DNA of 50,158 nucleotides, from the IMG/VR virus record IMGVR_UViG_3300030098_004123, positions 1 through 50,158 of that record; one strand, given 5' to 3'. This document shows, in pieces, positions 1 to 50,158 of the stretch. The position numbers and the translations under genes are program-made. The notes below the pieces were generated by a model. The model searched no databases and was not told the DNA's origin. It was given only the letters and a program-made list of their open reading frames with translations. The first letter of the stretch is position 1, and each line of letters begins with the position of its first letter. Origin of the DNA: a virus.

Positions 1-82
1 CGTCCTTCTGAAGGACCGCATCGTGGGCCTTGGTCTGAGCGTTGCAGGTGATGCAGAGGAGGAGAGCTACAAGGAATCGCAT
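1..82 (-). CDS. Secreted or lipoprotein-like protein, 5' end only
   Basis: The complement strand read from 82 to the window edge is open and starts MRFLVALLLCITCNAQTKAH, a textbook signal peptide: one Arg, a hydrophobic core of about ten residues, then a polar stretch with a possible Ala-Gln cleavage site and two Cys that could suit lipoprotein processing. In-frame ATGs at 91, 94 and 100 would add up to six residues; the frame closes at 128-130. No clear Shine-Dalgarno sequence precedes any of these starts. Only 27 codons lie in the window, so no family can be named. Phage genes of this type include lysis (spanin-like) lipoproteins and secreted hydrolases. The call rests on the signal peptide alone. 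Confidence 0.4.
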   Translation of the reverse strand, partial: MRFLVALLLCITCNAQTKAHDAVLQKD

Positions 83-100
83 GGCTACCATCATACACAT

Positions 101-293
101 ACTATCGACCAGTGCAAGCCCCTTTCTTTAGCATGGCACCGGAATATTTTACGGGACTCCGATGGAACGATGCGCCGCCTACGCCCCATACCTTGTGTCT
201 CATGAATTTAAAAAGGGGACCCAAAAACTTTTAGGAGTCCCATAAAAAAGAATCATATACTTTTAGGAGTCCCGTTTCCTGCTATATAATTGC
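101..293. other. Non-coding leader between divergent genes
   Basis: About 190 bases with no convincing gene. The left half is more GC-rich than most of the window; the right half is AT-rich and holds two copies of a 15-base direct repeat and a TATATAAT stretch at 283-290 just before the next start codon. It lies between a leftward and a rightward gene, so promoters in both directions are expected here. Confidence 0.5.
227..273. repeat. Two direct copies of a 15-base repeat
   Basis: ACTTTTAGGAGTCCC occurs at 227-241 and again at 259-273, a 32-base period (about three helical turns). The reverse complement of its last eight bases, GGGACTCC, is at 153-160. The copies are in the leader of the gene at 294, so a regulator binding site or an RNA structure element is plausible. 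I did not see the full motif elsewhere in the window. Confidence 0.75.
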
Positions 294-677
294 ATGGGAC
301 GTAAAGACGAAGGGATTGGAAGTTCAATAGCAGCGGGTGCCGCAGGTGAGCTTGCTAAGATGGCTGTGAACAAGATTGCTAAAAAATTCAGAAACCGCAA
401 TAAAAGGCCAGCGCCAGAGCAACCTAGTAACGAGCTTAATGTGACGGAAGCGCGTCTTGCATTAGCTGAGAGAATCTTATCCGAGCTTTATAGTGGTACT
501 GGTAGAGCAGTTAAGAAGGACATGGTCAAGACTGTTGATAAGAAGATTCGTAAGCAACTTGATAAACCAGCTAAGATGGGTAAAGAGACTGCTAGAGTTC
601 AGAGCAACATAGATGCCCTATACAAGAGAAGAAGAAAGCTTAAGCCTGAAGACGCTGGTTACGATCCGTTGCCTTAA
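294..677 (+). CDS. Small basic protein of unknown function
   Basis: A 127-residue protein, rich in Lys and Arg. The N-terminus has a short Ala/Gly-rich stretch (residues 9-20), followed by a strongly basic segment and a mostly helical remainder with many charged residues, ending in DPLP. There is no signal peptide or recognised domain. The ATG at 294 follows a TATATAAT sequence by three bases and has no obvious ribosome binding site; the next in-frame ATG is residue 23. It is followed after 8 bases by another small gene in the same direction. Not recognised; a DNA- or RNA-binding or virion-associated role is possible from charge only. Confidence 0.6.
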   Translation: MGRKDEGIGSSIAAGAAGELAKMAVNKIAKKFRNRNKRPAPEQPSNELNVTEARLALAERILSELYSGTGRAVKKDMVKTVDKKIRKQLDKPAKMGKETARVQSNIDALYKRRRKLKPEDAGYDPLP

Positions 678-685
678 ATAAAACA

Positions 686-877
686 ATGAACATTTCAGAA
701 GGACATAAGAACGTACTTGAACAGTACATGGATGATATCGAACTGAGTAAGAGTAAATCTGATCTCACGAGCGATAGGATAGTGGAGATTCAACAACTTA
801 TCGAATACTTCCCTGAAGACTCCACAACTACAGATGTGAAAAATATTCGAGATCGCTTAAAAGCTATCATCGCTTAA
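686..877 (+). CDS. Small acidic helical protein, unknown
   Basis: A 63-residue, mainly helical and acidic protein with no Cys and no membrane segment. It starts 8 bases after the preceding gene and its stop overlaps the stop of the converging leftward gene by 4 bases, which supports both ends being real. Codon use looks like its neighbours. No family recognised. Confidence 0.55.
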   Translation: MNISEGHKNVLEQYMDDIELSKSKSDLTSDRIVEIQQLIEYFPEDSTTTDVKNIRDRLKAIIA

Positions 878-1143
878 TCCTTCCAAGTTAGCTGTTCATC
901 AATATAATCTAAAGCTTCTTCCAAAGACACTGGAATTTTATCGCCGGTAGCAAACTCCCAGTCCTTCGCAAGTCTTTCGTATTCCTTTGGTGTAAAGAGA
1001 TAGGATATATTGCGAACAGCAATTAGATCGTATTCTTTTTCTTCCGGTTCTTTAGTCTTTGCAATAAAGCTGAGAGCTTTTCTCGAAACATCTTGCCTAA
1101 GGCTATCCAGGATGAGCGTTTTGACTTGCTTTTCGGTGGGCAT
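874..1143 (-). CDS. Small acidic protein, unknown
   Basis: An 89-residue soluble protein with alternating charged residues and a C-terminal acidic helix around residues 70-89 (SLEEALDYIDEQL). No motif recognised. It converges on the gene at 686-877 with a 4-base overlap of the stops. Its start at 1143 lies inside a second leftward frame that begins at 1277, so the two may be translationally coupled. Start choice: the only ATG before the conserved-looking sequence begins. Confidence 0.55.
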   Translation of the reverse strand: MPTEKQVKTLILDSLRQDVSRKALSFIAKTKEPEEKEYDLIAVRNISYLFTPKEYERLAKDWEFATGDKIPVSLEEALDYIDEQLTWKD

Positions 1144-1277
1144 GTGCTTTTCTCGTATATCTTATCGAATCTATTGTCATTCGACTTAAGACGATTAGCT
1201 ATCTCAAGAAGAACTACAAAGCTGCATGTTACGAAGGTCATTGTAACACAATCAACGATGATTCCAAAAGATTCCAT
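1023..1277 (-). CDS. Possible single-pass membrane protein
   Basis: An 84-residue frame starts at 1277 with a hydrophobic helix at about residues 5-25 (IIVDCVTMTFVTCSFVVLLEI), followed by a very basic tail ending RKKKN. That layout, an N-terminal anchor and a cationic cytoplasmic tail, is what small phage membrane proteins look like, including some lysis or superinfection proteins. The 3' 121 bases overlap the next leftward gene in another frame, which is more than is usual here, so the gene could end up being a false call. The membrane half is covered by no other convincing gene. Confidence 0.4.
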   Translation of the reverse strand: MESFGIIVDCVTMTFVTCSFVVLLEIANRLKSNDNRFDKIYEKSTCPPKSKSKRSSWIALGKMFREKLSALLQRLKNRKKKNTI

Positions 1278-1326
1278 ACTATATTATACCCTTGATAGGA
1301 AATTTTTCAAATCTATATAAGGATGT

Positions 1327-1695
1327 ATGGCTCAAATATTTTTTCACAATGATTGTATTGTAGAGGTTCTTGAAAATGGTGTTCATGCCGGTTCAAGAGT
1401 AGTAGATGGTACATCCTGGGATGATGCATTGCAAGATAATTTTTTGCAGTGTTTAGATGTTTCTGAATCCAAGGGAGAAGTAATAGATCTTGTTCGAGAC
1501 GGAGCTTCATTATCAGCTTTAGGTTCAGTTTCATATTATTTTACTGTTGATAAGTCTAGACTCCCAATACCTGCTCAGGAGGGCTTAGATTTGTCCAACA
1601 GAGCGTCTGTAACGGCCTCTGAGATGCTTTCTTCGGTTGTATGGGCTACGGATATGCACTCAAATTACGTCTATGAGAGGGAGTCAGAGAACTAA
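1327..1695 (+). CDS. Small virion-type protein, unknown
   Basis: A 122-residue acidic protein with mixed strand-like and helical sequence and two Cys. It has an AAGGA ribosome binding site 5-6 bases before the ATG and its stop codon overlaps the start of the beta-helix gene (TAATG), so the two are translationally coupled. By position it may be an adaptor, chaperone or attachment subunit for that fibre protein. No family recognised. Confidence 0.6.
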   Translation: MAQIFFHNDCIVEVLENGVHAGSRVVDGTSWDDALQDNFLQCLDVSESKGEVIDLVRDGASLSALGSVSYYFTVDKSRLPIPAQEGLDLSNRASVTASEMLSSVVWATDMHSNYVYERESEN

Positions 1696-2765
1696 TGACT
1701 ACTACTACTTCTACAGTTGGATCTGGTGGTGATTACGCTACCATACCTCTTTGGTTTGCAGGCCGTGGTGATCAGCCAGCCAGAAATGATATTGAAGAGT
1801 GTGTCTTGTTAGATGGGAGCCACGATTGGGGTGGTAGTCAGCAAGGTTGGAATGATGTTGGACCTCTGACCATTCGATTCAAGGGTCAGACCCCTCAAGA
1901 TGGGGACTGGACAACAGGTGCAAATTTGGTGGCGGATGACACGTTATCATTCAAGCGAACCAACGATCTTACCTTAGAGTTCTCCGACCTCCAACTCGTT
2001 AATGACGACTATGCAAATCTGCAAATACGTACAGACACTTCGGGTACCAGCCGAGAGCTTGTAATCTCTATGTCGGGAGTTTTGTTTACTATGAATACTA
2101 CGTCGCCGTTCATTAGACCGAGAGGAGGCTTAGGAGACTCATTCCTCAACTTTACCAACTGCGTTTTCGAGAACAACCGCACTGACAACAACGGCGGGAA
2201 CCTTCTCAACATGGATGACCAAGCACCCTGTAATTTCCATATCAATTTAGTTAATTGCACGTTTAGACACTGTAGGTTGTGGGCGTATAAGTATCCTCCG
2301 ACAAATCCAGACCACAAGTCTCAGATTGTCACTAGGGCTTGTATAATGGATCAAAACACAAGCATGGATAGTGGTCGATTCTTCAGGTTTTCAGAAGCCA
2401 CTGGAGCATACCTTGGAGGATCGAGCATCGATAATATAACGAATGAACCTACGTCTCATCATCAAGCTTGGGCCACATCATCGCTCCAGAATACAACCAT
2501 GGAAGCGACAATCAACGTTAGCGGGACTGCGCCATCGAATGGTGAAGTTTCATTTGATGGCTCGGGTGGAGGGAACAGAGACTCCTATACACTAGTTGAT
2601 CACGTTAACAATCTTGCTTTGGATTATGTGGTAAGTGGTCCGTCTTTAAGCTTATCATCACCTTCATTAGATTTAAGTAGATCTACTAGGCTAGGAACTG
2701 TCGATTGCGGTGCATTTGAACGTCCTAGACTTAAAAACCAAGTCACGCCTGTTAACCTATTCTAA
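1695..2765 (+). CDS. Beta-helix virion protein (tail fibre or spike type)
   Basis: A 356-residue protein. The N-terminus carries the sequence GSGGDYATI at residues 9-17, which I know from phage and bacterial surface proteins with a right-handed parallel beta-helix. The middle shows repeated short strands with Asn/Cys at turns (NFTNCVFENN, NLVNCTFRHC), typical of helix rungs. The C-terminal DCGAFE resembles the end of choice-of-anchor beta-helix proteins (D.GAFE). It would sit at the particle surface and bind or trim host glycan. It is coupled to the small gene before it. Role as a fibre or spike is inference from fold; no catalytic residues could be assigned. Confidence 0.7.
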   Translation: MTTTTSTVGSGGDYATIPLWFAGRGDQPARNDIEECVLLDGSHDWGGSQQGWNDVGPLTIRFKGQTPQDGDWTTGANLVADDTLSFKRTNDLTLEFSDLQLVNDDYANLQIRTDTSGTSRELVISMSGVLFTMNTTSPFIRPRGGLGDSFLNFTNCVFENNRTDNNGGNLLNMDDQAPCNFHINLVNCTFRHCRLWAYKYPPTNPDHKSQIVTRACIMDQNTSMDSGRFFRFSEATGAYLGGSSIDNITNEPTSHHQAWATSSLQNTTMEATINVSGTAPSNGEVSFDGSGGGNRDSYTLVDHVNNLALDYVVSGPSLSLSSPSLDLSRSTRLGTVDCGAFERPRLKNQVTPVNLF

Positions 2766-2831
2766 TGTTAATTAAATTAAAATTCGGTATTAGACCTGTC
2801 ACTAACTGCGCTGGCGGATGTTGACTGGGTT

Positions 2832-3140
2832 TCACTTACCTTGCATTAAAGGGAATGCCTTCAAGTAGATAAGCCAAGTGGTAGCAGAGCCGAAACAGCC
2901 TGCGAAAAGGCAGTCTAGTAGGTAATGAGAATTCTGAGCAAAAGGATGCCAATAAACTGCACCCCAAAACACCCCACACCAGAAAGCCATACATAACATG
3001 CAATCTACCAACTTTCCAAGAGGTGGGCAGAATGCGGTTATAAACTTTCTCACTGGGTGCATGATTGTAGAGTTTACAATAATGGTTGTCATGCCATAGA
3101 CAGCCATTATCCAAATTAAAACGCTTACTAGGTAGTCCAT
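2832..3140 (-). CDS. DUF1360-like small membrane protein
   Basis: A 102-residue protein with three to four hydrophobic segments and the motif DCMLCMAFWCG at residues 46-56. The pattern C-x2-C-x2-FW-x-G after a Leu-rich helix is the hallmark of the DUF1360 family of small integral membrane proteins, known in bacilli and in many phages, of unknown biochemical role. It is downstream of the glycosyltransferase with 6 bases between, in the same direction, suggesting one leftward operon. A role in altering the host envelope is possible but not shown. Confidence 0.65.
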   Translation of the reverse strand: MDYLVSVLIWIMAVYGMTTIIVNSTIMHPVRKFITAFCPPLGKLVDCMLCMAFWCGVFWGAVYWHPFAQNSHYLLDCLFAGCFGSATTWLIYLKAFPLMQGK

Positions 3141-3146
3141 AATATT

Positions 3147-3866
3147 TTATTGTTTCGGTAATCCGTGAGTTTTATCCGTAGGTAGTTTTGAGTATGGCAA
3201 TGTCGCTGCATGATGCCTTAAAAACTTATCTTTAGCGGCAAACCAACCCTCCCTCATTATACCAGGAGATTCGTGCATTGTAATAATAGGAACGACATAA
3301 TTAGAAAATCCCTGCAAATGCGATTTATATGTTAGATGTATGTCGTAAAAGTCCCATCCTGTCTCTAGATACTTTGGTTGGTCTAGTCCAATCTTCTTTA
3401 AATTCGCATAAGTGATTGCTAAGAAGCAACCGTCAAGAACAACAACCTGACCAGGCTTTCCAAAGTAGTTGGGCGTCATAGTCTCTGGGTTATCCCCTTG
3501 AAAAACGAAGCCCCTAGCATCCCCTGTTCTCCTAGCGTTCCACCAAGCACCATCTGGAGGGAGATGTGTGGATCCTGCCAGCCCTACAAATCCGACATTA
3601 CTTTTCCTTGCTGTATTTAGCAACTTAATCGTATCCTCAGGCTTTGAAATAATATCCAAGTCGTCGTGACACAAAACTATAATATCTCCGTCTTCAAGGG
3701 GCATTTTCTTGAAAAAAGACATGTTCTCTTCATGCCCCTTGTAGATAGATTCAGCATCATAAGAGATACTTATACCAAATGCATCGTGGCCATTACAGTA
3801 ATCAGTTATCTTCTTTAGGGACTTTGGTTGCTTATTTTGTCTAGCGCAAACAGAAAAATAAATCAT
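3147..3866 (-). CDS. GT-A glycosyltransferase
   Basis: Taking the ATG at 3866 gives 239 residues starting MIYFSVCARQ. An upstream ATG would add 28 residues but would run into the terminase gene, and the shorter start opens directly on the first beta strand of a GT-A fold. The motif HDDLDI at 67-72 is the metal-binding DxD region, and VLDGCFLA at 143-150 and HES at 198-200 match acceptor-site motifs of StrF-type glycosyltransferases (family GT2-like, Pfam Glyco_tranf_2_5). It would transfer a sugar from a nucleotide donor to phage DNA, a virion protein or a host glycan. The start codon is separated by one base from the terminase start codon on the other strand. Confidence 0.75.
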   Translation of the reverse strand: MIYFSVCARQNKQPKSLKKITDYCNGHDAFGISISYDAESIYKGHEENMSFFKKMPLEDGDIIVLCHDDLDIISKPEDTIKLLNTARKSNVGFVGLAGSTHLPPDGAWWNARRTGDARGFVFQGDNPETMTPNYFGKPGQVVVLDGCFLAITYANLKKIGLDQPKYLETGWDFYDIHLTYKSHLQGFSNYVVPIITMHESPGIMREGWFAAKDKFLRHHAATLPYSKLPTDKTHGLPKQ

Positions 3867-3867
3867 T

Positions 3868-5433
3868 ATGAATAATAATAGCGAAGATCTACAACAAATC
3901 GCAGAGGAGTTTAAGAAATGTTCTCGCAATTGCGAATATTTTACAAACAACTACATCAAAGTTGTACACCCTATGAGGGGGATGGTTAACTTTAAACTTT
4001 ACCCGTTCCAGTCCCGCATTCTAGATGAGTTTCAGGATTACAGGCTCACAATTCTACGTAAGTTTAGGCAAGCAGGCTGCACTACTCTAATGGCTGCGTA
4101 TGCTTTACATTTTTGCATCTTTGGTACAAACAAGAGAGTTGCTATTTTATCGAAAGGTGATGCCGAAGCCAAAGAAGTTATATCCCGCATTAAAATCATG
4201 TATGAGGAATTGCCTTTCTGGATGAAGCCTAAGACCACCAGAGATAATGATCACACCCTCTCATTTGAAAATGGGTCATCTATCCAATCAAAGGCATCTG
4301 GAAAGCAGTCAGGACGATCTATATCGGCTTCTCTACTTATCTTAGATGAGGCGGCATTCATTGAGCATATTAAGACTATTTGGGCTGCTGTAGGACCTAC
4401 AACGTCCACAGGTGGCCGTGTAGTGTGCCTCTCTACGGTTAATGGTATCGGTAATTGGTTCCACAAGATGTATACTCAAGCTACTGAGGGTGCTAACGGC
4501 TTTCACCCAATTGATATTACATGGCAAGAGCATCCAGAATATAAGAGGCACAAAGGCTTTGAATGGCTGTATGAGCAGATGGAAGAGTGTAACCCACCCA
4601 TTAATGTTGACAAGTGGGAGGAGCAAACCAGACGCAAACACAGTTACAAAGAATGGTTGCAAGAATATGAAGCTAGTTTCTTGGGAACAGGCGAGACCTA
4701 CATTGAAGGTGAAATCTTACGTAACCTTAAAGAAAACTGTAGTAGGGACTACTGGGTCAAATACAATAATAAAATGCGTGTTTGGGAGGATCCACAACCA
4801 AATCACGAATATGTGTTAGCAGCCGACCCCTCAATTGGACGTGAGAGGGATTACTCAGCCTTCCATATTATTGACATCTATAATGGTAAGCAGGTAGCAG
4901 AGTTCTATTCCAACAGGACGCCAATAAACGAGTTCGCCAAGATTATAGCAGATGAAGCTAGGCTTTACAATACTGCTTTTGTCTGCCCTGAGAGGAATGG
5001 TATTGGGAACAACCTGATTTACTTCTTACAGCAAGAGTTGGAATACGAAAACTTGGTGATGGATGACAAGCGAGATATTGGAATCATGATTACTCAAAAG
5101 AATAAAGAGAATTTATTAGCCGATCTTGAGCACAATATTCGGTCAGGTAAAGTTTTAATTAACTCTGAAAGGCTGGTTGGTGAGCTTTTAACGTTCATTA
5201 TCGACCCTGATACAGGCAAGATCAAGCCAGATAGTAACTGTCATGATGATTTAATTATGTCGTTCGCCGCCGCGATTAACGTTTTTAATAACTTAAGAGG
5301 AAATGCCTTCATAGAAAAGTCAGAAGATCAGACTTATATGCCTCAAGCTATCCGTAACGCTCATACATATAAAGTGAAGACATCTACTAATGATTTAACC
5401 GAAGAGAACATTAAATGGCTGCTAAGAAATTAA
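3868..5433 (+). CDS. terL: Large terminase subunit, gp17-like
   Basis: A 521-residue ATP-driven DNA packaging motor and headful nuclease. N-terminal ATPase: a deviant Walker A at 65-72 (KFRQAGCT) where the usual GK lysine is Cys and a Lys stands at the start of the motif; Walker B LLILDEAAF at 156-164 with the catalytic Glu161; coupling motif STVNG at 189-193. C-terminal RNase H-like nuclease: AADPSIGRERDYS with D320, the PER Glu at 375, and CHDD with D460/D461. These match T4 gp17 in order and spacing, shorter than T4 (610 residues) mostly at the N-terminus. The portal gene overlaps its 3' end by 19 bases. Confidence 0.95.
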   Translation: MNNNSEDLQQIAEEFKKCSRNCEYFTNNYIKVVHPMRGMVNFKLYPFQSRILDEFQDYRLTILRKFRQAGCTTLMAAYALHFCIFGTNKRVAILSKGDAEAKEVISRIKIMYEELPFWMKPKTTRDNDHTLSFENGSSIQSKASGKQSGRSISASLLILDEAAFIEHIKTIWAAVGPTTSTGGRVVCLSTVNGIGNWFHKMYTQATEGANGFHPIDITWQEHPEYKRHKGFEWLYEQMEECNPPINVDKWEEQTRRKHSYKEWLQEYEASFLGTGETYIEGEILRNLKENCSRDYWVKYNNKMRVWEDPQPNHEYVLAADPSIGRERDYSAFHIIDIYNGKQVAEFYSNRTPINEFAKIIADEARLYNTAFVCPERNGIGNNLIYFLQQELEYENLVMDDKRDIGIMITQKNKENLLADLEHNIRSGKVLINSERLVGELLTFIIDPDTGKIKPDSNCHDDLIMSFAAAINVFNNLRGNAFIEKSEDQTYMPQAIRNAHTYKVKTSTNDLTEENIKWLLRN

Positions 5434-7250
5434 GAGAAGGTGGTGAGGGATATACGCAGTTTGCTGATCCGCAACAGCCGTACAATAAGCCTTATGGCTT
5501 GATTGGAAGATTTTTTAAAAAGTTCTTTGCTAGGGAGGTCGAAGACCATCGCGACGACCAGTATTTAGACCCTATTACTAGAAGGTCAGTTGACGGTCCT
5601 AAACCCCTCCAAGGTGACACAGTTCAGTCGAAAGAAGTTGTAAAAGTGCCCTCAGCCTTTGGCAATAAGCGAACTTATCTGCCTATCCTTCCTCAAATTG
5701 AGTATGATCGAAAGAGGAGATACAAAGAGTATGAGGACATGGATGGCTATCCAGAGATCTCATCAGCTTTTGATATCTACAGCGACGATTGTACTCAGGA
5801 AAATATTGACGGGACAGCTTGGGATATTGTAACTGATGACGAGATGACAAAGGTCGAGGTTGAGAGCATGTTTGAGCAGACCAACATGACTCGATATCTT
5901 TGGGACATTTCAAGGAATGTTGTAAAGTATGGCGATATCTTCCTAGAAACTATTGTCGATCTTAACAATATTAAACGTGGGATTCAACGTATTAAGATTC
6001 TCAACCCTAATTATATTTTCCGTGTAGAGGACGAGTTTGGATATCTTAAGCAGTTTATTCAAGAGGTTCCAAAGAAGAATGACTGGACAAGCTATGGCTC
6101 AATAGGTCCCTATCTTGAGGATGCTCAGATGATCAATTTGGACCCTGGGCAGATTGTCCACTTCCGGTTACATACCTCTGATCCGACTCACTATCCTTAC
6201 GGAAAGTCCGTGGCTGCGGCTGCTAGAGTTACTTACAAAAGTTTGAAGATGATGGAGGATGCAATGCTCATCTATCGTCTTGTTCGTGCTCCTGAGCGCC
6301 GTATCTTCTACATCGATACTGGATCTTTGCCTGCTTCTAAGGCTGAAATGCATATTAAGAAGCAGATGGACAAGTTTAAAAAACGTAAGAGTTACAACGC
6401 TCAAACTGGAAACATTGAGGAAAACTTTAATGCCCTTGCTGCTGATGAGGACTTTTACATCGCTGTAAATGGTCGAGGCACAGGTACAAAGATTGATACT
6501 CTTCCCGGCGCTGAGAATTTAGGAGAAGTTGACGATGTTAAGTATTTCAGAGATAAACTTCTGGCTGCTCTTAAGATTCCGAAGGACTACATTGTTGAGA
6601 AAGATCAATCCCCTGAACGTAAGGCAAACCTCGCTCAATTAGACGTTAAATTTGCTCGTGTAATTACTAGGATTCAAAAGTCAATTGAGCTTGGGTTAGA
6701 GACAATTGCCAAAAGGCACCTCATGCTTAAAGGATTTCCAAGATCCTTAATTAATAAACTTAAAATTAAACTTCCTGCTCCTTCTGACATGGCTCTAAAA
6801 AGAATGCTTGACACAGATGAGCAAAAAGCAAGAGTTGTTCAAGCTGTTAAGGGCTTAGGGATATTCCCCATGAATAAAATCTACAGGGACTATTACCAGA
6901 TGTCTCAAAGTGAAATTGAAGAAACCAAGAAGGGTTTAGAGGAAGATCAGAAAGACCCTGTATTCAGCCAGACCCTTCTTATGGGTGGCTTAAGTATGCC
7001 CGCAGCACCTGGAGGAGCCCCTGGAGGAGCCCCTGGGGCAGTACCTCCAGGCCTACCTCAAACCCCTCCTGGATCCCCGATGGATCCCGCTGAAAATCAG
7101 CCTGCTACTGCGGCTGAGGCTTTAGACTATGATGCTATGAAGTCATTAGCTATTGATTCGGGTTGCGATGATGAATTAATCAAGTTGCTAGAGGATCTCA
7201 GTGCTAAAGATCATTTTAATAAAGCAACGCCTAAAGACGACTCTAAATAA
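5415..7250 (+). CDS. Portal protein, gp20-like
   Basis: A 611-residue dodecameric portal subunit. Recognisable T4 gp20-family sequence: the region around DGYPEISSAFDIYSDDC (about residues 111-127), the region of the portal stem with LNPNYIFRVEDEFGYL, and the central IVHFRLHTSDPTHYPYG segment leading into SLKMMEDAMLIYRL. Its C-terminus, after residue about 515, is Pro/Gly-rich (APGGAPGGAPGAVPPG), with a near-exact 12-base tandem duplication at 7008-7031. Start overlaps the terminase stop by 19 bases, so the pair is coupled, as gp17 and gp20 are close in other T4-like genomes. It is a clear gp20 by sequence; the Pro-rich tail is an addition. Confidence 0.92.
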   Translation: MAAKKLREGGEGYTQFADPQQPYNKPYGLIGRFFKKFFAREVEDHRDDQYLDPITRRSVDGPKPLQGDTVQSKEVVKVPSAFGNKRTYLPILPQIEYDRKRRYKEYEDMDGYPEISSAFDIYSDDCTQENIDGTAWDIVTDDEMTKVEVESMFEQTNMTRYLWDISRNVVKYGDIFLETIVDLNNIKRGIQRIKILNPNYIFRVEDEFGYLKQFIQEVPKKNDWTSYGSIGPYLEDAQMINLDPGQIVHFRLHTSDPTHYPYGKSVAAAARVTYKSLKMMEDAMLIYRLVRAPERRIFYIDTGSLPASKAEMHIKKQMDKFKKRKSYNAQTGNIEENFNALAADEDFYIAVNGRGTGTKIDTLPGAENLGEVDDVKYFRDKLLAALKIPKDYIVEKDQSPERKANLAQLDVKFARVITRIQKSIELGLETIAKRHLMLKGFPRSLINKLKIKLPAPSDMALKRMLDTDEQKARVVQAVKGLGIFPMNKIYRDYYQMSQSEIEETKKGLEEDQKDPVFSQTLLMGGLSMPAAPGGAPGGAPGAVPPGLPQTPPGSPMDPAENQPATAAEALDYDAMKSLAIDSGCDDELIKLLEDLSAKDHFNKATPKDDSK

Positions 7251-7272
7251 TTTTGTAACAAGTGTATTTAAT

Positions 7273-8988
7273 ATGTTAACGAATCTGATTGAAAATCGTG
7301 GAAAAGAGTTCAGTAACCTGATAAAGATTGGTGACTACTTAGCTCGTACATTGAGAGAGAATGTTGAACTGTTTTCAGTTGAGGACGGTGTTGCAACCTA
7401 CCTTACTGAGAATGGTTCCGTAATTAGCGGTAAGTATACTCTCAAGCCGACTTTAAAACTTTCTAAGATTGTTGTCGAGGATTCTTCGATTCTTGAGAAT
7501 AAAAAAGCTTTTGAAGAGGCGACCGATAAAAGAGTAATGAGTGTTCTCTCGAACCTCATTGAGGATGATTACCAATCGGCTGAAGGTTCTTTTGATAAAA
7601 TCCTTTCCATGTATGAGACTAAACTAACCTACGAAAGAATCAAGAATAGACTTGAAGAAAAAACACAAAGGTTTGGAGAGTCAACTAAAATTGTTTCTTC
7701 GAAGGAGTTTCAGCGTGTTAACGAGATTAAAGATCAGTTAGTTACTTTCTTAAAGGAAAACCAAGAACTGATGGAATCTGTCGGCATGAAGACAGGGTTA
7801 AAGCTGATCAACTTAGTGTCCACCAGTTTCGATCTTCCTAGAAAGTCTATTGATGAGCTAAAAGAATCTAAGGAGATTAAAGTTAACTTTATCGGTAAGA
7901 CTAATCTTTATGAGCACCTTTGTAGAAAAGAGTTAATTCAGAAGGAGTTACTTGAAGCTAAACAAAGCTTTAATAGCATCTGGGTAGATAGTGCTAGTGT
8001 TCAAGACTTGGCTTCAATGATATTTGAGAGCGATGTTGACTCAGTCAGGCATCAAGTTGCTCAAACAATTTCCGATGCCCCTTATCTTGCTTTAGCAACT
8101 AAGAAGCAGATTTCAGGATTGATCAGTAACTGTCTTAGCCTGAATGAAATTAAAGTCACCAAGAAAGATCTTGAAAAGTTCTCTGGCATTATATACGAGA
8201 TGAAGAAGCCAGTTAAGCAATATGTTTTAGATGTTTTGAATGAAAAGTATGGCATAGATGTTCGCAAACTAGACGAAGTCCCAACCTTCAGGACGCTCAC
8301 ATTAACTGAGGCAGAAATAATAAATAAGATTTCTAAACAGGCTACGAACGGATCCTTAATTGAGAAAACCTTATCTGAGTTCGCAAACTCCCTCCAGACA
8401 AAGAACGGTGCCGAGTCAATTGACCTCGCTGTTTTCTTAGAAGAAATATTCCATGAAGCAGGCCACGATCAGTCTTTGAATGAGGCCAGCCTTATGGATT
8501 ATATGGACTTCACCAAGGTCGCTGATGATCTTGGCAAGATTGGGCAAGTTCTTAAGATGCTTGTTCCTGCGGTTGAAAACGCCGCCGATCAAATGAAGGA
8601 TGAAGCAGATGGAGAAGCTGCTGAAGGCGCAGAGGAGATGGGCAGCGAGGATCCTTTAGGCACTCCTGATGAATTAGACAGCGATGCTGAAGTTCCGATG
8701 GAAGAGCCTAACATGGACGCCGAAGAAGCTGCGGAAGAAGTAAAGGGTGAGGCTGAGGATGAGCGTGAAGAGGCAGAAAGCAAGATGCCCGATATGCCTG
8801 AAGAAGAGGGTGCTGAAGAAGAGGGTGCTGAAGAAGAGGGTGCTGAAGAGGAAGAAAAGGAGATGGGCCAGGACGACCTGACATCTTTACTTTCTAAGTT
8901 GGAAGACCTTCTATCAGACATCAACGATGATGATGATGATGATGAAGAAGAAGACAACAACAAAGACCCTGAACAATACAAGTCATAA
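7273..8988 (+). CDS. Acidic-tailed helical protein, candidate head core or scaffold
   Basis: A 571-residue protein. The ATG at 7273 is used because the upstream in-frame start would overlap the portal gene by 50 bases. Residues 1-430 are charged and mostly helical; the last 130 are extremely acidic, with three tandem EEEGA units (15-base repeat at 8800-8844) and a run of seven Asp just before the end. Acidic tails and coiled coils next to a portal gene are typical of prohead core or scaffold proteins (gp67, gp68, gp22 in T4), but I do not recognise the family. A portal-associated structural role is the alternative. Confidence 0.7.
   Translation: MLTNLIENRGKEFSNLIKIGDYLARTLRENVELFSVEDGVATYLTENGSVISGKYTLKPTLKLSKIVVEDSSILENKKAFEEATDKRVMSVLSNLIEDDYQSAEGSFDKILSMYETKLTYERIKNRLEEKTQRFGESTKIVSSKEFQRVNEIKDQLVTFLKENQELMESVGMKTGLKLINLVSTSFDLPRKSIDELKESKEIKVNFIGKTNLYEHLCRKELIQKELLEAKQSFNSIWVDSASVQDLASMIFESDVDSVRHQVAQTISDAPYLALATKKQISGLISNCLSLNEIKVTKKDLEKFSGIIYEMKKPVKQYVLDVLNEKYGIDVRKLDEVPTFRTLTLTEAEIINKISKQATNGSLIEKTLSEFANSLQTKNGAESIDLAVFLEEIFHEAGHDQSLNEASLMDYMDFTKVADDLGKIGQVLKMLVPAVENAADQMKDEADGEAAEGAEEMGSEDPLGTPDELDSDAEVPMEEPNMDAEEAAEEVKGEAEDEREEAESKMPDMPEEEGAEEEGAEEEGAEEEEKEMGQDDLTSLLSKLEDLLSDINDDDDDDEEEDNNKDPEQYKS
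8800..8844 (+). repeat. Three tandem 15-base units
   Basis: GAAGAAGAGGGTGCT occurs three times in exact succession and encodes EEEGA three times inside the acidic tail of the preceding gene. This is a low-complexity coding repeat prone to copy-number change, not a mobile or regulatory element. Confidence 0.9.
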
Positions 8989-8993
8989 GGAGG
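8987..8993 (+). promoter_or_regulatory. Strong ribosome binding site
   Basis: AAGGAGG, five bases before the ATG at 8999, is close to the ideal Shine-Dalgarno sequence and stronger than those of most genes in the window. It suggests that the fibre gene is made in large amounts. Confidence 0.8.
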
Positions 8994-8998
8994 CTTAA

Positions 8999-10885
8999 AT
9001 GGCATTCAACAAAAGACCACTTGCTCTGAGGTATGATGATACCACAGGCAATGCTGATGGTTTAATTGAGTTCACCCTCAATCTCAGCGATGTTGGGGAT
9101 GTGTGTTCAGGTACAGTCCCAACAACAGATCAAGTTTTGGCATGGACTGGCTCAGAAGCTTGCTGGTCCAGTATTGTATTTCCTGCGGGAGGTGGTGGTG
9201 GAAGTACTTTTACTTGCTCTGACCTGTCCAGTTGTAACTTAAGTTCGTTAGGTGACGTTTGTTCTGCAACACCGGAAACTGGTCAGGTTTTAGCTTACAG
9301 TGGGACAAATGGTTTTTGTTACTCTTCAATTAACTTCCCAGTTTCGAGAGTAAATGGCAATACAGGAGACGTAGCTCTGACGCTTGATGAAATCAACGCC
9401 GCCACTAATACTTCTTTTGCCGCTAATGGCACCTTAACGGTTGCAGGCAGTGATAATTTCACCGTTGCTGGAGACAGTGGGGATGTTACCGTTGGTGACG
9501 TTACCGTTATAAGGGGCGCTGATGGCGACATAGAAGCTGGTAAGGACGTTGTAATAGGACAAAACTCGTTCACGCAAACCAGTGCGAAGATTGCTAATGT
9601 TGAAGAAAATTCGTTAATGATAACGGATTCGGCTTCGGCGGTGTCAAGTGTTTCAGGTGCCTCAGGAACTATTCCTTACTTTAGCGGAACTAATCCAAAG
9701 CCTGTCCTTACAGGCATTCCGACCATAATGCAAGAGGCTGGTGTTAGGGTTGAGGATAAGACGTTAGCGGATCTAAGTGATGCTCAGTATAGTGGTGGTA
9801 CACCAACTAATGGTCAAGCCTTAATTTGGCAGGGTGATTTCGCACCTTATTGGCAAAATCAAACGGTCAAGTCACTCGTTGGCAATGTACAAGCAAATCA
9901 AGAATCGAATGGTACAACTATTATAAAAAATGTGCCATCGGTTCCTGTTGGCAAGACGGGTGAAGGTGATATTACTGCAAATACAATATTATACTTCTCA
10001 GGAACGAATGCATCATCAACCGATACCCTTACCCTAAGCACTGATGGTAGGAATCTGATTGAGAGTGGTAGTGCTACCAATGTGCAAGCCTTTGAGCTTA
10101 CGGCTAATAGTGCAACCATATCTAACTTGAATGTAACTCGAACAGGTCAAATGAACCCAACAGTTTATATTCAAGAGGCTGATTGGTTAACTCCTGGAGG
10201 TGCCGCTAATGGCTTTGGCACCACTCAGAGTGGATCTAACGCAGGTTTCGGGCAGTGTTTCGATAACGATATTATGCACCCTGATAAGGGGACCATTGGT
10301 GTTTACGAGATCAGGTCGGGCACCGATGGTTATGGTAGAGCATTCCTAACAACTTTCAATAATGCTCTAGCGGTTAGCTCCTGTGCTATATCATTCACAA
10401 GCAGAATTGCACCTAGTGGTCTTTGGGAAAATGGCGTTAACGAAGGGAAAATGTGCTTTGGCTTAAGAAATGGCACCGGAAACTCTGCCGCAACTTATGC
10501 CATGGAATTCCAATATGGGCAGGGTGGAGGAGGGACTACCACCACTTGGTCAGCAGTTGTAACTGACAATAGTAACTCCACCGTTTCAGATACGGGAGTT
10601 GTAGTGTCTGCTCAAGAGTTCCAAGTATTACAAGTTAGTTGTAACGAAAACTGGGATACAGTAGATTTCTATGTTGATGGGGTTAACAAAGCTCAGTTCT
10701 CATTGGCAGCAGGTCACAATATTCCTGACAGTAGATTTAATAGACTGGGACTAGCATGGGCCATCAATAATGCTAATATCTATAGCACATCAAATAATAC
10801 AGTTGGCAATGAAATATTCTTGGACTGGCACCAAATTAGGATGACCCATAACAATACTACGAGAGGGAAAGACCTAATTCAGTAG
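8999..10885 (+). CDS. Fibre protein with N-terminal repeats and C-terminal beta domain
   Basis: A 628-residue virion protein. Residues 29-61, 81-113 and about 256-290 are three copies of a unit of the form L-x-x-V/L-G-D-V ... GQVLAWxG ... W, a repeat I associate with phage fibre proteins. VNGNTGDVAL at 118-127 is a common phage fibre motif. The rest is Ser/Thr/Gly-rich strand sequence, and the C-terminal 230 residues look like a jelly-roll or concanavalin-type sugar-binding domain (YVDGVNKAQF, NEIFLDWHQIRM). It likely attaches to tail or head and binds host receptor. The stop overlaps the converging gene by 12 bases. Confidence 0.75.
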   Translation: MAFNKRPLALRYDDTTGNADGLIEFTLNLSDVGDVCSGTVPTTDQVLAWTGSEACWSSIVFPAGGGGGSTFTCSDLSSCNLSSLGDVCSATPETGQVLAYSGTNGFCYSSINFPVSRVNGNTGDVALTLDEINAATNTSFAANGTLTVAGSDNFTVAGDSGDVTVGDVTVIRGADGDIEAGKDVVIGQNSFTQTSAKIANVEENSLMITDSASAVSSVSGASGTIPYFSGTNPKPVLTGIPTIMQEAGVRVEDKTLADLSDAQYSGGTPTNGQALIWQGDFAPYWQNQTVKSLVGNVQANQESNGTTIIKNVPSVPVGKTGEGDITANTILYFSGTNASSTDTLTLSTDGRNLIESGSATNVQAFELTANSATISNLNVTRTGQMNPTVYIQEADWLTPGGAANGFGTTQSGSNAGFGQCFDNDIMHPDKGTIGVYEIRSGTDGYGRAFLTTFNNALAVSSCAISFTSRIAPSGLWENGVNEGKMCFGLRNGTGNSAATYAMEFQYGQGGGGTTTTWSAVVTDNSNSTVSDTGVVVSAQEFQVLQVSCNENWDTVDFYVDGVNKAQFSLAAGHNIPDSRFNRLGLAWAINNANIYSTSNNTVGNEIFLDWHQIRMTHNNTTRGKDLIQ

Positions 10886-11119
10886 CATGTCACCACGTTT
10901 AAGTGAGTTGAACAGGCGAGTGTAGAAAAGTTCACGAAGAGAATCTAACTCTCGCAGGACACTCGTCAAGTTCCTTACAGTTGTCTCTGTAATCTTGTCA
11001 TCATCCTTGATGCCTTTTAGGATATCTGTGCAAGCATCAAGCATGTTCTGCTGATCTTTTGTAATCTTATTGATTGTATCAATCTGTGCTTCTTTTGTGA
11101 TAATTTCAGAATCGGACAT
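10874..11119 (-). CDS. Small helical protein downstream of the helicase (UvsW.1 position)
   Basis: An 81-residue, all-helical protein with coiled-coil spacing in residues 8-75 and no Cys-rich or membrane part beyond one Cys. It begins 14 bases inside the end of the UvsW-type helicase gene, so the two are translationally coupled. In T4 a small helical protein, UvsW.1, follows uvsW in the same arrangement, and this gene takes that place. The link is positional only, because I cannot show sequence similarity. Confidence 0.6.
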   Translation of the reverse strand: MSDSEIITKEAQIDTINKITKDQQNMLDACTDILKGIKDDDKITETTVRNLTSVLRELDSLRELFYTRLFNSLKRGDMLLN

Positions 11120-12491
11120 TGTTTACCTCAAACTTTAATCTTTTATAGTGTCGTATTCTCTGCTTCGAATGGTTTTCCAAGTAAGGAACTCTATCGTAGA
11201 AGTCATAGAAATACATGGTATCTTTACCCTTTGCTTTACGAATACCTCTACCTAAACCCTGCAACGTAGGAACTTCACCTGATAGTCCTCTAGCATTGAT
11301 CATGTGTGTAATCTCATCAATGCTAATGCCAGTTTGCATAACGTTAGTGCCAATTATCGTAGCAGCCTTATCGTCTTTTACGAACTTGTTTATGACATCA
11401 TATCTACTATCAATGTCATCTTTACCTTCAATAGTATAGCAATTACTAATTCTTTCTTGCAAATTTTCAATGTGTTGCAAGTTCTTTACAAGAATTAAGA
11501 TCTTTGCACTGGGGTTGGATCGGTATATTTTTGATACAATATCTTTAATTTTATCATTACGAACATAACAGTTTACCACGTATTGATCATAAATATCAAG
11601 ATAACTTAAATCATTAGCAATCGATGATGCAGGGGTATTATCTACAACTTGAATTATGGGCTTTGCAAGAGCACCGTCTTTAATCAAATCCTCTGCTGTC
11701 CGTGTCGCGTAAACAGGTCCAAAAGCGCCCTCTAATACCATCCTAGCATTAATATCTTTTGCACCCTCCCTAGGTGGGGTGGCAGTAAATGCGAGCCTGT
11801 AGGGTGCATTAGGGAAACTTTCAATGGCTGCTATGGTTGTCTCACCCTTACAAAACTGATGTGCCTCATCAACCATTAACACCTCGGTTTCTTGTAGGTG
11901 TGTATCAATAATACGCTCAATACTTTGAACGGTTGAAAGCATTACCTGCCCTGGAACGTAACCCTCGCCAGAATTATAACCTAGATTTTTTATACCACAC
12001 CTTTTAAAAAACTCATAAGTTTGATTTAGAATTCCTTTCTCCCTAAAAAGGACCACCACTTTTGGATCGTCACCCCATTGAAGTGCAGCAATGCAACCTG
12101 CCATAATTAGAGTTTTACCTGATCCTGTAGGGCTATCAACAATCGCCCTTTTCACTTTAAGGCATTGATGTATGGCTTTTTCTTGATATTCTCGATATTT
12201 GAAGTCACCCACTTCAGGGATAAAAAAATCTTCTGGTTCAGGCTTGTTGTCCCACTCAATATCTCTAACTCCAATTTCATTTAAATCTTTTAGGATTCGA
12301 GATAGGAGTCCTGTTTTAAATTTTCCGTTGGCTCCAAAATATCTCTTCTTACCATCCCACCTTCTATTTTTGTAAGCCTGGGAATACTCATGTCCAGGGA
12401 CGGAGAAAGAATACTTATCTCTCAGTGCTGATATAATCTTAGGATTATCGGTCTCCAAGGTAGACGTTAAGTTACCTACGGTAATCTTCAT
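11106..12491 (-). CDS. uvsW: UvsW-type DNA helicase
   Basis: A 461-residue superfamily 2 helicase that in T4 regresses forks, resolves recombination intermediates and removes R-loops, switching replication from origins to recombination. Motifs seen: an N-terminal 90-residue DNA-binding-type region (as in UvsW), FKYREYQEKAI at 97-107, Walker A PTGSGKT at 121-127, DEAH at 208-211, TATPP at 236-240, and near the end QGLGRGIRK, the arginine-finger motif VI. Length is close to T4 UvsW. It runs leftwards against the structural genes and shares a short divergent promoter region with the gp26-like gene. Confidence 0.92.
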   Translation of the reverse strand: MKITVGNLTSTLETDNPKIISALRDKYSFSVPGHEYSQAYKNRRWDGKKRYFGANGKFKTGLLSRILKDLNEIGVRDIEWDNKPEPEDFFIPEVGDFKYREYQEKAIHQCLKVKRAIVDSPTGSGKTLIMAGCIAALQWGDDPKVVVLFREKGILNQTYEFFKRCGIKNLGYNSGEGYVPGQVMLSTVQSIERIIDTHLQETEVLMVDEAHQFCKGETTIAAIESFPNAPYRLAFTATPPREGAKDINARMVLEGAFGPVYATRTAEDLIKDGALAKPIIQVVDNTPASSIANDLSYLDIYDQYVVNCYVRNDKIKDIVSKIYRSNPSAKILILVKNLQHIENLQERISNCYTIEGKDDIDSRYDVINKFVKDDKAATIIGTNVMQTGISIDEITHMINARGLSGEVPTLQGLGRGIRKAKGKDTMYFYDFYDRVPYLENHSKQRIRHYKRLKFEVNNVRF

Positions 12492-12526
12492 ATACTATAA
12501 TAGTAATTGTTGCAACAAGGTAATAT
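12492..12526. promoter_or_regulatory. Divergent promoter region with palindrome
   Basis: The 35 bases between the helicase and gp26-like starts hold a TATAAT hexamer on the + strand at 12496-12501, the mirror-like ACTATAATAGT, and a perfect 12-base palindrome TTGTTGCAACAA at 12507-12518. A small ribosome binding site (AAGG, 12517-12520) precedes the rightward ATG. A promoter and an operator shared by two oppositely read genes is the simplest reading; neither is proven. Confidence 0.45.
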
Positions 12527-13282
12527 ATGACTAAAAATAAAAAAATCATAGAGAAGACTGGGGACCCTAGGGAAGATGCCCTTAATGATCTATTCTCCGA
12601 ATCTGCCGACGATACGATGGTTATCACTGAAATCCCATCAAAAGGTAAATTTTACTCCGATTTCAAGGGAATAGAGGTAAAACCTTTAACTTTTGTTGAC
12701 GAGCAGAAGATATTAAATGCAAAAGATGCCAACCTGGATATTGTGTCAAAACTTTTGGAGAAAACCATCGATGGCGTTGTTGTTGATGAACTTCTATCCA
12801 TGGACAAGATGTATCTTTTAATGAAAGTTCGTGAAGTCTCCTACGGGGATTTATATGACTTTAAAGTTACGTGCCCTGCTTGCTCCACGGAGATAAATAC
12901 CTCTCTTAAGCTCTCAGAGCACTTAAATATGACTCAGGTCCCCGATGATTTAGAGGACCCTAGAAAAGTTACATTACCTAGACTTAAAGTCGAGGCAGAG
13001 GTCAGATTCCCCAGAAGCCGTGAAGAAATCCTACTTTCGGATACGGATGAGATTCATAAGAACATATACCGATTTGTTGTCTCTATCAAAGGTAATCGGG
13101 ACCCCGTATTCATATCCAAAGCACTAAAGAGAATGCATATTCAGGACATAAAAAAGATTGTATCTGAAATATCCAAGTCTGAGTATGGGGTCAACCCAAG
13201 GTTCATCTTTCAGTGCCCCGAGTGCTCGCATGAAGAGACAATGGCTATCCCGATGGACGTAAGTTTTTTTTCAGTGAGCTAA
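12527..13282 (+). CDS. Baseplate hub assembly protein, gp26/gp51-like (zero-frame product)
   Basis: A 251-residue protein of the T4 gp26/gp51 family (T4_baseplate), which is needed to assemble the central hub. Seen: two Cys pairs, CPAC at 116-119 and CPEC at 230-233, probably binding one zinc ion; the N-terminal ITEIPSKGKFY and PLTFVDEQKILNAKD region; and the IKKIVSEISKSEYG helix before the second Cys pair. These Cys pairs and order are characteristic of the family. The gene ends in a T8 run at 13264-13271 with a stop 9 bases later, and a second product by -1 frameshift is likely. Role as a chaperone of the tape measure is inferred from the parallel with lambda G. Confidence 0.85.
   Translation: MTKNKKIIEKTGDPREDALNDLFSESADDTMVITEIPSKGKFYSDFKGIEVKPLTFVDEQKILNAKDANLDIVSKLLEKTIDGVVVDELLSMDKMYLLMKVREVSYGDLYDFKVTCPACSTEINTSLKLSEHLNMTQVPDDLEDPRKVTLPRLKVEAEVRFPRSREEILLSDTDEIHKNIYRFVVSIKGNRDPVFISKALKRMHIQDIKKIVSEISKSEYGVNPRFIFQCPECSHEETMAIPMDVSFFSVS
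13264..13270 (+). promoter_or_regulatory. -1 ribosomal frameshift slippery heptamer
   Basis: T TTT TTT in the zero frame, inside an eight-T run (13264-13271), followed by TCA GTG AGC TAA. After a -1 slip both Phe tRNAs re-pair perfectly and reading continues TTC AGT GAG through an open frame to 13437. This fits the X XXY YYZ rule exactly. The site lies only nine bases before the zero-frame stop, as in other tail-chaperone frameshifts. I did not find an obvious downstream stem-loop by eye. Confidence 0.75.
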
Positions 13283-13437
13283 CTGACAGTTTATCCTCGG
13301 AGGATCTTCTATATCAAGCGTATATATTAATAAATAAGGTAGGCTTATCTTATTCAGATGTGAAGGAAATGACTCAAGGAGAACGTTTGTCATTTATCAA
13401 CTTTTACACTGAAGAAGTGAAGAGACTGGAGAGTTAG
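13270..13437 (+). CDS. -1 frame extension of the gp26-like protein (GT-like fusion)
   Basis: From 13270 the -1 frame is open for 55 codons and ends with TAG at 13435-13437, two bases before the next ATG. Read from the slip, it begins FSELTDSLSSEDLLYQAYIL and ends RLSFINFYTEEVKRLES, a compact helical domain. The fusion would be 248 + 55 = 303 residues. The extension has no upstream start codon of its own (only an internal ATG at 13369), fills the whole gap between two genes, and has coding-like composition. In lambda (G/GT), P2 and Mu such frameshifts make tail-assembly chaperone pairs whose extension binds the tape measure. This is inference; it is not a product I can confirm. Confidence 0.72.
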   Translation, partial: FSELTDSLSSEDLLYQAYILINKVGLSYSDVKEMTQGERLSFINFYTEEVKRLES

Positions 13438-13438
13438 C

Positions 13439-14389
13439 ATGAAAATCAACGGAAATCAAGTTACTACGAGACACGAGAGACCCACTGTTTTGGGTCCGAC
13501 TGCGCTGATAATGTACTTTATCAATGATGGGCAGTATGTGGATCCTTACTCTATCAGCGGAGTTTCAATCTTCGCTGCATCAGATAACCAGTCCCCCAGT
13601 TCAGTTATAAGCTCTGATGGAGAAATTAAGACTGATGTGACGGGTAGTGTTCTTATGCATTTCTCTAATAGTGCAACACTCACTACCAATTCAAGCTTTG
13701 ACGCAAGCAACTACAACCCTGAGGTGGTCGGATCCGCGTCGGGTATTTACAAATTAGATACAGGTAAATTTGCATGTGTACTGGATAAGGCCGCCGTTAT
13801 CCCTAGCGGTGTATTCAACCTATCAGGTGATACCACGATACTTAACACTGTATCCTCTACTGGGGATTACATCGATGTTTGGACAGTTAAACGAGTTGCT
13901 GGTTCAGATCTTGACACAATAATCAACGAGTTCACTCTGACTGAGGATAGATTCTTTGGTGTTACAGAGCCTTTATTATTCCGAGTTGCTACACGGCTAG
14001 AGAATAATTACTTAGTCCTTGGATCAAAAGTTGATCTTAAATTTACTAATGAGTTTACACTTGAGAACGCAAATATAGATCGGAGTATTGTAAATCTTTT
14101 CAAACAGTCTCTAGTAACTGACCCAATGATTGAGATTTACAAAAAGAATCAAGATCGTAACCTTGACGCAAGAGTTGAGGTTTCTGGTTATTCCGCGACT
14201 TCCGGTCTTGTGGATACCACCTCTGAGAACACTGTTATCTTTACATTGGACACGGAAGCTCTTAAGACCCACCCCAAACTTTTAGATGGCACCTTAGGCT
14301 CGATGACAGGAACTTACGTAGTTAGACTTAAGTTTAATGCGTTAAATCAGACTGTCGTATCAAATGACATGGCCTTTATCATACGCTAG
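13439..14389 (+). CDS. Virion-type protein of unknown function
   Basis: A 316-residue, mostly beta-strand protein, rich in Ser, Thr and Asp, with no signal peptide or membrane segment. Motifs such as VWTVKRVAGSDLDTIINEFTL and VIFTLDTEALKTHP suggest several immunoglobulin-like or jelly-roll domains, and the C-terminus (GTYVVRLKFNAL) ends in a strand-rich stretch. It has a GGAG ribosome binding site and starts two bases after the frameshift extension stops. It ends 30 bases inside the converging primase gene. I do not recognise it; a tail or baseplate structural role is the best guess from its neighbours. Confidence 0.65.
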   Translation: MKINGNQVTTRHERPTVLGPTALIMYFINDGQYVDPYSISGVSIFAASDNQSPSSVISSDGEIKTDVTGSVLMHFSNSATLTTNSSFDASNYNPEVVGSASGIYKLDTGKFACVLDKAAVIPSGVFNLSGDTTILNTVSSTGDYIDVWTVKRVAGSDLDTIINEFTLTEDRFFGVTEPLLFRVATRLENNYLVLGSKVDLKFTNEFTLENANIDRSIVNLFKQSLVTDPMIEIYKKNQDRNLDARVEVSGYSATSGLVDTTSENTVIFTLDTEALKTHPKLLDGTLGSMTGTYVVRLKFNALNQTVVSNDMAFIIR

Positions 14390-15310
14390 GTAAGTTAGGT
14401 GAAGTCCGTCTAGCTTACTAGTTTTTTCAGCCTCTGCCCTGAGGAAGTCCCCACCCTTTTTAGTAAGGATCTCATTCCAGTCTTTAAATGGATTTGGGGG
14501 CACGACTGTATATAAATCATCTCTGCGAATCCAGTGTGCTAGGTCCATGAACTTCTTGCGACCTGCAATACCAGGACCATCACTATCAAAGGCACACACC
14601 AACGGACCTGTATACTGACTGAGTTGTAGCATTTGCTCACGGCTCGTAAAACAGCTTAGAGTGGTCGTAGCATTTAATCCCACTGCTTGAAGGCTAAGGC
14701 AGTCAAAGACGCCCTCAGTGATGTATAGAGGCTTCTGAGAGCCATAATCGAAGGGGTATAGAATCTGGGAACTCTTTAAGTTCTTACAATTAAGATATTT
14801 GGGTTGCTCATCTCCGAGCGCACGGGCTTGAAAATAAAAGAGTTTACCGTTTCGGTTGATGAATGGGATAATCAGCCTGCCCCTATATTTACCGCTTGTG
14901 GCGATATAGAACTTAAATTGATCTACGCCACGGGATTGAGGGAAAGGGTGACCTTCTGCAATCTTAAAGTTTTCAACCTCATCCAAATCGGAATCAATTT
15001 GATTTGGGTCAAATTCTTCGAGTGGCCGCCGTCCTTTGTAACCGGCCATGAAGTCCTCGAAGACAAACTTTTCGTAAGCTTCTCGATAGCTACATTTCTC
15101 TAAAATGGCATATAGCTTGAGAAAATTTCCTACCTCACCAGTCTTAAAGCATCTCCACAGACCAGTTTCTGTGTTGATGGACATGTGGCGCTTGTAGTCA
15201 TTATCTATGAATATTGAAGGAACTACTAGTTCGGTATCGTCACTAGAAAGTCTATAATTGGAATGGAACTTGTCCAAACAATATTTTCTAATATAAGAAT
15301 CAGATCCCAT
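14360..15310 (-). CDS. DNA primase, gp61-like
   Basis: Using the ATG at 15310 gives 316 residues (MGSDSYIRK); ATGs at 15316 and 15349 would add 2 or 13 residues. It makes RNA primers for lagging-strand synthesis with the replicative helicase. The N-terminus has CFKTGEVGNF at 54-63, part of the zinc-binding region of T4 gp61-type primases, and the central part has TOPRIM motifs: ITEGVFDCLSLQAVG with Glu199 and AFDSDGPG with D242 and D244. The rest of the fold (QARALGDEQPKYLN) agrees. It is read opposite to the structural genes, and its start codon shares the sequence CATG with the nuclease start on the other strand. Confidence 0.88.
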   Translation of the reverse strand: MGSDSYIRKYCLDKFHSNYRLSSDDTELVVPSIFIDNDYKRHMSINTETGLWRCFKTGEVGNFLKLYAILEKCSYREAYEKFVFEDFMAGYKGRRPLEEFDPNQIDSDLDEVENFKIAEGHPFPQSRGVDQFKFYIATSGKYRGRLIIPFINRNGKLFYFQARALGDEQPKYLNCKNLKSSQILYPFDYGSQKPLYITEGVFDCLSLQAVGLNATTTLSCFTSREQMLQLSQYTGPLVCAFDSDGPGIAGRKKFMDLAHWIRRDDLYTVVPPNPFKDWNEILTKKGGDFLRAEAEKTSKLDGLHLTYLAYDKGHVI

Positions 15311-16094
15311 GTTCATAAATAGTATTAGTGCCTCTAAGAGTGACATCATAGACCAGTGCCTGTGGAAGTACAGACTGAAATATATCTTGAAGCTGCCGGG
15401 ATTCGGTGCGAAGAATGAGGATGCTTTGAACTTCGGGTCTTTTATTCACAAGATATTTGAACTGGGATACCAAGAGAAGGACATCAAGTCCTTGCTAAAA
15501 ATTGCTGAACAAGAACGTTCCACCTATAAGGTGCCATTTCGTGATAATGACAGGATGAAGTCCTGTCTAGAAAATTTCATAATGTGGAATCAGGGATTAG
15601 GGGAGACCATGTCTACTGAACAGACTGTTAATGTTCCCCTGGACGAGAAGCACGATATTAATTTCATAGGGGTGATCGACAGAGTAATCAAGGGCAAAGA
15701 TGGCGGATACTTGGTTATAGACTACAAAACATCCAAAAGAGAAAAAAAGAAAAAGACCCTCATGGATGACAACCAGTTAAAGGGTTACGCATGGGCTATC
15801 CATAAGCTCTATGACGTTCCCTATGATAAGATCTACTGCGCTCACTACTACCCTGTCACTGGTAACTTTGTTGCCGTCAAGTTTGGTAAATTCCAAATTG
15901 ATAGGTGGAAGAAAAAAACAACAGAGAAGGTTTGGCGTATACGAAAGAAGAAGAAAGATGAGTTCTGGGCGCAGGAGAATGTGTTCTGTGACTGGTGTGA
16001 GTATAAAGAGGCGTGCCCTAGATTTCACTCAGACTCAGAGGTTTGCAAAAGGATAGACGAGCAGAAGGAACTTAAGAAGTCAATGAAATCTTAG
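15309..16094 (+). CDS. RecB/Cas4-like PD-(D/E)XK nuclease with Fe-S cysteines
   Basis: A 261-residue nuclease. Motifs in order: SASKSDIIDQCLWKYRLKYI at 7-26 with C17, H47 in FGSFIHKIF, D124 in GVIDRV, the catalytic DYK at 138-140 in YLVIDYKTSKR, QLKGYAW at 156-162, and a C-terminal cluster C227-x2-C230-x5-C236. The four Cys (17, 227, 230, 236) fit the 4Fe-4S clamp of Cas4, AddB and Dna2 nucleases, and the spacing is exact. It probably degrades or trims double-stranded ends in phage recombination or host DNA breakdown. The ATG at 15309 overlaps the primase ATG by two bases. The stop overlaps the next leftward gene by 4 bases. Confidence 0.9.
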   Translation: MFINSISASKSDIIDQCLWKYRLKYILKLPGFGAKNEDALNFGSFIHKIFELGYQEKDIKSLLKIAEQERSTYKVPFRDNDRMKSCLENFIMWNQGLGETMSTEQTVNVPLDEKHDINFIGVIDRVIKGKDGGYLVIDYKTSKREKKKKTLMDDNQLKGYAWAIHKLYDVPYDKIYCAHYYPVTGNFVAVKFGKFQIDRWKKKTTEKVWRIRKKKKDEFWAQENVFCDWCEYKEACPRFHSDSEVCKRIDEQKELKKSMKS

Positions 16095-16381
16095 AGATCA
16101 TTTACCCTACCTTTTATTATGGGGAAATAAATCTCGTAGTCAATATCCTCTAAAAAAGATTTAATCACTTCTTCGTTAAATCCAGAGTCTACTACAAGAA
16201 ACTTATATACAGTCTGTAGCTTAAGAGGCTTTCTTGTGTCTAATGATTTCAGGAGTCTTAACTGATAAAGGCTAGGAAGTCTTTTACCATATTTAAAGCT
16301 CCATTTATCTACAAAGTCACTGGAGAACGTAAAGTTCAGTAAGTCTATTGTTTCAACTAAATCCTCTTCTAATGTATTCAT
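16091..16381 (-). CDS. Small helical protein, unknown
   Basis: From the ATG at 16381 it is 96 residues (MNTLEEDLVETIDL). An upstream ATG at 16411 would add ten residues but would lie across a late-promoter-like sequence. The protein is mostly helical with acidic and hydrophobic heptads and a hydrophobic stretch YKFLVVDSG; no zinc or catalytic motif is visible. It converges on the nuclease, overlapping its stop by 4 bases, and is divergent from the tail operon. No family recognised; location suggests a role in DNA metabolism or regulation. Confidence 0.6.
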   Translation of the reverse strand: MNTLEEDLVETIDLLNFTFSSDFVDKWSFKYGKRLPSLYQLRLLKSLDTRKPLKLQTVYKFLVVDSGFNEEVIKSFLEDIDYEIYFPIIKGRVNDL

Positions 16382-16385
16382 TTTA

Positions 16386-16393
16386 TATAAATA
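16386..16393 (+). promoter_or_regulatory. T4-type late promoter sequence
   Basis: TATAAATA, an exact match to the T4 late promoter element recognised by the phage sigma-like factor gp55, lies 62 bases before the first gene of the long rightward tail operon. A 60-base leader follows. The intergenic position, orientation and exact match make it the best promoter candidate for 16455 onwards. Late promoter consensus in this particular phage is unknown, so the assignment is by analogy. Confidence 0.55.
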
Positions 16394-16454
16394 GTTATAG
16401 AAGCAGGACACTTCAGAAAATCACTAAATATCTAGGATTTACTAAATTATTACA

Positions 16455-16880
16455 ATGAGTGCTGAATTGACTGGTGAGTTTGGTGAGAGACTAATTCCGT
16501 TCTCTAAAAAAAGAGATTACGAAACTGGCGAATCCTTGCCCCCGAATACCTCAGAAACGAGTTACTTAGGTTTAAGACCAGGAGATTTAATTCAAGTAAC
16601 TTATTCGGGATTTGTTAGGTATGGGCTGGTTCTATCCTCTAGGAGAACTAGCAGTGGTTTATTTCTCTCTACGAGGGGTAACGGATTGGTAAATTTCATG
16701 GACATTTCGGGCTTATCTGACGCTATGTTTTCCTTAATGATAAATAACCTATACAACAACGAGAGTGCTTGCAAGTATCGATCCAGGATAATTCTCAGTG
16801 CTTTTTTGGGTAAGCAAAGTTTTAGAACTTTAAATAAATCTAAAATGACAAACATACTAAAGGTGAAGCTAGATGGTTGA
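16455..16880 (+). CDS. Small protein with SH3-like region, unknown
   Basis: A 141-residue protein. Residues 40-75 read PGDLIQVTYSGFVRYGLVLSSRR, a pattern seen in small SH3-like domains of phage proteins (PGD-x-I-x-Y-x-G ... R-x-x-LVL). The rest has a helical middle (LSDAMFSLMINNLY) and a basic C-terminus. The stop overlaps the start of the tape-measure gene by 8 bases, so translation is coupled. The function is not known; a place beside the tape measure suggests a tail or baseplate component or chaperone. Confidence 0.6.
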   Translation: MSAELTGEFGERLIPFSKKRDYETGESLPPNTSETSYLGLRPGDLIQVTYSGFVRYGLVLSSRRTSSGLFLSTRGNGLVNFMDISGLSDAMFSLMINNLYNNESACKYRSRIILSAFLGKQSFRTLNKSKMTNILKVKLDG

Positions 16881-18567
16881 TGATCCGAACAGGAATAGAG
16901 GAAGAAGGGCAGGGGACGTTGATGGCATGAACCGAAGGAACACTGATGTCTTCACCCAAGACCAGGGTCAGTTTGAGATGCTTAGAGCCCAAGAGAGGGC
17001 AATGGCTAAGTTGGGCGGAGACCTCAGACAGTCAGCTAGACAAATCAAAACAGCATTTGCAAATTTCGCTAACCCAATAAATAGGCTCAGGGATTCTCTA
17101 ACGAGGCTAGATGAGTCTAACCGTAGCGCCTTAAGGATGGGCATTACGACTGAGAAGCTTAGGCAATCAGTGGCCAAAAACTCAGAGATCCTTGATAGAG
17201 GTCTAGTAAGTAATCAAAAATTATTGGATGCCATTAGTCTTAATTTTGAGTCTGGTGTGAGAGTTCAGAATGGCGCACTAATGACTTTGACTGAGGAGAT
17301 GGTTGCGACGGGTCAAGATACTAAAGTCCTAGCACAGCGCAATTCAGACTTGATGCTTTTCACTGGAGACAATACTGCTTCAATTCAGAGTGCCTCGAAG
17401 GTTAATAAGGAGGTTAGTGATAAGTATGGTGTTTCTAACGAAAAGCTCATTAACAGTATGAACACGCTGAGAGCTTCTTTTGAGGAAGCCTCGTTCTTTG
17501 GGCCAGAGGTTACAACTTCTCTTCAAAACGTAGCCACGGAGCTTATCGGTAGGACCGGAGGAAAGGGAGTTGAAGGTGCAATTCAAACTTTACTTGGCCT
17601 TGGGACTGGTGGGTTAGAGACTGTTAGAGCCGCTGCTATGACAGGCGCTATGGGTCTTAGAGAGCGCATTGGGGCGAGACAAGCTGTGGGTCTTGAAGAT
17701 TTTATGCCTATCCTTGAAAATCTTCGAAGAATGGCAGACGAGTCTGGAGGAGGCCAGTTTGGAGCAAATCTTGTGGCTTTTAGGACTGGACTTGAAAAAC
17801 AACAGGTTACAGGCCTTCTCAACCTTGAGAGACAATTGCAACTTAACTTTGAGGTTTCTGACGAAATTAAAAAGACTAATAATGATACCTTTAATAATAT
17901 AAAAAATATTAACGAAAGAGCGTTGAACTTCTATGACGACACGGCACTCAAGATGTTAGATGTTCTTGGCCACATAGATACAGCCCTTTTAGCTGCCATT
18001 GCGGCGGGTAGTCTAGGTGCTGCTGGGGGATTCAACGCGCTTAGAGGTGTGTTTGGTGCTGGCGGGGGAACTGGTATAATGGCTAGAGGTGCGGCTCGAC
18101 TTGGTAGAGGAGCAGCAGTTGCTGGTCTAGGGTACTTAGCGGGAAGTATGATTCCTGAAGATTCTAAGGTAATGGGAGCAAGCACGGGAGGTTTAGTTCA
18201 AGGCGCCGCTATGGGCGCTGGCGTCGGAGCTTTAGTCCCTATCCCAGGGGCAATGCTTATTGGTGCCGGTATTGGAGCTACAATGAGCTACTTTGAGAGT
18301 ATTTCCGAAAATACTGCAAAGAGTGCGAAGGCTGATACTGAACGACTTCGAATGGAAAAGGAAGAAAGAGACATCAAAAGAGCTAGGGCTGCTGCTGATG
18401 ATATAAAGCGTTCTCAAGGATTAATTGATTACTTAAGAAGTAGAGGCATGATACAGGCTGAAGATGCTACCGATGTTTTGAAGGATTTAAGAGCGGAAGC
18501 GGTGTCCAGGAATGCTCGTGATAGATTCAATGTAAACAACACCGATGTTCCTAATGGTGGTAGATAA
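16873..18567 (+). CDS. Tape measure / hub protein, gp29-like
   Basis: A 564-residue protein with a charged, helical N-terminal two thirds (residues 1-370), then a Gly/Ala-rich hydrophobic region at about 375-480 (ALLAAIAAGSLGAAGG, GAAMGAGVGALVPIPGAM), then a helical, charged C-terminus with heptads. This layout, helical rod, membrane-like glycine-rich patch and helical end, is that of tail tape-measure proteins, which set tail length and can enter the host membrane. T4 gp29 has a similar length (590 residues). The gene is in the right place, before tube-initiator and gp53-like genes. Assigned by architecture and context rather than by sequence match. Confidence 0.75.
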   Translation: MVDDPNRNRGRRAGDVDGMNRRNTDVFTQDQGQFEMLRAQERAMAKLGGDLRQSARQIKTAFANFANPINRLRDSLTRLDESNRSALRMGITTEKLRQSVAKNSEILDRGLVSNQKLLDAISLNFESGVRVQNGALMTLTEEMVATGQDTKVLAQRNSDLMLFTGDNTASIQSASKVNKEVSDKYGVSNEKLINSMNTLRASFEEASFFGPEVTTSLQNVATELIGRTGGKGVEGAIQTLLGLGTGGLETVRAAAMTGAMGLRERIGARQAVGLEDFMPILENLRRMADESGGGQFGANLVAFRTGLEKQQVTGLLNLERQLQLNFEVSDEIKKTNNDTFNNIKNINERALNFYDDTALKMLDVLGHIDTALLAAIAAGSLGAAGGFNALRGVFGAGGGTGIMARGAARLGRGAAVAGLGYLAGSMIPEDSKVMGASTGGLVQGAAMGAGVGALVPIPGAMLIGAGIGATMSYFESISENTAKSAKADTERLRMEKEERDIKRARAAADDIKRSQGLIDYLRSRGMIQAEDATDVLKDLRAEAVSRNARDRFNVNNTDVPNGGR

Positions 18568-18572
18568 TTAAA

Positions 18573-19688
18573 ATGGTTACTTTTTTAAAAGATACTTTCG
18601 GGCCTTCGAGCTATAAGCGTGTAAAGCCTAGGCTTTTACATGAGAGGTCTCACTTGGCTCTAGAGTTCCCTCAACCTGACGCTAGGTTCTCCAGAGCGTA
18701 TATTCCTTTTTTGGAGAATGCCAGAATCTCTGAGAAAGGTCGAGCTAATCTCAATGCTTATTCCTTGGTTGGAAGGGCTGGTGAATTATTCTCATATGGA
18801 GGTGCAAGGTCTAGAAGGCTCTCCCTGTCTTTCAATATCAGCTTGCTACACGTAATTGAGATGAACATAAAGGAGGGTATAGCAGATTATTTTAAGAGGC
18901 AGTTCACTTTATTCTTTGAAGACCCTAAGAAACAAGAATCATTGTTTAATCTTAGAAGAAGCGTGGCTGAAATAAGTTCTGAGATGCAAGCTGAGTCTGA
19001 GGTTAATGGAGGCTTTGTTAGCGAGGATACGAGAGTTGCAATTCAGGACGAGTATGAATACTTCAACACTGAGTTGATGGAAGCTGAAGAAGAGTTAAAT
19101 GCACCTGGAGCAGTTGAAGTAGCTTTTGCTAAAGGTATTGATTATGCTGCAACACACCGAGCTTATTACAGGGAAAAACTACAGAAGATCACAGGGACTG
19201 CCCCTGACGAAGGACTCGGAGAATACCTTACAGAGTTCCTGGGAGATTTAGAAGTTCCTTTTGAGCAATCAGAGCAGGAATTAGGCGATGTTATAAATTT
19301 AGTTTATTGTTGGGTTAACTTAGTTAGAGCATCCGTTCTTAACAGATCAGACAACACTACATATGGTCCTCCTATTGTTAGGCTGACGCATGGTCCTATG
19401 TATAACAATGTTCCCTGCTTAGTGGAGGGATACAGTATTAATATTAATGAGGAGGCTGGGTATGAGCTTAACAGCCTTACCCCTAAAAGGCTTGAAATTA
19501 CCATGGATCTTGTTGAATCTAGAAACGGTAACTATGGCGGCTACATATCTGGTCAACTGGAAAGTGGTGATAACTTAACTGGTTGGGAGTCGATTATTTC
19601 TGAGAATGCTATCGATCCATTTAATGGGTTGATAAGGGAGTCACGCCAGCTTGGCAACCCGAGTGTTACCGTCGAGAGGGTTAATTAA
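18573..19688 (+). CDS. Baseplate tube-initiator type protein (gp48/gp54-like)
   Basis: A 371-residue protein. N-terminal basic and beta-rich segment (YIPFLENARISEKGRANLNAYSLVGRAG), central charged helical part (120-240), and a C-terminal beta domain with the sequence YSININEEAGYELN-x-LTPKRLEITMDLVE at about 295-325. A strand pair of this kind, in which a Gly-Tyr strand is followed by LTPK-x-x-x-I-x-M-x-L, recalls tube-like folds of gp48, gp54 and related tail-tube initiators. It sits between tape measure and gp53, the place of gp48/gp54 in T4-like genomes. The assignment is partly by position; overlapping ATG with gp53 supports one operon. Confidence 0.6.
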   Translation: MVTFLKDTFGPSSYKRVKPRLLHERSHLALEFPQPDARFSRAYIPFLENARISEKGRANLNAYSLVGRAGELFSYGGARSRRLSLSFNISLLHVIEMNIKEGIADYFKRQFTLFFEDPKKQESLFNLRRSVAEISSEMQAESEVNGGFVSEDTRVAIQDEYEYFNTELMEAEEELNAPGAVEVAFAKGIDYAATHRAYYREKLQKITGTAPDEGLGEYLTEFLGDLEVPFEQSEQELGDVINLVYCWVNLVRASVLNRSDNTTYGPPIVRLTHGPMYNNVPCLVEGYSININEEAGYELNSLTPKRLEITMDLVESRNGNYGGYISGQLESGDNLTGWESIISENAIDPFNGLIRESRQLGNPSVTVERVN

Positions 19689-19978
19689 TGAAATACTATA
19701 ATCATTTAAAGGTTGGTTATGAAGAGGTAACTCACCGAGGTAAAAAGGTTGCTACTTCCTTGAATTCAAAAGAGTTTAGAGAGTTTATAAAAAGCACTAG
19801 AGACCTTACCTTTAGAGTTGGAACCATCCCTCCCAGTTATGAACACAGGGCAGATAAGATTGCTAATCTATTTTATGGAGACCCCGCTCTAGATTGGTTA
19901 GTTTGCTGGACTAATAATGTTTCAGACCCTTTCCAACAATTAAATGTTGGAGACAGGGTGAGAATATTGGATATTTAG
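19688..19978 (+). CDS. Baseplate wedge protein, gp53-like
   Basis: A 96-residue protein that in T4 joins neighbouring baseplate wedges. The C-terminal half reads YEHRADKIANLFYGDPALDWLVCWTNNVSDPF, which has the gp53/LysM-like pattern (A-x-x-YGDP-x-LDW-x-x-x-x-NN-x-x-DP). N-terminal part has strand-forming YNHLKVGYEEVTHRGKK. It is about half the length of T4 gp53 and overlaps the previous stop by one base, so it is a short but clear member of the family. Confidence 0.85.
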   Translation: MKYYNHLKVGYEEVTHRGKKVATSLNSKEFREFIKSTRDLTFRVGTIPPSYEHRADKIANLFYGDPALDWLVCWTNNVSDPFQQLNVGDRVRILDI

Positions 19979-19979
19979 A

Positions 19980-22802
19980 ATGGTTAATAATAAATACGCA
20001 GGCTCTACTAACAGGTCTCTACCCTACAATATTGTACTAACTAGAGACCCTAATGTTATTGGACAGCTATTTTATGATAAACTTGGTCGTAAGAGGAACT
20101 TTTCTGATTCGTTCGACAACATACCCGACTATGAAAACGAAAACACTTTTATAATATCCCCAAGAAACAACAATGAGTTTATTAGCATGGACTACACGTT
20201 TAATGCAGAAGGCCAGACTTTTGTAAGCTTGAAACTTGTTGAAACAGATAGATTACTAGAATACTTTTTTATAACAAGCAACGGTTGGGAAGAGGCTGTA
20301 GCTTCTAGGCTATCAGCCCGAAAATCAGTTTTAGGTGATACGAATAATTTCGATAGCTTGTTGTCCGCAAGACCTGCATTTTACCTATCCTTTGGTGCTG
20401 GAGATGTATTTACATCTTGGGCAGGACCCTATGTTGTGCAGTTAGCAGACTGTAATTTATCGATAGACCCCAATGGTATCCGACAATTGGAACTGTTGTT
20501 TACGCCCAGCCAAGATACGTTAAAAGTTTTTACTGATAGGCTGGTTTCTGACACTGTCCATAGAAAAGATTCTGTTTTTTCAACCTTCAAGGCTCAAGGA
20601 CCTTCATCGGGCAAAGGACGGGTGATACCAGCAGATAAGGTTTTTAAAACAAAATCAGAAGACTCTAGCTTTGTAGGCGCTATCCTCCCGAGCCTAGGGA
20701 CGGATCCCGGTTTAATTACTTTAGACCTTAAAAGGTCTGATGTTTTGGATTCTGAAAAGGACATCAGACCTCTTAGGGTCACAGGATCTGTTGAGGACGG
20801 CACTTCTCCGCAAGGAACACCAAGAGTTCCTACTCTTGGAAAGCAAGTCGAAAGGCAAGGTCAAGCATGGAATATTGCAGTAAGGCAACTAATTACTGAG
20901 TACCTAAAAAAGTTATTCCCAACCTTACCCCCTGGAAACACTCTTACAATTTTCGATGATGACCTAGATGCTGTCTACCCAATCATTAAAAAAGATGGTG
21001 TGGTTGTGGACAATGGAAGGCTTGTTATTGAGATGCCTAGATCTAAAAATGTTAGGAAGGACATTATCAGCAGGTGCGGAACAGGCCTCAGAAATTTTGG
21101 TATAGATATCTCATATTTGCCAAGTAAAGCTAAAAATGTTTTAAATAGTAAGAAGTCTCTTAATGAAATAGCTGGCAAAGGCGCTGTTATTCAGTCTGGA
21201 TCTAATAGTTCTGAAACAGATTCTAACAAAGGAACAAATCCTCAAAGGCAGGCTGAAGCTCGTCCTATTTCGAAGGACAATGTTGTGCTATCCTTTAGCA
21301 TGTTGCTGGATGAGGAGGCTGATTTAAAAGGAAGTCCCCCCGCTCTTGTTCCCTTAATGAAGTTTCAGAGAAGGCTTAAGGAGATATCAAATAAACCATC
21401 AGACTTTGTTATTTATGAGGAACATAATACGGACATACTTCGCAGTCTATGGGATGCTGGATTAATCCAAGACTGGCGGGAGAGCGTTGTAATCTTCGGA
21501 AGAAAATCTAATATAGACAGATTAGTATATGCTCTTTCAGAGCCTAGCGACACTCTTATCGCGAATGTGTTTCCTACTAGTGACTTCGATGCTGTGCCTA
21601 TTCAAAACACTAGAAAGAAAAACGCCTGGAGGGTATGCTACCTAGAGCAAAAGGCTAGACAAGATAACTTACCTAACGCTGGTAAGAGGTATACCTCTTC
21701 GTTTGGAGAGAAGTTTGATATACCAGCACTTTCCAAGAATTTGAACAGGACAATCAGATCTGACATTCCATTCTTCGCAGCAAATGTTAAGAACGCTAAT
21801 GTTCTTAGCTTGAGCTTCGATAGTAAACCTTATGTGAATGTTCTGATGTCGACAACTTACAAGTCTTCGTATAGGGTTCTCGACAAATATTTCAAGGATA
21901 ACGAGGATCAGCTACTGAAAAGCAGAGATCTTAAATTTCCTTTTGTGGAATACATAGCGGATAAGATTAATAAGGAGAAGGAGGAGCAAAGAAAAACAGG
22001 CAGAGGTAGTCCAAGGTCCAACATAAAAATGCTGATGGATATTATGGAGAAAGACAAGCAAGCTAAGTTGATATTGTACAATGATAAAAAAGTGCAGCAA
22101 CTGGACGACTTCTCATTTTTAGACTTGCTCTTATTTAAGCTAAACGGCTCTAAGTTTAATCTCAATACGGTCGAAGAGATTGGTGAAGGTAATACTCACG
22201 CCAAAAGAGAGGCTGACCTTATACAACAGATTAACAGATCAATCATAAATGTCCGATTAAGAACTCTACCTTTTTTTAACACTAACTTTTACTTAGGTCA
22301 ACCTTGCTTTTTGTATGGAGTTGCTAATGGTGTCGTAGGTTCTAGAACTTGGTCCGACAAAAATGCTATGCCGCAATTCGAGCCATACGAGACTAGACCA
22401 GCAATCTTTACAAACGAGTATACTATTATTGGGTATAAGCATCACATAGATAAAGAGTCTGCCTTTTCTGAATTCACTATAGCCCAACCAGGGTTCGGAG
22501 CGGCTGGTGCTAGAGTTAACAACAAGGTTAAAGATTTGTTCAAAAAAGAATTACAGGCTGCTGGTGTTGTCTATGGTAAAGTTGCCGAGGAGGTTGAAGC
22601 TTTTAATTCTCTGGTCGATAGGGCTACCGAGGCGAAACCTGGAGACTCTACCTCCACCTTCATAGTAAAAGAAGCTCTTGGCTTGTATGGAGGCTTATTA
22701 GAGAGTTTGGGCTATGACCAGGATAAATTGATGGGTGATTACGCTCTTCGAGTTTCTAAGGGTTTAGAGGATCTGGATAAAGAGTCTAAAGAAGATAAAT
22801 AA
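19980..22802 (+). CDS. Large baseplate hub protein (gp27-like)
   Basis: A 940-residue protein. It lies between gp53 and the OB-fold/beta-helix spike gene, the position of the trimeric hub (gp27 in T4, gpD in P2). N-terminal features: YNIVLTRDPNVIGQLF and FISMDYTFNAEGQTFVSLKLVET, then YVVQLADCNLSIDPNGIRQLELLFTPSQ around 149-176, strand-rich segments of the type found in hub tube domains, and large helical insertions. It is more than twice T4 gp27 (391 residues), so it may have fused parts. Assignment is from context and fold feel, not from a motif; confidence in family is moderate. Confidence 0.65.
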   Translation: MVNNKYAGSTNRSLPYNIVLTRDPNVIGQLFYDKLGRKRNFSDSFDNIPDYENENTFIISPRNNNEFISMDYTFNAEGQTFVSLKLVETDRLLEYFFITSNGWEEAVASRLSARKSVLGDTNNFDSLLSARPAFYLSFGAGDVFTSWAGPYVVQLADCNLSIDPNGIRQLELLFTPSQDTLKVFTDRLVSDTVHRKDSVFSTFKAQGPSSGKGRVIPADKVFKTKSEDSSFVGAILPSLGTDPGLITLDLKRSDVLDSEKDIRPLRVTGSVEDGTSPQGTPRVPTLGKQVERQGQAWNIAVRQLITEYLKKLFPTLPPGNTLTIFDDDLDAVYPIIKKDGVVVDNGRLVIEMPRSKNVRKDIISRCGTGLRNFGIDISYLPSKAKNVLNSKKSLNEIAGKGAVIQSGSNSSETDSNKGTNPQRQAEARPISKDNVVLSFSMLLDEEADLKGSPPALVPLMKFQRRLKEISNKPSDFVIYEEHNTDILRSLWDAGLIQDWRESVVIFGRKSNIDRLVYALSEPSDTLIANVFPTSDFDAVPIQNTRKKNAWRVCYLEQKARQDNLPNAGKRYTSSFGEKFDIPALSKNLNRTIRSDIPFFAANVKNANVLSLSFDSKPYVNVLMSTTYKSSYRVLDKYFKDNEDQLLKSRDLKFPFVEYIADKINKEKEEQRKTGRGSPRSNIKMLMDIMEKDKQAKLILYNDKKVQQLDDFSFLDLLLFKLNGSKFNLNTVEEIGEGNTHAKREADLIQQINRSIINVRLRTLPFFNTNFYLGQPCFLYGVANGVVGSRTWSDKNAMPQFEPYETRPAIFTNEYTIIGYKHHIDKESAFSEFTIAQPGFGAAGARVNNKVKDLFKKELQAAGVVYGKVAEEVEAFNSLVDRATEAKPGDSTSTFIVKEALGLYGGLLESLGYDQDKLMGDYALRVSKGLEDLDKESKEDK

Positions 22803-22811
22803 GGTGTAACT

Positions 22812-24128
22812 ATGAAATTTTATATAGGAACTGTTGTTGACAATAAAGACCCAGATAAGTCCGGTGTCTTACAGGTGAAGTTCCCTGACTATAACAACGA
22901 CAGGCCGGTTCCTGTAGCTTATACCTCACCCTACTATAAATTTAATTCTGGAGGTTTTGTAGCGGTTCCTGAAGGGGGCACGCAAGTTTTGTGTTTGTAC
23001 AATGAAAGTCCTAAGGCTGGAGAGTCCACCTTCTACTACCTTACGAGTGTTATAGGTCAACCAACTAATATTACTCAAGATGATCAGAATGAAAATGTTA
23101 AACCCCTACGGAGTAATGACACCAATGCTCCTATTTACGGTAAGCTAGGTGGCCCGGTCTCTCAGACGTTTACAAATACGGAGGGTAACGGGCTATACAT
23201 CACCACTGAGTATTCTGGAGATAAGATACCTAATGCGAGAGTTCAAGCCAAGGCTCAAGTAGAGGCCGAGCGACTTGGTTTTGTGACTGAGGCCACTAGG
23301 CAAGAGTTGGAAGACTCAGTTACCTTGGGTGATGTTGAGCTTCACAATAACGTGACCATGAAGCTAGGGTCTGGGGAGGAAGTTAATGTAGGTAGCGTCG
23401 GTGTTCAAATTAGGAACGGTGAAGGGGATTGTTTAGTCTTAAATTCTGGTGAACCTAATGAGGCTTATTCTGCGAGATCCATGGTTGTTGAGACTAGAGG
23501 CCCTCAACTATACAAGTGTGTCGCTTCTGACATTAATATGAAGGTCGTTGATGGTGGTGATATTAATATTGAGAATGATTCGACCGGACTTTTTGGACTC
23601 TTTCCTTGGACTGGGAATATTAGGTTAAAGAGTAGGTATCGGGATATCACTTTGGCTGCTTTAGGTGGCCCTATAATGCCGAGTGATATACATATAGTTA
23701 CTAACTTTGGCAAGATAAAGTTAGACGGAACTACAGGTCAAGTGACTATATTCTCACCTACAGACATTCAACTTAACAGTGAGGCCAACATTAGTTTAAA
23801 TGCTGGTGGTAATATTTCTCTAAACTCTGGAGGACTTGCTTCTATCAACGCAAACGGCACAGCTTCGATCAATGGAGGCGTGCTCACCACCGTGGGCTCA
23901 AATGGAACAGTTGCTCTAAATGCAGGAAGTCTGGTGGCGATGAATGGGAACACAATAGCAATGAATAACGAACCGATAACTACTGTCAACCCAACTGGCG
24001 GAGACGTTTCGGTAGTCACAGGCTTATCCCCGGCTCCTGCTGGGCCACAAGTACCTGCTGTTCCGGTTGTTACACCTCCGCTTCCAAACGCATACGGTGA
24101 CGGCACACCCGCAGGAGGCGCTGTTTAA
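22812..24128 (+). CDS. Baseplate central spike with OB fold and beta-helix (gp5/gpV-like)
   Basis: A 438-residue protein. Residues 1-85 form an OB-like domain: FYIGTVVDNKDPDKSGVLQVKFPDY, then VAYTSPYY and FVAVPEGGTQVLCLY, as in gp5 and VgrG spikes. After a long middle the C-terminal 120 residues repeat strands with Asn/Ser/Gly (INLNAGGNISLNSGG, SINANGTASINGG), the triple-stranded beta-helix needle. Unlike T4 gp5 there is no lysozyme domain between the two. It would pierce the outer membrane and lie at the tail axis. A Pro-rich tip (PAPAGPQVPAVPVVTPPLP) ends the chain. The stop overlaps the next ATG by one base. Confidence 0.85.
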   Translation: MKFYIGTVVDNKDPDKSGVLQVKFPDYNNDRPVPVAYTSPYYKFNSGGFVAVPEGGTQVLCLYNESPKAGESTFYYLTSVIGQPTNITQDDQNENVKPLRSNDTNAPIYGKLGGPVSQTFTNTEGNGLYITTEYSGDKIPNARVQAKAQVEAERLGFVTEATRQELEDSVTLGDVELHNNVTMKLGSGEEVNVGSVGVQIRNGEGDCLVLNSGEPNEAYSARSMVVETRGPQLYKCVASDINMKVVDGGDINIENDSTGLFGLFPWTGNIRLKSRYRDITLAALGGPIMPSDIHIVTNFGKIKLDGTTGQVTIFSPTDIQLNSEANISLNAGGNISLNSGGLASINANGTASINGGVLTTVGSNGTVALNAGSLVAMNGNTIAMNNEPITTVNPTGGDVSVVTGLSPAPAGPQVPAVPVVTPPLPNAYGDGTPAGGAV

Positions 24129-26725
24129 TGGGTTTTGACTCAAAGACATTCTTAACGACAGGTAATGGCTTCGGCAGTTTAGGTGCTAGCTTTGGATTAC
24201 CTAGTTGTATGTTGGGTTTGGCTTCAGATGTGTTGGGATTAATTCCGACTCCGATCTTGATGGCCATGCGTCATGCAATCATGGCTGCTCGTATGATAGC
24301 TGATGCTATCATTAAAAGAATAAATTCGTATATTAGAGATCTTTTAGGTATTTCTCTCTTTCCAAATCGTGATGGGTTCTTTGGTTACTTTTCTGATTTT
24401 TCTAGATTTGGATTGGATCTTATTAGTGGAATCACAGCTTTAATTGGAACATTCCTTGCTGCTCAACAGGGTATTGAAGCTCTCTCTGCTAAGATTGATC
24501 AAGCAAAGAAGTGTTTACGAGAGTTTAAAGCTTTCTTAGATTATCAAAATGGTGATGGTGCTAAAAGGAGAGAGGAGTTAGCGGCCCTTGATCCTGCTGG
24601 TTACGACTCCCTAATAGACTCTCAGTTCTCAGTCTACATGAATCAAATGGAGCAGGCTCAAGCTTTTGTTGATGCGTGCGACGAGGCGGTGGCTCGCATC
24701 GATCCAATTATTGCTGCTCGGAGAATAGATCCAAGTCTTGAGCCTGGAGAGCAGGAAGTCCCCACCGAATCTGTTTTCCGACTTGAGGCTGGCCCACCAA
24801 GATCAAGGTCTGGTAAGTTTGTACTGTCAGTTGATGGCTTGTACTACGATTCTCAGGTCAGCGGCATAGAGCCAGCGTTGTTAGAATTATCCGAAAGGGA
24901 TATTGATGTTAGGTTTAAAGATGGAGGATTTCCTCAAGGAGACCTTTGGAGGCTTGAGTTCGATCCTAGCCTGGGCGGTCGAGGAATCCCCACTACATCG
25001 AAAGACCTTAGATACTATTTTAACAGTATTTTAGACCCTAACATAATTGATAACTCAAAGTCACTTTTAAAATTTTACGATCAGGACGAGCTTCTGTTAA
25101 CCCTAGAAGGGCAGAAAGATAGGAGAGTTTTCGATGTTTCATCTGAGTTACAAGAGTTAATTGATGACAACTCATCTCAAGCGATTATTGATAATATGCG
25201 TCAAGTAATGTTTTCTGATACCGCTCAGTTTCAGGACAGAATCAATAAACGAAAGAAGCAAATTGAATTGGCTGTCAAGATCCCCACTTTCTTGGGTAAG
25301 GGTCCTCAATATACTCCAGGTAACATCCCTGTCAACGACTTCTCATACTTAGCTGGATCTAACTTCTTAGTGGATATTGAAAATCAACGTAAAATTACTT
25401 TAGATCAAACTGATGTAACAGGCGTGGTATTGCCACTAGAAGTTAAATTTACTGAGAAGGTTGAAACTACGGACTCGGTGTTCCTTGATCACATTCTCCT
25501 TGCTAATGTTGCCAAGGGTGAAACAATTGCGTCTCCTTTGGAACCCTCAGCAGCCTCCTTGCAAATTACAGACAGAATAGTGGAAGACGGCTTGTTTGCT
25601 TTATATAATTATTTGTCTGTTGAAACTGATTCTCCCTCAGGTTCTAAATTTGGAAACCACAACTCTAGTAGACTAGGCGCGGATGCTAATTCTCAGATGG
25701 TTGGTGAAGCTTCGAGTATCTTTGATAGAGGTTTGGGCATTCCTTATCTTAGCGGGGTCGCCTTCCCTAAAGAAGGATCTTCTGAGATTGACACTACAGG
25801 TAGTTATGTAAAGCTTCCTGAAAACTCTGAATTCCAAGACTTCCTTTACAACACAAACGGGGCTACTTTTGAGACCTGGATTCATATGCCCGACCTAGAT
25901 GGAACTACGGATGGTTGGAATATGCATGACAACGATACATTAGGTTTATACAGGCTTTTACTTGCAAATGAGAACGTTGGGTTGTCTGAAGGTAAATCTT
26001 CTCAAGATAACATTAATAATCTACGTGCAGATAATGGAACTGGTATAGTTCGAGGAGCAATACTTGGTTTTACGCGAGACAGGAGGTTCACTCTTGGTCT
26101 TGAGCCTAGCAATAGCAATGAAGATAACGATGTAGAGAATTTAAGTCTTGTCATGGCTCCAACACAATCTTTCGATTCTTCTAGTGCAGGTTTCATAGCA
26201 AACACACAAGGCTCTTGCAATAAATCTTCTCTTTACGGATTAACCATACCCGTTTTTGAAACTTTTAATGGGAAGTCCCTATCTAGCTGTGGTAACTCCT
26301 TTATTCAGTTATCTGTATCATTAGACCCTCAGAAAGATGAGGTTCGAGTTTACGTTGATGGCGTTAAACTAACCACTTCAAGATATCAGAGCACCTTCCC
26401 AACCTTAAGGGCGGGCGATACGTATAAAGCCCCCTCCATAAAACAGGACAATTCTTTTGAATATTCAGGAGGCCCCTCATTGGACACTTACTTTACTCCT
26501 TGGATTCTCGGAGGCGGATATACAGACGGGTTATCAGCAGGCAACTTCATGGGAGGTGAGTTTGGCGGTAAAGTAAGCGGTTTGAAGGGTTACTTAGGAT
26601 GCACTAGATTTTATTCAAAACCTCTTGAGGACAGCGAGGTGCTAAATAACTACAAAGCAACTCAGAACTTCTTTAAGAATGTTGAAGTACCCAACTCCAT
26701 GTGGGAACCCCTTGGGATACCGTAA
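24128..26725 (+). CDS. LamG-domain baseplate or fibre protein
   Basis: An 865-residue protein. Residues 1-140 are helical and hydrophobic (GLPSCMLGLASDVLGLIPTPILMAMRHA, with further hydrophobic parts at 92-112). Residues 250-470 look like mixed domains. From about residue 550 to 850 is a laminin-G/concanavalin-type domain: FETWIHMPDL (about residue 585), then FIQLSVSLDPQKDEVRVYVDGVKL and later FGGKVSGLKGYLGCTRFYSKPLED, the repeated strand motif with YVDG and the final strand, typical for sugar-binding jelly-rolls. A receptor- or glycan-binding role is likely; the N-terminus is unexplained. Confidence 0.7.
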   Translation: MGFDSKTFLTTGNGFGSLGASFGLPSCMLGLASDVLGLIPTPILMAMRHAIMAARMIADAIIKRINSYIRDLLGISLFPNRDGFFGYFSDFSRFGLDLISGITALIGTFLAAQQGIEALSAKIDQAKKCLREFKAFLDYQNGDGAKRREELAALDPAGYDSLIDSQFSVYMNQMEQAQAFVDACDEAVARIDPIIAARRIDPSLEPGEQEVPTESVFRLEAGPPRSRSGKFVLSVDGLYYDSQVSGIEPALLELSERDIDVRFKDGGFPQGDLWRLEFDPSLGGRGIPTTSKDLRYYFNSILDPNIIDNSKSLLKFYDQDELLLTLEGQKDRRVFDVSSELQELIDDNSSQAIIDNMRQVMFSDTAQFQDRINKRKKQIELAVKIPTFLGKGPQYTPGNIPVNDFSYLAGSNFLVDIENQRKITLDQTDVTGVVLPLEVKFTEKVETTDSVFLDHILLANVAKGETIASPLEPSAASLQITDRIVEDGLFALYNYLSVETDSPSGSKFGNHNSSRLGADANSQMVGEASSIFDRGLGIPYLSGVAFPKEGSSEIDTTGSYVKLPENSEFQDFLYNTNGATFETWIHMPDLDGTTDGWNMHDNDTLGLYRLLLANENVGLSEGKSSQDNINNLRADNGTGIVRGAILGFTRDRRFTLGLEPSNSNEDNDVENLSLVMAPTQSFDSSSAGFIANTQGSCNKSSLYGLTIPVFETFNGKSLSSCGNSFIQLSVSLDPQKDEVRVYVDGVKLTTSRYQSTFPTLRAGDTYKAPSIKQDNSFEYSGGPSLDTYFTPWILGGGYTDGLSAGNFMGGEFGGKVSGLKGYLGCTRFYSKPLEDSEVLNNYKATQNFFKNVEVPNSMWEPLGIP

Positions 26726-29700
26726 TGCCAAAAATTAATCCTAGTATACCTACGAACTCTGTTCAATACTTTTCTAATTCAAGGGGAGTTAATTATCTCC
26801 CTAGCTTGGATTCGGAGTGGGAGAAGGGCGGCTACCTACCTCGACCAGACTTCCTCACTGCTTTAGATTTAAATTCTAAAGGTAATTTGGATTCTTTAGC
26901 ATCCGCTGCACTTTTTACTGAGTTAGGGACGCAGGATGCAAACATTTTTGTGGGAGTTAATGCTGCTTCAATATGGTATTACTATGACGAAAGTGATCAC
27001 GAGAAGGGAATAATTAAATTAAAAGATTTAGGGGTTAACTGTATTAGGACTCCTCTTTTTTATGATGTCTACCACTTTAGTCCTAGCAGTTATTTAAACA
27101 ATGTAAAAAACTTCTTGAGAGTTTGTGATAAGCATAAGATGAGAGTTCAATTCGTCTTATGGGATTCCGAGCAAAGCTTAAGGATGCTAACTAGTGATAA
27201 CGGCGCTATATTCCCTGAGCAGACAACGCCTAATCTGACTACCGCTTTAAGTTTTGAAAAGCCTAGAAATCCCAACATTACCCTAGCGGCATCTCCCAGC
27301 TTCTTTACAGCCTCCGCAGGCCCTTACCTAGATGCTTTAGCAAGTTCAGTCTCCTCGTATCAATCGATGTGGTGTTTTGATTTATGTAACAAGCCTATAT
27401 CAGAGTTCTACGACTTAGTTGTATCATCTCACTCCCGGCTAAATCAAAGTCTTTCCTCCACAAATATAAAATATACTTTTTCTCCAAAGAATGGTTTAAA
27501 CATATTTAATGATACAGGTTACTTAGATAACGGTAAGGGGACAGGGCCTAGTGGTTCATATGGAATAGAAGATATCAAGAAATTTTCAGGTTTAATAGAC
27601 TTTGTGTCTGTTCCTTTTATTGCAAATAATGATTATGCTTTTAAGAGGTATTTAAATGGTGCCATAAGCGGAACCACAGCCAAGGGAATATCAAAGCCGT
27701 TTATGGTTTATGCCGCATATGATCCTGAGCTAGGTCAGAATTTTAATACAACTTTAGATACTCTTAAGGCTAGTTCTATTGGGTATTTTAATGATTTGGG
27801 GCTTATCGATAACGCATTTAGCTTTGGATCTGATAAGTTAAAATTTGGAAACATTTATTCCGATGGGCAATTTAGAGATCTCGGAGTTGCAAGCTCTATG
27901 CTGTCCGAAGGGTTGAATGCTAACTGGTTTAATAGGAGAGACCTTACTAAAGCAATTAGACTTCAAGAGAAAGGGGATGATTCTTTCTCAGGAACTTCTA
28001 ATAATATTCTTGGATTGGACAGGGAGGTTTCCCCAAAAGCGGTACAGGCGTGGGACATCCTTAAAAATTATTACGTAAATGCTGGTGATAACCTGCTGAA
28101 AGCATTCGAAAGATCTAAGAAGGCATCACAAAAGTTTAAAGCTGGATTTGATTCTGATTTTAGTCAATCAATAAATCACAACGTGATGGCTTCTTCGTTT
28201 AACGATAACAGCTTAGAGGAAAACCTTAGGATACTTTATAATTTTGATACTCACTTCCCTCCTCTGTCTGGGTTCACTTTTTCTGTTTCGGGTGATAATT
28301 GGCAAAAGATTAATGAGTCAATGATCATAAGAAATGGATTTTTACAATCCCTTGCCAAGTTTGTGGTTGATTATGATTCTAACACCGTGGGGTATGCGGA
28401 GCTTAGAAACAGCACGTATGACACGAACCCAATCCCTGATTACGAAAGAGGCGTATTGACGGAATTAATAGAGTTTATGACGGACTCCTTTACTATACAA
28501 TCAGGCCATAACGAGGGCGAAGTTTGGACTAGGAATCCAACTACTACAAAAATACAAGATCTGTCATCTACCTTTACTTACGAATATTCTTATGCTTTCT
28601 ACGGAGTTTCAGATAGCGGGACGGACTTCTCTGACTACTATGATAATTATTACGAAAAATTAGTAGACCAACTCAAGAAATGTTTGATGTGGATATACTG
28701 GAAGGGAACTACGGATACTGAGTTTAAGATTGTAAGTGATTCCTTCCTGGACGATATATCTTTCGTAGCCTCCTCGATAAGTTCTGTTGAGATTTATGAT
28801 TCGAGCACAGCAACCGACGATGGCTACACCCCAGAGAGCTTGGACTCCGTAAAATCACCTCTCTACACCGTTGAAGTTTACAACCCGTCTACAAGTCTTT
28901 GGGCTTCTTCTTTTGTGACAGTTGTATCAGGTCAGGCAAGACAGATAACATCCGATCAAGCCACGGGTCCTTTCTCTTCTTACGGCATAGGGGTTAGTGG
29001 GTCTAACGCCCCGATTAGCTTTACAACTTTCGGAACGAGTGGTATCGCTAAGGTAAGAGTTAAGAAAACTAACGATCAGTCAATTACATCAAGTGAGGTG
29101 TATCCTAAGAGAAGCTCTAAGACTAGGCAACCAAGCATCTTTACATTTGGTGAGTCGGTCGTCTTAAGTGGTATTGAATTTATTACTTACATTGGTGATA
29201 AATTATATATTGAAATAGACGGCAATACAAGTGCTCCTTTGTGTATATTCTCGGACCCTTTTAAACCTGCAATACCTTCTGGGTTAACTACCTACGCGGG
29301 CCAAAACAGAGCCACTTATAGTAATGAATCCAATCTCAATTTAACTTCTGGCACAAATTCATACAATACAGTTAATTGGGATGTTAGTGCTGATCGGTTT
29401 ACCTCATACCCTAATAGTCTTTACTTCCCTCCAGGGGTTCATAATCTAAGTGCAGGACTTCCATTATCTTCTAACACGGTTGTATACATTGATGCTAACG
29501 CTTACATCAAAGGTGGATTTGATCTTGTAAGCGGCTATGATTGTAGATTCTTAGGTAGGGGTCTAATTTCAGCAGAGATGTATCCTAGACAACCCTTTAT
29601 AGAGTCTGTTAAATCTGATATTTCGGACGACGCTGCTGGGTTTTACATGCCCATAGGTATTAGTGTATCTTCTGTATCCGAACAATATCCAGGATCACTA

Positions 29701-30612
29701 AGCAGTCAATGGCCTGGAGCAGTAGTAGAGGGTTTAGTTTTAGCTAATCAGGCATTCTATGGAACGGGTCGTTATGCTTGTAACTCATTTGACAATTGTA
29801 AGCATTTAGCTCCTTACACCTTTAACTCTGATGGTTTAAAGAGTAGTCCGAAGTGTCAATATAGCTTGTATGGCGTCACAAACTCCATGATGTTATGTGG
29901 TGATGATACCATGACTCCATTTACCTACATTTACAGGGCTCCTTCGTATTACAGAAATAACTTTGTAGGAAGCTTTAGATCCTCTGTTGTAGCAGCTTAT
30001 TTTGGTGGAGGTCTCACTAATAGAGCAATAATTAAGGATATTGATATCCTTAACTACAGTTGGTCAGGCTCTGTCACTAATGCATCCAAAACACCTATTA
30101 CAGGGAATGCACTTATCAACATGTATATCGATGCTGAGGATGGTTTAACTTATGATATTGGTTTGGGCAATGTTGAGATATCTAATTGGGATCTTCATCA
30201 AGGGGATGGTTCCGCTATCTACATGGGAATGTATCATATTGCGAATCAAATATATATGTACCAGGACAGGGATGGGAATGCTTGTGGGGTTGTGTCAGGG
30301 ATTAATATCACTAACATTAATCTGAACCCTTCAGCGTTGAACCCTCCTGATTCACTTGCAACATCAAGTGCTATTTACGGTCTTTCTGCGGGTCCGACAC
30401 CTGCTCAGACGGCAGCAGGCTCACCTCAATCAGCCAATAGGCCAATGAATATAACGTTTACCAACTTTAAGATAGGTTCTGACACATTCTTAACAGACAC
30501 TAACGTAGACGACTTTACGTTATGGTACAACCCTGTTAGTGCCACTCTTTCCGTTACCGACCCAGACTCTGCTTCTGGCGCAGGATCAAACATAGTATTT
30601 AAGACAACCTAA
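26725..30612 (+). CDS. Very large tail spike with glycosidase-like domains
   Basis: 1295 residues from the ATG at 26725, which overlaps the previous stop as TAATG; a GTG eight codons upstream is less likely. Residues 75-345 resemble a GH5-type TIM barrel: FVGVNAASIW at 76-85, LGVNCIRTPL at 102-111 with Arg108, MWCFDLCNKP at 215-224 and KPFMVYAAYDPELG at 324-337. In active enzymes the third and fourth motifs carry the acid/base Glu (NEP) and nucleophile Glu; here they are Lys223 and a non-acidic residue. From about residue 900 a beta-helix starts with YFPPGVHNL and YIDANAYIKGGF, then LGRGLIS, like GH28/GH49 glycanases, with D1036 in NSDGL and D1060/D1061 in GDD as candidate catalytic Asp. Likely a surface glycan depolymerase. 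Confidence 0.75.
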   Translation: MPKINPSIPTNSVQYFSNSRGVNYLPSLDSEWEKGGYLPRPDFLTALDLNSKGNLDSLASAALFTELGTQDANIFVGVNAASIWYYYDESDHEKGIIKLKDLGVNCIRTPLFYDVYHFSPSSYLNNVKNFLRVCDKHKMRVQFVLWDSEQSLRMLTSDNGAIFPEQTTPNLTTALSFEKPRNPNITLAASPSFFTASAGPYLDALASSVSSYQSMWCFDLCNKPISEFYDLVVSSHSRLNQSLSSTNIKYTFSPKNGLNIFNDTGYLDNGKGTGPSGSYGIEDIKKFSGLIDFVSVPFIANNDYAFKRYLNGAISGTTAKGISKPFMVYAAYDPELGQNFNTTLDTLKASSIGYFNDLGLIDNAFSFGSDKLKFGNIYSDGQFRDLGVASSMLSEGLNANWFNRRDLTKAIRLQEKGDDSFSGTSNNILGLDREVSPKAVQAWDILKNYYVNAGDNLLKAFERSKKASQKFKAGFDSDFSQSINHNVMASSFNDNSLEENLRILYNFDTHFPPLSGFTFSVSGDNWQKINESMIIRNGFLQSLAKFVVDYDSNTVGYAELRNSTYDTNPIPDYERGVLTELIEFMTDSFTIQSGHNEGEVWTRNPTTTKIQDLSSTFTYEYSYAFYGVSDSGTDFSDYYDNYYEKLVDQLKKCLMWIYWKGTTDTEFKIVSDSFLDDISFVASSISSVEIYDSSTATDDGYTPESLDSVKSPLYTVEVYNPSTSLWASSFVTVVSGQARQITSDQATGPFSSYGIGVSGSNAPISFTTFGTSGIAKVRVKKTNDQSITSSEVYPKRSSKTRQPSIFTFGESVVLSGIEFITYIGDKLYIEIDGNTSAPLCIFSDPFKPAIPSGLTTYAGQNRATYSNESNLNLTSGTNSYNTVNWDVSADRFTSYPNSLYFPPGVHNLSAGLPLSSNTVVYIDANAYIKGGFDLVSGYDCRFLGRGLISAEMYPRQPFIESVKSDISDDAAGFYMPIGISVSSVSEQYPGSLSSQWPGAVVEGLVLANQAFYGTGRYACNSFDNCKHLAPYTFNSDGLKSSPKCQYSLYGVTNSMMLCGDDTMTPFTYIYRAPSYYRNNFVGSFRSSVVAAYFGGGLTNRAIIKDIDILNYSWSGSVTNASKTPITGNALINMYIDAEDGLTYDIGLGNVEISNWDLHQGDGSAIYMGMYHIANQIYMYQDRDGNACGVVSGINITNINLNPSALNPPDSLATSSAIYGLSAGPTPAQTAAGSPQSANRPMNITFTNFKIGSDTFLTDTNVDDFTLWYNPVSATLSVTDPDSASGAGSNIVFKTT

Positions 30613-30613
30613 A

Positions 30614-31057
30614 ATGCCTATTTCAAATAATGTTACTGTTCATGGTAATGTAACACCTCGTCAAATAAGAAGGGTTGTTTCAATAGAAGATCCTAAATTT
30701 CAGGGTTTAAGATATCCCATACCCCTAAACCCAGAGAATGGATATTTTAGCAAAGCTTCAGGTCTACCTCTAATAAAGTCCAATTTATCCTCACTGATAA
30801 AAACTGGAAGGGGTGAAAGATTCATGCGTCCTGATCTGGGGTGTAATCTTAGGAAATTCCTAATGGAGCCTCTGGATGAAGTTACTTTCTCCATGATAAA
30901 AGAGGAAGTCGTTATCTCGATACGTAGATATCTTAGCACAGTTGCAATAGGCAAGCTACAAGTTTTTGAAACTCGTAGCGGTCAGTTAAAGGTCAATCTT
31001 TTCTGTTCGATCAGGGACGCTATTGCTTCCGCATTTAATATCGGAGTTAGAATATAA
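30614..31057 (+). CDS. Baseplate wedge protein, gp25-like
   Basis: A 147-residue protein of the GPW/gp25 family. Typical sequence: SSLIKTGRGERFMRPDLGCNL at residues 55-77, then the EPLDE element at 84-88, followed by amphipathic helix and strand. The gp25 family forms the core of the inner baseplate with gp6 and gp7, and the three genes are adjacent here in the order 25-6-7. It is similar in length to T4 gp25 (132). The next gene starts at the stop codon. Confidence 0.9.
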   Translation: MPISNNVTVHGNVTPRQIRRVVSIEDPKFQGLRYPIPLNPENGYFSKASGLPLIKSNLSSLIKTGRGERFMRPDLGCNLRKFLMEPLDEVTFSMIKEEVVISIRRYLSTVAIGKLQVFETRSGQLKVNLFCSIRDAIASAFNIGVRI

Positions 31058-32661
31058 TGGTTGTTTTTTCAGGAACAGTTGAATCAGACTTTTTAAAGCT
31101 GATACCGTCCAAACTAGATAATAAAGAAAAGCTTATTGATTTTAGTGCTTCTGACTTTGAAAGTTTAAGAGAAACTTTAATAAAATACACTAAGGCTACT
31201 TTTCCGTTAGATTACAATAATTTTGAGGCATCCGACTTTGGTGTTTTACTGATTGAATTAATGGCGGCAATTGGCCATATTCAATCCAACAAATCTGATT
31301 TTCTAGCTAATGAGAATTACATAGGGACCGCTAGAAGTAGAGACAGTGTAAAAAGACTTTTAGAGCTTATAGGTGTCCGTATGAAGGGGCCTATCTCTGC
31401 GGCTGCCAACGCCGCACTATCTTATACTACAGGGACTGTAGCCGCTCCCGCTTCTCTTACGGTAGATGCATCAAATCGTGTAACCACTATTACTTCTCCC
31501 GAGGATGGAGGCACATTAACTTATACTCTTTATAAAGTTAACAATAATGGAACGGTTGATCTAACTGATCCTTCAGAAGATCTAACATTCAGTGTGAGTG
31601 CCTCTGGTGGAAATGTTCTTATCACAGATGCCGTTTTACTTGAAGGAGCCCTTGTCGTCGAGACTGGCACTTTCACATCTCCTGAGGCTGTCAAATCTAT
31701 TAATTTATCACAATTTCCTTATGTCGAGAAAAGTGCTCAAGTTTTCCTAACTGGGAATACAGAGTCTCAGGGCATCTACAAAGAAGAGGAAAATGTTTAC
31801 TTTGCTTCAGGGGCCACAGATAAAGTTTTTCAAGTTACAACTGATGAGAATTTTAAAGCATCGATCCTCTTTGGTGATGACAGTGTAGGCAAATCTCCAG
31901 CCATAGGAGACAGCTACGTGGTGACCTACCGTGTGGGTGGTGGTTCCCGTGGGAACATAGCAGAAAGTTTTATTAACTCACAAATTGTTGGCACTTCAGT
32001 TTCGGGTGGAGATAGTGAACAGGTTACAATGATTCTTGAGAACACAAGCCTTGCAACTGGTGGTAGAGATGCAGAGACAGTAAATCAAGCTAAGAGATAC
32101 GCACCCTTATTATTTAGAACACAAGACAGGCTTGTAACTCTGCCAGACTTTAAAGGTTTCGCTAATTCTTTTGCATCCAATTATGGATCAACAGGTAAAG
32201 CTACAGCATCAGTTAGGAGAGCTTTCTCATCTGCTAATATTATTGATTTATTTGTTCTTGAAAGAGCCTCAGACAGTCAATTGAGAAGAGCAACTCAGGA
32301 ATATAAGCGTCAGTTATTGGAGGCAATAGACGGTAAAAAAATGCTGACTGATGAAGTTGTTGTAGTTGACGGATTAATTAGAACTTTAGATTTAGTGGTC
32401 ACTTTGAATATTGATGAAAAGTTCAGAAGAGGTGAGGCTCAGTTACTTCAGTCTGCAAGAAGATCAATTCTGAATTACATGAATATTGACAACACAGATT
32501 TCTCTGAGCCTTTTGTGCCTCAGGATCTTATAAGAGTTCTCTTAAAAGACGAAACCAATATTAGATATGCGGAAGTTAACAATGTTGATAGGCCCATAAA
32601 TGTTGGGTTTAATGAAATTATTCAACTGAACAATCTAACCCTACGAGTAGAGTACGTTTAA
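31057..32661 (+). CDS. Baseplate wedge protein, gp6/BaseplateJ-like
   Basis: A 534-residue inner-ring wedge protein. The N-terminus has DFSASDFESLRETLIKYTKATFP and ASDFGVLLIELMAAIGHIQSN, which leads into a long helical stretch (SRDSVKRLLELIGVRM), the pattern of gp6/BaseplateJ. The middle is beta-rich (residues 110-275), then GGSRGNIAESF at about 300-310 and TLPDFKGFANSF, both typical of this family, and the C-terminus ends in a strand pair. It lies between gp25 and gp7, the usual partners. T4 gp6 is longer (660). Confidence 0.85.
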   Translation: MVVFSGTVESDFLKLIPSKLDNKEKLIDFSASDFESLRETLIKYTKATFPLDYNNFEASDFGVLLIELMAAIGHIQSNKSDFLANENYIGTARSRDSVKRLLELIGVRMKGPISAAANAALSYTTGTVAAPASLTVDASNRVTTITSPEDGGTLTYTLYKVNNNGTVDLTDPSEDLTFSVSASGGNVLITDAVLLEGALVVETGTFTSPEAVKSINLSQFPYVEKSAQVFLTGNTESQGIYKEEENVYFASGATDKVFQVTTDENFKASILFGDDSVGKSPAIGDSYVVTYRVGGGSRGNIAESFINSQIVGTSVSGGDSEQVTMILENTSLATGGRDAETVNQAKRYAPLLFRTQDRLVTLPDFKGFANSFASNYGSTGKATASVRRAFSSANIIDLFVLERASDSQLRRATQEYKRQLLEAIDGKKMLTDEVVVVDGLIRTLDLVVTLNIDEKFRRGEAQLLQSARRSILNYMNIDNTDFSEPFVPQDLIRVLLKDETNIRYAEVNNVDRPINVGFNEIIQLNNLTLRVEYV

Positions 32662-35600
32662 TGTCAGGTAAAACTTATTTAAAAAATAATAAATTTTTCC
32701 AAAGGAATTACTTTGAGGCATTAAAGTATATCCTACCAGAATACCTATATGAAGACGATGTATCGGGGACACCTAAAGCAGATGACCCTATAGACACAAT
32801 AATCAACAGCCACATTGATATAGCTTCTAACTTTGGATCTGTTATAAATGTAAGCGCAGTTGAGAATACTGCCTTTAGCTCGATAAATACTATAAACGGC
32901 ATAGCGCCTTATTTTATTAAGCAAAATGAATTAACAAATATTAATACTGAAAACTTTGAAAATAATATTCTATCTTTTTTTGGAAAAAAATTCAAAGACT
33001 TTGCCTCTCAAGATAGTTTCTCTGATTATGTTGAAACAACCTTACTACCCGCTATAGAGTTAAATAATCCAGATCCAACCATATTTGCCAGTCTTGGTAG
33101 TGCGTCGAGCACTCACAATTATTTAATTTCAAATCTATCTTGGATGTATTTCTTAAATACTTCTGGGCAGTATTTTGATCCCTCATCTTATGTTAAAGAT
33201 TCTATAGTAAGCAGCCTTTTTGAAGGCAAATCTTTTAATCTGGCTGATGGAATTAACGGTCTTAGTGAGTTTCTTTGGAAGAATGCTTCATCAGCATACT
33301 ACCCTTCAGATTTATTTTCCAGCGGAACTAGATCTGATTTAAGTGGAACACAACAGTTAGATAAGTTAAAAACGTGGAATGAGATTATTTATTCCCCTCT
33401 ATTCGCAGACTCCTCAGACTTTAGAGTTAGAGACAAGTTTACAACATATATTGAAAGCAATCTAAAGTCTGCTAAAAAAATTGAGGATGGGCCTTTTGCA
33501 AGATTGATAAGAGCTTTGTCTTTCTTTGCGTTTGATGTAAACAACGACACTGAAGAAATATCAACCCTTTATGATTTAGATGATTGCCCAGACGAATACC
33601 TTCCCTTAATTGCCCAACTAATCGGCTGGGACTTATTTGGAAATAGACCTGAAAGATGGAGGCTTCAGCTTAGGAACGCAGTCCCTATCTATAAGGCCGT
33701 AGGCACTAAAAAAGCTGTTCAAAGTACAGTCGATACGATCTTTCCAAAAGACAGTTTTCCAATTCAAGGTAAAATTACAGAGCTTTGGGAGTCTTATGTT
33801 CCCTTTCTAATTTATTATTCTTTGGCTACTGAATCTTCTAAATTTAGAAGTTTTGAAAGCTACACCCCCGGTGATGCTACCGCTTTGAATATTGAAAAAT
33901 ATTCAACCTCTAGCATGGATGATAATATTAGATTAGCAGTAGATCAAATATTGTTGGAGATTATCAGACAATTCCCAAATAATTTCCCTATTAATTCATG
34001 GTTGTCTGAATTTAAGGGCACATTTACTTATAGAGGTAGAGACTTTTCCATACCTCCTTTTGAGGAGTATCCCTATTACGTAAACACTGAGTTGGATGCT
34101 GATATGGTCACCTTCATAGCAGATAGGTTGGCTTGTTATGGTGTTAGGGAAGAGTTTGCAATAGATGTAAGTTCGTATATAACAGACAACGCTTTAAATG
34201 TTGAAGATCAGCCCAGGTTAGGGTCTTGGCTAATATTTACATCGGGATACAATGCTCCTCCAAATTTTGATAATTTGGTTAGGAATTTAAACGATAATAG
34301 ATTTGATTATGCATCTCTTTGGTCCGGCAAATCATCCCACTTTAAACTTGTCCTGGAGGCAAGTGATTTTGATTTCTCAAAGAAAAACTTAAATACCACA
34401 GGGACTGGAGATGCTGTTCAATTTGCTTCGCAAGCTGTTGGTAAAACTGCACCGGCTCACTCCATTCCTTTAATTTCATTAGAAGTCTCAGCAGGACCAG
34501 ACAACCTATCGTTTGAGGCAAGTGCGTTACCTCACATATACCAGGATCGCGAGCAGATTAAAGTAGCTGCTGGTAATAACACTTTCACATCTGGACTTTT
34601 CTTCAATAGCTATATGCGTGGTGTTAGGTCGGATGGTGACGTATTCCCTAGATCAGATACACAATCTCTGGTGACTTCTAGGTTCTTAAGTGCTTCTAGT
34701 ATTGACTCAATACCAAGAAATACATCCAGAAGAAGATCCTTTGAGAAGATAATGCCCTTTAACGGTTATTATGATCGAACTGGATTTAACATGCCCGTTT
34801 CGTTTGGTGCTTCCTCAGGACCTAGCGCGATTCCTTTGGGATTAATCCCAAGTTCGCTATCTTACACTCCCGTAAGCAGCCATATTAATCTCCCTCCAAT
34901 ATACGCTCAATGCGAAGACTTGAATTCTATTAATAGTTATTTTGAGTATGATGTAAGTAACACTCAGAATACTAGAGGAAAGACAGATGTATTTCAATCC
35001 AACGCAGATCGCACTACCGACCGTGGCCAGCTTCCAGGTATTTATGCTGCGATGCATAGAATCGGGGAAGGCAAAAAATACTTTAAAGCTTTGGATGATA
35101 TCATCCCTGATTTGAATGAATACTTGGAGGCGTTAATTTATATCTTACCGCTTCACGCAAGTAACCCTGACGAATCTGCTGTAATTCTTAGTGAGATAGA
35201 GCGAGTTCGAGCCCTAGTTAACGGAGACTTTAGATCTCTTATTACTAGTGGCACCAACGCAGATGCTGCTGGTTACAAATTCCCAGAGTCTATAAATGAT
35301 TATTACAATTTTGAATTTGGGAGAGATTTCCACAGGCTTTACAAAACATATCAAGAAAACTTTATTTGGCACAGATTAAGCCCCGATATTCAAAAGCAGG
35401 ATGGTCCGAATATATTCTCACACACTTTTGGACCTCTCCTTTATAATCACGACTTTGAAGAGCTTGGAACTGTGAGAGCGTTGGTTGCATCCTCTTTCGC
35501 CAACCCTACAAGGATAGATGTATCTAGTGTTCCGTTTACAGGGGTGGGATCTTTCGCCGCTGAAGGTGATTCCCAAATGTATCTGGAGACCTTTGAACGT

Positions 35601-36662
35601 GTTTCCTCTGGCATTCTAGAGGCCGTAGAACTGGTTCTAACGTCTGGTGTGACGGGTGAAGGGTCATTCTCTATCATAGATGTCCCAGGTTCTCAGAGGG
35701 CTTCCTATGAGGACCCTTACTTGTTTGATAATACTTTGGTGTTAATGAGGTCAGGAAATGGCGCAGCCACTAGGTTGAGGTTTGATATTTCAAAATACCC
35801 AACACCAGCCTCCTACCCAATCAATAAAAATTTCTTATCTCCAGATCACGATTTTAAAGTTAATTTACATAGCCTTACCAGCAGGGATTCTGGGACAACT
35901 CTAGGCGGTCGGAGCGTGGGGATATGGATTCACACGAAACCTGAGAGTGGTATGATGTGGAGCTTTACACCAAAGGGTGAATGGGTTCAACATAACCAGT
36001 TGATAACTAGATCGAGCATGATCAACAATTTCGCTCATACCAAACAGTTGCCATTTAAAAATAATGTTCCAAACTCGACCAACTCAACAGATTTTGTATG
36101 CTTAAATCAAGTTACTACAAACCGAACATCCCCTGTTATTGGTATTGGCGAGGAGGACTTTGAGGACTTTGAGGTTACCTTCAACACTCGCAATAGAGAT
36201 TTAAGGCTACCCGCTGATTATCAAAAAACATACAAGCAGCTACATCGACTGAATCAAAACTATGTTGTTGAAGTCTTCATGGCTCCTGGTGCTGCTATGG
36301 ATGAGTTCATGCTTGTTGATAGTGTTGAGATTCAGGATTTAACTTTGAAGAAGCTTTCTGAGATCTTTGCAGCAGGTAAACTAAGCGACCCCCTGTGTGT
36401 TTTAAAGGAACTTAAGAGGGAGTGCCAAGAGTATCGCCTTGAGCTTAGTAAGCAAGACCTTTTTGATATCTTTAAGCACTTCAATAATATCGCGGGTAAG
36501 AACGCTGCCACAGCATACGCTAGCCGAGACAAGACTAAGACTGCGACTATAATGGAATCTGAGGGTGGTTCAAAGATTGATTACAGGCTACCAGATGAAA
36601 TGCTTTCGGTAACTTACTCGACGCGAGGGAACTACAAAGCTGAGGTTAAAATTACGATATAA
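32661..36662 (+). CDS. Baseplate wedge protein, gp7/tail protein I-like
   Basis: A 1333-residue protein. Residues 304-360 read LDDCPDEYLPLIAQLIGWDLF, then RWRLQLRNAVPIYKAVGTKKAVQ, the tail protein I pattern also found in gp7-type wedges (a Leu-Pro-x-hydrophobic segment, then RNA-x-x-x-x-KGT-x-x-A). This domain joins gp6 and gp25. The large N- and C-terminal parts are strand-rich and not recognised; a beta domain around residues 640-760 contains FPRSDTQSLVTSRFL. T4 gp7 is 1032 residues, so the length is plausible. ATG overlaps the previous stop. Confidence 0.8.
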   Translation: MSGKTYLKNNKFFQRNYFEALKYILPEYLYEDDVSGTPKADDPIDTIINSHIDIASNFGSVINVSAVENTAFSSINTINGIAPYFIKQNELTNINTENFENNILSFFGKKFKDFASQDSFSDYVETTLLPAIELNNPDPTIFASLGSASSTHNYLISNLSWMYFLNTSGQYFDPSSYVKDSIVSSLFEGKSFNLADGINGLSEFLWKNASSAYYPSDLFSSGTRSDLSGTQQLDKLKTWNEIIYSPLFADSSDFRVRDKFTTYIESNLKSAKKIEDGPFARLIRALSFFAFDVNNDTEEISTLYDLDDCPDEYLPLIAQLIGWDLFGNRPERWRLQLRNAVPIYKAVGTKKAVQSTVDTIFPKDSFPIQGKITELWESYVPFLIYYSLATESSKFRSFESYTPGDATALNIEKYSTSSMDDNIRLAVDQILLEIIRQFPNNFPINSWLSEFKGTFTYRGRDFSIPPFEEYPYYVNTELDADMVTFIADRLACYGVREEFAIDVSSYITDNALNVEDQPRLGSWLIFTSGYNAPPNFDNLVRNLNDNRFDYASLWSGKSSHFKLVLEASDFDFSKKNLNTTGTGDAVQFASQAVGKTAPAHSIPLISLEVSAGPDNLSFEASALPHIYQDREQIKVAAGNNTFTSGLFFNSYMRGVRSDGDVFPRSDTQSLVTSRFLSASSIDSIPRNTSRRRSFEKIMPFNGYYDRTGFNMPVSFGASSGPSAIPLGLIPSSLSYTPVSSHINLPPIYAQCEDLNSINSYFEYDVSNTQNTRGKTDVFQSNADRTTDRGQLPGIYAAMHRIGEGKKYFKALDDIIPDLNEYLEALIYILPLHASNPDESAVILSEIERVRALVNGDFRSLITSGTNADAAGYKFPESINDYYNFEFGRDFHRLYKTYQENFIWHRLSPDIQKQDGPNIFSHTFGPLLYNHDFEELGTVRALVASSFANPTRIDVSSVPFTGVGSFAAEGDSQMYLETFERVSSGILEAVELVLTSGVTGEGSFSIIDVPGSQRASYEDPYLFDNTLVLMRSGNGAATRLRFDISKYPTPASYPINKNFLSPDHDFKVNLHSLTSRDSGTTLGGRSVGIWIHTKPESGMMWSFTPKGEWVQHNQLITRSSMINNFAHTKQLPFKNNVPNSTNSTDFVCLNQVTTNRTSPVIGIGEEDFEDFEVTFNTRNRDLRLPADYQKTYKQLHRLNQNYVVEVFMAPGAAMDEFMLVDSVEIQDLTLKKLSEIFAAGKLSDPLCVLKELKRECQEYRLELSKQDLFDIFKHFNNIAGKNAATAYASRDKTKTATIMESEGGSKIDYRLPDEMLSVTYSTRGNYKAEVKITI

Positions 36663-37720
36663 TGTTTGTTCAAGGGTTTGGAGAAGTTTTAGCTGATGTC
36701 TTCACGGTTAATCCGGCAATTGCCGATTTACCCAGTGCATCGGCAATTCTTGATGCTTCAAACTACACCTTTCAAGCTGTAACCTTCGGTAAGGAGTCTG
36801 ACGGGTTTAGTAGACACTCTCACGTAGTCTCATCAACTCAGCGTATCGATCTTAATGCTGCCTCGTCAATTAGTGGCTATGATAGTGGCGTATTGCTAAT
36901 TGTAAATAAAGGCTCCTCTGATCCTAGTAGCACCTCATCATACGTGGTCAGTGCAGAGTATGATACGCCTGCATTTAGAAAGGCCGTTACGACCTCTAGC
37001 TATTACAACTCTGTACCCAATGATCCCTTCCCCTCAGATACTAGGCTTGAGCGTGGGTCAACATTATCTACGAATTTGTCCTCTTTCTCAGCAGTTGTAG
37101 GTGGTGAAATTGCTGTAAGTTCATTGCCTAATTTAGGACATTATCCCAACGCTATTTTGAATCCACAGCTAAGTTCAATATGGAATAAGGTCGGCGGATT
37201 TGCTCCCTCTGGTGGTGCGTCGGCGTTCTTCTACGATAAAGACGAAACCATAGTATTCGAAACCACATTAAGCGGTGCCTTTAACACCAGCGGCTTAATG
37301 GATAAAAACGGCTACTTGACGGTTTCTCCAGACTCAGCATCAGCAGGCGTCAACTACACACAAGGGGCGATTGTAACCTCAAGCACGGACACCTTGGTTA
37401 CCAGCGGCCAGCTAATATTAAGAGCTAGCGTTTCTGGTGGCGATGCAATTTCATTAGTATCATTTGGCAGTTTTAAGCATGTTGGAGTTTATTGCTTAGA
37501 TATGCAGCAAATGTTATCTACAGGGTTAATGCCCCCTTATGACTGGGACGCTCTAAATAATAACAGGAAGTATAAGCTGGTGGCTAAATCAACCATCTTG
37601 GACAATCCTTTAGTTCACAGGGATGTAGCCCCAGCGGGCTCCTCAAATGTCGAATCTGGGTTGGCTCACTGGTTGGCTTCCAACTCTGTATTAATTTCTT
37701 TAAATTTTGATTTCAAATGA
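36662..37720 (+). CDS. Baseplate or fibre adaptor, unknown
   Basis: A 352-residue Ser/Thr-rich, strand-rich virion-type protein with no Cys cluster or membrane part. No motif recognised. The start overlaps the gp7 stop by one base and its own stop overlaps the next start by four, so it belongs to the same operon. The place after gp7, where T4 has gp8, gp9 and gp10, suggests a wedge peripheral protein or fibre-attachment protein. Identity unknown. Confidence 0.55.
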   Translation: MFVQGFGEVLADVFTVNPAIADLPSASAILDASNYTFQAVTFGKESDGFSRHSHVVSSTQRIDLNAASSISGYDSGVLLIVNKGSSDPSSTSSYVVSAEYDTPAFRKAVTTSSYYNSVPNDPFPSDTRLERGSTLSTNLSSFSAVVGGEIAVSSLPNLGHYPNAILNPQLSSIWNKVGGFAPSGGASAFFYDKDETIVFETTLSGAFNTSGLMDKNGYLTVSPDSASAGVNYTQGAIVTSSTDTLVTSGQLILRASVSGGDAISLVSFGSFKHVGVYCLDMQQMLSTGLMPPYDWDALNNNRKYKLVAKSTILDNPLVHRDVAPAGSSNVESGLAHWLASNSVLISLNFDFK

Positions 37721-38334
37721 TTAAGTCTCTGACAAATCAGTTAGGTATTAAGGGTCATTTAACGGTTCACAAGATCGTTGATGGTCAGGAAGAACTTGTA
37801 TATGACGAGGATAATGTCATTGTTTCAGGATTTGGCTGGGCACTTTCTCACCTTTACGGTAAGGTAGGCTCAGATAGTATCACTGATTACCAGATTGATA
37901 GATTCAAGTTAGGTGTTAGTGGTAACGCTGAGTTGCAGGTTAGCACCACAAACAATCTGTCTGGGGAATTATCCTCTATTACAGAATATTTAGGGACCAC
38001 GGGAGATAGTAACCTGGAGATTGTGTCTGGTTTTAGGTGGGCTGATAACTTTGCCACCACAACTCTTGAACCTTTTGCAAAAATTCCTTTTAGCAAAGTA
38101 ACCAAGGTCGATGATAGGACTGTTAGATTTACTATCTTTGTAGATGAGGATTCTTGCAATAATCTTACTCGGCATGGAGACGTTGTTAATTTAAATGAAA
38201 TTGGATTGTTTATTAAGAATCCAAAGGCAAGTGCTACGGAGACATCCATTCTTGCCGCTTACAGATATTTTAGTGACATTAGAAAAACATCAGACTTTGC
38301 TCTAGTTTTTAGATGGACAATCTCATTCGGATAA
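37717..38334 (+). CDS. Small virion-type protein, unknown
   Basis: A 205-residue beta-rich protein with YDEDNVIVSGFGWALSHLYG at residues 28-47, a strand and helix pattern I recall only loosely from phage tail-associated proteins, and a C-terminal strand pair ALVFRWTISFG. It overlaps the previous gene by four bases. A peripheral baseplate or fibre-joining role is suggested by position. Not recognised. Confidence 0.55.
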   Translation: MIKSLTNQLGIKGHLTVHKIVDGQEELVYDEDNVIVSGFGWALSHLYGKVGSDSITDYQIDRFKLGVSGNAELQVSTTNNLSGELSSITEYLGTTGDSNLEIVSGFRWADNFATTTLEPFAKIPFSKVTKVDDRTVRFTIFVDEDSCNNLTRHGDVVNLNEIGLFIKNPKASATETSILAAYRYFSDIRKTSDFALVFRWTISFG

Positions 38335-38335
38335 C

Positions 38336-41300
38336 ATGTTAAACCCAAGCGACGTATACGTACAAGGAGGCTCTGACAACCTTTTAGCCTGTTGGACTGA
38401 TAAGGTTACTAAGTATGACGCCAGTTCATTCTATAACTTTGAGCAGGACAATCTACCTCTTCATGATTTAGATGAGCGAACGACTCTTCTCTGGGAGAAG
38501 TTTGGCCATCCAACGTCTTCCCTAACTGGTATGTCGTTCGTGGTTTCTGCTGATGCTGTCTCATCCTGCAACCCTTTGTATTTTACCACACTTAGTGCTT
38601 GCATCAACGCTTTACCTGAAGTTATTAACTATCCGATATTAGTTGAAGTCGCTAGCTTTGGTGACCTTGGCACTCTTAATATTTCTAACAAAGCATTTGG
38701 ACCTAATGGGTCCTTAGAAATTATCAATCGAAATAGTGCTTTCGCAGGAGCCATGGACCTTTCGGGTAACGTTATGTCAGCAGAGCAGTACGATACTGCA
38801 TACACAGACTTCAATCTTGCCTCAGCAGTAGCTCCTACATCGGCAGCAAGCGGCGCTTCCGGCCCAGGGCTGGCTTTCGATATGCAATCTGCTCAGATTT
38901 TCTCTACAGGTCAATACATTTCTTCTGCTGTTAACCGTTGGACAGATCTTAGATACAACTACAATGCTCCTTATGTTTTCTCCAAGAAAGTTAGAGGAAC
39001 ACAACTGAATAGATTAACAGGATCTCTAAGTAGCACTATAGCTCCCTGGGTTAGCAGCCTTGGAAGTTATGCTGCCGCTAATTCTTTTAAGTTTGTACCT
39101 TTTGATAAAAATAGAGCGACAGCAGGCGGAGCAGAATCTAATATCAATGTTTATGATGCCAGCACACTTAATATCATAACTAACACTGATATCAATTGGG
39201 GTGATGGTAGAGACTTCTTCGACTCTGGATCTGATTCAACAGCAAGTAAGGATGTCGCCGCTGCCGCATTTGCATACTTTAATAACCTAGCCTCCATTAA
39301 GGTTCACGATTGTAACGGTCCTATATTTATTAGGAATTTCAACGTTGATGGTGAGAACTCTAGAACTCGTGGTATCGAGATTAAGAACTCAACAGTAAAC
39401 CTGGAGAGGTGTTCAGTTTCTAGATGCACCGAGGCTGGGCTGCACACTGACAACTCAGAGGTTAACTTACTTAGAGGTTTTGTAAGCTACCGTAACTACG
39501 GATTTGACAATGCCACCAGAACAGGTATCCCATATCGCGGCAAGCGTGAAACTTACCAAGTCATGGGTTCGTACGGCGCTGGTATTCGAGCAGTTAACTC
39601 TCATGTTAACTTCAAATCGACATATGTTAGAGACCTTGATAAATCGCTTCAAGCAAGTGCATCTCTTGGTTTAGGCGCATACGATGGTTACGTGGGTGGA
39701 TTGCCTGCTCCTTCTCTTGAAGCTCTATACTGTTTATCAAGAAATGACATAGGTATTGATGCTGTTGACTCTAACATTACAGGCGGTCGCACTGAACTTA
39801 ATGGTAGTTCTTTAGCCTCCTACAATGATGCTACTCAAATCTTCTCAGAATTAAGCACCGAAGCAGGTATTCGCCTTAACAACAGTGTTCTAAATTACAG
39901 TGGTAGATTACTTGTAGATGGTAATTATTTTGGATTAGACTCTGTAAACTCTAAAATGTATGTTGATTCGTTCGCAGCTAGATTCAATCAATCAACTGCA
40001 TTGAATCTTGTGAACTCAGACTTTGCATACAATAAAGACTTGTATGGTGGTCTTCTCCAATCCGACACCGATCACGTTGAATCCTTCTTGCAATCTCAAG
40101 TTGCTTTTATAGATAACGGTCAAGCTATAGCGTCTGATAACTCTGTCGTCAGACCCTTGTACACAAGCTCGATGCCTTCTACTTATAAGATGGTGTATGC
40201 CAGTGGTTGTTTTGGCATGGAAAATGATTCCACCAAGATTTTACCCACTGTTCATTTAAAGGGCGGATCTGATGCTGATTTTATCCACACTCACTTAGAG
40301 CAAGTGGTTTCTGGTGGTACAGGCGCTGCTCAATATGGACTTCTCGCTAATGTCGAAGACAACTCAACTATGACCATGCGAGGTTCTAACGATTACGCTA
40401 ATATCCTTATAGGTCCTGGTGGAAGGTTTGAAAACTCTAAAGTCGCTGGCATATATGTTAACAACGGATCCACGATTAAAGTCCAAGGACCTACATCCCT
40501 GGTCAGAATGGGTGTTAACATTTTAGCTGAGGACAGTTCGAACATTGAGATGACACCTCACCAGACTAACAAAGGTGCATTACTGGTGTCATCATTCAAT
40601 CTTTCGGACTCGAACAACCACACGATGGTTGAACTACACTCGACTAGAGCTTGCCTAGTAGCTAATAAAAACTCAAATATTTTCCTTGAGAATTTAGGAG
40701 ATTACTCAGATAAATGGGTCAGCGGAGCTTATGGTAGTTCTATTAATATTGCTCAAGATTATGTGAGTCTCTCTGCCGCAACCTTTGCCAGTGGTGGATT
40801 CTTACAGTTCTACCCTAATGCTAACACTGACCCTATTGCTGGTGGTCTTGTGGTTAGTGACTTTATCTTACCTACTGGAGATAGTAGATACACTTTTGTT
40901 GACGGTACTAATCCTGCTCCTCGAAAATTTGCACATGATGTGGCTAACGACATCTCAGGTATTTCTACAGGAGGTATGTGTGTTCGAGCCGTTGAAAATA
41001 GTGTTGTTCATGCTAATAACGTTCACTTCCCCGCTACATGGCATAATACTTCCTCAATGGTTTATGACCTCGTCGGCACGGCTCCATTGCTAGGTCCTAA
41101 ATGTTCTAGATTGTTTATCTGGAACATTGCTGATGACTCTCTCTTGAAAGCCTCTTACTTGTCAGTAAACGGTAAGCACCCTAGAGATGCCGGATATCAT
41201 GGCCCCTCGGGTGTATACACCAGTGGCGTTGCAGGGGGGTTTGTAGCTTCTGGAGCACCCCATGCAACACCCGATACCAGCAGTCTTTCAGTTCTTGATT

Positions 41301-41839
41301 ACTATGGGCATGGTCCCGCTAACCCATTTGGTAAGTCTGTTAGTGGCGAAAACTTTGGAGCGTTTAGACTATACTTCTCTGTAGATCCTGTAACTAACTT
41401 TATGGTTGCGACTGAGCAGGAAGGGCTTAGTCATAATTCTCTAGCAGGCTGGGCTAGGCAAATATTCGCTCAAGGATATAACTTCTCAGGAAACCTTGTT
41501 GCTTCAGGTGACGCTGATTCTACATACTTCTCAGCGGTAGAGAATAATTTAGGTATTTTACAGCGACAAAATGTTTCTACTAGAGTAGTTGAGCCCTCAG
41601 GCTTCTACTACGCATCAGCGATGTTGACAACCCCAAATAATGTAAAAGCGGTTCTCGATGACTCTGCTCTCAATAGCTTTGCTAACGCAAAGCATAATAC
41701 GGTTGGTAAGTCTGGGTTGGGCAAAGTCGTGCAGGGCTATTATGCAGCTAGTGGATTCGGTGGAGACTCTTACAATGATTATGCTTATGGTAAGGGTATC
41801 GCATCCATAAATAACTTTGATCTTAAGAAGGATAACTAA
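38336..41839 (+). CDS. Large beta-helix fibre with baseplate-docking motif
   Basis: An 1167-residue protein. The N-terminus carries YNFEQDNLPLHDLDERTTLLWEK at 33-55, shared in form with the next gene. From about residue 320 it becomes repeated beta-helix rungs: IKVHDCNGPIFIRNF, GIEIKNSTVNLERCSVS, GLHTDNSEVNLLRG and later GIRAVNSHVNFKS, each of 20-24 residues with Asn/Ser at turns. The C-terminus is Gly/Ser-rich. It is probably a long tail fibre or spike bound to the baseplate through its N-terminus. No catalytic residues could be assigned. Confidence 0.75.
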   Translation: MLNPSDVYVQGGSDNLLACWTDKVTKYDASSFYNFEQDNLPLHDLDERTTLLWEKFGHPTSSLTGMSFVVSADAVSSCNPLYFTTLSACINALPEVINYPILVEVASFGDLGTLNISNKAFGPNGSLEIINRNSAFAGAMDLSGNVMSAEQYDTAYTDFNLASAVAPTSAASGASGPGLAFDMQSAQIFSTGQYISSAVNRWTDLRYNYNAPYVFSKKVRGTQLNRLTGSLSSTIAPWVSSLGSYAAANSFKFVPFDKNRATAGGAESNINVYDASTLNIITNTDINWGDGRDFFDSGSDSTASKDVAAAAFAYFNNLASIKVHDCNGPIFIRNFNVDGENSRTRGIEIKNSTVNLERCSVSRCTEAGLHTDNSEVNLLRGFVSYRNYGFDNATRTGIPYRGKRETYQVMGSYGAGIRAVNSHVNFKSTYVRDLDKSLQASASLGLGAYDGYVGGLPAPSLEALYCLSRNDIGIDAVDSNITGGRTELNGSSLASYNDATQIFSELSTEAGIRLNNSVLNYSGRLLVDGNYFGLDSVNSKMYVDSFAARFNQSTALNLVNSDFAYNKDLYGGLLQSDTDHVESFLQSQVAFIDNGQAIASDNSVVRPLYTSSMPSTYKMVYASGCFGMENDSTKILPTVHLKGGSDADFIHTHLEQVVSGGTGAAQYGLLANVEDNSTMTMRGSNDYANILIGPGGRFENSKVAGIYVNNGSTIKVQGPTSLVRMGVNILAEDSSNIEMTPHQTNKGALLVSSFNLSDSNNHTMVELHSTRACLVANKNSNIFLENLGDYSDKWVSGAYGSSINIAQDYVSLSAATFASGGFLQFYPNANTDPIAGGLVVSDFILPTGDSRYTFVDGTNPAPRKFAHDVANDISGISTGGMCVRAVENSVVHANNVHFPATWHNTSSMVYDLVGTAPLLGPKCSRLFIWNIADDSLLKASYLSVNGKHPRDAGYHGPSGVYTSGVAGGFVASGAPHATPDTSSLSVLDYYGHGPANPFGKSVSGENFGAFRLYFSVDPVTNFMVATEQEGLSHNSLAGWARQIFAQGYNFSGNLVASGDADSTYFSAVENNLGILQRQNVSTRVVEPSGFYYASAMLTTPNNVKAVLDDSALNSFANAKHNTVGKSGLGKVVQGYYAASGFGGDSYNDYAYGKGIASINNFDLKKDN

Positions 41840-44502
41840 TGGCTAACGAAATTAGATATTACCAAACACCTTTCACTTTTATCAGCCCTGTTAGGCATTT
41901 CAAGGCTAACGACCCTTACTACTATGAGGTTGATAACATTCCAGTCAAACAATTAGAGGAATCTCAAAACTTCCTCAAGGACCAAGTTGACGGTATCATT
42001 GCTCGTCAGAACAATAAGCAGGAAATAGAAATCGATAGAAGTGGCTTTTCTGAATTAAAGCCTTTTGCTACTGGCAATGATAGGAAGGTGAAAGTTAAGC
42101 CCGGTAAATTCTCAGCTAGAATTAACAATGCTTTTGCCCTGACTCCACTCCAGGTAATTCAACAAATTGGAGGCTTTAGTAACACGAGAAACGCTGATGG
42201 CACAATTTCAGATTTGAATACTTACCAAGTTCAAACAAACATAGGCACCGCCGCCGCCGCTGTTCTTGAAGAATTCCAAAAGGGTCTTCTAGGTAATGCT
42301 TTGAATATGAACGGTCTCGCAGAGAGAGCTTTTGTTTTTCCCTTCTTTACTGAATCAGGCTTTCATTTAGCTCAGGGGATAGCTGTGTCTGGCACCGACT
42401 CTCCTGGATATTCTCAATTTGATGGTGACTTTGATGCTGATGAAAGACCACTATATCCTAACTTTATTGGTGCTATCTTAAAGCACAGCACTCCTGAGAC
42501 CACTAGAAATTTAACTCTCATAAAAAACGTTTTTGACGGAGATGAGAACACCGATCCTCAGGGAACTGAGCAAGGCCGTTTGGAGTCCGAGTTTATAAAG
42601 AGATGGAGAGGCGCGATTAGGACATCGATTGTGGATGTTCCTGAACAGCTTGAAATTACTGTTCCCGACTTTGATGAAAACGATTTCTTTTTCTTGGATT
42701 CAGCAGGCACTAAACAAACTCTTGCTGCTAATCAAAGAATAGATCTTCTCTTTATTTACTCGAAGGGAGTTGATGAGGAATCAACCACAATTCCTAAGTT
42801 TGATAGTAATGGTAATCCCACAAACTTAACTACGGCAACCTTAGGTATTTTAAAAGGGGCTGGTATTGGTGTCTCTAGGCAAACATCCGTCAATTCTAAT
42901 AATACCGATGATCGAGTAAACCTCCAAACCCTTGATGGTGTCCCAATTATGTTGGCTCATCCTGGCGATGAAAATGGAACTAATAATGGCTTTGCAACTT
43001 CGGCGGGTATAATTAGAGGTTCGTTCCCGTCTCCTGATGATTTGATGAACTTAGCCCCCGCGCTATCTGAACAGTTGGAGACTGCTGCGTTTCAATTGAT
43101 TGGACAGTCTATTCTTCCAATCGCTTACATTAGAGTTCAAGCTGATTCTGGACCTATTGCTGATCTAATTACCGAAGAGGATATTATTGATATTCGTCCA
43201 TTCTTTAGGACGACTGAATTAGCCTATAACGAGCGTGCGGGCATCGCCGCTGCAATGCCTCAAGCTTCAATAGCTAATCCCGTTGTCACCGAAGCGGGTT
43301 TAGAGCGAGTTAGGAAAGAAGTTTATACGGATTTAGACGATAGACTGGGAGCTATTGAGGGATCTATTGTTACCGTCTCAACTAATGTAGGGAACATTCA
43401 AGGTCCTGGAAATTCTGGTGCTAGAACAATCGCGGCTGGTAATGTTTTAGGTGGTTATTGGGGTCCTGAGGGCGCTCTTATTAAACAAGCTAAACGAGAT
43501 GCGGCAGGCGGATTAAGAGAAGCTCAGATGAACCAACTAGTAGATTTAGTGGAATCCGAGTTTGGTTATCCTGAAGGATCTATTCCTTTCCGCCCAAATT
43601 GGGATAAGGCGAAATGGTATTCTAACGGTCAATTCACTGGAGATCAGATATGCGATCACATTAATGTTGGCAATGCAACGATCACTGAGTTCGCTGGACC
43701 TGATAACGATGTTAAGTATTTACCTCCCTGGCAAAGCGCCACGGGTAATCAACAATCCACAGTTGATGCACTCAGAACTCAATTTGGATTTGATCCATAC
43801 GCCATCTACTCATGGGGGATCGGACGCCCTGGACTACTTCCAGAACCGACCTTCAGCCCTGGTGGTCGCCGGGGTATACAAAGAGGTCTTGTAGGTATAC
43901 CTTTTGGCCAGATAAAAAACATAAACGCTAGAAATATTCAAGTTAATTTTGTCACTAAAAGAATAAAATTAAATTTAGATGCCACTCCTTGGGTAAAAGA
44001 TTATCACGTAAAAGTAAATCTTCTACATTGTAATCCCCTTGGACAAGGCGAAAAAACAGATTTAAGGCAAACTTCCAATGTTTGGGTTCAAAAATTTAAA
44101 GATCACTTTGTAATTTGTGTGGCTTGGGCTGGTGGCGATTTACCTCTCACTAACGCGGAAGATCACTGTCCTTGGAAAAACAGAAATCTTCCCAGGAAGT
44201 TCGCAGGATTTGTCATGCCACAAATGCCAATTATAAGCAATGGCACGTTCAGTCAGGGTGGGTCCTCTAAAATTAAACAATCCTTGAATCTTAGTCAAAG
44301 TGAAGCAGATCGATATTTCAATGTAAGATTGGGTGAGAATAGCCATACCTCTGAGCCCAACTTCTTTAACACACTTGTACCAGTTCTTTACCCATCTGTG
44401 CAATGGGAGGTAATCGGAGTGGCTGATGATTACCTTACAAACTCCCTAGGCCCGGGAAGAACTAAAATGAGAGAAAAAGACCCAACTGTTATTTGCAGCT
44501 AA
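41839..44502 (+). CDS. Large baseplate/fibre protein with DNIP docking motif
   Basis: An 887-residue protein. The N-terminus reads FKANDPYYYEVDNIPVKQLEESQNF at 21-45, a motif I know from marine T4-like phage structural proteins. Long strand-rich and helical parts follow, including TEEDIIDIRPFFRTTEL (about residues 448-464), a Gly-rich region (INPVVTEAG), and later LPRKFAGFVMPQM. It overlaps the previous stop by one base. A baseplate periphery or fibre role is likely; the family is not known to me by name. Confidence 0.65.
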   Translation: MANEIRYYQTPFTFISPVRHFKANDPYYYEVDNIPVKQLEESQNFLKDQVDGIIARQNNKQEIEIDRSGFSELKPFATGNDRKVKVKPGKFSARINNAFALTPLQVIQQIGGFSNTRNADGTISDLNTYQVQTNIGTAAAAVLEEFQKGLLGNALNMNGLAERAFVFPFFTESGFHLAQGIAVSGTDSPGYSQFDGDFDADERPLYPNFIGAILKHSTPETTRNLTLIKNVFDGDENTDPQGTEQGRLESEFIKRWRGAIRTSIVDVPEQLEITVPDFDENDFFFLDSAGTKQTLAANQRIDLLFIYSKGVDEESTTIPKFDSNGNPTNLTTATLGILKGAGIGVSRQTSVNSNNTDDRVNLQTLDGVPIMLAHPGDENGTNNGFATSAGIIRGSFPSPDDLMNLAPALSEQLETAAFQLIGQSILPIAYIRVQADSGPIADLITEEDIIDIRPFFRTTELAYNERAGIAAAMPQASIANPVVTEAGLERVRKEVYTDLDDRLGAIEGSIVTVSTNVGNIQGPGNSGARTIAAGNVLGGYWGPEGALIKQAKRDAAGGLREAQMNQLVDLVESEFGYPEGSIPFRPNWDKAKWYSNGQFTGDQICDHINVGNATITEFAGPDNDVKYLPPWQSATGNQQSTVDALRTQFGFDPYAIYSWGIGRPGLLPEPTFSPGGRRGIQRGLVGIPFGQIKNINARNIQVNFVTKRIKLNLDATPWVKDYHVKVNLLHCNPLGQGEKTDLRQTSNVWVQKFKDHFVICVAWAGGDLPLTNAEDHCPWKNRNLPRKFAGFVMPQMPIISNGTFSQGGSSKIKQSLNLSQSEADRYFNVRLGENSHTSEPNFFNTLVPVLYPSVQWEVIGVADDYLTNSLGPGRTKMREKDPTVICS

Positions 44503-44510
44503 TTTAAATC

Positions 44511-47500
44511 ATGACTGACCCCGAGAATCCTTTAATCTTCCCTTGTGGTAGAGGGGTCAGACCCGGTACTCAAGGCCCTGGATTTGGCGGTCAAGAGCCA
44601 ACTACAACACCTCCGGTGTTAGTGCCTAAACCTCCAATAGAGCCTATACCACCTTACATCCCTCCTGACATACCGCCTCAAGAACCGGCAGTAAAGTGTG
44701 TTAAGATTAGTCCTGGACAAGGCGCTCCAAGCCCTGATCCGGGATTTACGTTTACCAATCCCCCCTACAGGCAATGTATGCCTTGTGATGGTTTGCCGAA
44801 TACCATAACGGACCCTAGAACGGGTCTTCGTATTGGCGATCCAAATAATCCATCGCCGGGAGATGCAGGATGTATATATGTAAGTCTGAATGACTGTAGG
44901 CCAAATTGTTTAAATCCTCAAGAGAGAGTTCGTGAGCCGGGGGACGTTGTCCCACCAGGCGGTGGCGGCGGCGGCGGGCAAACGGGCCGCCCCGGTGATG
45001 TCGTACCTCCATCTCGCGGCCCTCTTAAGCCAATAACTTCCAATCCTGGGGGCACACGATTCCCCGGTCTTCCTCCTTTCCCCCCTGCTCCTCCACCACC
45101 GCAAGGCCCTACGACTGGTGGTATTATATATTACAGATGCGAGGTTGTGGCTCTGGGTGTTTGTCCTGGGGAAGAAGGATTACCTCTGAATGAGGCTACT
45201 ATCACATCGGTGTTTACCGAGTGTCGAACGTGTAGTCCAAATATTGTAAATGCTAATGGGTCAGTTGAGCCTGATCCTACTTGCAATTTTTCTAGTTTAG
45301 CCTTGTGTGAAGCTAACTGTATCTCACCCACGTTTACAAACCTCCCATGCCCACCGGAAGTGTCCACTCAGGAGCCAGACCCAACTTTAGGGACCACTAC
45401 AACGTCTGAGCCTGGAGGTTCAACGACTGATCCTGCAAGAGGCCAAGGTGTTTCAATCTCTCAACCAACTCCTCCAGCTTTAGGGACCACTACAACGTCT
45501 GAACCCACAACACCTCTTGGAGATCCTATTGTTATTGTGCCATTTTCCACAGCAAATGAGCCTAGTGTGATTGCTCCTGGGCTACCACAGACTGTCCAAC
45601 CTCAATCGCCATCAGTAAGTACAAACACTACCAATCAAGCTAATCAAATAATCAGTAACCAGCAAGCTGTCAACGGCAACCTCATAACTGTAAATGAGAT
45701 GGTTGAAGAAGAAAACTACGTAGACATTGAAAAAGGTATATCGGAACCCTTTCTATTTGATCCTAATTTAAATTTCTTTAAAACTGAGCCAACCCAGGAA
45801 ACCATTATTGTATCCAACAACCTAAATTTAAATGTATTCAAATCTGAAGTGACCGAAGAGGTTGCTAATTTACTTCAATCCAAAAATTCTACTGGTCCTT
45901 GGGATGAGATAACTCTTCAAAATTTATCGGACGATAAGTTGCTAATCAGCTTGAACCCTCTTCTATCAAATACTTTTCAATATTTAAGGTACCCTGGTGG
46001 TCAACCAATCGGTGTTTCTACGTTATTGAATGTCGTAAGAAAACATTTACTTGAGGGCACCATTGATGAATTCGATCCTAATTACTACTTACAAGCTGCT
46101 GAGGGGCAACTAAATCAAAAGTTTGATGTGTTGGAAAGACCGAAGGACAAAGAGCTAGCCGACCGTCTAGCCATTAAATTTCTAACTAACGCTGCTAACA
46201 CCTACGAGAATAGTAAAAATTCCTCGTGGAGAAACTTTCAAATCAATAGAGTTAGACCCCTTAATGAAGACGTTAAATTACAGGTGGCTGTTACAACTTT
46301 AGACGGCACAGTAAAAGATTTAAATATACCTAATGATGGTTTTGAAGTTAGCACACTTAGTGCGGTGGGTCAGGTAACTATCCCAGCTTTGGGTGCTCCA
46401 AACAAACTAAACATTGGAGATGGTGGCGGTTATTACATTGATGCTTTAAAGTCTGGTAATGAGGCAGACGCTGTGTACACAGGTAATATTATACCTGATT
46501 CATATTATGCCCCTCCGTCAGTTAGATTGAAAGTTCTAGAGATGCTGGATATAGATCCAGCCATCACTATTACGGCATCATCAATTCCAAATCAACATGA
46601 ATTTATCGCGGGAGATCTCGGTGCCTCTGCCACAAAGCCTCTGTATTTCATTCTTGACCTAAGTTCTGTTAATGGAAATTATGCTAGCAATTCGTTGGTT
46701 GAGAATTATAGCGGAACTTACACACTGCTCACCGCTTCCGCAGACATTCAAAGACACGTAAACAATAACGCTTTGAATACCCCTATGCTTTCTATTGATT
46801 ACAGAGATCCAATATACAGATACATTCTTGATACTTCTGGATTTACGGCATCACTCAACGACTTCAACCTTAATGGATTTAAAGACAAAGGGTTCTCTTC
46901 GATAGGATCGCGTTTTGTTAAAAATATACCTTTTGGATTTGTAGTAACTCCAGTTGCTGGTGGTAAATATAATCCATTTAACGGAAATTCAAATCTGAAA
47001 ACTCACGGTGAGACTCATGTAAGATCTCTCTCTGTACTACCTGCAACAGATGCTTTCATTGACGGAGGTAATCCGCCCATGTTCAGATCTTATAGTTTAA
47101 ATGTTGTAAGCGGAGTAAATAGTGTCGGTAATGGTGAAGAGGAGAGTGATCAAAATATTGGGTATCAATATTTGGAAGAAGATTTCACACAAACCTTCTA
47201 TTCCGCCAGTTCCGACGAATATGGCACTAGCTCCACGCCTGTATCCGCTCAAGGCACGGCTTACATGCTTAGAGAGGTTATTGATTATTTGTCGTCAACC
47301 TATAGCACCACAACGCTAACTTGGTATGACGTTTTCAGTAGGATGCCCATTAATAAGATGGGTCAAGTTTTCTACGACAGTGATAAAGATTTAATACTTA
47401 AAATTGCAAATGGCCTAAGGGGCGGCATCAAAATAGAAAATATCGAGGCGGGATTTAATACCTCGTCTAGGATTATTGCGGAAGACTCTAAAACTATCGT

Positions 47501-47543
47501 ATCCTCGGAGGATAGGAAGAACGTTAGTAAGATTAGAGTATAA
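44511..47543 (+). CDS. Proline-rich virion protein with repeated LGTTTTSEP
   Basis: A 1010-residue protein. Residues 1-60 are Pro/Gly-rich; residues 60-280 contain Cys pairs (CMPCDG, CRPNC, CRTC, CEANC) that suggest disulfides or zinc; residues about 145-200 hold seven consecutive Gly and PP-rich runs. The sequence LGTTTTSEP occurs twice (from an about 25-base DNA repeat at 45385 and 45479). The C-terminal 600 residues are more ordered, mixed helix and strand. Low complexity plus order suggests an extended structural protein at the particle surface. It closes the tail operon. Function unknown. Confidence 0.6.
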   Translation: MTDPENPLIFPCGRGVRPGTQGPGFGGQEPTTTPPVLVPKPPIEPIPPYIPPDIPPQEPAVKCVKISPGQGAPSPDPGFTFTNPPYRQCMPCDGLPNTITDPRTGLRIGDPNNPSPGDAGCIYVSLNDCRPNCLNPQERVREPGDVVPPGGGGGGGQTGRPGDVVPPSRGPLKPITSNPGGTRFPGLPPFPPAPPPPQGPTTGGIIYYRCEVVALGVCPGEEGLPLNEATITSVFTECRTCSPNIVNANGSVEPDPTCNFSSLALCEANCISPTFTNLPCPPEVSTQEPDPTLGTTTTSEPGGSTTDPARGQGVSISQPTPPALGTTTTSEPTTPLGDPIVIVPFSTANEPSVIAPGLPQTVQPQSPSVSTNTTNQANQIISNQQAVNGNLITVNEMVEEENYVDIEKGISEPFLFDPNLNFFKTEPTQETIIVSNNLNLNVFKSEVTEEVANLLQSKNSTGPWDEITLQNLSDDKLLISLNPLLSNTFQYLRYPGGQPIGVSTLLNVVRKHLLEGTIDEFDPNYYLQAAEGQLNQKFDVLERPKDKELADRLAIKFLTNAANTYENSKNSSWRNFQINRVRPLNEDVKLQVAVTTLDGTVKDLNIPNDGFEVSTLSAVGQVTIPALGAPNKLNIGDGGGYYIDALKSGNEADAVYTGNIIPDSYYAPPSVRLKVLEMLDIDPAITITASSIPNQHEFIAGDLGASATKPLYFILDLSSVNGNYASNSLVENYSGTYTLLTASADIQRHVNNNALNTPMLSIDYRDPIYRYILDTSGFTASLNDFNLNGFKDKGFSSIGSRFVKNIPFGFVVTPVAGGKYNPFNGNSNLKTHGETHVRSLSVLPATDAFIDGGNPPMFRSYSLNVVSGVNSVGNGEEESDQNIGYQYLEEDFTQTFYSASSDEYGTSSTPVSAQGTAYMLREVIDYLSSTYSTTTLTWYDVFSRMPINKMGQVFYDSDKDLILKIANGLRGGIKIENIEAGFNTSSRIIAEDSKTIVSSEDRKNVSKIRV
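45385..45505 (+). repeat. Two copies of an about 25-base coding repeat
   Basis: A unit beginning CTTTAGGGACCACTACAACG is present at about 45385 and again at 45478, both encoding LGTTTTSEP within the Pro/Thr-rich linker. The two are identical except near the end of the unit. A recent internal duplication is the simplest cause. Confidence 0.85.
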
Positions 47544-47596
47544 TTTTATAAAATTTATTCAGAGAAATTGAGTACATAGTAATACAGGAGTATATT
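47542..47596 (+). promoter_or_regulatory. AT-rich intergenic promoter candidate
   Basis: 54 bases between the tail operon and the capsid-core block. It begins with the perfect 14-base palindrome AATTTTATAAAATT (47542-47555), rich in TATAA elements, and ends with AGGAG (47586-47590) seven bases before the ATG at 47597. It could hold a late promoter or a weak terminator, but it lacks an exact TATAAATA. The capsid block would then be its own transcription unit. Confidence 0.4.
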
Positions 47597-47962
47597 ATGC
47601 GTTACATTAATGTTGAAGATGACTACGTCGGTAAGATTCTTGCCGCCAACCAACTCGTTGAATCGAAAGAGGTGAACGAGGCTCAAGAAGTTGAGACCGT
47701 TGAAGAGGCTTGTGAAGAAGGCCATGTTTGCCCGCTGTGTGAGTCGGAGTTAGATGCCCCGATCTCGGAAGAGGCGATGCAAGAGTGTGTGGACTTCATC
47801 CTTGGCACCATCAACGAAGCCCTTGAGCAAGATGGTGAGTTCCTTGAGGAAGACGAGGACCTCGATGAAGCCGAAGATAACGACGACGAGGACGAGGACG
47901 ACGACAAGAAGAAGAACGGCAAGAAGAAGGACGACGACGAAGATGACGACGACGAAGAGTGA
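47597..47962 (+). CDS. Acidic prohead core-type protein (gp67 place) with Cys motif
   Basis: A 121-residue protein with a strong AGGAG site upstream. Residues 39-49 read CEEGHVCPLCE, a Cys/His cluster that could bind zinc. The last 45 residues are almost all Asp, Glu and Lys (DDDEDDDDEE at the end). T4 gp67 and gp68 are small, acidic core proteins lying just before the prohead protease gene, and this is the same position. Zinc and calcium are not shown. Another reading is a head-associated regulator. Confidence 0.7.
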   Translation: MRYINVEDDYVGKILAANQLVESKEVNEAQEVETVEEACEEGHVCPLCESELDAPISEEAMQECVDFILGTINEALEQDGEFLEEDEDLDEAEDNDDEDEDDDKKKNGKKKDDDEDDDDEE

Positions 47963-47971
47963 GGTTAAAAG

Positions 47972-48421
47972 ATGAGTGCTAGCACTAAAGATCTTTTAGC
48001 CCTCTCCGAAGGCATCCTAGCTCAAACTCCTCCCGTGAAGGAGGCGTCTGTCCCCACTGTGGAAAGTCCAGTCATGGCGAGTCCTATGGTGGGGAGACCT
48101 GTCGAGGATGGTGGTATAGAGTCTGTCGTTGTACCCAACTCTTATGTTGATCAGATTGTTGGTTTCAGTAACGCTTTAAACGAAAGCTCTGACCCCGAAA
48201 AGAAACAAGAAATGATGCCTGTGTTTGAGCCTATCTCAGAGGCAGGCATACTGAAAGAGAGGCTTGAAACTTTAGTAGAGCATCTTAAGCAATTGTTGAA
48301 AGAAGCGAGAGATGTCATGGAAGAGATGACAACCACTGGCATGATTGGCGTTAACCTAGTTGCTAATAAGAAAAAGAAATATGGATCTCGTAAACGTAAT
48401 AAAAGAAACAAGAGCAAGTAA
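47972..48421 (+). CDS. Small prohead-core-type protein (gp68 place)
   Basis: A 149-residue protein with a GAGGT ribosome binding site. The N-terminal half is Pro/Ser/Val-rich and probably flexible, then a long helix (ERLETLVEHLKQLLKEARDVMEEM at about residues 92-115) and a strongly basic tail (KKKKYGSRKRNKRNKSK). The helix plus basic tail resembles core proteins that touch portal and shell. It overlaps the following gene by about 40 bases. The gp68 name is positional only. Confidence 0.6.
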   Translation: MSASTKDLLALSEGILAQTPPVKEASVPTVESPVMASPMVGRPVEDGGIESVVVPNSYVDQIVGFSNALNESSDPEKKQEMMPVFEPISEAGILKERLETLVEHLKQLLKEARDVMEEMTTTGMIGVNLVANKKKKYGSRKRNKRNKSK

Positions 48422-48779
48422 AGCTCGGGGGTCTGCTGAAGGTAGATCTAAAATGAAAAAGGGTGGGGCTAAAACCAAAGCCTCTAAATCCCGTGTTAAA
48501 GTTTACGACTCTATTACAACTGCTTTAAAGAAAGGCTTTGTTGGTCAAATCTTCTCTACAAAAAATTCAAACCGTCTTTATGTCATTACTAAGCGTAAGT
48601 GGGGTAAAGATGATGAGCAGGAAGTTGGAGGTCGTGTTGCCAAAGGATTCTCTCCCGGCACCATACCCTCCAAGTTTTCAGATGTGAAGAAATATGCCGT
48701 CAGAACTCTGGTCAGGCATGGTAAGCAAAAATCCAGTAAGTTCAAGAGCAAGAAATACTGGTCTCGCAAGCAGAAATAG
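48381..48779 (+). CDS. Small basic protein in the prohead operon, unknown
   Basis: Using the ATG at 48381 gives 132 residues starting MDLVNVIKETRASKARG; the longer reading starts with TTG and adds seven codons. It is very basic throughout, with KGFVGQIFSTKNSNRLYVITKRKWGKDD around 56-83, a strand-rich core that may bind nucleic acid, and a basic C-terminus (KYWSRKQK). It lies between the core-type protein and the protease and overlaps the former by 41 bases. Unknown family. Confidence 0.6.
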   Translation: MDLVNVIKETRASKARGSAEGRSKMKKGGAKTKASKSRVKVYDSITTALKKGFVGQIFSTKNSNRLYVITKRKWGKDDEQEVGGRVAKGFSPGTIPSKFSDVKKYAVRTLVRHGKQKSSKFKSKKYWSRKQK

Positions 48780-48787
48780 GATTTATT

Positions 48788-50023
48788 ATGTTACTCGTCG
48801 AGTGCAATGTTTTAGAAAAGGTAGAAGTTATTAATGAAGGCAAAGAGGGTAACACCCGCCTTCGTCTGCGAGGCAAGTTCCAACAATGCGATGAGCAGAA
48901 CAATAACGGAAGAATCTATCCTAGAAAGATTCTGGAGGGCCAAGTTAAAGCCATTCAGGAGAAGATCGGTGATCGCTCTTTAGTTGGTGCTCTCGATCAC
49001 CCAGCCAATGATGCTATTCACCTTTCGCAGGCTTCCCACCTTATCACTGGTTTGAATGTTGCTAAGGATGGCTCCGTCATAGGTGAGTGTGAGATTCTCT
49101 CGACTCCCAACGGCAAGATTGTTGAAGCTCTTATTAATGACGGTGTGAAGATTGGTATCTCCAGCCGTGGTGTCGGTAGTGTTACAGAGGGCATCAAGGG
49201 TAAGATTGTCAACGAAGACTTTAAACTTATCACGTTTGACCTTGTATCGGATCCGTCCACACGAGGCGCTTTCCCTGAGCTTTCTGAGTCTATGCGTGAG
49301 AACAGTCAGCGTGCTCAAGAGATTGTCTCCAAGCACAAGAAAGATCGAGTTCTGCTCACCATGCTGGAGAGCAAGATCAGTGAGGCTTTGAAGGGCAAGC
49401 AGAAGAAGCTTGATAAGAACAAGAATAACAAGATCGATTCCGAAGACTTCAAGATGCTCAGAGGTGAAAAGAAAGATGACGATAGCATGGACGAAAAATC
49501 GTTTCCTGATTTAAGTGGTGACGGCAAGGTCACGATGAAGGACATCCTTATGGGCCGTGGTGTCATTAAGAAAGGTAAGAAGAAAAAGTCTATGGAAGAG
49601 GGGAGTATTAAAGATGATCCAGAAGCTTTCAAGAAAGCTAAGGCTAAAGCGAAAGCTAAAGGCCAGCAAACAGAAATGCCCAAACCCAAAGAAAGCATCG
49701 ACATTGGAGCGGTGGCAGTTGAAGGCCTAAAGAAAGTTTGCTGGGGTGATCGACACGATGAAGGCGAGACGAAAAGAATGAATAAGCGCAGAAGACAAGC
49801 CATGGATACACGAGCCGGAGCACAGAGGCCAAGTCTTGACACGCCAGATACGGCCCGCTCAAAAGCTTATGATGCTCTCAAAGGTGACTTTAGTCGAGTG
49901 GCAAAATCCTACCTTAAGGCCAAGGAATATGGCAGAAGCGGTGAAGCAGCAGCAGCCAGAGCACGCGCTAGAGCGACCGGAGTGAGAGCACCTGTAAAGC
50001 CCAAAAAACGAAACAATCAATAA
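48788..50023 (+). CDS. Prohead protease (gp21-like) with EF-hand tail
   Basis: A 411-residue protein. The first 170 residues are a gp21/U9-type serine protease: residues 36-45 (EQNNNGRIYP), GALDHPA with His71 at 67-73, and GVKIGISSRGVG with Ser125/Ser126 at 119-130 are the active-site motifs. It cleaves core and capsid proteins during head maturation. The C-terminal half has two EF-hand loops: D209-x-N211-x-N213-x-K215-I-D217..D220 and D241-x-S243-x-D245-G-K-V-T..D252, then Lys/Ala-rich KAKAKAKAKG and a basic end. T4 gp21 has about 212 residues, so the EF-hand tail is an addition, possibly a fused core or scaffold part. Confidence 0.85.
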   Translation: MLLVECNVLEKVEVINEGKEGNTRLRLRGKFQQCDEQNNNGRIYPRKILEGQVKAIQEKIGDRSLVGALDHPANDAIHLSQASHLITGLNVAKDGSVIGECEILSTPNGKIVEALINDGVKIGISSRGVGSVTEGIKGKIVNEDFKLITFDLVSDPSTRGAFPELSESMRENSQRAQEIVSKHKKDRVLLTMLESKISEALKGKQKKLDKNKNNKIDSEDFKMLRGEKKDDDSMDEKSFPDLSGDGKVTMKDILMGRGVIKKGKKKKSMEEGSIKDDPEAFKKAKAKAKAKGQQTEMPKPKESIDIGAVAVEGLKKVCWGDRHDEGETKRMNKRRRQAMDTRAGAQRPSLDTPDTARSKAYDALKGDFSRVAKSYLKAKEYGRSGEAAAARARARATGVRAPVKPKKRNNQ

Positions 50024-50039
50024 ACCCAAGGAATGAACC

Positions 50040-50158
50040 ATGTCAAAACATGAAGACTATGACGATTACAACACCGGAAAGCAGACATTTATTGTGAAAG
50101 ACGAAAAGGCAGCACTGAAGATGAAACGGGAGGAGGCGAGAGCCGCCCGTGATAAGTA
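50040..50158 (+). CDS. Start of a charged protein, cut by the window edge
   Basis: ATG at 50040 with AAGGA at 50028-50032. The 39 codons visible are charged and probably helical, MSKHEDYDDYNTGKQTF then lysine- and arginine-rich KMKREEARAARDK. It follows the protease, the place of the T4 scaffold gp22 or capsid gene gp23, but there is not enough to identify it. Confidence 0.6.
   Translation, partial: MSKHEDYDDYNTGKQTFIVKDEKAALKMKREEARAARDK

Follow-up and report, generated by a model that had tools for sequence, protein, structure and literature searches.

The 3' end of a gp26-like gene in the window, the whole 50,158-base stretch of an IMG/VR virus record from a marine T4-like myovirus, raises the question of why a run of eight Ts should stand just before the stop codon of this gene, with the -1 frame open behind it up to the next gene. 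The first-pass annotation answered with a pair of proteins, one short and one extended by a frameshift, and the site itself, its conservation, and the coding selection on the -1 frame all support this answer; thus, the gene very probably makes two tail-assembly-chaperone forms by -1 programmed ribosomal frameshifting, as judged from sequence comparisons (Table 1).

Table 1. Features of the gp26-like locus and of its presumed client gene, with positions in the window.
Feature	Position	Strand	Remarks
gp26-like ORF, predicted short tail assembly chaperone (TAC-N)	12527..13282	+	251 aa; PF12322, phrog_150, AlphaFold/BFVD
T TTT TTT slippery heptamer, in zero-frame phase	13264..13270	+	part of T8 13264-13271
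Invariant block TTTTTTTTCAGTGAGCTAAC, spanning slip site and zero-frame stop	13264..13283	+	20 bases; 16 distinct sequences
-1 frame extension, predicted TAC-C domain	13270..13437	+	55 aa and TAG (13435-13437)
Long-form junction peptide (predicted)			MDVSFF/FSELTDSLSSEDLL (slash, junction)
Putative stimulatory RNA stretch	13274..13340	+	frozen GTGAGCT and CAAGCGTATATA blocks around small hairpin
Small hairpin ATCCTCNGAGGAT	13293-13305	+	inside putative stimulatory stretch
Candidate tape measure gene, presumed client	16873..18567	+	564 aa; size, composition, position before gp53-like gene

The gp26-like identity that had been proposed for the host gene was borne out by profile and structure searches. 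Its product matches PF12322 (T4_baseplate, the family of T4 gp26 and gp51) with an E-value of 2.1e-19 and 70.5 bits, against a curated cut-off of 24.5, over profile positions 7-218 of 219, and matches phrog_150 (baseplate hub) at 3.3e-20; an AlphaFold model of the protein (pLDDT 77) matches models of gp26-like and gp51-like phage proteins in BFVD. Searches of the PDB with this protein, by sequence and by fold, gave no significant match, nor did the extension alone match any family in searches of protein families. The phage is a member of an undescribed lineage; its large terminase shares no more than about 34% identity with that of any phage compared.

Re-reading of the sequence confirmed the geometry of the site. 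The zero frame, entered at ATG 12527 on the plus strand, ends in GTA AGT TTT TTT TCA GTG AGC TAA, with the stop (13280-13282) beginning nine bases past the T TTT TTT heptamer, and the T8 is the sole A/T homopolymer of at least eight bases within the window. The -1 frame is open for 55 codons, as had been described, and the next ATG (13439) lies one base past its end. The gap between the two annotated ORFs is otherwise empty, although it counts 156 bases and not the 155 given earlier, a trivial difference. The plus strand is almost wholly coding, with 29% of random plus-strand positions in the window opening frames of at least 51 codons, so the open -1 frame alone is unremarkable and its length was dropped as stand-alone evidence. 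No tRNA gene bearing on the decoding of Phe was found in the window.

What places the slip site beyond chance is its conservation, and not the length of the open frame. Among the close IMG/VR loci that include the 3' end of the gene, the T8, the identical zero-frame stop, and the open -1 frame are kept in 22 of 22; site conservation and selection were measured on 16 distinct sequences, with relatives at 61-78% protein identity to the window. The two observations that the first-pass annotation named as able to overturn its reading—a -1 frame broken by stops in related genomes and a T run of variable length—were sought in these relatives, and the frame was never broken and the run length was constant. 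Across the 16 distinct sequences the block TTTTTTTTCAGTGAGCTAAC is invariant, whereas 239 of 245 third codon positions upstream of it vary. Over the extension, pN/pS was 0.15 in the -1 frame versus 1.7-1.9 in the other two frames, both of which contain stops in every sequence, and the extension peptides of the relatives are 75-89% identical to that of the window; these values indicate that the extension is under purifying selection in the -1 frame only. Comparison of the gap across relatives found both the position of the T run and the -1 protein to be conserved.

A wider, profile-based scan scored 64 further loci. Those at 33-74% identity all carry an in-phase T TTT TTT, and some of the most distant loci that keep the heptamer have seven Ts instead of eight (L087, L088, L090, L091), so that the conserved unit is the heptamer and not the run of eight. 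Farther out, an in-phase T TTT TTC followed by a -1 extension was found in the cyanophages S-RIM8, S-CAM1, P-TIM40, S-H35, and MED4-213, in Desulfovibrio phage 7757, Stenotrophomonas phage Moby, and the Vibrio phages EniLVp02 and V07, and in the jumbo phages Atu_ph07, PA5oct, and slurp01; Rhizobium phage RHph_I9 has T TTT TTG, also with a -1 extension after it. In public annotations of these deep relatives the extension is omitted, entered as a very small "baseplate hub assembly catalyst" (gp51), or listed as a hypothetical protein with its start at an internal or overlapping ATG.

Three other explanations of the locus were weighed against ribosomal frameshifting. Were RNA polymerase to slip on the T8, adding one U or dropping two, the mRNA itself would read into the extension. 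Eight Ts lie at the low end of the run lengths known to cause slippage of bacterial RNA polymerase, and the run is unique in the window and invariant in close relatives; however, the four distant loci mentioned above hold on to the heptamer with a run of seven, and the cyanophages, vibriophages, and jumbo phages have, in this phase, only six Ts and then a C or G. A T6 with C or G in phase suits tandem tRNA slippage and is poor for polymerase slippage. Ribosomal slippage is preferred because the relatives retain the exact heptamer position with T7 or with T6 plus C or G, and the transcriptional alternative is judged improbable. Another reading takes the two frames as one gene, split by a sequencing or assembly mistake within the T run. 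Homopolymers are indeed prone to errors, but more than 20 contigs, drawn from many different metagenomes, share the T8 and the zero-frame stop, and conservation extends to the zero-frame tail (SVS and stop); on this conservation an artifact is scarcely credible and was rejected.

The extension might also be a separate small protein, made from its own start codon or by termination-reinitiation. Relatives in Vibrio, Rhizobium, Moby, and Ackermannviridae VP-1 do have a -1 frame start overlapping the stop (TGATG or TAATG), and the databases place a small "baseplate hub assembly catalyst" at the extension. In the clade of the window, however, none of the 16 distinct relatives has an ATG, GTG, or TTG in the -1 frame between about 43 bases before the zero-frame stop and 55 bases past it, and the first such codon comes 56 to 86 bases past the stop, inside the domain and at a place that is not conserved; the earlier claim that the extension has no start of its own is therefore correct in the sense that no usable one is present. 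A separate protein would further leave the frozen slip site without explanation, and the two parts are fused in T4 gp51. Frameshifting is preferred over reinitiation because the window clade offers no -1 start before these internal ones, and the separate-gene reading, which we consider very improbable, was rejected for this lack of a usable start. The Ackermannviridae phages Vibrio VP-1 (L048) and Salmonella SP1 (L049) carry a -1 extension without an X XXY YYZ heptamer; given the TAATG overlap start of VP-1, reinitiation may take the place of frameshifting there.

Under programmed -1 frameshifting, most ribosomes would read AGT TTT TTT TCA GTG AGC TAA and terminate, yielding the short form of 251 aa, and a minority, with two tRNA-Phe on T TTT TTT, would slip back by one base and translate 55 codons in the -1 frame, giving a long form of 248 + 55 = 303 aa. 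We infer the ribosomal nature of the slip, its efficiency, and the chaperone role in the window phage. An RNA stimulator downstream of the slip site is plausible from the pattern of conservation: synonymous change is 0.22 over the first half of the extension versus 0.86 over the second, the hairpin ATCCTCNGAGGAT is retained in 15 of the 16 sequences, with one double compensatory change (in L021), and the outer stem of the putative structure, in which GTGAGCT would pair with CAAGCGTATATA, is invariant. Since just this one double change was observed, we infer a stimulatory structure here and go no further.

By analogy with lambda gpG and gpGT, the short part of the chaperone would form a coat on the tape measure protein, with the extension bringing in tail tube subunits. 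In the published lambda model, binding to the tape measure protein is a property of both G and GT, and the frameshifted T part attaches to the tube protein (Atkins et al., 2016, PMC5009743); the first-pass annotation, which had described the extension as the tape measure binder, differs from this model. The presumed client in the window phage is probably the 564-aa product listed in Table 1, an identification resting on its size, composition, and position. Profile searches with this product returned no family match, and a homologue lies downstream in relatives also. The candidate gene lies about 3.4 kb downstream of the gp26-like gene on the same strand, not adjacent to it, with a 316-aa gene and others between the extension and it. 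That 316-aa gene (13439-14389) is among the most conserved of the clade, at about 83-90% identity in relatives, and its product had no significant family match. Between 10874 and 16411, the plus-strand structural module is broken up on either side of the chaperone gene by minus-strand blocks, with a helicase-like gene (11106-12491), a primase-like gene (14360-15349), and small ORFs, these functions having been assigned by eye.

In T4, genes 26 and 51 are separate and head-to-head, whereas the window phage has one gene with two frames, and the end of T4 gene 26 has no slippery heptamer, unlike the gp26-like gene of the window with its T TTT TTT. When the gp26 of cyanophages and vibriophages was joined to its -1 extension, the product matched T4-type gp51 from end to end at an hhalign probability of 99.6, and the extension of this set alone matched the gp51 C-terminus (96.5); T4 gp26 matches the short part only, with a probability of 93.6 for the window clade and 99.8 for the cyanophage/vibriophage set. 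The extension of the window clade alone gave a weak match to the gp51 C-terminus (probability 44), which none of 100 column shuffles reached, and it also has a profile match to the out-of-frame extensions of cyanophage gp26. The suggested search for the extension alongside gp26-like proteins thus led to cyanophage gp26 extensions and to the C-terminus of T4 gp51. Because the joined relatives align with gp51 and T4 gp26 aligns with the short part only, T4 genes 26 and 51 have the appearance of a short and a long form, respectively, that became separate genes.

Cyanophage gp51 was described as about a fifth of the normal length and as resembling the C-terminus only (Sullivan et al., 2010, PMC3037559), and these short ORFs would fit the gp26 frameshift extension. 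In the present scan, ORFs named "gp51 baseplate hub assembly catalyst" were seen in cyanophage, rhizobiophage, and vibriophage loci (L031, L033, L034, L046, L047, L051), and they seem to represent the same extension read in truncated form. Current annotation therefore loses the extension, either by giving it no entry or by listing it as a very small "gp51" of its own.

Recoding in the family may not be confined to one direction. At the 3' end of the PF12322 ORF in 12 examined loci (L096, L097, L102, L105-L107, L110, L112, L114, L120, L123, L129), an invariant YTT TGG, resembling the prfB +1 site, lies near the zero-frame stop, and the extension follows in the +1 frame. This extension begins GL(S/T/G)-x-x-Y and is a homologue of the -1 extension in the neighboring T TTT TTC TTC CC branch (hhalign probability 98.6). 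In five other loci, namely those of LIS04 (L026), SP-15 (L027), GXN1 (L036), L127, and L131, the +1/-2 frame carries the extension, YTT TGG and a -1 heptamer are both absent, and all five have CCCGA near the stop. Tentatively, and with slightly more doubt than confidence, we propose that the direction of recoding switched within the family, with -1 on T TTT TTY in the window clade, cyanophages, and jumbo phages, +1 at YTT TGG in another branch, and two genes in T4, that the extension was kept throughout, and that a conserved RNA of about 60-70 bases sets the long-to-short ratio in the window clade. If the +1 branch is confirmed, the direction of recoding would have switched inside one chaperone family. 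With its -1, possible +1, and two-gene solutions, the family would lend itself well to the study of how the ratio of short to long chaperone is maintained.

With respect to lambda G/GT and the P2 and Mu systems, the window differs in that its candidate tape measure gene lies apart from the chaperone gene, and the likeness is claimed without sequence similarity. The lambda slip site is also a sequence other than T TTT TTT. In the Bacillus phage SP-15 and the Listeria phage LIS04 the gene order is tail tube, gp26-like gene, extension, and tape measure, which is the position of lambda G and T. Frameshifting of the G/GT type is widespread in long-tailed phages except T4 (Atkins et al., 2016, PMC5009743). 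For T4-like phages, Vladimirov, Gautam, and Davidson (Virology, 2022) described short and long chaperone genes instead of frameshifting, as cited in the PRFect paper (PMC10885494), and polyT -1 signals in TAC-N genes, as cited in the Adele phage paper (PMC12846349). The system reported there shares with the window a PF12322/gp26-type short form, a polyT -1 site near the 3' end, and an extension homologous to the T4 gp51 C-terminus, and it differs in its heptamer, which is T TTT TTC rather than the T TTT TTT (within a T8) of the window. The 2022 article (Virology 566:9-15) reportedly names genes 26 and 51 and finds frameshifting conserved in several T4-like groups. Since frameshifted chaperones of T4-like phages were published in that year, the mechanism has been known in these phages from then on, and the window is a well-supported new case of it, which widens the range of this documented but easily missed recoding to a marine T4-like lineage not described before.
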